Part shown: piece after piece, positions 1 to 64,000 of the stretch
How positions within the stretch are numbered: position 1 is the stretch's first letter
Layout: every line of letters starts with the position of its first letter
Source of the DNA: Cyanobium sp. CZS25K
GTDB taxonomy: Bacteria > Cyanobacteriota > Cyanobacteriia > PCC-6307 > Cyanobiaceae
DNA: 64,000 nucleotides
Assembly: GCA_030373325.1 (NCBI GenBank)
Contig: JAUCZB010000008.1
Location: 1 to 64,000 of the forward strand
Direction: 5' to 3'
Notes under the pieces: model-generated
The model's input: the letters and a program-made list of their open reading frames with translations, nothing else
What the model was told of the DNA's origin: nothing
Databases searched by the model: none
Position numbers and translations under genes: made by a program

Positions 1-301
1 ACCGCCCCTTTTGCAAGCGATTCTCAATAGCAGCTGGAGATTGCGAAGCGTCCCGCCGTCCGGCGGACGCCACGATCACCCCCAGCCCCCCGCAACGGTC
101 ACCCGCGCCTGTCGCCATGGAGGCCCGCCGCCGTGCCCGCTGCGCCGGGGCCGACGGCGATCACCAGCAGCCTGGGGGAACCCCTTCGCTTCCGCTCCCC
201 CATGCTTCGCATCCGTGGCGACAGAACCAGCCTGCTGGCGGCCCTGGCGGCCCACTGGGCCGATCAGCAGCTGCAGCTCCCTACCGGCAGCTCCAGCTCC
301 C

Positions 302-772
302 TCAACCCTGCTCCTCAGCCGCGCAGGCAGGACAGAGGGCCCGCACGTTGAGGACGCACTCCAGCAGCCGGAAGCCGCAGGCCCCGGCCGCCGCCTCGCC
401 GGCGGCCAGCACGGCGCCGCTTTCGAACTCCTCGGTGCGCCCGCAGCGGACGCAGACCAGATGGTGATGGTCGCGGTGGGCATCGCCGGCCAGCTCGAAA
501 CGGCGCCCCCCCTCCGGGAGCTCCAGTTCCTGGAGCAGCCCCATCGAACTCAGCAGCCGCAAGGTGCGGTAGACGGTGGCCAGCGACACCCGCTCCTGGC
601 TGCGCACCAGGCGCAGGTGCACTTCCTCGGCGCTCAGATGGCTGCCCTCGCCGATGCGCTCGAACAGGTCGAGCACCCGCTGACGCTGGGGCGTCAGCCG
701 CTGGCCCCGGTCGTTCAGGGTGGTGCGCAGGCTGCTGGGCTGGGCCAGACCGGTGGGGGGAGTGTTCACCAC
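302..772 (-). CDS. Fur-family transcriptional regulator (Fur/Zur/PerR type)
   Basis: Protein has Fur winged-helix pattern (LTPQRQRVLDLFE...LSAEEVHLRL...VSLATVYRTLRLL) and metal-binding HxHHLVCVRCG / CPAC motifs. Confidence 0.93.
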   Translation of the reverse strand: MVNTPPTGLAQPSSLRTTLNDRGQRLTPQRQRVLDLFERIGEGSHLSAEEVHLRLVRSQERVSLATVYRTLRLLSSMGLLQELELPEGGRRFELAGDAHRDHHHLVCVRCGRTEEFESGAVLAAGEAAAGACGFRLLECVLNVRALCPACAAEEQG

Positions 773-801
773 GCGATCCCAGAGCTTCGCAACACTAGAA
801 C

Positions 802-1872
802 CTATTGAGAAGGCGTGCCCGACGACGGGATCCCGGCGGGGCGTTTCCTGGCCAGTCGGGCGTCCAGGCTGACCAGGCCGGCCGCCAGCAGATCGGTGAG
901 TGTGACGATCAGGCGATAGCTGAGGGCCACCGCCAGCAGGGACGCCTCCGGCAGGGCCACCCCCATCCGCAGCAGCAGCACCGCTTCGAACACCCCCAGC
1001 CCACCGGGCGCTCCCGGCACGACCAGGCCGGCGGTCCAGGCCAGGGCGAATCCCGCCAGCCAGACGGGAGCATCGGGCCCCAGGGGCAGATCGAAGGCCC
1101 GCACACAGCAGCAGAAGCCGGCGAAGCGCAGCAGCACGAAGGCCAGTTCCGCCAGCAGGGGCGGCCAGGGGTAGCCCCGCAGCCCGGTCGAGGGCATGGC
1201 CGAAGGCTCCTGCTTCAGCTCCTCCTCCAGGCCGAGGTCCCGCGCCCGACGCCGCTCAAGCCGCTCCAGCAGGGGATCGAGCCAGCGGGGCAGGAGCAGG
1301 GCCAGGGGCAGCAGGCACACCAGGCCCAGACCGCTCTGCAAGCCACCGCTGGGCACCAGGGCCAGCGCCGCCACCGCCGCCAGCAGGGGGTCGAGCAGCA
1401 CCGCCACCAGGGCCGTGCTCGTGCTGGCAGGGGTGTCGAGGGGCGTGTCCTCGCTGCGCAGCCGCTGCACCCGGGACGCCAGATGCCAGATGCCCCCGGG
1501 CAGGAACTTGCGCAGGTTGGTGGCCACATGCAGTTCCACCACCGCGGCCCAGTCGGGACGCAGACCCAGCCAGCGCAGAACCACGCCCCAGGCCACGCCG
1601 TTCATCACCAGGCTGAACAGGCTCAGGCCCACGCCGAGCAGCAGCCACAGCCAACCCTGACCATCCAGCCGCAGCTGCACCAGCTGGCGGCCGTGGTTGA
1701 GCAGCGCCGCCATGACGAAACCGATGCTGCCCAGGGTGATCCAGGGCCGCAGGCCCCCGGGAAGCGCCGGCAGGGCGGGCAGGGCCGGCCAGGTGAGGTT
1801 CGACGGCCAGCTGAGATTTGCCGGCAGCCGCCGTCGCAGACCATCGAGGCGGAAGCGGGACCAGCGGCTCAC
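802..1872 (-). CDS. Lysylphosphatidylglycerol synthase transmembrane-like (UPF0104) integral membrane protein
   Basis: Multi-TM protein with PGGIWHLASR and ...GAPGGLGVFEAVLLLRM motifs typical of this family. Confidence 0.75.
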   Translation of the reverse strand: MSRWSRFRLDGLRRRLPANLSWPSNLTWPALPALPALPGGLRPWITLGSIGFVMAALLNHGRQLVQLRLDGQGWLWLLLGVGLSLFSLVMNGVAWGVVLRWLGLRPDWAAVVELHVATNLRKFLPGGIWHLASRVQRLRSEDTPLDTPASTSTALVAVLLDPLLAAVAALALVPSGGLQSGLGLVCLLPLALLLPRWLDPLLERLERRRARDLGLEEELKQEPSAMPSTGLRGYPWPPLLAELAFVLLRFAGFCCCVRAFDLPLGPDAPVWLAGFALAWTAGLVVPGAPGGLGVFEAVLLLRMGVALPEASLLAVALSYRLIVTLTDLLAAGLVSLDARLARKRPAGIPSSGTPSQ

Positions 1873-3083
1873 GGGGCACCCCCTTGCGACGCCAGGGCGT
1901 GGCGGACCGCATCACGCACCTCCTCGAGGGACCGTCCCTCACGCCCGGCCAGCTCCACGAGGTCCGCGTGCTCGGCCTTGGCCCGCCGCCGACCGTCGGG
2001 CAGGGTGGCCCACTTGATGCGCACCGGTCCCAGGGGGGTGGCCAGCGTGGTGCTCTGCCGCGGCAGGGTCCAGCGCTGCTGCCACTGCTCCCTCACCCCC
2101 AGCGTCGTGCCGTGGCGCCACCACACCTGGCGCAGCTCCGGGCCCAGCTCCGGGGCCATCAGGGCCGTGATCAAGGTGCCCGTCCGCCCCTTCTTCATCG
2201 CCACGGGCTGGCTGAACACCTCCAGCGCCCCGCCCCGGCGCAGGGCCTCGGCCAGATAGGCCAGGTCCTCGGCGGTGGCGTCGTCGATCTGGGCCTGCTG
2301 CTGCAACAGGACTTCGCTCCCTTCGTTGCCCTCGCTGACGCCAGCGTCCCCCAGGGGCCGGGCCAGGATGAGGCGCAGCAGATTGGCCCGCTCCAGCTGG
2401 CGCGTGCCCAGGCCCACGCCCACCTGCAGCGGCTGGCCCCCGGGGAAGGGGGCGAACCGATCGGCCCAGCAGGCCATGAGGGCCATCCCGGTGGGGGTGG
2501 TGAGCTCGCCCGGGGGAAACCCCTCGCTGGTGGCCAGCGGCAGGCCCCGCGAGCGGGCGATCTCCAGCACCGCCGGGGCCGGCAGGGGCAGGGCCCCGTG
2601 GGCGGTGACAACGCTGCCGTGGCCCGCGGGCGGCACGCCGCAGACGAGCTGGTCCACCCCCAGGTGGAGCAGCCCGGCGCAGACCCCCACGATGTCCACC
2701 AGGGCATCGATCGCACCCACCTCGTGAAACTCCACGGCCTCGGCGGGGTGGCCGTGGACCGTGGCCTCCGCCTCCGCCAGCAGGCCGAACACCTCCAGCA
2801 CCTTGTGCTGCAGCGCCGGGGCCAGCGAAGCGGCCAGGATCTGCTGGCGCAACGCCCCCCAGGGGCGATGGCTGGGCTGGGGCTCCAGGGCCTCCACCGC
2901 CAGGTGCAGCCCACGCAGCCCGGCGCTGCGGCGCTGCTCGATCCGCAGCCGGTAGCGCCCCGCCAGCCCAAGGGCGGCGAGGGGGGCATGGATCACCTCC
3001 TCCGGGAGGCCGAGATCCAGCAGCGCCGCCAGCAGCATGTTGCCGGCAAGGCCGGTGGGGCAATCCAGCAGGGCCAGCGTCAT
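1869..3083 (-). CDS. larC: LarC-like nickel insertion protein (DUF111)
   Basis: N-terminal DCPTGLAGNMLLAALLDLG, EFHEVGAIDALVDIVG, ELTTPTGMALM motifs; 4-nt overlap with the upstream gene end. Confidence 0.85.
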   Translation of the reverse strand: MTLALLDCPTGLAGNMLLAALLDLGLPEEVIHAPLAALGLAGRYRLRIEQRRSAGLRGLHLAVEALEPQPSHRPWGALRQQILAASLAPALQHKVLEVFGLLAEAEATVHGHPAEAVEFHEVGAIDALVDIVGVCAGLLHLGVDQLVCGVPPAGHGSVVTAHGALPLPAPAVLEIARSRGLPLATSEGFPPGELTTPTGMALMACWADRFAPFPGGQPLQVGVGLGTRQLERANLLRLILARPLGDAGVSEGNEGSEVLLQQQAQIDDATAEDLAYLAEALRRGGALEVFSQPVAMKKGRTGTLITALMAPELGPELRQVWWRHGTTLGVREQWQQRWTLPRQSTTLATPLGPVRIKWATLPDGRRRAKAEHADLVELAGREGRSLEEVRDAVRHALASQGGAP

Positions 3084-3721
3084 GGGGGCGGTCGACGACC
3101 GAACCGGGGGGCCACCGCCAGCAGCCGTTCGGCCTCGGCCTCGATCTCGCTGCGGCGCTCCCGCAGGGCCTGCTCCACCTCCCGGCGCGCCCGGCGCTGT
3201 TCCATCCGGGCCATCTCGACATCGAAACCCGACAGGCCCCAGAGGCGGCCCAGCAGGGCCCGGTCGTCATCGCCGCCGACGCTGTCGCCGTAGACCAGGG
3301 TTTCGGCCACCATGCCGGCCTGCAGGACCCGGCTCCAGCGCCGCAGGTCCTCCGCCGAGAGCCGCACGCTCTCGGGCAGGGCGAACTCGGTGCAACCGCC
3401 ACTGTCGACGCCGGCCCGCAGGCAGGCCAGGCTGCCCACCAGCACCCGCCGCACCGCCAGACCGTCGCTGTCCGCCGCCAGAGCGTGGCCGGCTTCATGG
3501 ATGGCGATGCGACGCAGGCGCCCCTGGCCACCGGGCAGGGCTTCAGCCAGCAGGTGGCCGCCCCGCCCGCCGAAGCGGGCCGCGTCCACGGTGAGGGATC
3601 CCAGGCCCAGGGCCACCAGAAGGGTGATCCACCACGGGGAAAGCCCGACGAGCGGACCCGCCACGGCGCCAAGACTGACCAGCAGCACCACGACCCCGGC
3701 CGTGAGGGCACCGCTGGTCAT
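3080..3721 (-). CDS. Membrane-associated M41-like metallopeptidase without AAA domain
   Basis: N-terminal TM helices, zinc-protease motif AIHEAGHALAA and M41-like downstream region (AGMVAETLVYGDSVGGDDDRA). Confidence 0.6.
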   Translation of the reverse strand: MTSGALTAGVVVLLVSLGAVAGPLVGLSPWWITLLVALGLGSLTVDAARFGGRGGHLLAEALPGGQGRLRRIAIHEAGHALAADSDGLAVRRVLVGSLACLRAGVDSGGCTEFALPESVRLSAEDLRRWSRVLQAGMVAETLVYGDSVGGDDDRALLGRLWGLSGFDVEMARMEQRRARREVEQALRERRSEIEAEAERLLAVAPRFGRRPPP

Positions 3722-3722
3722 C

Positions 3723-4451
3723 TCAGCGGCCCTGGCGGGTCACGGCCCGGCCATGGCCCTTGGGCTTGGCCGGGCCGCCCTTGTCACCGCCGGGCCGGCG
3801 GGCCTTGCCGCCGCGGTTGCCCCGTTCGGCCACCGGGCCGATGACCTCGAAGCGCTCAACGACGAGCTGCTGACCCTGGCGGCGCAGGTCGAGGGCGACG
3901 AAATGGCGCAGGTGCTCCAGGGGAATGTCGCCGCGAAGCTGGAGCTTGAACGGCACCGGACGGTTGCCGTCCGGGCGGGGTTGCTGCCGCACCTTGATCA
4001 CCAGATCCCCGGTTTCGGGGCGGGTGAAGATCAGCTCGCCCCGAATCGAGAAGTAGTCGTCCCCTTCGGGAAGCTGATCGACGGCTGCGGCCGCCTCAGC
4101 CGCCCCAGCGGGCTCAGGGGCCTCAGCGGTCTCGCTGGGTTCGGAGTCTGGGGCGGCCTGCACGGCGAGGGTGCTGGGCTCCCACACCCCCACCATCTGC
4201 AGGTGAAGCTGGTTCTCCTCCCTGGAGCGGGGGTAGACGACCCACAGATGCGGCGTCTCCAGATCGAGATGCCGCCGCATGAGGGTGAGCAGGCGGCCGA
4301 GCACCACGGCTTCGATCTCGGTGCCCTCGGCCGTGCGGATCAGGCCCCGGGTGAGCTGGTCGGGATCGGCCGGTACGTAGGAACCACGCACCACTCCGAT
4401 GGCCCGGTACTGCATCGGCTCTGTGACCGGGGAAATGGGATGCTGACGCAT
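3723..4451 (-). CDS. Conserved cyanobacterial hypothetical protein
   Basis: Long ORF with good coding character; MQYRAIGVVRGSYVPADPDQLTRGLIRT core; start placed at MRQHP rather than the upstream extension. Confidence 0.65.
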   Translation of the reverse strand: MRQHPISPVTEPMQYRAIGVVRGSYVPADPDQLTRGLIRTAEGTEIEAVVLGRLLTLMRRHLDLETPHLWVVYPRSREENQLHLQMVGVWEPSTLAVQAAPDSEPSETAEAPEPAGAAEAAAAVDQLPEGDDYFSIRGELIFTRPETGDLVIKVRQQPRPDGNRPVPFKLQLRGDIPLEHLRHFVALDLRRQGQQLVVERFEVIGPVAERGNRGGKARRPGGDKGGPAKPKGHGRAVTRQGR

Positions 4452-4590
4452 GGTGGATGTGAAAAACCCCGTGGCGGTACCTGGACCTGGAGTGGCCCGG
4501 GTCAATGTAAGCAGCAGCGGAGTAAGCAGCAGTGCAAGCGCGATGCCCAGGCCAGACTCAGTCGCGATCACGACCCCTCACCGTCAGCGG

Positions 4591-5442
4591 ATGCCCCCGA
4601 AGAACCGAAGCCTTCCCGGCCTCTGGTCACTGCTGGCAGCCAGCCTGGTCGGGATCCTGGCCCTCGCCGGAGGCTGGTGGCTGGGGCAGCGCCAGTCAGC
4701 CACCCAGGCCAGCGCCGACCCGAAGCGGACCCTGCTGACCAAGGAGGCCACACGCCTGCGGCTGAGGCTGGACGCCAACGAGGCGGACCCGGCCGACCGC
4801 CAGCGGCTGCTGGAGCTGCTGGTGGCCCTCGACCGCAAAGCGGAGGCCATCAACCTGCTGGAACCCATGGCCGATCGGGAACCCGAACGCTGGTCCCTGC
4901 GGCTGATGCTGGCGGAACTGCGGCGGAACCAGGGCGACCGCAGCGGCGCCGAACGGGAGCTGCGCCAGATTCTCAACCTGCGACCCACCCAGGTGGAGGC
5001 CCTGCAACTGCTCAGCCTGCTCCACCTGGAACAGGGGCGAGGCGCCGCAGCAGAGGCCCGCGTCAAGGCGGCCTATGGCATGGCCCTCAAACCCGACGTG
5101 AGGCCGGAAGCCCTCGGCATCGGCCTGCTCCTGGCCGAACTCCAACTCAAGCGCAACCAGGCGGCCACAGCAGCGGCCACCTACCTGCAGCTGGCCAACC
5201 TCTTTCCCCAGGATCAACGTCCCCTGCTGGGTCTGGCCATGCTGCGGCACGATCGGGATGACCCCAAGGGGGCCCAGGAGGCCCTGGCCCAGGCACGCTT
5301 GCGCAGCCCCACCCCCGACAAGCCGGACCCAAGACTGGACAAACTGGCGGCCAGCTGGGGGCTCGAACCGCTCAGATCCCCTTCAACTGGCCAGAAGACC
5401 CCGCCGGCCCCGGCTTCGGGGCCTGGGCGTCAAAGTCCCTGA
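4591..5442 (+). CDS. Tetratricopeptide-repeat protein with N-terminal TM segment
   Basis: N-terminal hydrophobic anchor, then TPR-like helical repeats (EAINLLEPMADREPERWSLRLMLAELRRNQGDRSGAERELRQIL). Confidence 0.7.
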   Translation: MPPKNRSLPGLWSLLAASLVGILALAGGWWLGQRQSATQASADPKRTLLTKEATRLRLRLDANEADPADRQRLLELLVALDRKAEAINLLEPMADREPERWSLRLMLAELRRNQGDRSGAERELRQILNLRPTQVEALQLLSLLHLEQGRGAAAEARVKAAYGMALKPDVRPEALGIGLLLAELQLKRNQAATAAATYLQLANLFPQDQRPLLGLAMLRHDRDDPKGAQEALAQARLRSPTPDKPDPRLDKLAASWGLEPLRSPSTGQKTPPAPASGPGRQSP

Positions 5443-5752
5443 GGGCCTGATCGACAGCGGAACTGGGAGGGGTGGCGTCGTCGAGGGCGGTGCTGCGCTT
5501 CAGCTTGTTCAACAGGTCCAGCGGATTGGTGCTGTCGAGGATTGAACCGCTGCCGGAACCCGATTTGCTGGGCCCGTAGTCATAGAGCTGGCGCTCCATG
5601 GTGCTGGTGCCGAGCGTCTGGCCGAAGCCGGCCTCCTGGGCCAGGGCCGCCGCCTCCGGCAGTACGGCCAGGGCCGCAGCGGGGAGAACGGTGACGAGCA
5701 GCGAACCGACACCGGCGGCGCAGGCACGCAGAGAAAGAGAACGGTTCTTCAT
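5372..5752 (-). CDS. Secreted/periplasmic hypothetical protein
   Basis: Start MKNRSLSLRACAAG with signal peptide; 126 aa; convergent overlap with the TPR gene. Confidence 0.55.
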   Translation of the reverse strand: MKNRSLSLRACAAGVGSLLVTVLPAAALAVLPEAAALAQEAGFGQTLGTSTMERQLYDYGPSKSGSGSGSILDSTNPLDLLNKLKRSTALDDATPPSSAVDQALRDFDAQAPKPGPAGSSGQLKGI

Positions 5753-5834
5753 GGCCCCTGCCGGCGGAGATACGAAACACCAGGAGTTCCATGATAAGGG
5801 CCTTCTGCCGGTTCCCCGGCCCGATGCCATCGCC

Positions 5835-6665
5835 ATGCGGATTGCCACCTGGAACGTCAACTCGGTGCGCACCCGGCTCAAGCAGGTGAGCGCGTGGCTC
5901 AGGGCCGAAGGGCCCGAGGTGCTCTGTCTGCAGGAAACCAAGGTGGCCGATGACCTGTTTCCCCACACCGCCTTCGAGGCCCTGGGCTACCGGGCGGTGA
6001 TCAGCGGCCAGAAGGCCTACAACGGCGTGGCCATCCTCAGCCGGCTGCCGCTCGAGGACGTGCGGGTGGGCTTCGCCGCCCTGCTGCCGGACGATCCGGT
6101 GGCCGCCGCGCTGGGCGAGCAGAAACGGGTGATCAGTGCCTCGATCGAAGGGGTGCGGGTGCTCAATCTCTACGTGCCCAACGGGTCGGCCCTGACCTCA
6201 GCAAAGTACCCCTACAAGCTGGAATGGCTTGCCTGTCTGCGGCGTTACCTGGAGGCCCAGGAGGCCGAAGGGGAACCCCTGGCCATGGTGGGGGACTTCA
6301 ACATCGCCCTGGAATCCCGCGACATCCACGACCCGGACCGCCTCAACGGCGGGATCATGGCCAGCGAGCCGGAGCGGCTGGCCCTGACGGCCGCCCTCGG
6401 CGATCGTCTCAGCGACGTCTTTCGCGTCTTCGAGCAGGGCAGCGGCCACTGGAGCTGGTGGGACTACCGCACCGGCGCCTGGGACCGGGACCGGGGCTGG
6501 CGCATCGACCACATCTACCTCTGCGAGCAGTTGCTGGCCTGCGCCACGGGCTGCGTGATCCACAAGGATCAGCGGGGCAACGAGCAGCCCAGCGACCATG
6601 CGCCGGTGGTGGTGCATCTGACCTGGCCGCCGGAGCCGGCCGAAGGGGACGACGAGGGGTGGTGA
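5835..6665 (+). CDS. xth: Exodeoxyribonuclease III / AP endonuclease
   Basis: MRIATWNVNSVRTRLKQV...LCLQETKV...GDFNIALESRDIHDP...WWDYR...RIDHIYL...SDHAPVVV. Confidence 0.95.
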   Translation: MRIATWNVNSVRTRLKQVSAWLRAEGPEVLCLQETKVADDLFPHTAFEALGYRAVISGQKAYNGVAILSRLPLEDVRVGFAALLPDDPVAAALGEQKRVISASIEGVRVLNLYVPNGSALTSAKYPYKLEWLACLRRYLEAQEAEGEPLAMVGDFNIALESRDIHDPDRLNGGIMASEPERLALTAALGDRLSDVFRVFEQGSGHWSWWDYRTGAWDRDRGWRIDHIYLCEQLLACATGCVIHKDQRGNEQPSDHAPVVVHLTWPPEPAEGDDEGW

Positions 6666-6684
6666 AGATCTCCAGGGGGCTCAC

Positions 6685-7296
6685 TCAGGGCAGGAAGGCC
6701 GCGAGGTCGAGGTCGGGGCGCCGCACCAGAGCGAACAGCGTGCCGGCATTGCCCCGGCTCACCCTGAGCTCGTCATCGAGCACAGTGATGTCGAGCCAGG
6801 CGGGAAAGCCCTGACGCACCTCCCGCAGGAGCTTGAGGCGGTCCTCTCCCCACCGGGGCCCCAGCCAGCCCCCCCGCTCGAACTGCACCGACACCCGCTG
6901 ATGGGGCGCCTCCGGAGCGATGGCGATCCGCGCCTGCACGGCGATCCCCGCCAGCGGGCCCAGGGGACCGGCCAGCCGCAGCAGGTTCATGGCCCGGCCG
7001 GCGGCGGGATCAAGCAGCTGCAGGTTCTCCAGCCAGGGCTGGACCGCCAGATAGGGCAGGGAACTGCTGCTCCAGCGCAGCTCCCAGACCCCCTGCAGCT
7101 GGGACGCCTGGCAGGAAAGATCCGCCGGCTGCTGCCGCTCGAGCCGCTCGATCAGGCCCCTGATCCGGCCGGCGACGGGCTTTCCGGACCGGGGAACGCC
7201 GGGACCGGGACGCAGCCACCCCAGCAGCTCCTCCCGGCAGCCGCGGCCCTCCTCGCTGGGAGCGCCGGGGTCGTGGGCAGGCGTGGCCGGTTCCAT
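6685..7296 (-). CDS. PAP/fibrillin (plastid-lipid-associated) family protein
   Basis: LQGVWELRWSSSSLPYLAVQPW...VSVQFERGGWLGP...LDITVLDDELRVSRGNAGTLFALVR. Confidence 0.75.
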   Translation of the reverse strand: MEPATPAHDPGAPSEEGRGCREELLGWLRPGPGVPRSGKPVAGRIRGLIERLERQQPADLSCQASQLQGVWELRWSSSSLPYLAVQPWLENLQLLDPAAGRAMNLLRLAGPLGPLAGIAVQARIAIAPEAPHQRVSVQFERGGWLGPRWGEDRLKLLREVRQGFPAWLDITVLDDELRVSRGNAGTLFALVRRPDLDLAAFLP

Positions 7297-7383
7297 CACG
7301 GAGAGCTGCAGGGCGCAAGGTCCCATGCTGGCAGGACCTTCCGGCCATCGGATACCGTGACGGGCCGGACCGGATCGCCGTCC

Positions 7384-7779
7384 ATGATCGAGTGCATCCG
7401 GCTCTGGACCAACGATCACCAGCTCTCGGAGTTCGAACGGGGCTGCGTGGATCTGGCGCCGGGCAAGCCGGGGGATCTGGTCAGTGCCGGGATGGCGGCC
7501 GGTGCGGTCTTTTTCAGCGAAACCGGCAGCGGCGGCCGCTTCGGCTGGCACACGGCGCCGAGCCGTCGGCTCGTGATCACCCTCAGCGGCAACCTGGAGT
7601 TCCAGCTGCGCGACGGGCGGACCTTTCTGCTGCACCCCGGCATCGTCCTGCTGGCGGAGGACACGACGGGCAGCGGCCATGCCTGGCGACTGATCGGGCC
7701 CGATCCCTGGCGGCGCCTCTACGTCACCCTGGCCGCAGCCGAGCCGGTGCCCTTCCGCACCGACCCCCTGCCCCCGTGA
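7384..7779 (+). CDS. Cupin-domain protein
   Basis: FGWHTAPSRRLVITLSGNLEFQLRDGRTFLLHPGIVLLAEDTTGSGHAWR cupin pattern. Confidence 0.75.
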   Translation: MIECIRLWTNDHQLSEFERGCVDLAPGKPGDLVSAGMAAGAVFFSETGSGGRFGWHTAPSRRLVITLSGNLEFQLRDGRTFLLHPGIVLLAEDTTGSGHAWRLIGPDPWRRLYVTLAAAEPVPFRTDPLPP

Positions 7780-9260
7780 CACTGACCAGCGTCGATGTGA
7801 CCCTCGTGGGGGCGGGGATCATGAGTGTCACCCTGGGCACCCTGCTCAAGCAGCTGCGGCCGGAGCTGCGCGTCCTGCTCCTCGAACGCCTCCCGCAGGA
7901 GGCCCAGGAAAGCTCCAGTGCCTGGAACAACGCCGGCACGGGCCATGCGGGGAACTGCGAGCTCAACTACACGCCGATGGCGGCGGACGGTTCGATCAGC
8001 CTCGCCAAGGCGCTGGACATCAACGAAGCCTTCGATCTTTCACGCCAGTTCTGGACCCATCTGGTGCGGGCGGGCGCCCTTGGCTCTCCTGAGGCCTTCA
8101 TCCAGGGCGTCCCCCACATGAGCTTCGTGCTGGGCGAGGAGCGGCGGGCCTACCTGCGGGAACGCCATCGGCTGATGAGCGCCCACCACTGCTACCGGGG
8201 CATGGCCTACAGCGAGGAGCGGGCGCAGGTGGCGGAATGGGCACCGCTGCTGATCGAGGGACGGGATCCGGGGGCGACGATCAGTGCCACCCGCTTCGTC
8301 GGTGGCACCGATGTGAACTTCGGGGCCCTCACCAGCCAGCTGCTGGATCACCTGCGCAGCTGCCCACCCTTCGAGGCGCGATTCTCCACGGCGGTGAAAG
8401 GCCTGCAGCGGCGGCAGGAGGGCGGCTGGCGCCTGGAGACCCGTGATCAAGGCACTGGAGAGCCCCGCCTGATCGATTCCGGCACCGTGTTTCTCGGCGC
8501 CGGGGGCGGAGCCCTGACCCTGCTCCAGAAGGCGGGGATCCCTGAAGGGCGCGGCTATGGCGGCTTTCCCGTGAGCGGCCTGTGGCTGCGCTGCAGCCAT
8601 CCCGAAGTCGCCAGCCGGCACCGGGCCAAGGTCTACGGGATGGCGGCCGCCGGCTCGCCGCCGATGTCGGTGCCCCACCTCGACACCCGTCTCGTCGACG
8701 GCAGACAGTGGCTCCTGTTCGGACCCTATGCCGGGTTTTCCACCAAGTTCCTCAAGAGCGGCTCCCTCTGCGACTGGCCCGGCTCCCTGCGGCCCGGCAA
8801 CCTGCTGCCCCAGCTGGCCGTGGCCCGGGACAACCTGGCGCTGACCGAATACCTGATCGGCCAGGTGTTCGCCAGCAGCGAAGAGCGTTTCGCGGCCCTG
8901 CAGAACTTCTATCCGAACGCCCGGAGCTCCGACTGGAGCCTGGCGGTGGCCGGCCAGAGGGTGCAGATCATCAAGGCCGATGCCCGCCGGGGCGGGGTGC
9001 TCCAGTTCGGCACCGAAGTGGTGCATGCGGCCGACACGTCCCTGGTCGCGGTGCTGGGGGCTTCCCCCGGGGCTTCCGCCGCCGTGGCGATCAGCCTGGA
9101 GATCCTGCGCTCCTGCTTCCGAGAAAAGCTCCCCGATGGCTGGGAGCGGACGCTCAAGCGGATCCTGCCCTCCTACGGCGAAGCGATCCGCCTCGACGCC
9201 GACCTCTGCCGGAGAATCCGCAGCGAGAGCGCCGAGGTGCTCAGGCTGGGGATGTCCTGA
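7776..9260 (+). CDS. mqo: Malate:quinone oxidoreductase
   Basis: DVTLVGAGIMSVTLGTLLKQL...SSSAWNNAGTGHAGNCELNYTP...FGPYAGFSTKFLKSGSLCD; GTG start in GTGA overlap with the cupin stop. Confidence 0.93.
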   Translation: MTLTSVDVTLVGAGIMSVTLGTLLKQLRPELRVLLLERLPQEAQESSSAWNNAGTGHAGNCELNYTPMAADGSISLAKALDINEAFDLSRQFWTHLVRAGALGSPEAFIQGVPHMSFVLGEERRAYLRERHRLMSAHHCYRGMAYSEERAQVAEWAPLLIEGRDPGATISATRFVGGTDVNFGALTSQLLDHLRSCPPFEARFSTAVKGLQRRQEGGWRLETRDQGTGEPRLIDSGTVFLGAGGGALTLLQKAGIPEGRGYGGFPVSGLWLRCSHPEVASRHRAKVYGMAAAGSPPMSVPHLDTRLVDGRQWLLFGPYAGFSTKFLKSGSLCDWPGSLRPGNLLPQLAVARDNLALTEYLIGQVFASSEERFAALQNFYPNARSSDWSLAVAGQRVQIIKADARRGGVLQFGTEVVHAADTSLVAVLGASPGASAAVAISLEILRSCFREKLPDGWERTLKRILPSYGEAIRLDADLCRRIRSESAEVLRLGMS

Positions 9261-10527
9261 CGTCGTTGGCGTCGGTGGTGGCGGCGGCGTCGGGATCGAT
9301 CACCTTGCCCAGCAGCCCGAGTTCGCGGTCGCGGGGCAGCATCAGCCCCCAGCGCACGTCCCCGGGGGCCTGAACGAACAGGCCCGCCATGGCCCGCACC
9401 AGCTGCGGCACCGACAGGGTGTTGGTGAGGAACCCCTGCCAGTGATCCGGCGGCAGCCGGAAGAAGGTGGCGAAGAAGTCGCGCAGCTGGTCCTCGTCGA
9501 AGCGCATCAGCTTCTCCAGCCCGAAGCGATACAGGGCGTGCTTGCGGCGCATCGGGGCGGGCCAGAGGGCTTCCCAGGCCACCAGGGAGAGGGCGGGGCC
9601 AGGCGCTGCCCCGGCGGGTGCCGCGCAGGCGGTGGCGATGGCCTCGGCCAGCCCCGGGGCGCGGCGCAGCAGGGAGCCCACCATGTAGCCGGAGGCGGGG
9701 TGGACCATGCTGGCGGCGCCGCCGAAGCCCACCAGCCGCTGACGGCGATCCGGCAGGGGCGGATTCATGGGGAACAGGCAATGCTCCTGCTCGTGGATCT
9801 CCTCCACCTGCACGCCGCGGTAGGCCAGCCGGCGCCGCAGCCTGTCCTTGAGAACGGCGAAAGGTACCGCCGGTGCCAGGGCCAGGGATGTCTCCTCCAC
9901 GAAATGGGTGCCATCGCCGAGATCCATCGCATAGAGAAAGGTGGGCGGCTGCCGCCGTTCCGCCTCGTTCAGGTGATCGCTGCGGTAGTCCATCAGGACG
10001 AACTGCCCCGGTGCCACCGGCGGCGCACTGAAGCGGCCCACGATTCCGTAGGCCGCCTGGCCCGCCACCGGCCCATCGTCGGGGCGGCGGACGAAGACGG
10101 GCGCATGGCCGCTGGCATCGATCACCAGCCGGGCCCGCAGGCGCTCACCCGCGGCGGTGCCGACCACCGAACCGTCAGGGTCGTGGTCGATGCTGGCGGC
10201 CCGGCCCCGATGCCAGCGCAGGCCCGCCCGCTCCCCTTGCGCCAGCCAGTGGGCCTGCAGGCGGGCCTTGTCGAACAGGCCGTAATCCTGCCCATGGGCG
10301 ATGGGCTCCGAGCCGAACCAGCTGACCGTGTCCGACCAGCGGTGGGCCAGCAGATGGGACAACCCGCAGGCATCGACTTCATGGCCCCAGATGCCGTAGG
10401 TGTTGGCCCACGGATGGTCCGGCTCCCGCTCCGCCAGGGCCTCCACCCGCAGGCCCCGTTGCCCGAGGGCGGCGGCGAGGCAGAGGGCAGCGGGCCCGGC
10501 CCCCACCACCAGCACATCCGTTGCCAT
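9241..10527 (-). CDS. crtL: Lycopene beta-cyclase
   Basis: FAD motif VLVVGAGPAALCLAAALGQ, FLYAMDLGDGTHFVEETSLA, FGGAASMVHPASGYMVG. Confidence 0.93.
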   Translation of the reverse strand: MATDVLVVGAGPAALCLAAALGQRGLRVEALAEREPDHPWANTYGIWGHEVDACGLSHLLAHRWSDTVSWFGSEPIAHGQDYGLFDKARLQAHWLAQGERAGLRWHRGRAASIDHDPDGSVVGTAAGERLRARLVIDASGHAPVFVRRPDDGPVAGQAAYGIVGRFSAPPVAPGQFVLMDYRSDHLNEAERRQPPTFLYAMDLGDGTHFVEETSLALAPAVPFAVLKDRLRRRLAYRGVQVEEIHEQEHCLFPMNPPLPDRRQRLVGFGGAASMVHPASGYMVGSLLRRAPGLAEAIATACAAPAGAAPGPALSLVAWEALWPAPMRRKHALYRFGLEKLMRFDEDQLRDFFATFFRLPPDHWQGFLTNTLSVPQLVRAMAGLFVQAPGDVRWGLMLPRDRELGLLGKVIDPDAAATTDANDVRTSPA

Positions 10528-10590
10528 CACGCCGGTACGGTGAAGCCACATCCTGCATCAAAAGCCATCCCCACTGCCGTCAGGCTGTTT

Positions 10591-11550
10591 ATGGCCCTCG
10601 CCTGCGCCCTGCTGCTGGCGCTGCCCCAGGCGGCCCATGCCAGCCAGCCGGAGGTGGTGCCGCTGCTGGTGTCGGTGGATGTGGACAACGTCCACGGCTT
10701 CTCCCCCCGCGACAAGACCTACATGGTGGAGGGAACCCTGCGCCTGGCGGCCCCGGCCCTGGTGATGGCGGGCTGGCTCGATGCCGGCGTGGATCCTGTC
10801 CGCCTGGTGCGCCTCCAGAACATGGTGCAACCCTGGGATTCCCTGATCGAGCCCATCGGTGGCCCCCTGCGGCAGGGCCCCAGCCTCGCCAGGACGTACC
10901 GCTTCAACGGCAACTTCTATTCCGACGAGATCGACTTCCGGGGTTACCCCTTCGGCGCCCTGCCCCTGCGGCTCAACCTGGCGCCTGAGCCCAGCTTTCC
11001 AGGCGCAAGCAAGGATCCTGCGGCGATCCGGCTGCTCGCTGAGCAGAACGGTTCCGGCGTGAGCCGACGCAGCAACATGAACGGCTACCGGCTGGCCAGC
11101 TGGTCGTTCCACAACACCGCAGGCGGGGTGGAGATGGAACTCGTTTACGAGCCCATCGGCTGGGCCGCCCTGGTGAAGTGGCTGCTGCCACTGGCGATCA
11201 CCATGGTCGTGATGCTGCTGACGCCCAATCTGCGTGCCGGCTTCCGCTCGGAGCGGCTGGCCATCCCCCCCATGATCCTGCTGACGCTGGTGTTCATGCA
11301 GCAGGCCTACCGCGACACCCTCCCCTCGCTGCCTTACCTCACGGTGCTCGATGGGCTGTCTGCGTTCTCCTATCTGGTGACGCTGGTGTTCTTCTGCGAA
11401 TTCATCTGGTGCGCCAACCGGCTGGATCGAGGCGCCGGCAGCGACAGCGTCCAGCTGGAGCGAAGGGTGGAGCGTCTGGAGCTGCTGCTGCAGCTGGCCA
11501 GCCTGGGCGGCTACGCCGTGCTGCTCGTCTGGGCCGGGGTCCAGCGCTGA
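10591..11550 (+). CDS. Pentameric ligand-gated ion channel (Cys-loop/GLIC/ELIC-like) family protein
   Basis: Signal peptide; beta-rich N-terminal domain with KTYMVEGTLRLA and DFRGYPFGALPLRL; M1 with proline (VKWLLPLAITMVVMLL); M2-M3 loop LPSLPYLTVLDGL; predicted M3 and C-terminal M4. Confidence 0.82.
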   Translation: MALACALLLALPQAAHASQPEVVPLLVSVDVDNVHGFSPRDKTYMVEGTLRLAAPALVMAGWLDAGVDPVRLVRLQNMVQPWDSLIEPIGGPLRQGPSLARTYRFNGNFYSDEIDFRGYPFGALPLRLNLAPEPSFPGASKDPAAIRLLAEQNGSGVSRRSNMNGYRLASWSFHNTAGGVEMELVYEPIGWAALVKWLLPLAITMVVMLLTPNLRAGFRSERLAIPPMILLTLVFMQQAYRDTLPSLPYLTVLDGLSAFSYLVTLVFFCEFIWCANRLDRGAGSDSVQLERRVERLELLLQLASLGGYAVLLVWAGVQR

Positions 11551-11586
11551 ACGCCGTGCCCGGATCGGCCGGAGGATCGGGAAGGA

Positions 11587-14322
11587 TCAGCCTTCCAGGT
11601 CAGGGGGAGCTTCTGCCTCCTCGGCCAGGTTCTCCTCAGCGAGGTTCTCCGCGGCCAGGCTCTCCGCGGCCAGGCTCTCCGCGGCCAGGCTCTCCGCGAC
11701 GAGGTTTTCCGCGGGCAAGACTTCCACGGCCTGGACGTCCTCGGCCAGGACTTCATCATCCTCCTCGGCGGCCGGCGGCACCAGCACCACTTCGGTGAGG
11801 CGGTCGCCGGAATCCAGTTTCTGCAGCCGCACACCGGTGGCCGCCCGGGACTGCTGGGGAATGGCATCGGCCTGCATGCGCACAATCACCCCCCGCTCGC
11901 TCACCAGCAGCAGTTCCTCGCCGGCGCCCAGCACCCTGAGGCCCACCAGCACGTCGCCATCGCGGCGGAACTTGATCGCCCGCAGACCCATGCCGGCTCG
12001 CCGCTGCAGCCGGAACTGATCCACCGGCACCCGCTTGCCCAGGCCGCTGGCACTGGCCACCAGCACCCAGGGACCCTCACTGGGGGCGACCTCATCGCCT
12101 TCCTCCTCGTCGGGACCCGCCTCGGCGTTGCTGGCGACACGGTCCGCCAGTTCCGCCGTCAGGACGTCCATGCTAACCAGCTCATCGCCGGGGCGCAGAT
12201 TCATGGCCCGCACGCCGCGGGCGGTGCGGCCCAGGGGGCGCAGCTCCTCGTCGCTGAGGCGGAAGTGGATCGTCATTCCCTTGAGGGAGCCGATCAACAC
12301 GCTGTCGCCGGGCAGGGCCAGCCGCACCCAGCGCAGGGCGTCACCGTCCTCGAGGGAGATGGCGATCAGGCCGTTGGAGCGGATGTTGCTGAAGGCCGAC
12401 AGCCGGGTGCGTTTGATGTAGCCGCCGCTGGTGAGCATCACCAGCTGCACGTCGTCATCGAAGGCGCTCACCGCCAGCAGGGAGGTGATCGCCTCCTCCC
12501 GGGGAATCGGCAGCAGCTGCACGATCGGGGTTCCCTTGGCGGAACGGCTGCAGATCGGCACCCGGTAGGCGGGGATGGAGTACACCACCCCCCGGTCGCT
12601 GAACAGCAGCAAGGCGTCGTGGTCGTTGCAGCTGATGAACAGCTTCACCGCCTCCTCGCCCTGGCTGCGGGTGCCGGCCTTGCCGCGGGTGCCGCGGCTG
12701 GTGGCCTCGAACTCGCTCACCGGCATCCGCTTGAGATACCCGTTTTCGGTGAGCAGCACCACGGACCGCTCGTTGGCGATCAGATCGATGTCCTCGAGGC
12801 CGCCCTCGAGATCCAGGATCTCGGTGCGGCGCGGGGAGTCGTAGCGGCTGCGCAGCACCTGGAGCTCCTCCTGGATCAGCCCCAGCACCCGCTCCCGCCG
12901 ACCGAGGATGTCCTTGTAGTCGGCGATCTTGGCGACGAGGTCGTCGTGCTCGAGGCGGATCTTGTCGGCCTCCAGGGCCGTCAGGCGCCGCAGCTGCATC
13001 TGCAGGATGGCGTCGGCCTGGATCTCGCTGAGGCCGTGGCGCTCCTGCAACTGGGCCCGGGCGGTGGCGGTGTCAGGGGCGGCCCGGATCAGGGCGATGA
13101 TCGGATCGAGCTGGTCGAGGGCCAGCAGCAGGCCCTGGAGGATGTGGTCGCGCTCCTCCGCCTTGCGCAGGAAGTAGCGGGTACGCCGTTCGATCGTCTC
13201 GATGCGGAAATCGAGGAAGACCCGCAGCATCCGGCCGAGGGTGAGCAGCACCGGCTCCCCCTTCACCAGGGCCAGCATGTAGGCGCTGAAGTTGTTCTGC
13301 AGCGGCGTGAGCTTGAACAGGTTGTTCAGCACCACCTGGGGGTAAGCGTCGCGGCGCAGTTCGATCACGATGCGCATGCCGTCGCGATCGCTTTCATCGC
13401 GGATGTCGGCGATGCCTTCGAGCTTCTTGTCGTTGACCAGCTCGGCGATGCGCTCGATCAGGGAAGCCTTGTTGGTCTGGTAAGGGAGCTCGGTGATGAT
13501 CACCGCGTCCCGGTCGGGACGGCCCTTGGCTTCCACCGTCTCGATGGAGGCCACGCCGCGCATGGTGATCGAGCCACGGCCGGTGGTGTAGGTCTCGCGG
13601 ATGCCGCGGCGGCCGAGGATCTGGCCGCCGGTGGGGAAATCCGGTCCGGGGATGATCGCCATCAGGGCGCGATCCTCGATCTCCGGGTCGTCGATCAGCG
13701 CCAGCAGGCCGTCGATCAGCTCGGTGAGGTTGTGGGGGGGGATGTTGGTGGCCATCCCCACGGCGATGCCGGAGGAACCGTTGAGCAGCAGATGCGGCAC
13801 CCGCGCCGGCATCACGGTGGGTTCCTGCTGGGAGCCGTCGAAGTTGTCGATGTAGTCGACGGTCTCGGCCTCGATGTCCTCGAGCAGGCTGTCGGTGGTG
13901 AGGGCCTGGAGGCGCGATTCGGTGTACCGCATGGCGGCGGGCGGATCGTTGTCGACCGAACCGAAGTTGCCGTGCCCGTCGATCAGGGGCATCCGCATCG
14001 AGAAATCCTGGGCCATGCGGACCAGGGCGTCGTAGACGGCCGTGTCGCCGTGGGGGTGGTATTTGCCGAGCACTTCGCCCACCACGCGGGCGCACTTCCT
14101 GTAGGGCCGGTCGCTGGTGAGACCGAGCTCGTACATCGCGTAGAGGATGCGCCGGTGCACCGGCTTGAGGCCGTCGCGGGCGTCGGGCAGGGCCCGGCCC
14201 ACGATCACGCTCATCGCATACTCCAGATAGGAGCGCGACATCTCGTTGCGCAGGTCGGTCTGGATGATCCGTCCGTCGGAGTCGCCGGGGGTGGATTCAC
14301 CGGGTCCGGTTGGATCCGCCAT
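11587..14322 (-). CDS. gyrA: DNA gyrase subunit A with repetitive acidic C-terminal tail
   Basis: [37 protein letters not shown]..., beta-pinwheel repeats; tail [31 protein letters not shown]. Confidence 0.97.
11623..11730. repeat. Imperfect tandem 15-bp repeat in the 3' end of gyrA
   Basis: ctccgcggccaggct repeated (three near-exact adjacent units, flanked by degenerate units). Confidence 0.85.
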
Positions 14323-14355
14323 GCAAGACCGTATGGGGCACAACTCACTCTATCG

Positions 14356-15510
14356 ATGACCCTGCCGGCCCGTCGTGAATCAGCCCTGCGCCAGCGTCAG
14401 CGCAAGGGTGTGCTGCGGGTGAGGGGCGCCGCCGACTTCCGCCGACTGGTGGCCGCGCTGGGTCTGGCGGAGGCCTACGCGGACACCGACGTGGTGGTGG
14501 CCGCCAACGCCGAGTTCACCGATCAGGGCAGCCTGCATCTCAACATCGGCCCCAGCGATCCCCCCATCCGCTTCCGGGACACCCAGCTGGAGGTCCTCGG
14601 GGCCCAGGCCGGCGGCGGCGGCGGTGATCTGGTGCTGCCCATCGGCGGCGGGACCGGGGAGGCCCAGCGGCAGGGGGGAGCCCACCTGCTCGACCGGCTG
14701 CTCCGGGGCGGGACCCTGACCCTTACCGCCACCGGGGAGGTGACCGCCCTGCACCCCCGCCGGGACCTGCAGGCCCAGCTTGATCTGGAGCGGATCGGCT
14801 CCGGCCGGCTCCTTCTGCATCGGGCCATCAGCGAAAACGGCGTGGTGGCCGTGAGCAGCGCCGAAGGGGTGCTGCGCAGCCCCTGGGGGCCCGTGCTGGG
14901 GCCGTTCGGGAACGGGCTCTACGGCTGCAGCGGCGCCGGCAGCATCGGACTCACGATGCCGGGTCTGGCCCTGCTGGGGCCGGGATCCCCGGTGATGGTG
15001 GCGGGGGCCATCGGCTGGGTGGTGGGCAGCGGCAGCGGCCACCAGCCCGGTGTGCAGCGCTCCCCCAGCGGCCATGCCCTCAGCCCTGGGGCGGTGGCGG
15101 CGGTGAGTGTGGATCTCCATGGCCTGCGGCCCGAATGGCTGCGGCCCTGCTTCTTCGAGGGGCAGGGCGCCGCCCTGCTGGTGGGGGTGGCCGCGCCGAT
15201 CCCCCTGATCAACGAAGCGGTGGCCCGCCAGGCCGCCTGCGGCGACGACGCTCTGGAGGCGCCGGTGCTGGACATGGGGATCCCACGTCGCCTGCGGCCC
15301 CGCTTCGGCTCCGTCAGCTATGCCCAGCTCAAATCCGGTGTGATCCAGGTGGAGGGGCGTCGCGTCACCGCCGCTCCGGCCCACAGTCCACGGCTGGCCG
15401 AAGCGATCGGCGCGGAGCTGATCGGCTGGCTCCAGGACGGACGCTTTCCGCTGCGCCTGCCGGTCTGTCCGCTCTCCGGGCGTGGTGGATTGATCCCCCT
15501 CGACCACTGA
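14356..15510 (+). CDS. HcyBio (DUF39)-like homocysteine biosynthesis family protein
   Basis: LGPFGNGLYGCSGAGSIGLTMPGLALLGPGSPVMVAGAIGWVVGSG...GVAAPIPLINEAVA...YAQLKSGVIQVEG. Confidence 0.68.
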   Translation: MTLPARRESALRQRQRKGVLRVRGAADFRRLVAALGLAEAYADTDVVVAANAEFTDQGSLHLNIGPSDPPIRFRDTQLEVLGAQAGGGGGDLVLPIGGGTGEAQRQGGAHLLDRLLRGGTLTLTATGEVTALHPRRDLQAQLDLERIGSGRLLLHRAISENGVVAVSSAEGVLRSPWGPVLGPFGNGLYGCSGAGSIGLTMPGLALLGPGSPVMVAGAIGWVVGSGSGHQPGVQRSPSGHALSPGAVAAVSVDLHGLRPEWLRPCFFEGQGAALLVGVAAPIPLINEAVARQAACGDDALEAPVLDMGIPRRLRPRFGSVSYAQLKSGVIQVEGRRVTAAPAHSPRLAEAIGAELIGWLQDGRFPLRLPVCPLSGRGGLIPLDH

Positions 15511-15582
15511 ACTCCCTGCGCTCCTTGGGAGCGGTTGCGGCAAACGGCCGTAAGCTCCGGCGAGAGCCGACCCGCGCCAGCC

Positions 15583-16221
15583 ATGGCCGAGACCCCCTTC
15601 AGCCCCGAGCCCTCCACCGGCCCCGAGCCCTCTGCCGGCCCCGAGCCCCAGGAGAACGGACCGACACCCCAGCCGTCAGCCGCGGACCCGACCGGGACGG
15701 TCTGGGACAGCCCGGCCCAGGTCACGCCTGCTGAGGCCACACCGGAACCCGTGACGCCGGAGCCGGAACCGAGCCTGGCCGGGCCGGATCCCGTGGCCGA
15801 GGCCCCGGAGCCGGTGCCTGCCCCAGGGAGTGAGCCGGAGCCCGGCATCACCGCCACCCTGGAGGTGCCCCCCCTCGTGGGCAGCGCTGACCCGGCCGGG
15901 GAAGGCGGCGGGGAATTCGATCTTCTGCTCCAGAAGATCAGGGACTGGTTCGCCAGCGGCGAGCTTCAGGCCCAGTGGCAGCGCTTCCGCGGCCCCCTCA
16001 AGGGGCTGGCGATCCTGATCGGGGTGGTGCTGCTGCTGAGGGTCTATGCCTCCCTGATCGGCACCCTCGACAGCCTGCCCCTCGTGGGCGGTCTGCTGGA
16101 ACTGGTGGGCCTGATCGCCGTGGCCCGTTTCAGCGCCACCAGGCTGGTGCGCAAGAGCGACCGGGAGGAGGTCTTCGCCGACTGGAGCCGCCGCTGGAAC
16201 GATTTCCGCGGCAGGGGGTGA
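15583..16221 (+). CDS. CAAD-domain membrane protein with Pro/Glu-rich N-terminus
   Basis: C-terminal region with two TM helices (LAILIGVVLLLRVYASLIGTLDSLPLVGGLLELVGLIAVARFSATRLV) typical of cyanobacterial CAAD domains. Confidence 0.75.
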   Translation: MAETPFSPEPSTGPEPSAGPEPQENGPTPQPSAADPTGTVWDSPAQVTPAEATPEPVTPEPEPSLAGPDPVAEAPEPVPAPGSEPEPGITATLEVPPLVGSADPAGEGGGEFDLLLQKIRDWFASGELQAQWQRFRGPLKGLAILIGVVLLLRVYASLIGTLDSLPLVGGLLELVGLIAVARFSATRLVRKSDREEVFADWSRRWNDFRGRG

Positions 16222-16293
16222 TTCCCCACCGGGGATGGGGCCGAGACCGCCGCGGACCGGTTGATAGTTTGTGCCCACTGTGTCCGTCCAACG

Positions 16294-17457
16294 GTGAACA
16301 TTCAGCTCGGTCGCTCCCGGACCGTACGCCGCGCCTACGGCATCGATGAGATCGCACTCGTCCCGGGCGGTCGCACCGTCGATCCCGAGGTGACCGACAG
16401 CAGCTGGAGCCTGGGGGGAATCCAGCGCGACATCCCGATCATCGCCAGCGCCATGGACGGCGTGGTGGATGTTGGGATGTGCATCGAACTCACCCGGTTG
16501 GGCGCGCTCGGGGTGCTGAACCTGGAAGGTGTCCAGTGCCGCTACGACGATCCTGATCCGATCCTGGACCGCATCGCCTCGGTGGGCCGCGACGCGTTCG
16601 TGGGCCTGATGCAGGAGCTTTACAGCCAGCCGGTGCGTGAAGACCTTGTGCGTCAGCGGATCGCCGAAATCAAGGCGGGCGGCGGCATCGCGGCGGTGAG
16701 CGCCACCCCGGCGGCGGCCCTGCGCTTCGGAGCGGCGGTGGCCGAATCGGGCGCCGACCTGTTCTTCGTGCAGGCCACGGTGGTCTCCACCGAACACATC
16801 GGCCCGGAAGGTCGCCAGACCCTCGACCTGGCCGCCCTCTGCCGCGACCTGGGCGTACCCGTGGTGATCGGCAACTGCGTCACCTACGACGTCACCCTTC
16901 AGCTGATGCGGGCTGGCGCCGCCGGCGTGATGGTGGGCATCGGCCCCGGCGCCGCCTGCACCTCCCGGGGCGTGCTGGGTGTCGGCATCCCCCAGGCCAC
17001 GGCCGTGGCCGACTGTGCTGCCGCCCGGGACGACTACGAGCGTGAAAGCGGCCGCTACGTGCCCGTGGTGGCCGATGGCGGCATCGTCACCGGCGGGGAC
17101 ATCTGCAAATGCCTGGCCTGCGGGGCCGATGCGGTGATGATCGGCTCCCCGATCGCCCGGGCCGCCGAAGCGCCCGGCCGCGGCTTCCACTGGGGCATGG
17201 CCACCCCCAGCCCGGTGCTGCCCCGGGGCACCCGCATCAAGGTGGGCACCACCGGCAGCCTCGAGAAGATCCTGCGGGGTCCTGCAGGCCTCGATGACGG
17301 CACCCAGAATCTGCTGGGCTGCATCCGCACCTCCATGGGCACCCTGGGGGCCCGCACCCTCAAGGAGATGCGGGAGGTGGAGGTGGTGGTCGCCCCTTCC
17401 CTGCTGACCGAGGGCAAGGTGTACCAGAAGGCCCAGCAGCTGGGAATGGGCAAATAG
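16294..17457 (+). CDS. guaB3: GuaB3-type IMP dehydrogenase-family protein
   Basis: [31 protein letters not shown]...[23 protein letters not shown]...[28 protein letters not shown]. Confidence 0.9.
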
Positions 17458-17545
17458 CACAGCGCGAGCCAGCCCGGAACCACCCTGGTCATCTCAGGCC
17501 TGGACGACACCGCCTCAAGGCGAGACGGAGGCTAACCTCAGCATG

Positions 17546-17605
17546 TGGGGGCTACGGCTCGCACACTCCTCACACCCCCCGGCCCGGCGTGTCCGGGCTT
17601 TTTGT
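17546..17605 (+). ncRNA. yfr1: Yfr1 small regulatory RNA
   Basis: Invariant unpaired core ACTCCTCACAC (17565-17575) preceded by GGGC-TACG-GCTC hairpin (17549-17560) and followed by terminator hairpin GCCCGG-CGTGT-CCGGGC-TTTTT; conserved guaB-yfr1-trxA synteny. 5' end approximate. Confidence 0.9.
17582..17604 (+). terminator. Rho-independent terminator (3' end of Yfr1)
   Basis: gcccgg cgtgt ccgggc ttttt. Confidence 0.85.
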
Positions 17606-17770
17606 CTTCTCCCGCCGTTTGCCGTGCGGCCCTGCCCCAGGGGGGCATTTTTCCTGGCAGGCGTCTCCCGGGGGCCAACGGTTCCGCTACGGCCTGCAAC
17701 GCTGACTCCATCCCAGGCGAGAGCGGCCGAACCTGGTTGCTAGATTGACTACATCCCGAGTCTGCAAGGA

Positions 17771-18094
17771 ATGTCCAGCGCCGCTGCCGTCACCGACGCC
17801 TCCTTCGAGCAAGACGTGCTCAAGAGTGATGTGCCCGTGCTGGTTGATTTCTGGGCACCCTGGTGCGGCCCCTGCCGCATGGTGGCGCCGATCGTCGATG
17901 AGATCGCCAAGGAATACGAAGGCAAGATCCGCGTCTACAAGCTCAACACCGACGAGAATCCCAACGTCGCCAGCCAGTACGGCATCCGCAGCATTCCCAC
18001 CCTGATGCTTTTCAAAGGCGGCCAGAAGGTTGACACCGTCGTGGGTGCCGTTCCCAAGAACACCCTTTCCGGCACCATTTCCAAATACCTCTGA
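17771..18094 (+). CDS. trxA: Thioredoxin
   Basis: [27 protein letters not shown]...[26 protein letters not shown]. Confidence 0.97.
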
Positions 18095-19190
18095 CGCCGT
18101 TCCGCTGACGCCGCCCCTCTTCCCAGACCCACCGCCGGCGGCGGGCAGGAGTCCCCTTCAGGCCCTCGCCGAAGAACTCCATGGCCACCCCCAGCGTCGC
18201 CAGATCGAGCGGGCGGTGGTCTCCCTGCTCCAGGTCGCACGCCAGGAGAAGGAACAGCCGGAATGGCGGCTGATCGCCGGCTGTCTGGCCGACATCAGTG
18301 AGGCTCTGGAGGTCTTCCGTCCCCGCCGCAGTTCCCGCAAGATCAGCGTCTTCGGCTCCGCCCGCACCCGCCAGACCGATCCCTGCTACCTCCTCGCCGA
18401 AGACGTGGCCCGTCTGGCGGTGCAGGCCGGTTTCGAGGTGATGACCGGTGCAGGAGCTGGCGTCATGGAGGGCGCCAACAGCGGTGCGGGTTGTGAGCAC
18501 AGCATCGGTCTCAACGTGGATCTGCCCTTCGAGCAGCATCCCAACCCCTACGTGAGCGGCTGCGACGGCCGCTTGCTGTACTTCCGCTATTTCTTCACCC
18601 GCAAGCTCTTCTTCCTGATGGAGAGCGACGCGCTCGTGGTGATGCCGGGGGGGTTCGGCACCCTGGATGAACTGTTCGAGTGCCTCACCCTCATCCAGAC
18701 GGGTCGGACGTCGCCCATCCCCCTGGTATTGCTCTGCCCGGAGGGAGACGATTTCTGGAAGGTCTGGAAGCGCAATGTGCACCAGGAGCTCGCCACCCGG
18801 GAGCTGATCTCCCCGGAGGATGTGGATCTGATGGTGGAAGCCTCGAGCGCCGAGGAGACCGTGGCCCGCATCTGCCGGTTCTACCGGGTGTTCCACAGCG
18901 CCCAGCTGGGGCAGGACCGCATCGAGCTGCTGCTCAATGCCGAGGTGCCCCGGACCCTGTTGCCGGAACTGAACCGCAGCTTCGCCGATCTGCTGGAGGA
19001 AGGCGCGATCCAGAGCGGCGAGGGGGTCGACGACAACGGTCTGCTGCGTCCCTGCCTGCGGCTGCGGTTCGACAAACGCCGTGTCGGCCGGCTTTACCAG
19101 TTCATCGACCATCTCAACGGCCTGGATCTGCCCGCCTCACCCGCCCTGGAGCATCCGGCCGAACGGGTCCCCACGGGCAGCCAGCCATGA
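18030..19190 (+). CDS. LOG-family (lysine-decarboxylase-like) protein
   Basis: ISVFGSART...[20 protein letters not shown]...[15 protein letters not shown]; start codon uncertain because the ORF overlaps trxA. Confidence 0.88.
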
Positions 19191-19810
19191 GCCGCATCGG
19201 CCTGATCGACTACGGCATGGGCAACCTCCACTCGGTGCAGCGCACCTTTGCCCGGCTTGGCGCCGACCTGGTGACCGTGCACGACCCCGTGGACCTGGAC
19301 CCCTGTGAAGCCCTGGTGCTGCCGGGCGTGGGGGCCTTCGATCCGGCCATGGAACGGCTGCGGTCGGCGGGGCTGGCGCAGGCCCTGCGCCACTCCTGTG
19401 CCAGCGGGCGTCCGCTGCTGGGGATCTGCCTGGGCCTGCAACTGCTGTTCGAGGCCAGTGAGGAGGGCCGATCCGAGGGACTGGGTGTCCTGGCCGGCAG
19501 GGTGAAGACCCTGCCGCGGGTGGCGGGCCACCCCCTGCCCCACATGGGCTGGGCTCCCCTGATCCCGGCCACCGCCAGCCCACTGCTGCCGCCCGCCACG
19601 CCGGAGGCCTGGGTCTACTTCGTGCACTCCTTCGCCGCCGAGCCGGCCGACGCCACGGCCACCACAGCCCAGGTGGATTACGCCGGCACGCCGGTCACCG
19701 CAGCGGTCTGGAGCGGCAGCATCGCCGCCTGCCAGTTCCACCCGGAGAAATCGGGGCCTGTCGGGGAAGCGATGCTGCGCCGCTGGCTCGACTGGGTGGC
19801 CTCCCCGTGA
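19187..19810 (+). CDS. hisH: Imidazole glycerol phosphate synthase subunit HisH
   Basis: IGLIDYGMGNLHSVQRTF...LVLPGVGAFDPAM...LLGICLGLQLLF...CQFHPEKS. Confidence 0.96.
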   Translation: MSRIGLIDYGMGNLHSVQRTFARLGADLVTVHDPVDLDPCEALVLPGVGAFDPAMERLRSAGLAQALRHSCASGRPLLGICLGLQLLFEASEEGRSEGLGVLAGRVKTLPRVAGHPLPHMGWAPLIPATASPLLPPATPEAWVYFVHSFAAEPADATATTAQVDYAGTPVTAAVWSGSIAACQFHPEKSGPVGEAMLRRWLDWVASP

Positions 19811-20412
19811 CCCTGAGGGTGAGCGGGGGGCGGCGGCTGCAGAGCCCCCCCGGCAGCATCGCCCGGCCCACCGCCGCCCGGGTGCGGCTGGCGGTGATGA
19901 ACCTGCTGGCCGACGAGGTCCCTGGCTGCCGATGGCTGGATCTGTGCTGCGGCAGCGGTGTGATGGCCTGCGAGGCGCTGCAGCGGGGTGCCCGCGAGGT
20001 GGTGGCCGTGGAGCGGGATCGCCGCATTGCAGCCGTGGCCAGAAGCAATCTTGATGCGGTTCTGGGCGGACTGCCGCCCCTGGAGGGTGCCGAAGCGCGA
20101 CGGGTGCGCGTGGTGCAGGGGGAGGTGCTGCGCTGGCTGGCGACCAAGCCGGCCGAGGTGGCCGGAAGGCCATTCGACCTGATTTACCTGGATCCGCCCT
20201 ACGCCGGCGAGCTCCATGCCGCGGTGGCGGCGGCGGTGCGCTTAGGCGGTTGGCTGGCGCCGGGCGGAACGTTGGTGTGGGAATGCGGCTCTGATGCGGT
20301 GCCAGCGCCCCCCCCCGGCTGGGGACGACGGGACTGCCGCCGCTATGGCGGCACTACGCTGGTGCTGCTTGACGACCTTCCCCACAACGGCGGAGACGCT
20401 CTCCTTGCGTGA
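19807..20412 (+). CDS. rsmD: 16S rRNA (guanine966-N2)-methyltransferase RsmD family
   Basis: SIARPTAARVRLAVMNLL...WLDLCCGSGVMACEALQRGA...FDLIYLDPPYAGE. Confidence 0.9.
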   Translation: MTLRVSGGRRLQSPPGSIARPTAARVRLAVMNLLADEVPGCRWLDLCCGSGVMACEALQRGAREVVAVERDRRIAAVARSNLDAVLGGLPPLEGAEARRVRVVQGEVLRWLATKPAEVAGRPFDLIYLDPPYAGELHAAVAAAVRLGGWLAPGGTLVWECGSDAVPAPPPGWGRRDCRRYGGTTLVLLDDLPHNGGDALLA

Positions 20413-20526
20413 TCAGCCCCCGAGGGCGCTGCCGCGGCGGTACTGGTTCCAGGCCGCCACGAACAGCCCCACCAGGGTGACGGGGATCAGTCCGAGCACG
20501 ATGCCGCAGAGGAGGGGTTCAATCAT
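20413..20526 (-). CDS. petG: Cytochrome b6f complex subunit PetG
   Basis: 37-aa ORF absent from the supplied track: [37 protein letters not shown]. Confidence 0.95.
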
Positions 20527-20601
20527 GGAGGGGCTGACGCTTCAGGCGATGCACAATTCTTCCACGACTCCCGCCGGCATCGCGAGACCCACCGCAGCAA
20601 C

Positions 20602-21027
20602 GTGATCAGTCCGTCCCCCACCACCCCTGCCGCCGTGACGCCCGCCACCGTCGCGGGGGAGCACCAGCCCATCGCCCAGCGCCGCGGCCTGGTGGTGGCG
20701 CTGGCGACCCTGGCCGCGGTGGCCTGCATCCTGTTGGTGATGGTGCTGCTGCCGGCGGCCCGCAGCGACCCCTACACCCGCCAGACCCTCGCCCTCAGCG
20801 GTTCGGCCACCGATGGGGGTCGCCTGTTCCGGCTCAACTGCGCCGGCTGTCACGGCCTCGCCGCCCAGGGGTTGGTGGGCCCGGATCTGCATGGCGTCGA
20901 TCGGCGCAAGAACGACCGCCAGCTGATTCAGCAGGTGGTGAGCGGACGCACGCCTCCGATGCCGAGCTTCCAGCCGGAACCCCAGGCCATGGCCGATCTG
21001 CTGGCCTTTCTGCACAGCCTGCCTTGA
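20602..21027 (+). CDS. Membrane-anchored class I cytochrome c (CytM-like)
   Basis: N-terminal TM helix, heme motif CAGCH, downstream MPSF methionine ligand region. Confidence 0.85.
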   Translation: MISPSPTTPAAVTPATVAGEHQPIAQRRGLVVALATLAAVACILLVMVLLPAARSDPYTRQTLALSGSATDGGRLFRLNCAGCHGLAAQGLVGPDLHGVDRRKNDRQLIQQVVSGRTPPMPSFQPEPQAMADLLAFLHSLP

Positions 21028-21785
21028 GCCCCAAGCTGGTCCTGGTCGAACCGGCAGGCCCCCTGAACGTGGGCAGCGTGGCGAGGCTCTGCCGCACCTA
21101 CGGCCTTGAGGATCTGCGGCTGGTGGCTCCCCGCTGTGATCACCTCGGTGAGGAGGCCCGGATGATGGCCGTGAAGGGCTTCCCCCTGCTGCAGCGGGCG
21201 AGGCTGTTTCCCAACCTGGCTGCGGCCCTGGCCGACTGCGGACGGGTGGTGGCCACCAGTGGCCGCCCGGAGGGGGAACCCCTGCCGCTGCAGGACCCCG
21301 AAGACGCCCTCACCTGGCTGTTGGCCGGCGAGCCGGCCTTGCCTTCGGCGCTGGTGTTCGGGCGGGAGGACCGGGGCCTGAGCAACGATGAGCTGCTGCA
21401 GGCGGGCCGGCTGCTGCAGATTCCGGCCCCCACCCCCCACGGCTCCCTCAACCTGTCCCATGCGGTGGCGGTGGTGCTGCACGACCTCCACCGTCTGGCG
21501 CGCGCCGTCGCCCCCGGGCGGCCCGATCCGGGGGTTGCTGCGGCCGCCGCCGAACAGATTGCCTGCCCCCGCGGCGTGCTCGAGGCCATGCTCAGCGACG
21601 CCCGGGAACTGCTGCTGGAGGTGGGCTTCCTGCTGCCCCACACCGCCGCTGCCAGGATGGCCAAACTGCGGGCCCTGCTGCAACGCTCCCAGCTCAGTGC
21701 CCCGGAGGTGGCCCTGCTGCGGGGCATGGTGTGCCAGTTGCGCTGGGCGAGCCGTCGCCCTTTCCCTTCCTCCCAGGACCACTAG
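21024..21785 (+). CDS. SpoU/TrmH (TrmJ-like) RNA methyltransferase
   Basis: LVLVEPAGPLNVGSVARLCRTYGL...LVFGREDRGLSNDELL...SLNLSHAVAVVLHDL knot motifs. Confidence 0.92.
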   Translation: MSPKLVLVEPAGPLNVGSVARLCRTYGLEDLRLVAPRCDHLGEEARMMAVKGFPLLQRARLFPNLAAALADCGRVVATSGRPEGEPLPLQDPEDALTWLLAGEPALPSALVFGREDRGLSNDELLQAGRLLQIPAPTPHGSLNLSHAVAVVLHDLHRLARAVAPGRPDPGVAAAAAEQIACPRGVLEAMLSDARELLLEVGFLLPHTAAARMAKLRALLQRSQLSAPEVALLRGMVCQLRWASRRPFPSSQDH

Positions 21786-21816
21786 CGTCGGACCCTCCCC
21801 CCAGAGTCCTGCTTCC

Positions 21817-22878
21817 GTGAGTGCTGGCCGTCCACCCCGTCCCCGCAGCAACCCCTGGCTTCGCCCGGTGGTCCTGGTGTTGCGCCTGATCGTGCTGGGC
21901 GTGGGGCTGGGTGTGATCGTGGGGACCTCCCTGAAGCTGCTGGAGCCACGGCTCGTCCAGGGAGCGGTCGGCACCCCTGCACCGCAGCTGCCCGTGAAGA
22001 AGCCCGGCACCGGAGCGATGGCCCTGGGACGGTTCGAACCGCGCCAGGAACTGACCGGCCTCAGCCAGCAGTGGACCCGGCTGGCGGCCGCCCAGAAGGA
22101 TCTGACCGCCAGCGGTTTCCTGCTGGTGCTCGACGACGGTCGCTTCGCCCAGCTGCAGCCTGATCTGCCCCTGCCGGCAGCCAGCTCCATCAAGGTGCCG
22201 ATCCTGCTGGCCGGCCTGGAGGATCTCGATGGCGGCAAGCTGCGCTGGAACGAGCCCATGCCGCTGACCAAGGAGGTGGTGGGCGGCGGGGCCGGCTGGA
22301 TGGCCAACAAGCCGCTGGGCACCCGCTTCCCCTTCTTCGAAGCCGCCACGGAGATGATCCGGGTGAGCGACAACACCGCCACCAATCTGTTGATCCGCCG
22401 CCTGGGCGGCAAGACGACCCTCAACACCCATTTCCGCAGCCTCGGCCTGCCGGCGACGGTGGTGAACAACTGGCTGCCGGATCTCGACGGCACCAACACC
22501 ACCAGCTCCCGCGACCTGGCCCGCTCCATCGCCCTGGTGGACACAGGCGACAAGCTGACGCCCCGGGCCCGTGATCTTTTCAGGGAGATCATGGCCACGT
22601 CCCGCACCAACACCTTGATCCCCCTCGGCCTGCTGATGGGGATGGGCAAGGACTCCTCCGATCCCGACAGCGAACTGCTGCCCTTTGGCATCACCGTCTA
22701 CAACAAGACCGGTGACATCGGCATCGCCTACGCCGACGCCGCCCTGATCCAGCTGCCGAACGGCCAGAGGGCCGTGGCGGCCTTCATGGTGAAGGGTCCC
22801 TTCAACGATCCCCGCTCCGCCGAACTGATCCGGGCGATGGCTGGCGCCGTCAGCAAAACCCTCGTCAAAGGCCGATGA
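21817..22878 (+). CDS. Membrane-anchored serine hydrolase (class A beta-lactamase fold)
   Basis: N-terminal TM; SSIKVPILL (SxxK), VSDNTATNLLI (SDN), VYNKTGDIGIAYAD (KTG). Confidence 0.88.
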   Translation: MSAGRPPRPRSNPWLRPVVLVLRLIVLGVGLGVIVGTSLKLLEPRLVQGAVGTPAPQLPVKKPGTGAMALGRFEPRQELTGLSQQWTRLAAAQKDLTASGFLLVLDDGRFAQLQPDLPLPAASSIKVPILLAGLEDLDGGKLRWNEPMPLTKEVVGGGAGWMANKPLGTRFPFFEAATEMIRVSDNTATNLLIRRLGGKTTLNTHFRSLGLPATVVNNWLPDLDGTNTTSSRDLARSIALVDTGDKLTPRARDLFREIMATSRTNTLIPLGLLMGMGKDSSDPDSELLPFGITVYNKTGDIGIAYADAALIQLPNGQRAVAAFMVKGPFNDPRSAELIRAMAGAVSKTLVKGR

Positions 22879-24338
22879 ACGCCGTCTTTCCCGCCCTGGT
22901 GCTGCCCTGCCTGGCCGCCCTGGCTGGCCCCCTTCTCGCCCAGCCCCAGCCCGCACCCGCCGCCGCCCCCACACCGCCGCTGCTCCGCCCCGGCACGGTG
23001 GCTCCCCTGCCCGGCCGGCTGGACGTGGTGCCGATGCTGAACGACAACAACCCCGAGGTGATCAAGGGGCCCGGCATCCTGTTCTCCACCTTCGATGGCC
23101 AAAGGGGCTACGCCGGCCGGCCCCTGGGGGAGCCCTCAGCCCACCTGAACACGGCTGTCCACGGCCCCTTCGAACTGTTCAGCCACCACATCTACGCCGG
23201 CAGCCCGGAAAGCCTCGATTCCACCCTCTGGCTGGCGGTGGTGGCGGCCCCACGGGGCAACGCCCCGGTGAAGCTGCGCACGGTGGCCGGCTCCACCGCC
23301 CTGTCCCAGTCGGTGAACCCCGACCAGCCCTCGGCCCCCTTCCTGCCCCTGCCGGCCCTGATGGAGCAGGGCAGCACGCCGATCTGGGCCGGCCCCGGCA
23401 GCCGGGTGGCCACCGAGCTGCTGGCACGACAGCGCAGTCCCCTGGTGCCGGAGGGCTGGACCCTGCCGCCGGGACAGCTGAGCACGCTGATGGTGCTGCC
23501 GCTGCCGGTGCGCGGCCTCGACCCCTTGCTCAACGGCCTCAACCTGCAGCTGCGCCTCAACAGTGACGGGCCGGTGGATGTGGCCACCCTGGCGGCCTTC
23601 GGCCCGGTCGACCGGCCGCCGGATCCCGCCGTCTGGCAACGCCTGCTTCAGGGCGGCCTCAGCCCGAAGGAACACAGCCCGAGCCCCAGGGGGGCCAGCG
23701 GCCCGATGATCTACTCGCGGGTCAGCGGCGTCCAGGAGGGCAGCGCCTGGGTGGGGAGGATCACCGACCCGGGCCAGCCGACCCTCTCGGTGAGCAGGGC
23801 CCCGATCTCCTGGCCGATCGCGTCCCTGGAGCGGGGCACCCTGGGCACTGGCCAGGTGCAGACCGCCCCCCTGCGCGCCTTCTACCCGGGCACCGCCTGG
23901 GCGGCCCACGGCAACTATGGCGTCACCTACGACCTCAGCCTGCCGCTGCGCAACGACACGCCCCGGCCGGTGCAGCTCGCCCTGGCCCTGGAATCGCCGA
24001 TCAAGTCCGACCAGGCCCTGGGCGGCCTGCGCTTCAACACCACCCCGGCGCGGGCGGTGATGTTCCGGGGCACCGTGGAGGTCAGCGGCCTCGACAACGC
24101 GGCGGGCGGCCCCGGCGGACGGCGCCGGTTCCACCTGGTGCTGCGGGCCGGCCAGGAGGGTCCTCGTCTGGGCACGGTCAGCCTGCGGCCCGGCCAGGAA
24201 CGGCAACTGCGGGTGCGGCTGATCTATCCGGCCGACGCCACCCCACCCCAGGTGCTGTCGCTGATCCCGGTGCCCCCGGAGGGCCCCCCAGGGGCGGCTG
24301 TGAAACAATCCGGGGCTCCGCCCGCAACCAGCCCGTGA
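22875..24338 (+). CDS. DUF3370 domain protein
   Basis: Signal peptide; VVPMLNDNNPEVIKGPGILFSTFDGQRGY..., FELFSHHIYAG, YGVTYDLSLPLRNDT. Confidence 0.75.
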   Translation: MNAVFPALVLPCLAALAGPLLAQPQPAPAAAPTPPLLRPGTVAPLPGRLDVVPMLNDNNPEVIKGPGILFSTFDGQRGYAGRPLGEPSAHLNTAVHGPFELFSHHIYAGSPESLDSTLWLAVVAAPRGNAPVKLRTVAGSTALSQSVNPDQPSAPFLPLPALMEQGSTPIWAGPGSRVATELLARQRSPLVPEGWTLPPGQLSTLMVLPLPVRGLDPLLNGLNLQLRLNSDGPVDVATLAAFGPVDRPPDPAVWQRLLQGGLSPKEHSPSPRGASGPMIYSRVSGVQEGSAWVGRITDPGQPTLSVSRAPISWPIASLERGTLGTGQVQTAPLRAFYPGTAWAAHGNYGVTYDLSLPLRNDTPRPVQLALALESPIKSDQALGGLRFNTTPARAVMFRGTVEVSGLDNAAGGPGGRRRFHLVLRAGQEGPRLGTVSLRPGQERQLRVRLIYPADATPPQVLSLIPVPPEGPPGAAVKQSGAPPATSP

Positions 24339-25420
24339 CGCCAACCAGGAAGCGCAGGGTCTTCCCCTTCACCGCCATCGTGGGTCAGGAGGAGATGAAG
24401 CTGGCGCTGCTGCTCAACGTGATCGATCCCCGCATCGGCGGCGTGATGATCATGGGCGACCGGGGCACGGGCAAGTCCACCACCATCCGGGCCCTGGCCG
24501 ATCTGCTGCCCGCGATCGAGGTGGTGGCGGGGGATCCCTACAACAGCTCACCCAGCGACCCCGACCTGCAGAGCAGCGAGGTGCGCCAGCGGGCTGAGCG
24601 GGGCGAGCAACTGCCCGTGGAGGCCCGCCAGGTGCCGATGGTCGACCTGCCGCTCGGGGCCACCGAAGACCGCCTCTGCGGCACCATCGACATCGAGAAG
24701 GCCCTCAGCGAGGGCGTGCGCGCCTTCGAGCCGGGGCTGCTGGCCAAGGCCAACCGCGGCCTGCTCTACGTCGATGAGGTGAACCTGCTCGACGACCATC
24801 TGGTGGACGTGCTGCTGGATTCGGCCGCGTCGGGCTGGAACACGGTGGAACGGGAGGGGGTCTCGGTGCGGCACCCGGCCCGCTTCGTGCTGATCGGCTC
24901 CGGCAACCCGGAAGAGGGCGAGCTGCGCCCCCAGCTGCTGGATCGCTTCGGCATGAGCGTGGAGGTGCGTACCGTGCGTGATCCTGAGCTGCGGGTGCAG
25001 GTGGTGGATCAGCGCACCGGCTTCGACGCCGACCCCGACAGCTTCAGCGACCGGCTGCAGAGCACCCAGGAGGCCCTGCAGGCCCGGGTGGTGGAGGCCC
25101 AGGAGCGGCTGCCCCAGGTGGCCATCGACGACGACCTGCGCATCCGCATCTCGGCGGTCTGCGGCGAACTGGACGTGGACGGGCTGCGGGGCGACATCGT
25201 CACCAACCGGGCGGCCCGGGCCCTGGCGGCCTTCGAAGGCCATCTGGAGGTGAGCGACGACGATGTGGCCCGCGTGGTGGCCTGCTGTCTGCGCCACCGG
25301 CTGCGCAAGGATCCCCTCGAGCAGATCGATTCCGGCGAGCGGGTGGTGAAGACGTTCTGCAAGGTGTTCGACCGCCCCGCGAGCGACCCATCCGCCTTCC
25401 AGCTGGCCCTGGCGGGGTGA
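24335..25420 (+). CDS. chlI: Magnesium chelatase ATPase subunit I
   Basis: FPFTAIVGQEEMKLALLLNVIDPRIGGVMIMGDRGTGKSTTIRALADLLP...LLYVDEVNLLDDHLVDVLLDSAASGWN. Confidence 0.97.
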   Translation: MTPTRKRRVFPFTAIVGQEEMKLALLLNVIDPRIGGVMIMGDRGTGKSTTIRALADLLPAIEVVAGDPYNSSPSDPDLQSSEVRQRAERGEQLPVEARQVPMVDLPLGATEDRLCGTIDIEKALSEGVRAFEPGLLAKANRGLLYVDEVNLLDDHLVDVLLDSAASGWNTVEREGVSVRHPARFVLIGSGNPEEGELRPQLLDRFGMSVEVRTVRDPELRVQVVDQRTGFDADPDSFSDRLQSTQEALQARVVEAQERLPQVAIDDDLRIRISAVCGELDVDGLRGDIVTNRAARALAAFEGHLEVSDDDVARVVACCLRHRLRKDPLEQIDSGERVVKTFCKVFDRPASDPSAFQLALAG

Positions 25421-25472
25421 GGAGAGCAGGGTGAGGAGAGCAGGGTGAGGAGAGCAGGGTGAGGAGAGCAGG
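25417..25472 (+). repeat. Four exact tandem 14-bp repeats GTGAGGAGAGCAGG at the chlI-ruvC junction
   Basis: Exact copies at 25417-25430, 25431-25444, 25445-25458, 25459-25472, immediately followed by the ruvC GTG at 25473. Confidence 0.98.
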
Positions 25473-25955
25473 GTGAGGATCCTTGGCATCGATCCCGGCC
25501 TGGCGCGCGTCGGCTATGGGGTGATCGATGTGGTCGGCCGCTCCGCCGCCGCCGGAGGCCATCAGCGCCTGCTCGACTGCGGCATGATCCGCACCGAACC
25601 CGGCCGCAGCGACGGGGATCGCATGGTGGAGATCGCCCGCGATCTACGGGTGATCGTGCGCCAGTGGCGGCCCCAGCTGGCGGCGGTGGAGAAATTCTTC
25701 TTCTACCGCTCCAGCACCACGATCGCCGTGGTTCAGGCCCGGGGGGTGGTGATGATGACCCTGGCCCGCTTCGCCATCCCGGTGGTCGAGTACCCACCGA
25801 TGCAGATCAAGCTGGCGCTGGCGGGTTCGGGCCACGCCGAGAAGGATGAGGTGCTGGCGGCGGTGATGCGGGAGCTGGATCTGGAGCACCCCCCCCGCCC
25901 CGACGATGCCGCCGACGCCCTGGCGGTGGCCTTGACGGGGTGGTTTCAGCGGTGA
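25473..25955 (+). CDS. ruvC: Holliday junction resolvase RuvC
   Basis: [17 protein letters not shown]...[24 protein letters not shown]...[12 protein letters not shown]. Confidence 0.96.
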
Positions 25956-26572
25956 GGGCGCCACCGGAAGACGGGCTCTCCAAGCAGGAGCTGCGCCGCT
26001 TGTTCCGCCGGCGGCGGCGGGAGTGCCTGCCCGGGGCCGCCCAGGGGACCCTGACGACGGCACAACGGCACCTGAGCGCCCTGCTGGCGGCGCGTTCGGG
26101 GCATCTCGGGCTCTACTGGCCCCTGGGCAGCGAGCCCGACCTGCGCCCCCTGGCCCCGGCCTGGGGCGGCCGGCTGGCCCTGCCAGCGGTGGCCAGCACG
26201 GGACTGGTGTACCGGCCGTGGCAGCCGGGGGGTCCCCTGGCCGCTGATGCCTGCGGCATTCCCGCACCCCCTGGGGCGGCACCAGGGCGCCAGGACGGAT
26301 CGGACCTGGCGCCAGGCGCCATGGCCCTGCTTCTGGTGCCGGCCCTGGCGATGGCCCCCTGCGGCCTGCGGCTGGGCTCAGGTGGGGGCTGGTACGACCG
26401 CCTGCGATCCGATCCGCTCTGGGCCGCGGTGCCCGCGTTGGCGGTGCTGCCCGCCGCCTGCGTCACCGCGAGCCTGCCGCGGGATCCCTGGGACATCCCC
26501 TTCGACGGCTGGATCGATGAACGGGACTGCCATCTCACCGAAGCGGGGCGGCGGAAGATTGCAAGCTCTTAA
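25952..26572 (+). CDS. 5-formyltetrahydrofolate cyclo-ligase
   Basis: [16 protein letters not shown]..., [31 protein letters not shown] start in overlap with ruvC stop. Confidence 0.88.
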
Positions 26573-26589
26573 CGATGGCGCTGCCATCG
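26573..26589. other. 7-bp perfect stem-loop after the cyclo-ligase stop (CGATGGC-GCT-GCCATCG)
   Basis: Perfect inverted repeat; no U-run, so intrinsic termination is not established. Confidence 0.4.
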
Positions 26590-26632
26590 GGCCATTCCCC
26601 CGTTCGTTTGCCAGGATCGGCGCAGTGCATCC

Positions 26633-26818
26633 GTGCCGTCCTTGGATTCGATCCTCTCGTCGCTCCAGAACCGTCCCCTGACGGCCGCCGAGAGGGTGAT
26701 GACCTCCGAATTTCAGACCCGTGGCGCCTCCAGCGACGCCCTCTCGATGATGGTCAGCTCGGTCGCCAGGATGGTGCAGGCGGGCAAAAGCAGCGATAGT
26801 CGGTGGAAATCCAACTGA
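26633..26818 (+). CDS. Small hypothetical protein (61 aa)
   Basis: MPSLDSILSSLQNRPLTAAERVMTSEFQTRGASSDALSMMVSSVARMVQAGKSSDSRWKSN; lies in a same-strand gap. Confidence 0.4.
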   Translation: MPSLDSILSSLQNRPLTAAERVMTSEFQTRGASSDALSMMVSSVARMVQAGKSSDSRWKSN

Positions 26819-26825
26819 TTCGCGG

Positions 26826-27332
26826 ATGAAGCCAATCCTTCTGTCCAGGCTGATTCTGGCGGGGGTCCTGATGGCCCCCCTGCAGGTCAGGGCCCACGGC
26901 ATCGAGAGCAGCCTGGAACGGCTGAGCAGCCTGAACGACGCCCTGAATCGCCCCGAGGCGACCCCCACCGCCCAGACCCTGCGCCTAGAAAGTCAGTTTT
27001 CCAGCGGCCTGCCGGCCCGTGATGCCGCCGTCCGCATCGTCCCCCCTGACGGGGGCACGCCGATCGAACTGGGTCACACCGATGCCAACGGAACGATCGT
27101 CTTCAGCCTGCCGTCCCAGGCCACCCCTCAGTGGGAGGTCCAGGTGGATGCGGGGCCCGGCCATCGCGATTACCTCGAACTGCCGGAGCCAACGGCAAAC
27201 CCTTCGGTGCCCGCACGGGTGAGCCGATCCCATTCCTACCCTCGGATCGAGGGATGGGCCTACCTGCCCCCCCTCGGCGTGCTCGCCGTGGCCGGACTGG
27301 CCGGGATGCTGAGGCCCCGCCGTCCGTCCTAG
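26826..27332 (+). CDS. Secreted membrane-anchored protein with Ig-like domain and predicted mature N-terminal His (NikL/CbiL-like accessory?)
   Basis: Signal peptide ending VRA|HGIESS; Ig-like middle region; C-terminal TM followed by RPRRPS. Confidence 0.6.
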   Translation: MKPILLSRLILAGVLMAPLQVRAHGIESSLERLSSLNDALNRPEATPTAQTLRLESQFSSGLPARDAAVRIVPPDGGTPIELGHTDANGTIVFSLPSQATPQWEVQVDAGPGHRDYLELPEPTANPSVPARVSRSHSYPRIEGWAYLPPLGVLAVAGLAGMLRPRRPS

Positions 27333-27349
27333 TCTCCTCCTTGTCGTCC

Positions 27350-27769
27350 ATGGCCACCGGCAGTCCCGCTCTTGACCGGATCGTGGAACGCCTGGGAAGC
27401 ACCAGCGATCCCCGGCGCCGCTACGAATACGTTCTGTGGCTGGCGAAGAAGCTGGAACCCTTCCCCGATGAGCTGCGCCAGGACGCCTTCAAGGTCAAAG
27501 GGTGCGTCTCCCAGGTGTACGTGGTGGGCAGCCTGGAGCAGGGAAAGCTCCACTGGCGGGGCGATTCCGATGCCCAGATCACCAAGGGGCTGCTGGCCCT
27601 GCTGATCGAGGGGCTGGAAGGCATGACCCCCGGGCAGGCCGCGGGTCTGGATCCCTCCTTCATCGCCGCGACGGGCCTGCAGGCGAGCCTGACGCCCTCG
27701 CGGGCCAACGGTTTCCTGAACATCCTGCGCATGATGCAGGCCCAGGCCAGGCAGCTGGAAACCGATTGA
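27350..27769 (+). CDS. sufE: Cysteine desulfuration protein SufE
   Basis: RYEYVLWLAKKLEPFPDELRQDAFKVKGCVSQVYVV...SDAQITKGLLALLI. Confidence 0.93.
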   Translation: MATGSPALDRIVERLGSTSDPRRRYEYVLWLAKKLEPFPDELRQDAFKVKGCVSQVYVVGSLEQGKLHWRGDSDAQITKGLLALLIEGLEGMTPGQAAGLDPSFIAATGLQASLTPSRANGFLNILRMMQAQARQLETD

Positions 27770-27787
27770 TTTCTAGGATGGTGGTTT

Positions 27788-29119
27788 GTGGGGTTGCAGC
27801 CCATGGCCATCGGCATCGGCTTGCTCGGGCTGGGCACGGTGGGGAGCGGTGTGGCGGCGATCCTGGCCAGTCCCCAGGGCCGGCATCCGCTGGTCGGGGA
27901 GCTGGTGCTCGAAAGGGTGGCGGTGCGCGACCTCCAACGCCCCCGCCCGCTGTCTCTGCCGCCGGAGCGGCTCACCACCGACCCTGAAGCGGTCATCGAT
28001 GATCCGAAGGTGGACATCGTCGTGGAGGTGATGGGGGGGCTGGAGCCCGCCCGCAGCCTGATCCTGCGGGCCATCGCCGCTGGCAAACCCGTGGTCACGG
28101 CCAACAAGGCGGTGATCGCCCGCTACGGCCAGGAGATCGCCGCCGCCGCGGCCCAGCAGGGCGTCTACGTGCTGATCGAGGCCGCCGTGGGCGGCGGCAT
28201 CCCGATCATCGAACCGATCAAGCAGTCCCTCGGCGGCAACCGCATCCGACGGGTCAGCGGCATCATCAACGGCACCACCAACTACATCCTCAGCCGCATG
28301 GCCGACGAGGGGGCCGCCTATGGCGAGGTGCTGGCCGACGCCCAGCGGCTGGGCTATGCCGAAGCCGATCCCGCCGCGGATGTGCAGGGGGGAGACGCGG
28401 CCGACAAGATCGCGATCCTGGCGGGCCTGGCCTACGGGGGGCCGGTGGCGCGTGCCGGGATCGCCACCGAAGGGATCGACCGGCTCGACGCCCGCGACGT
28501 GGCCTATGCGGCCCAGCTTGGCTTCGTGGTGAAGCTGCTGGCGGTGGCGGAACGGATGGAGGACGAAGCCCATGACGGGCCGGCGGGCGGCGTGGAGCTC
28601 GACGTGCGCGTCCATCCCACCCTGCTGCCGAAGCACCATCCCCTGGCGGGGGTCCATGGCGTCAACAACGCGATCCTGGTGGAAGGCGATCCGGTGGGGC
28701 AGGTGATGTTCTTCGGGCCCGGTGCCGGGGCCGGTCCCACCGCCTCGGCGGTGGTGGCCGACATCCTCAACATCGCCGGGATCCGCCAGGTGGGCGGACC
28801 GCAGGCCGGCCTCGATCCCCTGCTGGCCGCCAGCAGCTGGCGCCACTGCACCCTCGTCGACGGGTCCCTCAGTCGTCACCGCAACTACGTGCGGCTGCGC
28901 ACCCGCGACGAGGCCGGCGTGATCGGCCGCATCGGCACCTGCTTCGGCGCGGCCGAGGTGTCGATCCAGTCGATCGTGCAGCTGGATGCCAGTGCGGGGG
29001 AGGCGGAGATCGTCGTGATCACCCACGAGGTGAGGGAGGACCGGTTCCGTGAGGCCCTGACCGCGATTGAGGCCCTGGAAGGCGTGGAGAGCGTCGCCGC
29101 CTGCCTGCGCACCCTCTGA
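27788..29119 (+). CDS. hom: Homoserine dehydrogenase
   Basis: IGIGLLGLGTVGSGVAAIL...VTANKAVIARYG...EAAVGGGIPIIEPIKQSLGGNRIRRVSGIINGTTNYIL; C-terminal ACT domain. Confidence 0.97.
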   Translation: MGLQPMAIGIGLLGLGTVGSGVAAILASPQGRHPLVGELVLERVAVRDLQRPRPLSLPPERLTTDPEAVIDDPKVDIVVEVMGGLEPARSLILRAIAAGKPVVTANKAVIARYGQEIAAAAAQQGVYVLIEAAVGGGIPIIEPIKQSLGGNRIRRVSGIINGTTNYILSRMADEGAAYGEVLADAQRLGYAEADPAADVQGGDAADKIAILAGLAYGGPVARAGIATEGIDRLDARDVAYAAQLGFVVKLLAVAERMEDEAHDGPAGGVELDVRVHPTLLPKHHPLAGVHGVNNAILVEGDPVGQVMFFGPGAGAGPTASAVVADILNIAGIRQVGGPQAGLDPLLAASSWRHCTLVDGSLSRHRNYVRLRTRDEAGVIGRIGTCFGAAEVSIQSIVQLDASAGEAEIVVITHEVREDRFREALTAIEALEGVESVAACLRTL

Positions 29120-29478
29120 GCCGGCTGCAACGCCAGCCGGGAGCAGCCGGGCGGTTTCGAAGTCATCTTCACGGACTCCTGGCGGCTCTTCCGAACCGGG
29201 ATCCCGTCGGCAGGCTCGGCCGCGATGGGGAGACCGGCCCCCGCCGAAGGGTCGCCGCCCGTCGCGGACGATCCAGGAATCTCGCCGCCGCTGCTGGGCA
29301 CCGCAGGGGCCGGGGTGCTGGCGAACTGGCAGCTGGACAGGACCAAGGGAGGGAAAAGATGACCGGAAGGGCGAAAACGCCGCCGCCCTCCTGACGACGC
29401 CTCCGGGTCCCCCGATGGTCTGGGCCGCTGGTCAGCCTTCACCACCCTTTCCAGCGCAGACCATGGATGCCTGACTAA

Positions 29479-30239
29479 GCCGCCAGTCGCGAGGAGTTCA
29501 ACGCCAGCTTCAGCCGCCTGTTCGCCTGGAGCGGTGGCGGCCTGCTGCTGGTGTTTCTGGCCTTCGTTCTGGTCGATTCCCTGCCCCTTCAGCTGCTCAA
29601 TCCGGCCTGGCAACTGCGGTTCACGAACCGCATGATCAACACCCCCCTCCAGGCCCTGCTGGGTTTTCTGCTGCTGCACCTGGCGCTCTACATCGAGCCC
29701 GCCAACGGCTTCCTGCGGGCGCAGCTGGTCACCGCCTGCCAGTGGGCCATCTTTATGGTGTTCGCCTTCCTGCTGCTGGTGCCGCTGCAGGGTGTGGCCA
29801 CCTTTCGTGTCCTGTCCCAGGCGCAGGGCACCCAGGCGGCCCAGCGCAACGTGCTCGGCGACCGGGTGAGGATGACCCGCCATTCCATCGAAGCGGCCAC
29901 CAGCCCGGAAGACCTGCAGGCCCGGTTCTCCCGCCTCCAGGCCCTCCGCCCCCAGCCGCCCTCAGCCTGCCCCTGGGCGAACTGAAGCGCAACCTGCTCG
30001 ATGAACTGCAGAAAACGGAGAGCCGCGCCTCCAACCGGATCAGCGGGCCCGCCCCCACCGACGTCTGGGTCCTCGGTCAGGGCGTGGTCAGGGTCTGCAT
30101 CGCATCGCTGGGTTTCGCCGTGGCCTTCGCCGCCGGAGCGCAGCGGCCGGCTGCGCCCCTCACCCTTCTGCAGCAACTGGCCAAACGGATGGAGATCCAG
30201 CTCGGACGGCGCCCGAAGTCCAGCCGACGCGCCCCCTGA
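29479..30239 (+). pseudogene. HpsJ-like membrane protein, probable pseudogene (no start, frameshift)
   Basis: Frame 1 (29479-29985) has FNASFSRLFAWSGGGLLLVFLAFVLVDSLPLQLLNPAWQLRF...; coding continues in another frame (...LSLPLGELKRNLLDELQKTESRASNRISGPAP...LGQGVVRVCIASLGFAVAF); in-frame TAA at 29476 with no start before the first TM helix. Confidence 0.6.
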
Positions 30240-30345
30240 GCTCCGCCACCGAGGAGGCGCCGACGTGCCGCTTGAATGGGCTCCACCGGATCGCAAGGTC
30301 TTGCCGACGGCCAGGGGGAGAAGACAACGCAGGCCGGCCGCGCCC

Positions 30346-31926
30346 ATGGCCACCCTGGCCACTCTGCTGCTGGCGCTGCCGCTGCTGGCGGGCTGTCAGC
30401 CGTCCGGGCCCCGCCGGTCCCTGGTGGTGGCGAGCAAGAGCCGCATCGATTCCCTCGATCCGGTGCAGGCCTCCCGCATCGGCGTGATGCAGGTGCTCAG
30501 CGGCCTGGGGGACCCCCTGTATGCCATCGACAGCAACGGCCGCCTCGAACCTCGGCTGGCCACCGCCCTGCCGCTGCTGAGCAGCGATGGACGGCGGGCC
30601 CGCATTCCCCTGCGCCGGGGGGTGCTCTTTCACGACGGCACCCGCTTCGATGCCGCCGCCATGGCGTTCTCGCTGCGCCGCTTCATGGCGATCGGCACCC
30701 TGGGCTATCAGCTGAGCGGTCGGGTCGAGGCGGTGAGGGTCACCGCTCCCTATGAGATCGAGCTGGTTCTGAAGCGCCCCTTCAGCCCGCTGCCGCGGCT
30801 GCTCAGCGCCATCTTCCTCACCCCGGTCTCCCCCACGGCCTACCGGCTGCACCGGGACAAGCCCCTGCACGATCGCTTCGTGGGCACCGGCCCCTACAGC
30901 CTGGCCTTCTTCGGTGGCCAGCAGCAGCGGCTCAAACCCTGGGAGCGCTACTGGGGCCGACGGCCGGACAACGCGGGCATCGACCTGGTCACCCTGAGCA
31001 ACTCCACCGCCCTGTTCGGTGCCCTGCGCAGCGGCGAAATCGACCTGCTGCTCAACAGCGGCCTGGAGATCGACCATCAGCAGGCCCTGCATCGGGAAGC
31101 CGCGGCCGGCTGGCTGCGGGAAGCGGTCGGTCCCTCCCAGGAGATTGCGCTGGTGTCCCTGCTGAGCGACCAGCCTCCGCTGAACCGACCGGGCCTGCGT
31201 CAGGCCGTGGCCCGCAGTCTGGACCGGGCCACCATCGCCCAGCGGGTGACCCTGGGACTGCGTTCCCCCCAGCGGCAGCTGATCCCTCCCGATCTGCCGG
31301 GCTCCGATCCCACCGCCTGGCCCGCCTACGACCCGGCCGGGGCGCGTGCCCTTTACCGCCAGGCCGGTTATTGCAGGGGCCGGGTGCTCACCCTGCCGCT
31401 CACCTATCGCTCCGACATCCCCACCGACCGTCTGTTTGCCCTCACCTGGCAGGCCCAGCTGCGCCGTGACCTGGGCGATTGCGTGACCCTGGAGGTGAGC
31501 GGCATGGAGTCCACCACCGCCTACTCCCAGCTCGACAAAGGCGCCCTGACGATGCTCTTCTACGACTGGATCGGCGACTATCCCGATGCGGAGAACTTCC
31601 TGATGCCGCTGCTCTCCTGCAGCAAGGCCGAGGGGAACCGGTGCCTGGAGGGCAACAGCGTGCTGGGAGGCAGCTTCTGGACGGCGCCGGGACTGGAGGC
31701 CGAACTGCAGCGCAGCAGCCAGCTGGATGGCCCCGAGCGGACCGCCCTGCTGGTCGCCATCCAGCGCCGCGTCGCCGCGGCCAACCCCTACCTGCCGGTG
31801 TGGCTGAGTGCCCCGGCGGCCTGGGGGGGACTGGGCCTCAGCCGGCCCCGTTTCGACGGCTCCGGCCGGGTGATCCTGGGCGAACTGCGCCGTCTGCCCG
31901 GCACCGTCGGGGCCCGGCAGCCATGA
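30346..31926 (+). CDS. ABC transporter substrate-binding lipoprotein (peptide/nickel family 5)
   Basis: Lipobox LLAGC; IDSLDPVQASRIGVMQVL...RRGVLFHDGTRFDAAAMAFSLRRF...GTGPYSLAFF. Confidence 0.92.
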   Translation: MATLATLLLALPLLAGCQPSGPRRSLVVASKSRIDSLDPVQASRIGVMQVLSGLGDPLYAIDSNGRLEPRLATALPLLSSDGRRARIPLRRGVLFHDGTRFDAAAMAFSLRRFMAIGTLGYQLSGRVEAVRVTAPYEIELVLKRPFSPLPRLLSAIFLTPVSPTAYRLHRDKPLHDRFVGTGPYSLAFFGGQQQRLKPWERYWGRRPDNAGIDLVTLSNSTALFGALRSGEIDLLLNSGLEIDHQQALHREAAAGWLREAVGPSQEIALVSLLSDQPPLNRPGLRQAVARSLDRATIAQRVTLGLRSPQRQLIPPDLPGSDPTAWPAYDPAGARALYRQAGYCRGRVLTLPLTYRSDIPTDRLFALTWQAQLRRDLGDCVTLEVSGMESTTAYSQLDKGALTMLFYDWIGDYPDAENFLMPLLSCSKAEGNRCLEGNSVLGGSFWTAPGLEAELQRSSQLDGPERTALLVAIQRRVAAANPYLPVWLSAPAAWGGLGLSRPRFDGSGRVILGELRRLPGTVGARQP

Positions 31927-32942
31927 GCCGGCGTTCCGACCTGGCGCGCTACCTTGCCTCCCGGCTGGCCCTGGCGCCGCTGATGCTCTGGCTGATCGCC
32001 ACGCTGGTGTTCCTGCTGCTGCGGGTGGCCCCCGGCGATCCGATCGACGCCCTGCTCGGCACCCGTGCCCCGGAGTCGGCCCGCGCCGCCCTGCGGGCCC
32101 AGCTTGGCCTGGATCGCCCCCTGGGCGAGCAGTACGGGCACTTCCTGGGGCATCTGCTGCAGGGCGATCTGGGTCAATCGCTCACCAACGGCGAACCGGT
32201 GACCCGCATCATCCAGACCAGCCTGCCGGCCAGCCTGGAGCTCGGCGTGGTGGCGCTGCTGCTGGCCGCCATCGTGGGGCTGGCGGTGGGGTTCAGCGGC
32301 ATCGCCCGCCCTGAGGGACGCCTCGATCTGGCCGGCCGGCTCTACGGCATCAGCACCTACGCCCTGCCCCCCTTCTGGGCGGCGATGGTGGTCCAGCTGG
32401 TCTTCGCCGTGTGGCTGGGCTGGCTGCCGGTGGGGGGGCGCTTCCCCGCCACCCTGGCGCCGCCGCAGGGTTCGGGATTCTATCTGCTCGACAGCCTCAG
32501 GGCCGGCGACTGGCAGCAGCTGGTCGGCAGCCTGCGCCACCTCGTGCTGCCGGCCGCCACCCTGGGTGTGCTGCTGAGCGGCATCTTCACCAATGCCCTG
32601 CGGCTCAACCTGCGCCGTGCCCTCGGCTCCGACTACGTGGAGGCCGCCCGCAGCCGGGGCCTGAGCGAACGGCGGGTGGTGCTGCACCACGCCCTCCCCA
32701 ATGCCCTGCTGCCCGTGCTCACGATCACCGGCATCACGGTGGCCTCCCTGATCGGCGGTGCCCTGCTGATCGAGGTCACCTTCTCCTGGCCCGGCATCGC
32801 CTTCCGCCTGCAGGAAGCGATCGCCCAGCGCGACTACCCCCTGGTGCAGGGCATCGTGGTGGTGGTGGCGGCCCTGGTGGTGCTGGTGACCGTGCTGGTG
32901 GACCTGGTGGTGGCCCTGCTGGATCCACGCATCCGCTTCTGA
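31923..32942 (+). CDS. ABC transporter permease, DppB/OppB family
   Basis: FLLLRVAPGDPIDALLG...LGLDRPLGEQYGHFL...VEAARSRGLSERRVVLHHALPNALLPVLTITG; ATGA overlap with the substrate-binding gene. Confidence 0.95.
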   Translation: MSRRSDLARYLASRLALAPLMLWLIATLVFLLLRVAPGDPIDALLGTRAPESARAALRAQLGLDRPLGEQYGHFLGHLLQGDLGQSLTNGEPVTRIIQTSLPASLELGVVALLLAAIVGLAVGFSGIARPEGRLDLAGRLYGISTYALPPFWAAMVVQLVFAVWLGWLPVGGRFPATLAPPQGSGFYLLDSLRAGDWQQLVGSLRHLVLPAATLGVLLSGIFTNALRLNLRRALGSDYVEAARSRGLSERRVVLHHALPNALLPVLTITGITVASLIGGALLIEVTFSWPGIAFRLQEAIAQRDYPLVQGIVVVVAALVVLVTVLVDLVVALLDPRIRF

Positions 32943-32970
32943 GTTCGGGGCTCCGAGCCAGGCAGGCCGT

Positions 32971-34575
32971 TCAGGGCTGCTGGCCGGTCTGCCAGCGCCG
33001 GGCGGCGGCGGCGTCGAGCACGTCGAGGGTCACCCCCTGCTGCACCCGCCGCTGGACGGGCAGCAGCAAGGGCTGTTGCAGGGTCCGGAGGTACTCGGTG
33101 GTGAGCCGCAGCAGCCCCGACTGCACCCGGGCCGGATCCACCCCCACCAGCTCCTCATCGAGGCGGAACAGCACCTCATCGGTGGCCGTCAGCCGCACAG
33201 GGGAGAAGTGGCTGCCGCCCTCCACCATCACCAGCCGACTGCGGGGATCCCCCCCCTGGAGAAACAGGCGCAGCTGCTCCTCGAGGGGGGGCGTCACCAG
33301 ATCGAGGCTGCCGCCGACCATCAGCATCGGCACCTCCAGGGACGCCAGCCCCCGCCGGGGCCAGAGCAGGCTGCCGAAGCCGTTGAACAGCACCAGTCCC
33401 CGCAGGTCGGCGGGAGGGTCGGACCGCTGCGGCAGGTCGATGCTTGCAAGCTGGCACTGCAGCAGCCGGGAGGGGTTGGCGATCGGCAGGCGGTCGAGGG
33501 CCTTGCGGCAGCGCTCCCCGAGGCCGGGTTCCGGTCTCACCCCTGCCGCCAGCAGGGCGGAGAGGGCCCCCATCGAATGGCCGAGGAGCACCACGCCCTT
33601 GCCCTGCACAGGCAGCTCGCCCCGGCGCTGGGCCGCCAGCACCGCCTCGATGTCGGCCAGCCGGAGAGCCAGCGTCTCGGCTCCCGGCGGGGGGCGCTGA
33701 CCGTCGAGGGCGGCCTTGAGGGCAGGGCCATCACTGCCGGGGTGCTGGAGCACCACCACCGGCCAGCCCCGTTCCGCCAGCTCGCTGGCCAGCCAGCCGA
33801 ACTGGTCGGCATTGCCCCCCAGCCCTGGCATCAGCAGCAACCAGGGAGGCTCCGGGGTCGCGTTGCGCTGCGGCCCCGCCATGGACAGCGCCGGCCAGAC
33901 CTCCAGGGGCAGGGGCTGCTGGCGGTGCCCCACCGCCAGCCCCTGGCGGTGGGGCCTCTTTGCGGTGCGATCCCCGAAGGCGAAGGGAACCGTGCGGCGC
34001 TCCGGCAGCGGCATGGCCTTGAGACGCTCCAGGGCGTGGCGCTGCAGGTCGATCTGCTGACGCCACTGCAGCGCCAGGTCGTAGAGGCCATCGAGCTGGA
34101 GGCTCAACCGTTGCACGGGCAGGGCCCGCAGCAGGCCGATGGTGGAGACGTCCTGGCGCGTCTCCAGCAGGCGCCGCAGGGTGGTCTGCAGCACGGCCGT
34201 GGTGCTGCGGCCGTCGCCGGTGGTGAGCAGGTCACCGAGGCGGGCCAGCATCTGGCTGCCGGCCCAGCTGTCGAGCAGCTGCTGGCCGAAGCTGGTGTCC
34301 CGCAGCAGGGGGGCCCGCAGCAGGGTCTTGAGGTCCCGGCGGCTGCCGGGATCGAGCAGGTCCAGCCAGACCGCCAGATCCCCTCCAGCGCCGCCGCGCT
34401 CGCCCGGGTTCCGGGACCAGCCGTCGAGCTGCTCGAGGCTCACCGGGATCTCCAGCCCGTCGAAACGGAGCTCCAGCACCTCCGCGGCGCCGGCCGGCGG
34501 CGCCAGGCCCGGCAGTGCGATCAGCAGACTGGCGAGCAGACCCTTGAGACGTTGAAGGCGGTGTGAAACAGGCAC
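32971..34575 (-). CDS. Secreted alpha/beta hydrolase (DUF1400 type)
   Basis: Signal peptide; LRFDGLEIPVSLEQLDGW...; GXSXG-type VLLGHSMGALSALLAAG; LMVGGSLDLVTP. Confidence 0.85.
   Translation of the reverse strand: MPVSHRLQRLKGLLASLLIALPGLAPPAGAAEVLELRFDGLEIPVSLEQLDGWSRNPGERGGAGGDLAVWLDLLDPGSRRDLKTLLRAPLLRDTSFGQQLLDSWAGSQMLARLGDLLTTGDGRSTTAVLQTTLRRLLETRQDVSTIGLLRALPVQRLSLQLDGLYDLALQWRQQIDLQRHALERLKAMPLPERRTVPFAFGDRTAKRPHRQGLAVGHRQQPLPLEVWPALSMAGPQRNATPEPPWLLLMPGLGGNADQFGWLASELAERGWPVVVLQHPGSDGPALKAALDGQRPPPGAETLALRLADIEAVLAAQRRGELPVQGKGVVLLGHSMGALSALLAAGVRPEPGLGERCRKALDRLPIANPSRLLQCQLASIDLPQRSDPPADLRGLVLFNGFGSLLWPRRGLASLEVPMLMVGGSLDLVTPPLEEQLRLFLQGGDPRSRLVMVEGGSHFSPVRLTATDEVLFRLDEELVGVDPARVQSGLLRLTTEYLRTLQQPLLLPVQRRVQQGVTLDVLDAAAARRWQTGQQP
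33919..33954. repeat. Alternating inverted 9-mers forming mutually exclusive triloop hairpins
   Basis: CTGGCGGTG-CCC-CACCGCCAG-CCC-CTGGCGGTG; includes perfect 12-bp stem CCCCACCGCCAG/CTGGCGGTGGGG at 33928-33954. Confidence 0.95.
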
Positions 34576-35786
34576 AGGGAAGGGCCAGGGCGTGGTCCTG
34601 GTTCACCCAGTTTCCAGCAGCCCTGCGCGAAGTGGCCCTGATCCGCACGATCGCGATGCTGGGGGCGGGCGGCGTGCTCTATCTGACGCCGATGGTGTTC
34701 CACCACGCGGACTTCAGCGCCGGCCGCGTCACCGAAGGTCTGGCCCTGGCCGCCGTGGCGGGCACCCTGGGCCGGCTCCTGAGTGGTCTCCTGCTGGATC
34801 GGGGCCTGAACTGTGCCGTCCCGGTGCTGCTGGCGGCCCTGATGGCGATCGCCGGCGACGCCCGGCTGATGGTCGCCGGGTCCTATGGCGGCTACCTGCA
34901 GGGCCAGGTGCTGCTGGGTGTGGCCGTGGGCTTCTACTGGCCGGCGATCGAGCTGGCGGTGCCGCTCAGCTGTGCGCCGATGCGTTCAGGCCGGGCCTTC
35001 GCCCTGATGCGCAGCGCCGATGCCCTCGGCGTCGCCACCGGGGCCCTGGTCGGAGCCGTGCTCGCCTGGCGGGGATGGCTGCGGGGGATCTACGCCGTGG
35101 ACATCGTCTGCATGCTGGTGCTGCTGCTGGTGCTGATGCGCCAGGGGCTGCCGGATCCCAGGCCGCGGCAGCGGCTGGCGCACCCCAGCCCCTGGGGCGA
35201 CTGGCTCCCCGGCCTGACGCCGCTGCTGGCGATCGCGGTGCTGGCCACGGCGATGCTGGCCCTGATCCAGAGCGCCCTGCCCCTGGATCTGGTGCGGGGC
35301 AGCCTGCTGCGCCGGGCCTTGCCGGACAGTCTCGGGGCCCTCACCATCGGTCTCCAGCTGGGGCTGTTGGTGCTGCTCCAATGGCCGGTGGGTCAGGCCC
35401 TGGCCCAACGTCCGGTGACGACGGGTCTGAATCTCAGCCTGCTGTGCTTCACGGCCGGCAACCTGCTGCTGGCGGCCTCGGCCTTCAGCGAACGGGGCCT
35501 GGCGCTGCTGCTGCTGGCCCAGCTGCCCCTGGCCCTTGGGGTGGCCTCGTTCCTTCCCACCGTCACCGAAGCGGTGGTGGAATGCAGCCCGATCGAGCAC
35601 CAGGGACTGGCCCTGGCCCTGCTGTCCCAGTGTTTCGCCATCAGCGGCCTCGGAGCCCCGCTGCTCGCGGGCCGGCTGCTGGACGGGCAGGGCCATGGGG
35701 CCGGTCTCTGGCTGCTGATGGCCCTGGCCTGCCTCGGGGGTCTGCTGCTGGTGCGGCGCCTAGGTTCCGGCCGGGCGTTCGGCTGA
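34563..35786 (+). CDS. MFS transporter
   Basis: Twelve-TM-like hydrophobic profile; GTLGRLLSGLLLDRGLNC and similar loop motifs. Confidence 0.85.
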   Translation: MKQAQGRARAWSWFTQFPAALREVALIRTIAMLGAGGVLYLTPMVFHHADFSAGRVTEGLALAAVAGTLGRLLSGLLLDRGLNCAVPVLLAALMAIAGDARLMVAGSYGGYLQGQVLLGVAVGFYWPAIELAVPLSCAPMRSGRAFALMRSADALGVATGALVGAVLAWRGWLRGIYAVDIVCMLVLLLVLMRQGLPDPRPRQRLAHPSPWGDWLPGLTPLLAIAVLATAMLALIQSALPLDLVRGSLLRRALPDSLGALTIGLQLGLLVLLQWPVGQALAQRPVTTGLNLSLLCFTAGNLLLAASAFSERGLALLLLAQLPLALGVASFLPTVTEAVVECSPIEHQGLALALLSQCFAISGLGAPLLAGRLLDGQGHGAGLWLLMALACLGGLLLVRRLGSGRAFG

Positions 35787-35993
35787 GGCGGCCGCCTGCT
35801 TCTCGACCCAGGCCTCGTGGGGCAGGGGCTCGGTGCCGTATTCCCAGTCGTCGTAATCCGGATCGTTGCGGATCTGGCGATGGATCTCTTTCTGAGCCTC
35901 GAAGTTATGGGGATGCTCAGCCGGATTCCGGCTGGAATCACCGGCATCGCCAGGCGCCGGGGACGGGATCCCCGAATGGTTCGTTGCTGCCAT
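35760..35993 (-). CDS. Small conserved hypothetical protein (77 aa)
   Basis: MAATNHSGIPSPAPGDAGDSSRNPAEHPHNFEAQKEIHRQIRNDPDYDDWEYGTEPLPHEAWVEKQAAA; hydrophilic; convergent overlap with the MFS gene. Confidence 0.6.
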   Translation of the reverse strand: MAATNHSGIPSPAPGDAGDSSRNPAEHPHNFEAQKEIHRQIRNDPDYDDWEYGTEPLPHEAWVEKQAAASAERPAGT

Positions 35994-36027
35994 GGCCCTT
36001 CGCTCCTGCTCGGACCATCCTCGCCGA

Positions 36028-37194
36028 TCAGCCACCCCGCAGACCATCGAGACGGTCGGCGTAACCGGTGAGCTCGCCGTAGCCACGGCCCCGGAGCGGC
36101 CGCTCACCACGCTGCCCCTCGTAGCGCAGGGCCCCCTCCCAGTAGGTGGCCGAGGTGGTGATCAGTTCCTGGTCGGCCATTAGCGGGGTGATCGCCAGCG
36201 TGAGGTCCAGTCTTGGAACGCGGAGCGTCCAGGCCGCCGGATAGCGGGCACCGCTGTGGGGGCTGTGCCAGCGGCCGGTGACCGTGAGCTCGAAATCGTC
36301 GGCATCCAGCGCCACCTCGTCCTGGCCGTCGATCCAGCGGCCGCCGCTGAACGGCTCCTTGCTGCCGTCCTCCCCGCGCAGGCCATAGAGCATCAGGGCG
36401 GAGCCGTCGTCGAACTGGGCGGAGAACCAGTCCCAGCCGACGGTGCCAGGGCTCAGGACGCTGGTGGAGAACTCATGGTCCTTCCAGCTGACCCCGTGGA
36501 CGGCATGGGTGCGGCCCGCCACCGTGATCGAGCCGTCGGTGGGCTGCTGGACCAGGGAGTAATAGTGCGAGGCGTTGCCGGGTTCGGGGCCCTTGCGGCT
36601 GAGACCGTCCCGGCCCTGGAGCACGGGGGGCCGGCTCTGGCCGAGGCTCAGGTCGATGGCCATGGCACCGGTGCCGGCCCGCAGCCGCACCCGATCGGGA
36701 CCCTCGGCATCAATGCGCCAGTCGTTGAGCCACACCGCGTAGGGGTCGGACGCGGCCCCGGCCAGGCCCAGGGCGCCCCGGGCGAAGCGCTCCTCCTGCA
36801 GAAAGGTGTCGGCGGCGATGTCGCTCACCGTGACATGGGCGGAATACACCTGGGGGGTGCGCCAGGGAGACGACTGGCCGTCGTCAGCCGTTCCCCCTGG
36901 AGCCTCGGCCTGAAGGGCCTGGCGGAAGATCGTGAACTGGTACCCGAAGGGCCGACCTTCATCGCTTTCCAGGTTGCCTGTGTAGTACCACCACTCGGTC
37001 TGGTACTCGGGATGGGCGGCGAAATCGGCCGGGAAACGCCACGGACGGGGGGTGAGGGCGCGGACAAACCCCTCGGGCGCCGGCACCTCGCCCCATTGAA
37101 TGCTGCTCGCCCCGGCAGGGGACGGTCCGGCCAGGAGCAGCAGCGCAAGAGCCACCAAGGCCACCAGGATCCGCAGGGGACGGGAAGGCCTCAT
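36028..37194 (-). CDS. AttH/CrtC-like lipocalin-domain protein
   Basis: Signal peptide; RPWRFPADFAAHPEYQTEWWYYTGNLESDEGRPFGYQFTIFRQAL; SWKDHEFSTSVLSPGTVGWDWFSAQFDDGSALMLYGLR. Confidence 0.88.
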   Translation of the reverse strand: MRPSRPLRILVALVALALLLLAGPSPAGASSIQWGEVPAPEGFVRALTPRPWRFPADFAAHPEYQTEWWYYTGNLESDEGRPFGYQFTIFRQALQAEAPGGTADDGQSSPWRTPQVYSAHVTVSDIAADTFLQEERFARGALGLAGAASDPYAVWLNDWRIDAEGPDRVRLRAGTGAMAIDLSLGQSRPPVLQGRDGLSRKGPEPGNASHYYSLVQQPTDGSITVAGRTHAVHGVSWKDHEFSTSVLSPGTVGWDWFSAQFDDGSALMLYGLRGEDGSKEPFSGGRWIDGQDEVALDADDFELTVTGRWHSPHSGARYPAAWTLRVPRLDLTLAITPLMADQELITTSATYWEGALRYEGQRGERPLRGRGYGELTGYADRLDGLRGG

Positions 37195-39823
37195 TCCTGC
37201 CGCAACGCCTCACTGATGTTCATGCGACCGAGGCGCCGGGCCGGGTAAAGGCCCGCCAGCACGGCGGCCCCCACCGCGATCAGAAGGGACTGGCAGAAGA
37301 AACGCGGTTCCAGGGCGATCTGCAGGGTCCAGCCGAAGGAGCGCACGTTGATCACGTGCACCAGCACCCAGGCCAGCACGAAGCCCAGGGGCATGGAGCA
37401 GACCCCCGCCACCAGGCCCATCAGGCCGGTCTCCAGCAGGGTAAGGCGCCCCAGCTGCCAGGGCGTCATGCCGGTGGCTCGCAGCACGGCGAACTCCCGG
37501 CCCCGCTCCAGCTGCAGGCTCATCAAGGTGCTGAGGATGCCGATGAAGGCCACCACCACGGTGAGCAGCTGCAACGCACCGGTGATGGCGAAGGTGCGAT
37601 CGAAGATCTCCAGCGATCCCTGCCGCAGGGAGCCGTTGGTCTGCACCAGCAGATTCTGGCGGGAGCGGAAGCCGTCCCTCAGCTCAGCGGCCACGGCTTC
37701 GGCATCCACGCCAGGGGCCAGGAACAGGCCCAGGGAGGCCACGCTGTCGTCGTGCCAGAGCTCCTCCACCTGGGAGCGGTCCATCAGCACACTGCCGCGA
37801 TCGGAGGAATAGTCGTAGAAGACGGCGATCACCGCAAAGCTGCGCTCACCGGCGGGCGTTTCCAGCGTGACCCGCTCCGGGATGGCTCGCCCCCCGTCCC
37901 GCAGGTAGACGGCCTCGGAGAGGATCACCCCCTCGCGGGCCTCCAGGGCGGCGAAGGGGTCGTCGAGACCCGGACGAATCCAGGCGTAGGGCCTGCGGCC
38001 GGCAGACACATCGCCCCCGGCGGCGATCAGGGTGATGTCCCGGTCCTGCTCGACCAGGTGCACATCGAAGTTGTTGTAGGTGACCATGGCCCGCAGGTCG
38101 GGACGCTCGGCAATGGCCGAGACAATGGCGGGATCCACCTTGCCCAGCACCCGGTTGGCCGTGGTGCTGGGGGGAGAGACGAACAGATCGGCCTGGAGGG
38201 TCTGGTCGAGCCAGCTGACCACCGTGCCCCGGAAGGAGCCGATCATGATCGAGAGGCCCACGATCACCGACACCGCCACCATCAGGGCCGCCACGGCCAC
38301 GGCGGTGCGGCTGAGGGAGCGCAGGATGTCGCGGGGGGCCAGGCGGGCCACCACCCCCAGGCCGCGGCTGGCCCGGCCCAGGGCCTCCATGGCGGCGACC
38401 AGCAGCGGTGGCATCAGCAGGGCGGCACCCATCAGCAGGGCGAACAGACCGGCGAAGGCGGGCACCAGGCCGCGGCTGTCCCAGCGGAGCAACAGCACCC
38501 CGAGGCTGCCGCTGAGGCTGGCCGCCAGCAGGAACCAGGGCAGCCGCCGCCGCCAGCCGGCCTCCAGGCTGGAGCGCTGCAGGGTCATCTGGGGCGGTAT
38601 GGCCATCGCCTCCCAGGCCGGCAGGGCGGAGGCCAGCAGCGCCGAGGCCACCCCCACCAGCATTCCCTTGGCCAGGGTGAACCCTGACAGGCTGATCTGC
38701 CGTACCGATACCACGAAGTAAAAGTCGTTGATCGTCTGGGTGATCAGCCCAACAACGGTGCGCCCCAGCACCACCCCCAGGCCCAGGCCCAGCAGGGACC
38801 CCACCAGGCTGAACAGGGCCGCCTCGCCCAGGATGAGGGCAAACAGCTGGCCCCGGGTCACCCCCAGGCAGCGCAGCACCCCGAACAGGCCGCGGCGCTG
38901 CACCACGCTGAAGGTGACGGTGTTGTAGATGAGAAAGATGCCCACCACCATGGCCAGCAGGCTCATGGCGGTGAGGTTGAGCTCAAAGGCGGCCGTCATC
39001 TGCTGCACGGCGTTGCCGCGCGCCGCGGCGGTCTCCAGCTTCAGCCCCTGGGGCAGCCAGGCCCTGAGCTCCATCTCCTGGGAGGGGGTGTCCAGGATCA
39101 GATCGATGTGACCCAGCGCCGGGGTCCCCCCTGTGCCTGCGGTGGCGAGCAGGTCCTGGGCGGTGGCGATGTCCACCAGCAGCAGCGTCTCCAGGCCCCG
39201 GCGCTCCAGGGCCCCATCGCTGCGGAGGCTGCCCACCAGCCGCAGGGCCGTTGTCCGCCCGGCCAGATCGAGATGCAAGCTGCCGGAGCCGTCGGCGGCG
39301 CCGGGATGGAGGCCGAAGCGCTCGGCGGCCTCGGCGGCGATCACGGCCGTGCCGGGCTCGCTGAGGAAGGGCACGAAGCCCCTGCCCCCTGCCTTGCCGC
39401 CGCCCCCCTGACCATCGCCGTCGCCGCCCAGCAGGCCCCGGAAGGGCGCCTCGCTGAACAGATCGACCCCCACGACCCGCATCAGTTCCCCGCCCAGTTC
39501 CTCGACCCTGCCGTAGCCCTCGATCACCGGGGCGGCGGGGATCTGCGGGAAGCGGCGGTGCAGCGCCACAAAGGTGGCATCGGGAACGCCACCGGGACCG
39601 ATGGCCACAACCCGGTGGGTGGTGCGGCCTGTGACGGCATCGGTGGAGAGGGCGAAGGCCCGCTGGGCCGAGCCACTGGCCAGGTCGATCGACACCAGCA
39701 TCGCCACCCCCAGGGCGATGCCCAGGATGCAGAGCAGATACTGCAGCGGGCGGCGACGCCAGCGCCGGGCCGCCAGTCGCCACAGGGGCCCGTTGCGGAC
39801 CACGGGCGGGTGATCCCCTGCGC

Positions 39824-39827
<4 letters not shown>
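37191..39827 (-). CDS. FtsX/MacB-family ABC transporter permease (large two-module protein)
   Basis: 878 aa with repeated FtsX-like TM blocks; [26 protein letters not shown] motif. Confidence 0.92.
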
Positions 39828-40558
<731 letters not shown>

Positions 40559-40620
40559 TCACCAACAGACCTTGCGGACGTCACCACGGGAGCAGGACCA
40601 AGGTAAGGACGCAGCCCCGC

Positions 40621-41511
40621 TCACCGGGAGCCGCCGCCGAACCAGCGGGCCAGGGCCGACACGTCCTCATCCCCATAGCCGGCCGCGATCAGGTCGTCCT
40701 CCATCGCCGCCACCTGGGCCGCCACCGGCAGCCCCAGACCGCTGCCGGCGGCGGCCTCCAGGGCGATCGTCAGATCCTTGCGGTGCAGACGCAACCGGAA
40801 ACCGAGCGGGAACGCCCCCCGCAGCATGGAGCCGCCGCGGTGTTCCAGGGCCCAGGAGCCGGCGGCCCCGCCGACCAGCGCCTGACGGACCTGCTCCATC
40901 GGCAGCCCGAGCTTCTGCCCCAGGGCCATGGCCTCCGCCACGGCGGCGTAGCTGCCCGCCACCAGCACCTGGTTGACGGCCTTGGCCTCCTGGCCCGCTC
41001 CGACCTTTCCGAAGTGGCCGATCCGCCCTCCCACCGCCTCCAGCACCGGGCGGGCCCGCTCCAGGTCGCCGGCCTCACCCCCCACCAGAACCGAGAGAGT
41101 GCCGGCCCGGGCCCCCTCGGTGCCGCCCGTCACCGGAGCATCCAGGTAGGCCACGCCACGCTCGGCCAGGGCGGCGGCCATGGCGCGGGAGGACGACGGC
41201 GCGATGGTGGAGAAATCGACCACCAGGGCCCCGGCCGCCAGGCCGGTGATGGCGGCGTTGGCGGTGGCGCTCCCCTGTCCCAGCAGCACCTCCGCCACGG
41301 CCGTGTCGTCGCTCAGGCAGAGGGCCAGGATCCCGGCACCCCGCGCCGCCTCCGCTGGCGTGGCCGCCCGCCGGGCGCCGGCGGCGGCCAGGGGCAGCTC
41401 CCGTTCACGGCGGCGGTTGTGGACCGCGAGCGGCAAGCCCTTGGCCAGCAGGTTGGCCGCCATCGGGGTGCCCAAGGCACCCAGGCCGATGAAACCGACG
41501 GATGGGACCAC
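40621..41511 (-). CDS. NAD(P)-dependent oxidoreductase, 3-hydroxyisobutyrate dehydrogenase family
   Basis: VGFIGLGALGTPMAANLLAKG...VDFSTIAPSSSRAMA...YLDAPVTGGTEGARAGTLSVLVGG. Confidence 0.93.
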   Translation of the reverse strand: MVPSVGFIGLGALGTPMAANLLAKGLPLAVHNRRRERELPLAAAGARRAATPAEAARGAGILALCLSDDTAVAEVLLGQGSATANAAITGLAAGALVVDFSTIAPSSSRAMAAALAERGVAYLDAPVTGGTEGARAGTLSVLVGGEAGDLERARPVLEAVGGRIGHFGKVGAGQEAKAVNQVLVAGSYAAVAEAMALGQKLGLPMEQVRQALVGGAAGSWALEHRGGSMLRGAFPLGFRLRLHRKDLTIALEAAAGSGLGLPVAAQVAAMEDDLIAAGYGDEDVSALARWFGGGSR

Positions 41512-41519
41512 GGCGTTGT

Positions 41520-42611
41520 TCAGACGTTGAACAGGAACTCCATCACATCTCCCTCGGCCACCACGTAGTCCTTGCCCTCACTGCGCAGCCAGCCCCGGTT
41601 GCGGGCCTCGGCCAGGGTGCCGGCCTCCAGCAGCTGGCCGTAGGCGATGGTCTGGGCACGGATGAAGCCGCGCTCGAAATCGGTGTGGATCACCCCGGCG
41701 GCCTGGGGGGCGGTCATGCCGGCGGTGATCGTCCAGGCTCGTGTTTCCTTTTCACCGGTGGTGAAGTAGGTGCGCAGACCGAGAAGGTGATATGTGGCAC
41801 GGATCAGGCTCTGCAGACCGCCTTCGCTCACCCCCAGGCCGGCCAGGTAGTCGGAGCGTTCCTCGGCGGCCAGGTCGACGAGTTCGGCCTCCACCTGGGC
41901 GGAGATGCGCACGGCTTCGGCCCCCTCCCGAGCGGCCAGCGCCTCCACGGCGTTCACCCAGGCATTGCCCCCGGCCAGGTCGTCCTCGCTGACATTGGTG
42001 GCGTAGATGATCGGCTTGGCGGTCAGCAGGCCGAGGGTGCGCACCAGGGTCTGCTCCTCCTCGCTCAGGGACACCCGGCGCGCAGCGCCACCCTGCTCGA
42101 GCTCCGCCTGCAACCGGGCCAGGGCTCCGTCCTCCAGCACGGCCTCCTTGCTGGTGCGCATCTGCTTCTTGAGCCGCTCGCGACGCTTCTCGATCTGGGC
42201 CAGATCCGCCAGCCCCAGTTCGAGGTTGATGATCTCGGCATCCCGCTCCGGATCGACGCTGCCGGAGACGTGGATCACGTCGTCGTCCTCAAAACAGCGC
42301 ACCACATGGACGATGGCATCCACTTCGCGGATGTTGGCGAGGAACTTGTTGCCCAGCCCTTCCCCCTGGCTCGCCCCCTGCACCAGTCCGGCGATGTCGA
42401 CGAATTCGACCCGGGTCGGCACGATCTCCTTGGAACTGGAGAGATCCGAGAGCTTCTGCAGGCGCTCGTCGGGCACCGCCACCACCCCCACGTTGGGCTC
42501 GATGGTGCAGAAGGGAAAGTTGGCCGCCTGGGCCTGGGCGTTGGCCACCAGAGCGTTGAAGAGGGTCGACTTGCCCACATTGGGCAGCCCGACGATTCCG
42601 GCTTTGAGCAT
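41520..42611 (-). CDS. ychF: Redox-regulated ATPase YchF
   Basis: [22 protein letters not shown]...[18 protein letters not shown]...[13 protein letters not shown]. Confidence 0.97.
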
Positions 42612-42781
42612 CGGCGAAATCTAGGGGGCGCCCGACCAGGCCCTCTTCGGTCTCCCCCCATCCACAACCCCCAGGCGGGCACGCGAAACTGTCGGCAGCG
42701 ATCCGCCGGCCCATTCCCGCCATCACCCCCCTGCCGCCGGCTCCGCCTCCGACCCGGACCCCGCCACCGGCAGCCACGCCC

Positions 42782-43891
42782 TTGAAGGCGAAGCGCCGCG
42801 ACCGGCGCCGCCGTCTCTGGATCGGACTGGCGGTGGCCCTCGCCGTGCTCGTCTCGGCCGGCATCTGGCAGCGGCAACGGATGCAGAACGGACGGGACCT
42901 GGCCCCCTTCACCGTGGTGGCCCGCGAGGGATCCCTTCCCGGGGTGATCACCGCGAGCGGCGAACTGGATGCCGTCCAGCGGGTCAACGTCAGTCCCAAG
43001 CGACAGGGGCTGCTGATGGAGCTTCTGGTCGATGAGGGCGACCAGGTCCGCAAGGGCCAGCCCCTGGCCCGCATGGACGACGGCGACCTGCGCGACCGGT
43101 TGATGGAGCTGCAGGCCAACGTGCTTTCGGCGGAGGCGGAACAGCGCCGCAGCGACAGCGAGCTGCGCCGCAACGAACCCCTGTACCGCCAGGGGGCGAT
43201 CAGCCTCAACGACATGAACCGGTTCCGGGCCGAGGCCCAGGTGCGCCGCCTGGCCACTGCCGCGGCCCGCGAACGGCTCAAACAGCGGCTGGTGGAGCGG
43301 GACGAACTGATCGTGCGGGCGCCCTTCGACGGGGTGATCAGCCAGCGCTACGCCGACCCCGGCGCCTTCGTCACCCCCACCACCACCGCCTCCGCCACCG
43401 CCGGCGCCACCAGCTCTTCGATCGTGGAGCTGGCCGAAGGGCTGGAGGTGGTGGCGAAGGTTCCCGAGAGCGACATCGGCCGCCTGAAGGTGGGGCTTCC
43501 CGCCACGGTGCGGGTGGATGCCTTCCCGGACCGCCGCTTCCGGGCGACGGTGCGTCAGATCGCCCCGAGGGCTGTCAAGACCAACAACGTCACGTCCTTC
43601 GAGGTGAAGCTCCAGCTCGTCGATCCCGCCCCGGAGCTCCGCATCGGCATGACCGCCGACATCGATTTCCAGACCGGGACCCTGCAGGCCAGGACGGTCG
43701 TGCCCACGGTCGCCATCGTCACGGAGGACGGCCGCCCCGGGGTGCTGCTGGTGGGCAAGGGTCAGGAACCCACGTTCCAGCCGGTGGAACTGGGGGCCAG
43801 CAGCGGCAAGGACACCCAGATTCTCTCGGGCCTCGAGAACGGCACCCGGGTGTTCATCGATCTGCCTCCCTGGGCCAAGAAACGCCCTTGA
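42782..43891 (+). CDS. HlyD/RND-type periplasmic adaptor protein
   Basis: N-terminal TM; GVITASGELDAVQRVNVSPKRQGLLMELLVDEGDQVRKGQPLARMDD; coiled coil and barrel-sandwich pattern. Confidence 0.92.
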   Translation: MKAKRRDRRRRLWIGLAVALAVLVSAGIWQRQRMQNGRDLAPFTVVAREGSLPGVITASGELDAVQRVNVSPKRQGLLMELLVDEGDQVRKGQPLARMDDGDLRDRLMELQANVLSAEAEQRRSDSELRRNEPLYRQGAISLNDMNRFRAEAQVRRLATAAARERLKQRLVERDELIVRAPFDGVISQRYADPGAFVTPTTTASATAGATSSSIVELAEGLEVVAKVPESDIGRLKVGLPATVRVDAFPDRRFRATVRQIAPRAVKTNNVTSFEVKLQLVDPAPELRIGMTADIDFQTGTLQARTVVPTVAIVTEDGRPGVLLVGKGQEPTFQPVELGASSGKDTQILSGLENGTRVFIDLPPWAKKRP

Positions 43892-43934
43892 GTGATGGCG
43901 AACCGAAGCGCGCGGTGCGAACCGAAGCAATGGC

Positions 43935-45065
43935 TCAGATCGTCGCCGCGGCGCTGACGCCCAGGAAGCGCCGGGCAGCCTCCACGATCCTGCCGCTGGC
44001 CTCGCCGTCGCCGAAGGGATTGTGGGCATGGGCCATGGCCTGGTAGGCCTCCTGGTCGTCCAGGAGACGGCTGCCCTCCGCCAGGATCGCCGCGCTGTCG
44101 GTGCCGATCAGCTTCGCCGTGCCCGCCGCCACCGCTTCGGGCCGCTCGGTGGTGCGGCGCAGCACCAGCACGGGCTTGCCCAGGGCGGGGGCCTCTTCCT
44201 GAAGACCGCCCGAATCGGTGAGCAGCAGGGTGCAGCCACGCATCGCCGCCACGAGCCGGTCGTAATCAAGGGGTTCGGTGAGGAAGGCACGGGGATGGGA
44301 GCCGAGCAGGGCCTGGAGGGGCTCACGCACCGTGGGATTGCGATGCAGCGGCAGCAGCAGGGAAGTGTCGGGGAAGCGCTCGAGCAGAGCCAGGAAGCCG
44401 CGGCCGATGTCGAGCAGCCGCTCCCCCCAGTTCTCGCGGCGGTGCACGGTGGCCAGCAGCACCCGCTGGTTCCGCCAGTCGAGCCCGGGCAGGTCCCAGT
44501 CAGGGGCGGTGCGGGCCATGAGCAGCAGGGCATCGATCACCGTGTTGCCGGTGGTGAGGATCTCGCCTACCACCCCTGAGGCCCTCAGATTCAGCGCCGA
44601 CTGCGCTGTGGGGGCGAAATGGAGGCGGGCCAGCTGGGAGATCAGCCGCCGGTTGGCTTCCTCGGGGAAGGGATCGAGCAGATCGTTGGTACGCAGGCCG
44701 GCTTCCACATGGCCGACGGGAATCTGCTCGTAGAAGGCGGCCAGAGCACTGGCGAAGGCGGTGGTGGTGTCGCCCTGCACCAGGACGAGATCGGGGCGGT
44801 GCGTCTCGAATTCCTGCTTCAGTCCCTGCAGCGCCGCGCAGGTGACATGGGTGAGGGTCTGCTTCGGAGCCATCAAGGCCAGGTCATGGTCGGCCCCCAG
44901 GCCGAACAGGTGCATCACCTGGCTGACCATCTCGCGATGCTGTCCCGTGAGCACCACGCGGGTGCGGAACTCATGAGCCCGCTGAAAGGCCAGGATCACA
45001 GGCGCCAGCTTGATGGCCTCCGGGCGCGTGCCCAGAACGATGCTGACCAGAGGCTGTGGAGACAC
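43935..45065 (-). CDS. wecB: UDP-N-acetylglucosamine 2-epimerase (non-hydrolyzing)
   Basis: LVSIVLGTRPEAIKLAPVI...VLTGQHREMV...VQGDTTTAFASALAAFYEQIPVGHVEAGLRT. Confidence 0.95.
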   Translation of the reverse strand: MSPQPLVSIVLGTRPEAIKLAPVILAFQRAHEFRTRVVLTGQHREMVSQVMHLFGLGADHDLALMAPKQTLTHVTCAALQGLKQEFETHRPDLVLVQGDTTTAFASALAAFYEQIPVGHVEAGLRTNDLLDPFPEEANRRLISQLARLHFAPTAQSALNLRASGVVGEILTTGNTVIDALLLMARTAPDWDLPGLDWRNQRVLLATVHRRENWGERLLDIGRGFLALLERFPDTSLLLPLHRNPTVREPLQALLGSHPRAFLTEPLDYDRLVAAMRGCTLLLTDSGGLQEEAPALGKPVLVLRRTTERPEAVAAGTAKLIGTDSAAILAEGSRLLDDQEAYQAMAHAHNPFGDGEASGRIVEAARRFLGVSAAATI

Positions 45066-45229
45066 GGGCCGAAGCAGAGCTTCGGGATCCTAGGGAGCCT
45101 CCTATCGCCACTCCCCCACACCACAGGCCGCGGATCGCGACGGAATCCGCAGACCCGAATCCGCACCTAGGATCCGGCCGAGCCCAAATCCTTCGTCGGG
45201 ATCGCCCATCGCTGTTGCAGCGTTCCTCC

Positions 45230-46390
45230 ATGCCACAGGCACCTCCACCTCCACCTCCACCCCCTGTGAGAGCCGAGCCGGCGGTGTCCGGGTCCGCTCT
45301 GGGAACGCCGATGTCCGGCCATGGCGGGTCGTCTCCGACGTTGGAGCAGATCGTTCGGGTGGCCTACGAACGCAACTTCTCCGACATTCACCTCGGCGTC
45401 GGTGAGGAGCCCAGATTCCGCAGCCGCGGCGACATGATTCTGGCCGGGTTGGACGTGACCGATGGCAACACCTTCCGCGACTGGCTGCGGGAGATCATGG
45501 AGCCCGCCCAGATCGATCGTTTCTTCCAGCAGAAGGAGTACGACGGATCATTTGCCTTCGGCTTCGTGCGGGTGCGGGTCAATCTGCTCGAGTCCCTGCG
45601 GGGACCAGCGATGGTGCTGCGGCTGATTCCTCAGATCATCCCCACCATCGAAGAGCTCAACCTGCCGGAGGTGCTCAAGGACCTTGCCCTGCGCCCCAAG
45701 GGAATGCTTCTGGTCACCGGTCCGACGGGATCAGGCAAGAGCACAACCCTGGCTGCGGTGATCGATCACATCAACCGCACCATGAAACGCCATATCCTCA
45801 CCATCGAGGATCCTGTGGAATTCGTGCATCAGAGCCGCCAGTCTCTGATCCGTCAGCGAGAGCTGGGCACCCACACGAAATACTTCAAGTCGGCTCTGAG
45901 GGCCGCGCTCCGGGAGGATCCCGACGTGATCCTGGTGGGTGAGATCCGCGACCAGGACACCCTCACCACCGCGATTGAAGCGTCCCAGACCGGCCACCTT
46001 CTGCTGGGAACCCTGCACACCAACTCTGCGGTTCGATCCGTCGAGCGGATGCTGGGGATGTACACGCCCGACGAGCAGGAGGTCGTCCGGCGAGCGGTGG
46101 CCGATTCACTGCTGGGGGTGATTTCCCAGGGCCTCATCAAGACGGTCGATGGGAAGCGGGTGTCGTTCCACGACGTCTTCATCAACACCGATGCCTGCAA
46201 GGACTACATCCTCCAGGGTAAACTCGATGAAATCGAAGCCATCATGGCACGCAGCCGCTTCGACGGCATGATCACCTCCAATCAGTACCTGGCGAATCTG
46301 GTTTCCGCAAGAAAAGTGCAGGCCGATGACGCGCTCGCTGCCAGCCTGAGGCCCGGCGAACTGGCCCAGACCATACGGGGCAGAACCTGA
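45230..46390 (+). CDS. pilT: PilT-like type IV pilus twitching ATPase
   Basis: LLVTGPTGSGKSTTLAAVIDHIN...EDPVEFVHQSRQSLIRQRELG...ALREDPDVILVGEIRDQDTLTTAIEASQTGHLLLGTLHTNSA. Confidence 0.92.
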   Translation: MPQAPPPPPPPPVRAEPAVSGSALGTPMSGHGGSSPTLEQIVRVAYERNFSDIHLGVGEEPRFRSRGDMILAGLDVTDGNTFRDWLREIMEPAQIDRFFQQKEYDGSFAFGFVRVRVNLLESLRGPAMVLRLIPQIIPTIEELNLPEVLKDLALRPKGMLLVTGPTGSGKSTTLAAVIDHINRTMKRHILTIEDPVEFVHQSRQSLIRQRELGTHTKYFKSALRAALREDPDVILVGEIRDQDTLTTAIEASQTGHLLLGTLHTNSAVRSVERMLGMYTPDEQEVVRRAVADSLLGVISQGLIKTVDGKRVSFHDVFINTDACKDYILQGKLDEIEAIMARSRFDGMITSNQYLANLVSARKVQADDALAASLRPGELAQTIRGRT

Positions 46391-46443
46391 GCAAGGCGGC
46401 CACTGGGAAGGAAAGAGAGAAGCAGCCGAGCGAACGGCTTCCG

Positions 46444-46641
46444 TCAGCCGGCGGCGAGGCGCACCAGCAGAAGCACACCAAGGCCAACGGAAAGTCCGAG
46501 CATGGCGAGACGGCCATTCCAGATCTCGGCCTGGGGAGTGAAACCGCGACGCCAGGCGTTCAGCTCCTGCTGGGAGACAGGTTCCGCATCGCTGAGAGAG
46601 GTTTCAACCTGCTCGATGGGCAGGGGATTCGCGGGGGCCAT
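46444..46641 (-). CDS. hli: High-light-inducible protein (chlorophyll a/b-binding motif)
   Basis: 65 aa; FTPQAEIWNGRLAMLGLSVGLGVLLLVRL. Confidence 0.92.
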   Translation of the reverse strand: MAPANPLPIEQVETSLSDAEPVSQQELNAWRRGFTPQAEIWNGRLAMLGLSVGLGVLLLVRLAAG

Positions 46642-46679
46642 GGGGCCAGACCTACGGCTACACTTCCACCATAGGGGCA

Positions 46680-47735
46680 TCAAAAGGGAGGCTGTGGCGC
46701 ATAGAGCCCGCCGGCCTGCTCCAGGGGGAGCCGGGCCGCCACCCCGAGGCTGATCCCGCTGCGCTCGCCCGCTTCGAACCGCTCCACCGCCGCCAGACCC
46801 ACCATGGCGGCGTTATCGGTGCAGTAGGCCAGCGGCGCGACGCGCCAGGAGAGGCCCCGGGCGGCGGCGGCCTCCGCCATCAGGCGGCGCAGTCGACGGT
46901 TGGCGGCCACGCCCCCCACCAGCACCACGGTCTCCAAGCCGGCCTCGACGGCGCAGCGGCAGCTGCGTTCCACCAGCACGTCCGCCACCACCTGCTCAAA
47001 ACTCGCCGCCAGGTCGGCCACCGGCAGGCTGCCGCCCTCGCGGCTGAGGGTCTGCACCTGGCGGAGCACCGCCGTCTTGAGGCCGCTGAAACTGAAGTCG
47101 TAGGGGTGAAAGCCCCCCTGGGGCAGGGAGACCCTCCCCTTGGGAAAGCGGAAGCGGCCCGGATCCCCGTCCAGAGCCGCCGCCTCGATCGCCGGCCCAC
47201 CCGGGTAGCCCAGCCCAAGCAGGCGGGCCACCTTGTCGAAGCATTCCCCGGCGGCATCGTCACGGCTGCGGCCCAGGCGGACGTAGCTCCCCGGAGCCTC
47301 GACCTTGACCAGCTCGGTGTGGCCGCCACTCACCAGCAGCACCAGGTAAGGCCCCTGCGGCAGGGGCTCACCCAGGTGCACCGAGCACAGATGGCCCTCC
47401 AGGTGGTGCACCCCCAGGAAAGGCTTGCCATGCAGCCGCGCCAGGGTGCGCGCCGTCACCGACCCCACCAGCAGGGCCCCGGCCAGACCGGGGGCGACCG
47501 TGGCGGCGACCGCATCGAGGTCGGCCATGGCCAGGCCACTTTCCTCCAGCACCCTGGCGATCAGGGCTGGCAGCGCCTCCACGTGGCGCCGCGAGGCGAT
47601 CTCGGGCACCACCCCGCCCCAGCGGGCATGCTCCTCCATCTGGGAGGCGACGGCCCCCGCCAGCACCCGCCGGCCCGACACGATCGCCGCCGCCGACTCG
47701 TCACAACTTGTTTCGAGGGCCAGAACCGTGCGCAT
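46680..47735 (-). CDS. tsaD: tRNA threonylcarbamoyladenosine biosynthesis protein TsaD
   Basis: [16 protein letters not shown]...[20 protein letters not shown]...[15 protein letters not shown]. Confidence 0.97.
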
Positions 47736-47808
47736 GCTCCCTGGAGAGCTCCCCTACTGTCCGCACGAGCCATCCTGCCCCGCGGCAGTTCCACCGCGGC
47801 CCCTCTCC

Positions 47809-48318
47809 ATGCGCCGTCTTCTCTCCAGTCGTTCCTTCGCCACCCGGGCCTTCGCCCTGGTGGCGTCCGTGTTCCTGCTCTTCGGCTTCGCCCCCTCGGC
47901 CCGGGCCGACATCGGCGGACTCACCCCCTGCAGCGAGACCCCCCGCTTCCAGCAGCGCGCCGCCGCTGCGACCACGGATCAGGCCAAGGCCCGCTTCGCG
48001 TATTACGGGGAGGCCCTCTGTGGCACCGATGGCCTGCCCCACCTGATCACGGACGGCCGCTGGAGCCACGCCGGTGACTTCACGATCCCGGGCCTCCTCT
48101 TCCTCTACATCGCCGGCACGATCGGCTGGGCCGGCCGTGGCTACCTGATCGCCATCCGTGGCAGCAAGGACGCCGCCATGCGGGAAATCCAGATCGATCT
48201 GCCCCTGGCGTTCAAAACCACCCTCGCCGCCGCTGTCTGGCCCCTGGCGGCCCTCAAGGAGTTCACCAGCGGAGCCATGGTGGAATCCGACTCCAAAGTG
48301 ACCGTTTCCCCCCGCTGA
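47809..48318 (+). CDS. psaF: Photosystem I subunit III PsaF
   Basis: Signal peptide; [22 protein letters not shown]...[52 protein letters not shown]. Confidence 0.97.
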
Positions 48319-48329
48319 TTCCAAGAGCC

Positions 48330-48446
48330 ATGAAAAAATTCCTCACCACCGCACCCGTCGTGGCCGCCGTCTGGTTCACCCTCACGGCAGGCATCACGAT
48401 CGAGGTCTTCCGCTTCTTCCCCGATCTGATCATCCATCCCCTCTGA
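48330..48446 (+). CDS. psaJ: Photosystem I subunit IX PsaJ
   Basis: 38-aa ORF absent from the supplied track: [38 protein letters not shown]; 11 bp after psaF. Confidence 0.95.
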
Positions 48447-48477
48447 AGCCTGCAGCAGGGCTGATCAACTTTCCTCG

Positions 48478-48503
48478 GCGGCCCTTGGAGGGCCGCTTTT
48501 TCT
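48478..48503 (+). terminator. Rho-independent terminator of psaFJ
   Basis: GCGGCCCT-TGG-AGGGCCGC-TTTTTCTT, perfect 8-bp stem with U-run. Confidence 0.92.
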
Positions 48504-48528
48504 TGGTTGTTCATCCCCACCCGGAGTG

Positions 48529-49104
48529 TCAGGCGGCGTCGCGAAATCCCAGCAGCAGCTCCAGTTCCTGCAGGGCCACGTCAAGGTCGCCGTTGATCAG
48601 GACCGCATCGAACTCGGCCTCCGCCTCCAGTTCCACCCGGGCCCGGGCCAGACGTTTCTGGATCGCCTCCTCAACGTCGGAGCCCCGGCCCCGGATGCGG
48701 CGCTCCAGTTCCTCAAGGCTGGGCGGCTTGATCAGCAGCTGGAAGGCCGCCGGAAACGTGCGCCGCACCTGGCGGGCCCCCTCCAGCTCGATCTCCAGCA
48801 GCACCGGCTGGCCCTGGGCGAGATGCTCTTCCACCGGCCCCCGGGGAGTGCCGTACAGGTGTCCGGCGAAGGCGGCCCATTCCAGGAAGCCGTCCTTGGA
48901 CACCCGTTGCTCGAAGTCGGGCCTGGTCAGGAAGAAATAGTGCTGGCCATCGATCTCCCCGGGGCGGGGCGACCGGGTGGTGGCCGAGACCGACAGCCAG
49001 AGCCCCGGATGGCGCTGCAGCAGCCGGGCCACCAGGGTCCCCTTGCCCACACCGCTGGGGCCGGTGATCACCGTGAGCCGGCCGGGGGAGGGGGGGGATG
49101 GCAT
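48529..49104 (-). CDS. gmk: Guanylate kinase
   Basis: [24 protein letters not shown]...[24 protein letters not shown]. Confidence 0.96.
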
Positions 49105-49156
49105 GGATCGCTGGCGCTGGGGCGCACAGTAGGGGCGAACCGCATCGGAGGCGATC

Positions 49157-50869
49157 GTGGTGGACAAGGCCCCATCCCCGCCCATCCAGGCCATGGATGT
49201 GACCAGCCTGCGCGCCGTGCTGGCCGAGATGCGCGGCGGCCTGCTGCCCAGCCGCTTCGAGAAGGCCCAGCAGCCCGACGCCCATCGCCTGCAGCTGGGC
49301 CTGCGAAGTCTGCAGGGAACCCTCTGGCTCGAGCTCAGCTGGCTGGCGGAGGCGCCGCGCCTGCTGGCCATCGACCCGCCGCTCCGCCTGGGGGAGGGCA
49401 GCACCCTGGCCCAGCAGCTGCAGCATGGCCTGCGGGGCCTGGCCCTGGTGAGCCTCGAGCAGCAGGGCTGGGAACGGGTGGTGGCGCTGGGCTTCGCCCC
49501 CAGGCCCGGCGAGCCGGTCCGGAGGCAGCTCGTGCTCGAGGTGATGGGGCGCCACAGCAACCTGTTCCTGCTCGACGAGGAGCGGCGGGTGATCACCCTG
49601 GCCCGCCAGGTCCGCCAGGAGAAGTCGCGGCTGCGGCCGATCGGCACCGGTGATGCCTACGTCCCGCCGCCGCCCATGGCGGGCGAACCTCCCCGGCTCC
49701 AGGAGGACTTCGCCGCCTGGCAGCGGCGCCTCGGCCTGCTGCCCCAGTCGCTCGGCGAGGCCCTGATGGGCGCCTACCAGGGGATCGGCCCGGCCCTGGC
49801 CCGCCAGCTGGCGGACGGGTGGCATACCCTGCCGGTGCAGTCCCTGACGGCGGAGCAATGGCAGCAGCTCTGGCAACGCTGGCGCCGCTGGCTGGAGGCG
49901 GTGAGCGAGGAGCGGTTCGCTCTGGTCTGGGGCGGCCCCAGCGACTACCGCTGCTGGGACCTCGAGGGACCGGCCACCCCAGCCGCCGCCTGGGCGATCA
50001 ACCGGGGACTGGCGGGCTACTACGACGATCGGCTGGGAGGCCGCGCCCTGGAGCAGCGACGGGCGAGCCTGCGGCAGCGGCTCCTGAGCGCGGCGGTGCG
50101 GGAGCGTCGCAACGCCGACCAGCAGCAGAGCCTGCTGGAGGCCGTGCCCGGCAGCGACGCGATGCAGCGACGCGCTGACGGCCTGCTCAGCCGACCGTCG
50201 CCATCGAGGGAGGAGATCGACGAAGCCCAGCGCCTGTACCACCGGGCCCGCAAGCTGCGCCGCTCCGTGGCCGCGATCACCCCCCGGCTGGAACTGCATC
50301 AGCAGCGGCTGGCGGCGATCGAAACCAGCCTCACGTTCCTGGAGCAGGCGGACAACGGGGCCCAGCTCACCGCCGTGGAGGAGGACCTGCCGGCCCTGTT
50401 GCCCTGCCGCGAGGACCAGGGGCCAGGGCCTTCCCGGCGCGCCCGGCGAGGAGCGGCCGGCCGCGCTCCGGCCCCCCTGGAGCTGCGCAGCAGCGGTGGT
50501 CTGCGCCTGCAGGTGGGACGCAACCACCGTCAGAACGAATGGATCAGCCTCCAGCAGGCCCGGCGCGGTGATCTCTGGTTCCATGCCCAGGAATGCCCGG
50601 GCAGCCATGTGGTGCTCAAGGGCTCGGAGGGCACCCCCACGGAGCAGGACCTGCGGGAGGCGGCCGACCTGGCGGCCCACTTCAGCCGGGGCCGGGCCAA
50701 CGGCCGGGTGGCGGTGGTGATGGTGCAGACCAGCGACCTGCAGCGCATCGCCGGCGCCGGCCCCGGCACGGTGCGCCATCGCGGTGGCGAGGTGCTGTGG
50801 GCGGTTCCCGAGCGAGCCGCTGGGCTCCTGGCCGCGCCTTCTAGGCTGCCGGAGAAGGAACGGACATGA
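49157..50869 (+). CDS. rqcH: NFACT-family protein (RqcH/Rqc2 homologue)
   Basis: N-terminal NFACT-N fold; NFACT-R motif [36 protein letters not shown]. Confidence 0.92.
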
Positions 50870-51636
50870 GCGACTCCATCCCCGAGGACCATCTCCCCGG
50901 CGAGTTCCCCGGCGAGGTGCACATGAGCCTGGTGGAGCACCTCGAGGAGCTCCGCCGCCGGGTGCTGCGCAGCCTGTTGGCGGTGGTGCTCGGCGCCGCC
51001 GCCTGCCTGGTGGTGGTGCGGCCCCTGGTGCGCCTGCTGGAGGTGCCGGCGGAAGGGATCCGGTTCCTGCAGCTGGCCCCGGGCGAATTCCTGTTCGTGT
51101 CGCTGAAGGTGGCCGGCTATGCCGGGCTCACCCTGGCCCTGCCCTACGTGATCTTCGAGGTCCTGGCCTTCGTGCTGCCGGGGCTGACCCGGCGGGAGCG
51201 GCGGCTGGTGGCCCCCGCCGTCGCCGGCTCCACGGTGCTGTTCGCCGCCGGTCTGGCCTTCGCCTGGTGGGCCCTGGTGCCGGCCGCCCTGCGCTTCCTG
51301 GTCTCCTACGGGGCCGACGTGGTGGAACCGATCTGGTCGATCGAGCGCTACCTCGACTTCGTGCTGCTGCTGATGGTGGCCACGGCCCTGGCCTTCCAGC
51401 TGCCGGTGCTGCAGCTGCTGCTGGGCGCCCTGGGACTGATCGACTGGCGCACCATGCTGAGCGCCTGGCGCTGGGTGGTGCTGGTGGCGGCCCTGGCCGG
51501 GGCGGTGCTGACCCCCTCCACCGACCCGATCACCATGCTGCTGCTCACCGGGGCGATCACGGCGCTCTATCTGCTGGGGGTGGCCCTGGTGGCCCTGGCG
51601 GAGGGCCTGCGGCCCTCCCCGGCTCCTTCCACCTGA
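50866..51636 (+). CDS. tatC: Sec-independent translocase TatC
   Basis: [18 protein letters not shown]...[42 protein letters not shown]. Confidence 0.96.
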
Positions 51637-51656
51637 GCCGGCGGCGGGGGCCCGGC

Positions 51657-51986
51657 TCAGAGCAGGAACTCACTGGCGCGACCCGCCGGCAGCTCCAGGG
51701 GCAGAGACAGGGCCTTGCCCAGCCTCGGCCTGTCGGAGGTGGTCTGGAGCCAGTGGCGCACCTGGGAGGCCACGCCCAGGCCGTTCAAGGAGCCCACCAG
51801 CTCCTCGAGATGGTCCGCGTAGGCCTCGGGCGTGAGCGGAAACGACTGCTGCTCGAGATAGCCCCACATCATGTGGAGATAGAGGCGGCCGCGCCGTTGA
51901 ACCAGCTGCAGGTCGTAGGAGGCCTGCCAGCGGGTCCGCAGCAGCTCCAGCACTTCCTCCCGGCGAAGCGGCTCAGGCGGGGTCAT
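51657..51986 (-). CDS. DUF3067 family protein
   Basis: [57 protein letters not shown]. Confidence 0.82.
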
Positions 51987-52112
51987 GGCGGCAGGCGCAC
52001 TCCACAACAGCATGTTGCAGCCGGCCTCGGGCAGGCGCGACTCGGACCCGGGCCGGGAAGGGCAAGGTTCATAATGGGCGCCACGTCAATCGGTCACACC
52101 GAGCCGTTCCCT

Positions 52113-52673
52113 ATGACCCAGATCCCTGCGGCCTCCTCGAACGGCGGCGGAGCGGCTGATGTGCCCGGCATGGGCCGTCGGCAGTTCATGAACCTGCTGA
52201 CCTTCGGCTCCGTCACCGGCGTGGCCCTGGGTGCTCTCTACCCGGTCGTCAACTATTTCATCCCGCCGAAGGCCGCGGGCAGCGGTGGCGGCGTCACCGC
52301 CAAGGACGAGCTCGGCAACAACGTCACCGCCAGCGGCTGGCTGGCCACCCACAAGGAGGGCGACCGCAGCCTGGTCCAGGGCCTCAAGGGTGACCCCACC
52401 TATCTGCTGGTGGAGGGCGCTGACGCCATCGGCGACTACGGCATCAACGCCATCTGCACCCACCTGGGCTGCGTGGTGCCCTGGAACAGCGGCGCCAACA
52501 AGTTCATCTGCCCCTGCCACGGCAGCCAGTACGACGCCACCGGCAAGGTGGTGCGCGGCCCGGCCCCCCTCTCCCTGGCCCTGGCCCACGTTTCCGTCGA
52601 GAACGACAACGTGTTCCTCAGCCAATGGAGCGAAACCGACTTCCGCACCGGCGAAAAGGCCTGGTGGGCGTGA
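52113..52673 (+). CDS. petC: Cytochrome b6f Rieske iron-sulfur protein
   Basis: [24 protein letters not shown]...[11 protein letters not shown]...[11 protein letters not shown]. Confidence 0.97.
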
Positions 52674-52730
52674 TCGGCGCCTGATTCTCTCCCTCGCTTC
52701 CCTTTTCCGACGCCCGCCACCTCCACCCCC

Positions 52731-53672
52731 ATGCGCCGCTTCCTCTCCCCCCTGTTCGGCACCCTCCTCACCCTCAGCCTTGCGGTGGGCGTGCTGCTCC
52801 TGGGGGCCAGCCCCAGCTGGGCCTACCCCTTCTGGGCCCAGCAGAACTACGCCAACCCGCGCGAAGCCACCGGCAAGATCGTCTGCGCCAACTGCCACCT
52901 GGCCAAGAAGGCCACCCGGGTGGAAGTGCCCCAGGCCGTCTTCCCCGATACGGTCTTCAAGGCGGTGGTCGAAATCCCCTACGACACCTCCGTGCAGCAG
53001 GTCTCCGGCAGCGGCAGCCCCGGCGGCCTGAACGTGGGTGCTGTGGTGATGCTCCCCGACGGTTTCACCCTGGCCCCCCAGGACCGCCTCAGCGACGAGC
53101 TCAAGGAAGAGACCGCCGGTATCTACTACACCCAATACAGCGACGATCAGCCCAACATCCTGCTGGTGGGCCCCCTCCCCGGTGACCAGCACCAGGAGAT
53201 CGTCTTCCCGATCCTTTCCCCCGATCCCGCCACCGACAGCGCCATCCACTTCGGCAAGTACCAGGTGCATGTCGGCGGCAACCGTGGTCGCGGCCAGGTG
53301 ACTCCCGAGGGTGAGAAGACGAACAACACCGTCTACACCGCCCCTGCGGCCGGCACGGTGAGCGCCATCAGCACCGATGAGAACGGCGCCACCGTGGTGG
53401 AGATCACCGGCGCTTCCGGCAGCGTCAGCGAAACCGTGCCGGTCGGCCCCACCCTCACCGTGGCGGTCGGCGATGCGGTGGAGGCCGGCGCCCCCCTCAC
53501 CAACGACCCCAACGTCGGCGGTTTCGGCCAGATCGATGCCGAGGTGGTGCTCCAGAACCCTGTTCGCATCTATGGGCTGCTGGCCTTCTTCGCCGCTGTG
53601 GCCCTCGCCCAGATCATGCTGGTGCTCAAGAAGCGTCAGGTGGAGAAGGTCCAGGCGGCGGAGGGCTTCTGA
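52731..53672 (+). CDS. petA: Cytochrome f
   Basis: [46 protein letters not shown]-terminal TM with [10 protein letters not shown]. Confidence 0.98.
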
Positions 53673-54529
53673 TCGTCGCTTTCGGCCTCTTCACCTCCCC
53701 GGGACCCCTGTTCTTTCAGCTGGGTCCCCTGTCGGTTCGCTGGTATGGCCTGCTCATCGCCCTGGCGGTGCTTCTGGGTCTGGCCCTGGCCACCCGCCTG
53801 GGCCGCCTCAGGGGCATCGAGCCGGCCCTGATCGCCGATCTTCTGCCGCTGATGGTGCTGGGGGCTGTGGTGGGCGCCCGCCTGTACTACGTGGCGCTGG
53901 AATGGCGGCAATACCGCAGCGACTGGCTCGACATCTTCGCCATCTGGCGCGGGGGCATCGCCATCCACGGCGCCCTGATCGGCGGCAGCCTGGTCACCGT
54001 CCTTTTCTGCCGCTGGCGTCGCCAGCCCTTCTGGCCCCTGCTCGACGTGCTGGTTCCCGCGGTGGCCCTGGGCCAGGCGATCGGACGCTGGGGAAACTTC
54101 TTCAATTCCGAGGCCTTCGGCCTGCCCACCAACCTCCCCTGGGCCCTGACCATTCCCATGGCCAACCGGCCGTCGCAGTTCCTTGACCAGGCCTCCTTCC
54201 ACCCCACCTTCCTCTACGAATCCCTCTGGAACCTGGGGGTCTGCGCCCTGCTGCTGGTGCTGTTCCGCCTGGGCAGCCAGGGCCGGCTACGCCTGCCGGC
54301 CGGAGCCCTGAGCTGCGTCTATCTGATGGCCTACAGCACCGGCCGCTTCTGGATCGAGGGGCTGCGGCTCGATCCCCTCTGCCTGTTCTCCCAGCCACCC
54401 TTCTGCAGCGGCGGCCTGCGCATGGCCCAGCTCATGAGCCTGCTGCTCATCCTGCTGGGGGGAGCCGGTCTGCTCTGGCTGTACCGCTGGCGCCGCCCCC
54501 TCCCCGACCCCTCCGGTGTGACCGCATGA
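53669..54529 (+). CDS. lgt: Prolipoprotein diacylglyceryl transferase, proposed CTG start
   Basis: Conserved N-terminus [29 protein letters not shown] lies upstream of the first GTG (53768); IHGALIGG and [16 protein letters not shown] motifs. Only plausible upstream start is CTG at 53669 in a CTGA overlap with petA. Confidence 0.85.
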
Positions 54530-55290
54530 CCGCCACCATTCAGATCGTCGGAGCCGGCCCCGGGGCCCCGGACCTGCTCACCCTCAGGGCCGCCCGTGCC
54601 ATCGAAGCGGCCGAGGTGCTGGTCTGGACCGACTCCCTGGTGAATCCCCAGATCGCCGCCCTGGCGCCCAAGGGATGCGAAACGGTCCGCACCAGCACCC
54701 TCACCCTCGAGGAGGTGATGGACGTGGTGCTGGAGCGGGCCATGGCGGGGCGAAGGGTGGTGCGGCTCCACGATGGCGATCCCTGTCTCTACGGAGCCCT
54801 GCAGGAGCAGATCTGCCGCCTGGCCGACGCCGGCCTGGCGGTGGAGGTGGTGCCGGGACTGAGCGCCTACCAGGCCACCGCCGCCTCCCTGGGAGCCGAG
54901 CTGACCATTCCCGGCAGGGTGCAGACCATCGTGCTCAGCCGGGCGGGCGGCCGCACCGGCGTGCCGGAGCGTGAATCCCTGGCCCGACTCGCCGCCCTGC
55001 AGGCCTCCCTCTGCCTCTACCTCAGCGCCCGTCACGTGGAAGAGGTGGAGAGCGAACTGCTGCAGCACTACCCGGCCGACACACCGGTGGCGATCGGCTA
55101 TCGGGTGAGCTGGCCCGACCAGTGGCTGAAGGTGGTGCCCCTCGACACCATGGCCCGGGTCAGCCGGGAGCGGAACCTGATCCGCACCACCCTGTACGTG
55201 GTGAGTCCGGCCCTGCGGGCCGCCGATGGGGCCCGTTCCCTGCTCTATTCCCCCAGCCACAACCACCTGTTCCGCGGCGGGGCCGAATGA
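54526..55290 (+). CDS. cobM: Precorrin-4 C11-methyltransferase
   Basis: [39 protein letters not shown]...[17 protein letters not shown]...[22 protein letters not shown]. Confidence 0.94.
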
Positions 55291-55868
55291 ATCCGGCCAT
55301 GCCCCGCCTGCGCCACCGGCGCGGCTGGGTGAGCGCCGCTGAGGCCGATGGCTGGCTGGCGCAGCTGCAGCAGGAGGTGCCCTGGAAGCAGGAACACATC
55401 ACCGTGTACGGCCGCCGCCACGCCATGCCCCGCCTCACCTGCTGGATGGCGGATCCGGGTTGTGGCTACCGCTACTCGGGCCTGGAGAACAGCATCGAAC
55501 CCTGGACCCCCCTGACGGCCAGCATCCGTCGGCGCGTCGCGGCGGCCGCGGCGCGGGACTTCAATTCCCTGCTGCTGAACCTCTACCGCGACGGCCGGGA
55601 TGCGATGGGTTGGCATGCCGATGACGAGGCCGAACTCGATCCTGAGGCCCCCATCGCTTCCCTCAGCCTGGGGGCCACCCGAACCCTGCGCTTCCGCCCC
55701 CGCCAGCGGGACACGGCCCCGTCCGTGGCGGTGGAGCTTGCCAACGGGGATCTGTTGTTGATGGACCCTCCCACCCAGCAGCATTGGCAGCACGGGCTGC
55801 CGCGGCGGCTCAAGGTCGACACCCCACGGCTGAACCTGACCTTCCGGGTGGTGCGCCCACCGGCCTGA
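55287..55868 (+). CDS. AlkB-like 2OG-Fe(II) oxygenase
   Basis: FNSLLLNLYRDGRDAMGWHADDEAELDPEAPIASLSLGATRTLRFR...PRLNLTFRVV. Confidence 0.93.
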   Translation: MNPAMPRLRHRRGWVSAAEADGWLAQLQQEVPWKQEHITVYGRRHAMPRLTCWMADPGCGYRYSGLENSIEPWTPLTASIRRRVAAAAARDFNSLLLNLYRDGRDAMGWHADDEAELDPEAPIASLSLGATRTLRFRPRQRDTAPSVAVELANGDLLLMDPPTQQHWQHGLPRRLKVDTPRLNLTFRVVRPPA

Positions 55869-55975
55869 ACAGGGGGCCTGGGTGCCGCCACGGGGGGCGG
55901 CTGCAGCGGGCATCGCAGCGGCGGGGTGATGGCCACAATGGGTGGCCTGTTCCTCTGAGCGGAGTTCCGAGGGCA

Positions 55976-56626
55976 ATGGCCATTTCCAGTGGAAGCCGAC
56001 GCCTCCTCACGCTGCTGCTGAGCGTGACCCTGCTGGGCAGCGGCTGTCAGTTGACCGGCGTGAGTGAGGCCGGCCGGGATCGCTGCCGCCAGCTCAGCGC
56101 CGCCACAGGCCATCCGCTCAGGGCGGCGCTGAGCTACATCCGCTGCCTGCCCAGCACGGACCGCCGCCTGGCGATCGAGCGGGCGGACGAGAAAGAGGCC
56201 GCAGCCCGACGGGCCGCCCTGGAGGCCTGTCGCAGCCGGCAGCGGCGGATCACCTCCCTGATGGCGTCCCTCCGCGACGCCGAACAGGAGCTGGCGGCGG
56301 CCCGCAACAGCCCGTTCCGTCCCAGCGTGCCCCCCCCGACGCCCATCGATGCCGGCAGGGAATCCCGCTACCGCCAGGAGGACCAGCAGCTCGACCGCGA
56401 ACGCTATGAGGCCGCCCTCGGCGCCTGGGAGGAGCAGGTGGCCTCCCAGAGGGCCCGCTGGCGCCAGGGGCGCGCCCAACGCGTGGAGGTCGCCCAGGCC
56501 CGTCTCGACCGGGACTACCAGGCCCTCAGGGCCCTTGAGCCCGATCTGTTCACCGGCCCGGGCAGCATCGAATTCGACCCCATGGCGCTTCAACGGGTGA
56601 AGGCCGGCTGTGCCAGCACCGGTTAG
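55976..56626 (+). CDS. Coiled-coil-rich hypothetical lipoprotein
   Basis: Signal peptide with lipobox-like LLGSGC; long charged helical region. Confidence 0.65.
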   Translation: MAISSGSRRLLTLLLSVTLLGSGCQLTGVSEAGRDRCRQLSAATGHPLRAALSYIRCLPSTDRRLAIERADEKEAAARRAALEACRSRQRRITSLMASLRDAEQELAAARNSPFRPSVPPPTPIDAGRESRYRQEDQQLDRERYEAALGAWEEQVASQRARWRQGRAQRVEVAQARLDRDYQALRALEPDLFTGPGSIEFDPMALQRVKAGCASTG

Positions 56627-57342
56627 CCGACCACCTCCACGTCGATCACGTCCTCCCGCGTCCAGGCCGCCGGCACCCTGCGGCCCAGTTCCCGGGCGGC
56701 GAAGGCGCCGATCCTGCGGGTCATCGCGTAGTCGATGCCTCCCCCCACCAGGCCGCCGAGGACGGGGACGACCCGCGGCAACCTCACCACTCCCGCCTGC
56801 GTGAATCGGCTCACCAGCCGAAAGCCCACCGCCCTGTTGATCGCAGCCAGCACACCGGCCGGCAGGCGCCGAAGCTGGGCCTGGGCAAACTGCTGGGCGG
56901 CCTTCACACCGACCTGTTTGAGCACCTCCCCCGCCTGGTCGCCGATCAGGGTGAGCAGGATCTGGGTGCGCACCGCCTCATGGTCGAGATCAAACCCGTA
57001 GAGCACCGCGATGGCAGCCACCAGACGGGTCTGAATCACCCAGGAGGCGGCGACCGCCGCAGGCAGCTGCAGCGGCAACAGGGCGAATCCCCCCACGCCG
57101 GTGAGGAATCCTGTGCCCGCATTCCAGCGGGCCTGATCCTCGATCATCTCCTGCACAGCCCGCTCCAGACCCACCCGGGCGATGCGCGGGCGGTAGTCGC
57201 TCGCCACCTCTGCCGCCGAGCGCAGCCTCAGGGGCGCCCCTCCCGGCAACGGAGAGGGCAACGGCGCCCCCTCGACGCCCCAGAGCACCAGGCGGCGGAC
57301 CAGGTCCTCCACCTGCACCGGGGAACGGGGCGCCGCTGCCAT
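56623..57342 (-). CDS. EcsC family protein
   Basis: GFLTGVGGFALLPLQLPAAVAASWVIQTRLVAAIAVLYGFDLDHEAVRTQILLTLIGD...VPVLGGLVGGGIDYAMTRRIG. Confidence 0.82.
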   Translation of the reverse strand: MAAAPRSPVQVEDLVRRLVLWGVEGAPLPSPLPGGAPLRLRSAAEVASDYRPRIARVGLERAVQEMIEDQARWNAGTGFLTGVGGFALLPLQLPAAVAASWVIQTRLVAAIAVLYGFDLDHEAVRTQILLTLIGDQAGEVLKQVGVKAAQQFAQAQLRRLPAGVLAAINRAVGFRLVSRFTQAGVVRLPRVVPVLGGLVGGGIDYAMTRRIGAFAARELGRRVPAAWTREDVIDVEVVG

Positions 57343-57551
57343 GCCGGTCCGGGGAGAAGGATTTTCAGCCTAGGGGGATCGCTGGGCCGCTCCCCCGAGG
57401 AGAGGAGATTCCGTCCAGGCGTGCCGTGGGGAACGGCATTTGACAGTGAGATCGGCGACCGTGTAGGAGGGGTCAGGCCATCAGGCCAGGTTGAGACTGT
57501 CCGGCGTAGAAGGAATCCTTTCCGCGTTGCAGAGGCCTCGACAGCAACGAT

Positions 57552-57623
<72 letters not shown>

Positions 57624-57711
57624 TGTCTTTGATCCGGTTCCCCAGCCTGCCCCCCCGTCAGGCCGGTGACTTGTCGCCATCAGGATGGCTCGCCACACTG
57701 CCGGCTGACCA

Positions 57712-58518
57712 TTGCATCAGGAGTCCTTGCCCTTGTTCGATTCCCCTGCCGCAACCATGGCCGCAGAGGACGGAAGCGCACCGATTCCGGAACTCGTCCA
57801 GCTGGGCGAACGGCTCGGCCAGGCCCGGCGAGAACAGGGCCTGAGCGTGGAGGTGCTGGCCGACCGGCTGCGGCTGGGCTCCGAGCAGCTGATGGCCCTC
57901 GAGACGGGAGACCACAGGCACCTGCCGGAAGCGGTCTTCGTGGTGGCCCAGGCCAAGCGGGTGGCGGGCGCCCTGAGGATCGACGTGAGCCAGCAGATCA
58001 GCGATCTGCAGGAGAGCCGCCTGATGCGCCGCCGGCGCCAGCCGGCCCCCAGGCTCCTCCAGCAAAGGCCCCCGGCCGCCCCCGCCCAACGGGGGCGGCC
58101 CCGCAGCTGGGTGTGGGCGGGCCTGCTCCTGCTGGGCGGCAGCGCCGTCGCGGTGACCGCGCTGCGGGGGACAGCCCCTTCCCCACAGGCGGCCCCGGCC
58201 TCCGGCCCATCCCCGTCCCCCGGCCAGGACAGGGCTCCAGCGGCGATCGCGGTAGCGCCTCTCCAGACAGCAGCGGATCAGCTGCGGCTGCAGACCAGCC
58301 AGCCCAGCTGGCTGGAGGTGCGCACGGCCGCCGGGGTCACCCTGTACCGCGGCACCTTCACCGGCGAGAAGCGTTTTCCCCTGGGCAACGGCCTGAGGGT
58401 CCTGGCCGGCCGGCCGGATCTGGTCACGGCGAGTGCCGGCAGCCAGGAGCCCAGGCCGCTGGGCCGGATCGATCAGGTGGTGTGGCGAACCTTCAGGACG
58501 ACGCCTGCCGCACCGTGA
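57712..58518 (+). CDS. RodZ-like helix-turn-helix membrane protein with C-terminal DUF4115-like domain
   Basis: LGERLGQARREQGLSVEVLADRLRL HTH, single TM, C-terminal WLEVRTAAGVTLYRGTFTGEKRFPL; start may be TTG 57712 or ATG 57757. Confidence 0.78.
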   Translation: MHQESLPLFDSPAATMAAEDGSAPIPELVQLGERLGQARREQGLSVEVLADRLRLGSEQLMALETGDHRHLPEAVFVVAQAKRVAGALRIDVSQQISDLQESRLMRRRRQPAPRLLQQRPPAAPAQRGRPRSWVWAGLLLLGGSAVAVTALRGTAPSPQAAPASGPSPSPGQDRAPAAIAVAPLQTAADQLRLQTSQPSWLEVRTAAGVTLYRGTFTGEKRFPLGNGLRVLAGRPDLVTASAGSQEPRPLGRIDQVVWRTFRTTPAAP

Positions 58519-60160
58519 GCCGCAGGCCCGTGGCCTCGAGCACCAGTTCGGCGCAGGACCTGAGACTCCACTCCTCCAGGCTCAGATCCAGGGGGGGCTC
58601 ACCGGAGGCTGGGGGTCGGGGCTGCAGGCTGATCGTGAAGCCACGGGGCTGATGGGCCCGGTCGGTGGCCGCACAGACGCTGATCGCCTCGATGACGGGG
58701 GCGGGCCTGCGATCGAGAGCGGCCGCCAGCCGGAGCAGCAGCGCCATCGTGACCACCGTGTGACGGTGCTGGCCGGCTTCGATCAGCTGCCAGGACTCAT
58801 GGCGTTTCTTGGGCAGGCTGCGCCGGTGATAGCGGGCGATCGCCGCCACCATCAGGTGTTCGGCTTCGGAATAGCCCAGCAGCTCCCCATGGCGGATCAG
58901 GTACCAGGTGTGCTTGTGGTAGGCGGCGATGTTGACGTGCTTGCCGCAGGCATGCAACTGGGCCGCCGCCCACAGCAGGGCGCGGCCCTCGCCGCCGTCA
59001 TCGTGCAGCAGGCCCCGGGTCTGGTCGTAGAGGCTCAGGGCATGGCTGGCCACCCGATCGGCCCGGCCCGTGTCCACCCCGTAGGTGCGGGCCAGGTGCA
59101 GCACGGTGCGGCGGCGGATCGTGCTCTGGAAGGTGAAGCGATCGACGAGCAGGCCGTTGCGGAGCATCCAGTCGACGATCAGCCCCTCCCGCAGGGCCCG
59201 CTCGCAGACCACCAGCTCCCGGACCTGAAGAATCTCCATGGTGGTCTGGAGGATCAGGGCACCGGGGACGATGATCTCGGCCCGGCGTTCGTTGATCGCC
59301 GTGAGGGCACGGCGCTGCTCCGGGGTCATGGCCACCAGACGCTCGACGATCGCATCCAGGCGGTCCCGGCCCAGGCGGTAGCCATCGAGCTTCAGGGGCG
59401 GATTGGGGTCCTGGGCGGAGGCCAGGGCCGCCATGGCCATGGCGGTGCCGCTGGTGGCCACCAGAACGGGCTTCTCCCCAGGCCGCAGCGCCCGTTTCAC
59501 CTCGGCGAGGGCCGGATCCATCGCCCCCTGGATGTAGGCCTCGAGGAAGCCCCGGCGTGCCGGTGTCAGCGGGTCCTCCCGGCAGAACTCCCGCTGCAGG
59601 CGCACAGCCCCGATCCGGGTGCTGGTGAGGGCCCGGGCATCGCGGCCATCGGCAAGCACCAGCTCGGTGGAGCCACCGCCGATGTCGAGGATGAAATAGG
59701 GCTGCTCGCCGAAGGAGAGGCCCGACAGCACCCCCAGGTAGATCAGTCGGGCCTCCTCGGGCCCGCTGACCAGATCCACCACCAGCCCCAGCTGGTCCTG
59801 CAGGCCCTGCAGGAAGGCACGGCCGTTCGGGGCCTCCCGCACGGCGCTGGTGGCGGCGGTGACGATCTGCTCCACCCCATGGCTGGTGGCGAGGTCCCGG
59901 CAGTGGCGCAGGGTCAGGAAGGCCCTCGCGATCGCCTCGGGGGTGAGGTCTCCGGATTCCGGATCCCTTTCCCCCAGGCGGGTGGTGGACTTCTCCGCCA
60001 CCACCACCGAGAAACTGCGCAGGACCGGATCGACCGCCGCGATCAGCAGATGGATGGAGTTGGTGCCGATGTCGATGGCCGCCACCCGCCGTTCCACGGA
60101 ATCGGCGGTGTCAGGAACCGAAGCCAACGCGGCTGACGCCGGATCGGGAATCGGGGGCAT
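58493..60160 (-). CDS. ppx: Exopolyphosphatase / pppGpp phosphohydrolase
   Basis: VAAIDIGTNSIHLLIAAVD...FILDIGGGSTELVLADG; C-terminal HD-like region. Confidence 0.95.
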   Translation of the reverse strand: MPPIPDPASAALASVPDTADSVERRVAAIDIGTNSIHLLIAAVDPVLRSFSVVVAEKSTTRLGERDPESGDLTPEAIARAFLTLRHCRDLATSHGVEQIVTAATSAVREAPNGRAFLQGLQDQLGLVVDLVSGPEEARLIYLGVLSGLSFGEQPYFILDIGGGSTELVLADGRDARALTSTRIGAVRLQREFCREDPLTPARRGFLEAYIQGAMDPALAEVKRALRPGEKPVLVATSGTAMAMAALASAQDPNPPLKLDGYRLGRDRLDAIVERLVAMTPEQRRALTAINERRAEIIVPGALILQTTMEILQVRELVVCERALREGLIVDWMLRNGLLVDRFTFQSTIRRRTVLHLARTYGVDTGRADRVASHALSLYDQTRGLLHDDGGEGRALLWAAAQLHACGKHVNIAAYHKHTWYLIRHGELLGYSEAEHLMVAAIARYHRRSLPKKRHESWQLIEAGQHRHTVVTMALLLRLAAALDRRPAPVIEAISVCAATDRAHQPRGFTISLQPRPPASGEPPLDLSLEEWSLRSCAELVLEATGLRLTVRQASS

Positions 60161-60260
60161 GGGTGGGGGCCCGGGCAGCGGCGGGGTCACTTTGCCACCG
60201 GGCACGGGAACGCCGCCGTCAGCTGTTGGATAGGGTGCCGGCATTCGACCGTTGCAAGCG

Positions 60261-61166
60261 GTGAACGTCCCGTTGGCCCCTGGCCGTGCCCAGGCCTGGC
60301 TTGAGCTGCTGCGCTGGCACAAGCCCAGCGGCCGGCTCATCCTGCTGATTCCCGCCGGCTGGGCCCTGTGGCTGGGGCCCTCCGTGCCGCCTCCGGCCCT
60401 GCTGGTGGGCTGGATCGTGCTGGGGGGCCTGGCGGTGAGCGGCGCCGGCTGCGTGGCCAACGACCTCTGGGACCGGCGCATCGATCCCCTGGTGGAACGC
60501 ACCCGCCACCGCCCCATGGCTGATGGCCGCCTCGGGGTGGGCACCGCAACCGTGCTGCTGCTCCTCTGTCTGGTGATGGCCCTGGCGGCCCTGCTGGCCC
60601 TGCCCGCCGCCAGCCGGGTGCTGTGCGTGGGCCTCGCCCTGGCCACGCTGCCCCTGGTGCTGCTCTACCCCTCCGCCAAGCGCTGGTTCGCCTACCCCCA
60701 GCTGGTGCTGGCCCTGTGCTGGGGCTTCGCCGTCCTGATTCCCTGGGCAGCCGCCCAGGGGGGCCTGCAGGGTGCCCAGGGCGGCTGGCCCCTGCTGCTC
60801 ACCTGGCTGGCTGCGGTGAGCTGGACCTTCGGCTTCGACACCGTCTACGCCATGAGCGACCGGGACGACGATCGGCGCCTCGGGGTGCGCAGCAGTGCCC
60901 TGAGCCTGGGGGCCCACGCCCCTCTGGCGGTGGCCCTCTGCTACGGGTTCACCTGCGCGGCCCTCGCCCTGGCGGTGCTCCTCCAGGGACGGGCGGGTCT
61001 GCCGTTCTGGCTGCCCTGGGCCGCCGCCACCCTGGCGATGCAGCAGCAGGCGGCCCGGCTGTGCCGCCCCGATCTGCCCCGCAGCGCCTATGGGCGCCAC
61101 TTCGCCGTTCAGGTGTGGCTCGGGGCTCTGCTGCTGCTGGCGGTGATGCTCTCCACCAGCAGCTGA
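60261..61166 (+). CDS. ubiA: 4-hydroxybenzoate polyprenyltransferase (UbiA family)
   Basis: LLRWHKPSGRLILLIPAGWALWL...GAGCVANDLWDRRIDPLVERTRHRPMADGRL...FDTVYAMSDRDDDRRLGVRSSAL. Confidence 0.95.
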   Translation: MNVPLAPGRAQAWLELLRWHKPSGRLILLIPAGWALWLGPSVPPPALLVGWIVLGGLAVSGAGCVANDLWDRRIDPLVERTRHRPMADGRLGVGTATVLLLLCLVMALAALLALPAASRVLCVGLALATLPLVLLYPSAKRWFAYPQLVLALCWGFAVLIPWAAAQGGLQGAQGGWPLLLTWLAAVSWTFGFDTVYAMSDRDDDRRLGVRSSALSLGAHAPLAVALCYGFTCAALALAVLLQGRAGLPFWLPWAAATLAMQQQAARLCRPDLPRSAYGRHFAVQVWLGALLLLAVMLSTSS

Positions 61167-61173
61167 TTCCCCC

Positions 61174-62118
61174 ATGGTCACCGGACAGCCATTCCCCGAC
61201 CAGCCTCCGGCCCTGCGGCCGGGCGACCGGGTGAGGCTGGTGGCGGCCAGTTCCGCCCTCGCCGATCTGGAGCGGCTGCAGGCGGGCCTGGCGGTGCTGG
61301 CCGGCTGGGGCCTGGCGCTGGATGACGATCCCGCCCGGCTGCCGCCGCGCCGCTGGGGTTATCTCGCGGGACGGGACGGTGAGCGGGCCGGCGATCTGCA
61401 CCCGGAGGCCGCTCCGGGGGACCGGGCGGCCCTGCTGGCCTGCGTGCGGGGGGGCTGGGGATCGGCCCGGCTGCTGGAGCGCCCCCTGACCGCGGCCGGG
61501 GGCTGGCTGCTGGGCTTCTCCGATGTCACTTCCCTGCTGTGGCACCGGCTGGCGACGGGCCAGGGGGGTGCCATCCACGGCCCCCTGCTCACCACCCTGG
61601 CCGCCGAACCGGCCTGGAGCCAGGAGCGGTTGCGGGCCCTGCTGTTCGGCGAGCCCCTGGACGGCCTGGACGGCGAGAGCTGGGTGGGGGGGCAGGCCGA
61701 AGGGCCCCTGCTGACGGCCAACCTCACCGTGGCGACCCACCTGCTGGGCACACCGCACCTGCCGGATCTGGACGGGGCGATCCTGATCCTCGAGGACGTG
61801 GGAGAAGCTCCCTACCGGATCGACCGCATGCTCACCCACTGGCGCCTCTGCGGCGCCCTGCAGCGGCTGGGGGGCATCGGCTTCGGCAGCTTCGAGGGCT
61901 GCGACACCAGTGAAGGGGGCGATGGCGACGCCCCCGGATTCCGCCTGGAGCAGGTGCTGCGGGAGCGCACGGCCGATCTGGGGGTGCCCGTGCTGGCCGG
62001 ACTGCCGGTGGGCCACGGTGCCGTCAATGCCGCCCTGCCCCTCGGGGTGCGAGCCCGGCTCGACGGCGACCAGGGCCGACTGACGGTCAGCGATCCGGTG
62101 ACTGGCCCTGGCCGGTGA
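61174..62118 (+). CDS. ldcA: LD-carboxypeptidase (peptidase S66)
   Basis: LRPGDRVRLVAASSAL...ACVRGGWGSARLLE...WLLGFSDVTSLLWH...LILEDVGEAPYRIDRMLTHW. Confidence 0.92.
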   Translation: MVTGQPFPDQPPALRPGDRVRLVAASSALADLERLQAGLAVLAGWGLALDDDPARLPPRRWGYLAGRDGERAGDLHPEAAPGDRAALLACVRGGWGSARLLERPLTAAGGWLLGFSDVTSLLWHRLATGQGGAIHGPLLTTLAAEPAWSQERLRALLFGEPLDGLDGESWVGGQAEGPLLTANLTVATHLLGTPHLPDLDGAILILEDVGEAPYRIDRMLTHWRLCGALQRLGGIGFGSFEGCDTSEGGDGDAPGFRLEQVLRERTADLGVPVLAGLPVGHGAVNAALPLGVRARLDGDQGRLTVSDPVTGPGR

Positions 62119-63187
62119 CCCTTTCCTCGTCGATGACGGTCCGGCCGATCAGGCGGCCCTGCCTGAGCAGCTGGCTCACCCGCCAGCGACGGTGGCCGTC
62201 CGGGCTGCAGCTGATGATCTCGTGCACATCGGGATCGGCGGGGTCCCGGGCGCGCATCACCAGAAGACCTCCGGAGGCGGACTCCTCCCCCGGCAGGTCC
62301 ATCGCCCAGCCCTCGTAGCGGTCGCTGCTGAACCACACCCGCCCGGAATGGATCTCGCCATGGGCCTCGATGCGGCGTGCCGGAGCGTTCTCCGGGCCGT
62401 ACAGATTGATCTGGTGGTAGCGCCAGCGGCCGTCCTGGCGGACCACCCGGATCGTGATCGTGCTGGGGAAGGTCTCCAGCAGCCCTCCCTCGGCGTCGAA
62501 ACGGCGCCAGGTGCCCCGCCAGACGCCCTGCTGCCGCGCCAGCGCCGGCAGTGGTCCGGCCGCCCCGGGCCCATCGCCGCCCTCCACCCGGTCGAACAGC
62601 AGCCAGCTGAAGCCGTCGATCTCGCCGCGCACCGAGCCATCGGCCAGCCGCAGGCTGCGGTCCCGGTACCAGAGCTGGTCAGGATGGAGAAGCATCTCGA
62701 ACTCGGCGCAGACCTCACCGTCCACCGGGTGGTGGTAACGACAGGCGCCGGGATCCATGCGGGCGCGGAAGCGATCGAAGGCCGGCTCCGCCTCGAAGAA
62801 CAGATCACAGCCCGGATGGCGATCGAAGGCCTCCGGCTCCAGGGCCTGCACCAGGTCGGCCGCCAGGGGCGGACGGTCGTAGGTGGGCCCGCCGCGGAAG
62901 AACAGCTGTTCGGCCCGCACGGCCCCGCGTTCCGGATCGACCCGCAGCACCACCACCCGCTGGCGGTGGGCCAGCGACGGGGCGCTGGCGCGGAACTCCT
63001 GGAAATAGACCACCACTTCCCCCAGCTGCGGCGCCACGAGCCGCTCCACGGCCATCGTGCGCAGCTCCCGGGTGAGCTCGGGCGCCGCCGGACCGCCCCT
63101 GGCGACGTTGGCGGCCACCTGACGCCGGTTGTCGAAGGCCCCCTGCCAGCGGGCGGCGATCGTTTCGATCTGGGTGGGGCTGTCCAT
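62087..63187 (-). CDS. CpcT/CpeT-like chromophore lyase domain fused to a second calycin-like (DUF3598-like) domain
   Basis: N-terminal GAFDNRRQVAAN...VVVYFQEF...VLRVDPERGAVRAEQLFF...GCDLFFE; C-terminal QQGVWRGTWRRFDAEGGLLETFPSTITIRVV...LYGPENAPARRIEAHGEIHSGRVWFSSDRYEGWAMD. Confidence 0.65.
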   Translation of the reverse strand: MDSPTQIETIAARWQGAFDNRRQVAANVARGGPAAPELTRELRTMAVERLVAPQLGEVVVYFQEFRASAPSLAHRQRVVVLRVDPERGAVRAEQLFFRGGPTYDRPPLAADLVQALEPEAFDRHPGCDLFFEAEPAFDRFRARMDPGACRYHHPVDGEVCAEFEMLLHPDQLWYRDRSLRLADGSVRGEIDGFSWLLFDRVEGGDGPGAAGPLPALARQQGVWRGTWRRFDAEGGLLETFPSTITIRVVRQDGRWRYHQINLYGPENAPARRIEAHGEIHSGRVWFSSDRYEGWAMDLPGEESASGGLLVMRARDPADPDVHEIISCSPDGHRRWRVSQLLRQGRLIGRTVIDEERVTGQGQSPDR

Positions 63188-63195
63188 CGCCGGCC

Positions 63196-63903
63196 TCAGG
63201 CCCCGCGGGCCGCCAGCACGGCGCTGGCGACGGTGAGATCGAAGCGGGTGGTGAGCTTGATGTTGGACGGCGGCGCCTCCAGCACCCGCACCGGCAGCCC
63301 CAGACGCTCGTAGAGGGCCGCGTCATCGGTGACGCTCCAGCCCTCGCGTTGGGCCCGCCCATGGGCCTGCCGCAGCTGCTCCACCCCGAAGCCCTGGGGC
63401 GTCTGGGCCGCCCAGAGGCCACTGCGGTCGGGGGTGGCGGTGATCCGGCCGCGGCCATCCACCTGCTTGATGGTGTCGGTGACGGGGGTGGCGGCGATGA
63501 TGCCGGCCCCCTCGGCCATCGCCTGGGTCAGGGCCGTGGCACAGCGCTCCAGCAGGTCCGGTTCCGCCAGGCAGCGGGCACCGTCGTGGATCAGCACGGC
63601 CTCGGCAGCGGCGGGCAGGGCCGCCAGGCCCCGCCGCACCGACTCCTGGCGGGTGTCACCCCCGACGATCCAGACCACCGGTTCGGCCAGGGAGCGGCGG
63701 GACTCCGCCGCGGCCAGGATCGCGCCGATCGCCGCCTCGTCCTCGGGCCGGCCCATCACCCCGATCCAACGGATCGCGCCACAGGCCAGGGCGGCGTCGA
63801 GGGTCCAGGCCAGGACGGGCCGCCCCGCGAGGGGGAGCAGCAGCTTGTTGGTGGCGGCGCCCATGCGACGCCCGCTGCCGGCGGCGGCGATCAGCAAATG
63901 CAC
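63196..63903 (-). CDS. ispD: 2-C-methyl-D-erythritol 4-phosphate cytidylyltransferase
   Basis: [39 protein letters not shown]...[19 protein letters not shown]...AAQTPQGF; start may instead be ATG at 63945. Confidence 0.94.
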
Positions 63904-63983
63904 AAGCGATGGGCCGCCCGGGCGGAACACTGGAGTCCTCTCCATACAATCAGGCCGCGAGGCCCGCCCCACCCAACGCCCGA

Positions 63984-64000
63984 TGCGCGCACTGTTTCTG
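63984..64000 (+). CDS. Possible start of a gene truncated by the window end (MRALF...)
   Basis: ATG divergent from ispD; too short to identify. Confidence 0.25.

Follow-up and report, generated by a model that had tools for sequence, protein, structure and literature searches.

The 64,000-nucleotide window from the freshwater picocyanobacterium Cyanobium sp. CZS25K contains a gene for a pentameric ligand-gated ion channel (pLGIC) homologue on the forward strand. The open reading frame and its 319-residue translation are present at 10591..11550, as are all the sequence segments quoted in the first-pass annotation, and profile searches confirm that the gene lies, as that annotation had it, between crtL and gyrA (Table 1). 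Beyond crtL, and two genes from the pLGIC gene, is mqo (7392-9260, identity verified by profile).

Table 1 Coordinates of the pLGIC gene, its domains and its neighbours in the window
Feature	Position	Strand	Remarks
pLGIC-family gene	10591..11550	+	319 aa and stop; 17 aa longer from the alternative GTG at 10540
Hydrophobic N-terminus MALACALLLALPQAAHAS, probably a signal peptide	10591..10644	+	read from sequence; AF2 helix 2-9
Extracytoplasmic β-sandwich domain, residues 19-189	10645..11157	+	AF2 strands 22-188
Pro loop (β6-β7) FRGYPFGAL	10936..10962	+	P120 invariant; Gly122 in place of the F/YPxD Asp
Residual loop C, reduced to a turn of two residues (177-178) joining strands 166-176 and 179-188	11119..11124	+	AF2 and alignment
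Pre-M1 position E187-P188, Arg site of classical pLGICs	11149..11154	+	alignment
M1 helix 190-213, kink proline P200	11158..11229	+	AF2; P200 in 77/77 family members
M2 helix 219-241: S-2′ E-1′ R0′ A2′ P4′ P5′ M6′ L9′ T10′ F13′ Q15′ Q16′	11245..11313	+	
M2-M3 loop LPSLPYLT, with P23′ and Y249	11320..11343	+	
M3 helix 252-280	11344..11430	+	AF2
M4 helix 286-318	11446..11544	+	AF2
crtL, lycopene β-cyclase, divergent neighbour	9241..10551	-	profile-verified; kept at most orthologue loci
gyrA, convergent neighbour	11587..14343	-	profile-verified; kept at most orthologue loci

Because the DNA is GC-rich, the frame of the pLGIC gene stays open for several hundred codons further upstream; the extent of the ORF is therefore uninformative, and the start was placed by homology. 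Matches to orthologues begin near residue 20 of the window protein, with the hydrophobic leader ahead of them, and the start codon is not conserved, the orthologues' own start ATG being ATC in the window. Both ATG 10591 and GTG 10540 are possible starts, the 17 residues added by the latter including a basic n-region.

Conservation of the gene and its locus

At least 13 other genomes, assigned to Cyanobium, Synechococcus, Aphanothece and related assemblies, carry orthologues with about 61-74% identity, and 13 of these orthologues are full length or nearly so. Twelve of them, together with a fragment (L044), are flanked by crtL and/or gyrA, and L031 is the sole orthologue locus with neither gene in the available stretch. 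Across 13 orthologues the reading frame is intact in all and dN/dS lies between 0.05 and 0.41. In the clade that these sequences form with the window protein (14 genomes), the gene has a mostly fixed locus and is under purifying selection.

Within the window's genus, 35 of 42 genomes match the family profile. Eight of the nine orthologue-bearing genomes of the genus contain no second pLGIC gene (two of these eight, the window's genome among them, are less than 90% complete), so that any pentamer is probably homomeric. Interrupted pLGIC genes, with frameshifts or stops, are found in genus relatives (G009:C33:60043-60956; G016:C101 and C62), which suggests ongoing loss of the gene. Clusters of dnaJ-, hemB- and mutS2-like neighbours, picked out by eye, were considered as partners and set aside; they look like conserved housekeeping context.

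Membership of the pLGIC superfamily

Searched as a single sequence, the window protein has no Pfam match and finds nothing useful in PHROGs; a MAP17 match (E=0.14) is attributed to chance, and the matches to NCBIfam LGIC_1 (E=0.006) and ELIC (E=0.017) are weak. A profile of 21 family members (the window protein and 20 relatives) searched against the PDB detects ELIC near full length, over both domains, at E=4e-16, and GLIC at E about 1e-10. The profile built from orthologues only is weak (best E=0.002), yet eight of its eight matches are pLGICs. When PF02932 is used as the probe, it misses the window protein and most of its family, so absence from Pfam scans is no evidence against pLGIC membership.

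The AF2 model of the window protein (58 sequences; pLDDT 92.1, pTM 0.82) consists of β-strands spanning residues 22-188 followed by four helices (190-213, 219-241, 252-280 and 286-318). All 50 of the best Foldseek matches listed for this model are pLGIC structures, and the best match listed is GLIC (3eam; E=4e-19, TM 0.75). The AF2 model of a relative from Synechococcus WH7803 shows this fold too, though less confidently (pLDDT 85). The first-pass annotation had called the protein a pLGIC homologue, a claim to be abandoned if profile matches were not significant or if the predicted structure lacked a β-sandwich and four helices; the ELIC and GLIC matches are significant and the model has both elements.

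Hallmark residues of the superfamily are in place, including P200 (the M1 kink proline that had been picked out from the sequence, present in 77/77 family members), P245 in the M2-M3 loop, the basic 0′ residue R222 and L231 at 9′. The β6-β7 F/YP motif, whose proline is cis in the superfamily, is present as Y119-P120, and the proline is likewise found in all 77 family members. Residues 100-130 contain no cysteine, and the disulphide of the eukaryotic Cys-loop is therefore absent. The window protein belongs to the pLGIC (Pro-loop receptor) superfamily. In a survey of 561 members (Jaiteh et al. 2016, PMC4795631), no residue but the β6-β7 proline was conserved throughout (100%). With that superfamily the window protein shares this proline, the M1 and M2-M3 prolines, a β9 aromatic, R0′ and L9′, but it lacks the F/YPxD aspartate (93%) and the pre-M1 arginine (94%), which together make the superfamily salt bridge (PMC4795631) and are common rather than universal traits.

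A P4′ branch of pLGICs

The 77 aligned family members all have R0′, P4′, L8′L9′T10′L11′, Q15′, P23′ and the M2-M3 Tyr. P4′ is invariant also in a second cyanobacterial group (9/9; L115-L124), which has YPLD rather than YPF in the Pro loop, keeps the pre-M1 Arg and goes unmatched when the genomes tested are searched with PF02932. The double proline in M2 had been flagged as unusual. As P4′ is a signature of the branch, we rejected it, and the pair, as what makes the window protein odd; for P5′ the remark was apt, this residue being particular to the clade and a few relatives.

Family members are found in the Cyanobacteriota, Myxococcota, Pseudomonadota and Verrucomicrobiota. The family profile matches 61 of 391 sampled cyanobacterial-class genomes, although some of these matches are weak and probably other pLGICs. 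The tree bears out the earlier description of a divergent branch: the window's clade is recovered as one group (SH-aLRT 100), its stem is 1.95 changes per column long, and the clade is derived within the P4′ branch. The window protein is a divergent, vertically kept pLGIC of Cyanobium/Synechococcus-type picocyanobacteria, new in its variant features and belonging to a superfamily already known. Elsewhere, one Synechococcus contig (L099) has, within 7.5 kb, three genes or gene fragments of pLGIC type (163-1098, 1385-2545 and 6814-7503), possibly encoding a heteromer.

Loss of loop C, the salt bridge and the polar 6′ ring

Loop C has been lost in the window's clade. The segment comprises 18 residues in the clade (22 in two members) versus 32-39 in other family members and lacks the aromatic and histidine residues that loop C has in the relatives, and the AF2 model has only the turn at 177-178. 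A loop C with aromatics, expected of an ELIC-type orthosteric site, is thus not found in the window protein.

All three partners of the β1-β2/Cys-loop/pre-M1 salt bridge are missing in the clade. In the Pro loop the first-pass annotation had noticed PFG for the usual PFD; the residue is Gly122, and the clade has Gly in 13 of its 14 members and Asp in one. The pre-M1 Arg site is occupied by Pro188 in the window protein and by Pro in 14/14 of the clade. Arg stands there in 2/77 of the P4′ family versus 12/12 classical and 9/9 YPLD controls, and the residue preceding the site is R/K in many family members and mainly D/E/Q in the window's clade. The column of GLIC D31 holds Ser38 in the window protein, and Ser in the aligned orthologue shown. 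Alanine at either the Asp or the Arg leaves ELIC non-activating, and GLIC fails to activate with Asp→Ala and fails to express with Arg→Ala (PMC4778918). The bridge that the Cys-loop Asp forms with the pre-M1 Arg is regarded as near-universal and required for activation, and a natural branch without the Arg, including one clade without any partner, provides a ready-made test of that requirement.

The polar ring at 6′ of the pore is lost as well, the residue being V in 13 members of the clade and M in one versus Thr in the other 63 family members and in 9/9 of the YPLD group. Positions -2′ and -1′ are S-E in the clade, as in ELIC, and D/E followed by a hydrophobic residue elsewhere in the family. 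The clade shows no variation at R0′, E-1′, L9′, Q15′, Q16′ and P23′, and M2 and the M2-M3 loop rank among its most conserved stretches. The column of GLIC Glu35 is Lys42 in the window protein and Lys in 14/14 of the clade, so the residue expected of a GLIC-type proton-gated channel is absent.

A UrtA-type partner gene in a sister clade

In a sister clade, a single group (SH-aLRT 100), a gene encoding a lipoprotein of the UrtA family (PF13433/TIGR03407, E to 1e-167) adjoins the channel gene at 23 of 26 testable loci, from four phyla; no UrtA-type gene stands beside the channel at the other family loci examined. The absence of an obvious partner remarked on in the first-pass annotation holds for the window gene, which only crtL and gyrA adjoin, and fails for these 23 relatives. 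The UrtA-type gene usually lies just upstream of the channel gene, with a 4-bp overlap in L050, L051 and L056. The order is reversed in WH7803 (L074 4782-7192) and CO36386bin_29, again with a 4-bp overlap, and the two genes are convergent in CS-1330; the three loci that have no UrtA-type gene are freshwater relatives of CS-1330.

The UrtA-like protein next to the channel is the only UrtA-family match in the complete WH7803 genome. This genome has no UrtB match and no urease match, and the UrtA-like protein therefore does not serve a urea importer there as its binding component. Two MAGs tested, both incomplete, also gave no UrtB and no real urease match. Since WH7803 lacks UrtB and urease, the UrtA-type lipoprotein probably serves the channel as a sensor subunit. 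In the window's own genome, urease and an ordinary urtA-urtB pair are encoded at other sites, and a link between the window pLGIC and that UrtA, which adjoins UrtB, was rejected.

Our searches of the open-licence literature found no report of a UrtA-type partner of a pLGIC. Tasneem et al. (2004, PMC549065) described prokaryotic ART-LGICs, among them cyanobacterial ones and members from 'Synechococcus sp.' and Methylococcus capsulatus, of which these last two may fall in the P4′ branch. That paper gives PBP-II, Cache and MCP-N as partners, with PBP-II as neighbours of other bacterial pLGICs, and differs from the present results in that the pairing with UrtA, a type I protein, goes unmentioned in the sections consulted. 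A 2021 review of picocyanobacterial binding proteins leaves 'orphan urtA' genes unexplained (PMC8786288), and pairing with a channel may account for them. The 2016 survey knew of no prokaryotic pLGIC with a known biological role (PMC4795631); the UrtA-type pairing supplies a concrete role hypothesis for part of the family.

L099 is among the loci with a UrtA-type gene adjacent to a pLGIC gene. In another early P4′ branch the channel gene lies near a gene for a type I binding protein of another kind (Peripla_BP_6, LIV type), at L104, L107 and L109, and at L092 together with an ABC ATPase.

Gating of the window protein

Since loop C, the salt-bridge triad and the polar 6′ ring are lost, either gating is non-canonical or the protein does not conduct. 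The first-pass annotation had offered the same pair of outcomes, which we too favour, but the grounds are now the missing triad and loop C and the hydrophobic 6′ rather than those it gave. As the protein has neither the classical agonist pocket nor the proton sensor of GLIC, we favour, with some reservation, a homopentameric channel with a periplasmic β-sandwich and non-canonical activation as the best explanation, and a non-conducting receptor is its main rival.

Such a homopentamer would sit in the cytoplasmic membrane with the β-sandwich in the periplasm. Its pore would probably be cation-selective, to judge from a single ring, E-1′ beside R0′, which resembles S-E-R of ELIC, and stacked hydrophobic rings at 6′ (V/M), 9′ (L) and 13′ (F) should seal it well at rest. 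Opening would occur without capping of an agonist by loop C and without the β1-β2/Cys-loop/pre-M1 salt bridge, the extracytoplasmic domain perhaps being coupled to the M2-M3 loop by the remaining packing contacts F116, Y119, P120, P245 and Y249. Candidate stimuli are ions, lipid or membrane signals and protein partners, rather than small amines or amino acids occupying the classical pocket. Against this explanation, the long stem (1.95) and the joint loss of several gating residues also fit non-conduction.

A pentameric receptor that passes no ions, serving as a periplasmic sensor or membrane scaffold and signalling to a partner by conformation, strikes us as unlikely but worth serious attention. 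It would accommodate the loss of three residues at whose positions ELIC and GLIC mutants are non-activating or non-expressed, the replacement by V/M of a 6′ Thr common to the other 63 family members and the YPLD group, and the long stem branch. However, the high conservation of M2 and the M2-M3 loop, with six invariant positions, is unexpected for a decaying pore, and no signalling partner is encoded adjacent to the gene.

The branch as a whole may couple stimulus to pore unlike any studied pLGIC, the window's clade doing so without loop C and the triad and the sister clade through a UrtA-type protein, with sensing moved off the channel; we put this forward tentatively and with more doubt than confidence.

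ELIC (Erwinia/Dickeya, 2vl0/2yks) resembles the window protein in its β-sandwich and M1-M4, Pro loop, M1 kink proline, S-E-R before M2, L9′ and LPxLPY M2-M3 loop, the last a likeness to the GLIC/ELIC pattern that had been recognized at the outset, and it is the best sequence-profile match (E=4e-16). An ordinary ELIC-type channel, gated by a small amine or amino acid at an inter-subunit site under a loop C cap, is nevertheless very improbable. Although ELIC is the nearest solved relative by sequence and shares S-E-R at -2′ to 0′, the window protein's loop C falls 10-20 residues short of those of its relatives, is modelled as a turn of two residues and has none of their aromatic and His residues; the protein also lacks the PFD aspartate and the pre-M1 arginine, and has P4′ and F13′ in its pore, whereas ELIC itself is opened by primary amines.

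A GLIC-like proton-gated channel is very improbable. GLIC (Gloeobacter) is the best structural match listed, has the same simple architecture with no extra domains, and is also without a known small-molecule agonist, but at about 15% identity its Glu35 is replaced by Lys (14/14 in the clade), its Asp31 by Ser in the sequences shown, and the salt bridge is absent. A spurious or decaying frame, lying opposite crtL or gyrA or between them in DNA of high GC content, is scarcely credible as an explanation, because very long open frames on both strands and an unconserved start codon weigh little beside 13 intact orthologues with dN/dS of 0.05-0.41 and a high-confidence fold, which refute it in practice.

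Other features of the locus

The mqo gene also stands beside the pLGIC gene of WH7803 (L074 2924-4405); its proximity to both this gene and that of the window may be coincidence. At the C terminus of gyrA (window 11617-11754), 15-bp tandem repeats encode an acidic tail of AESLA type.
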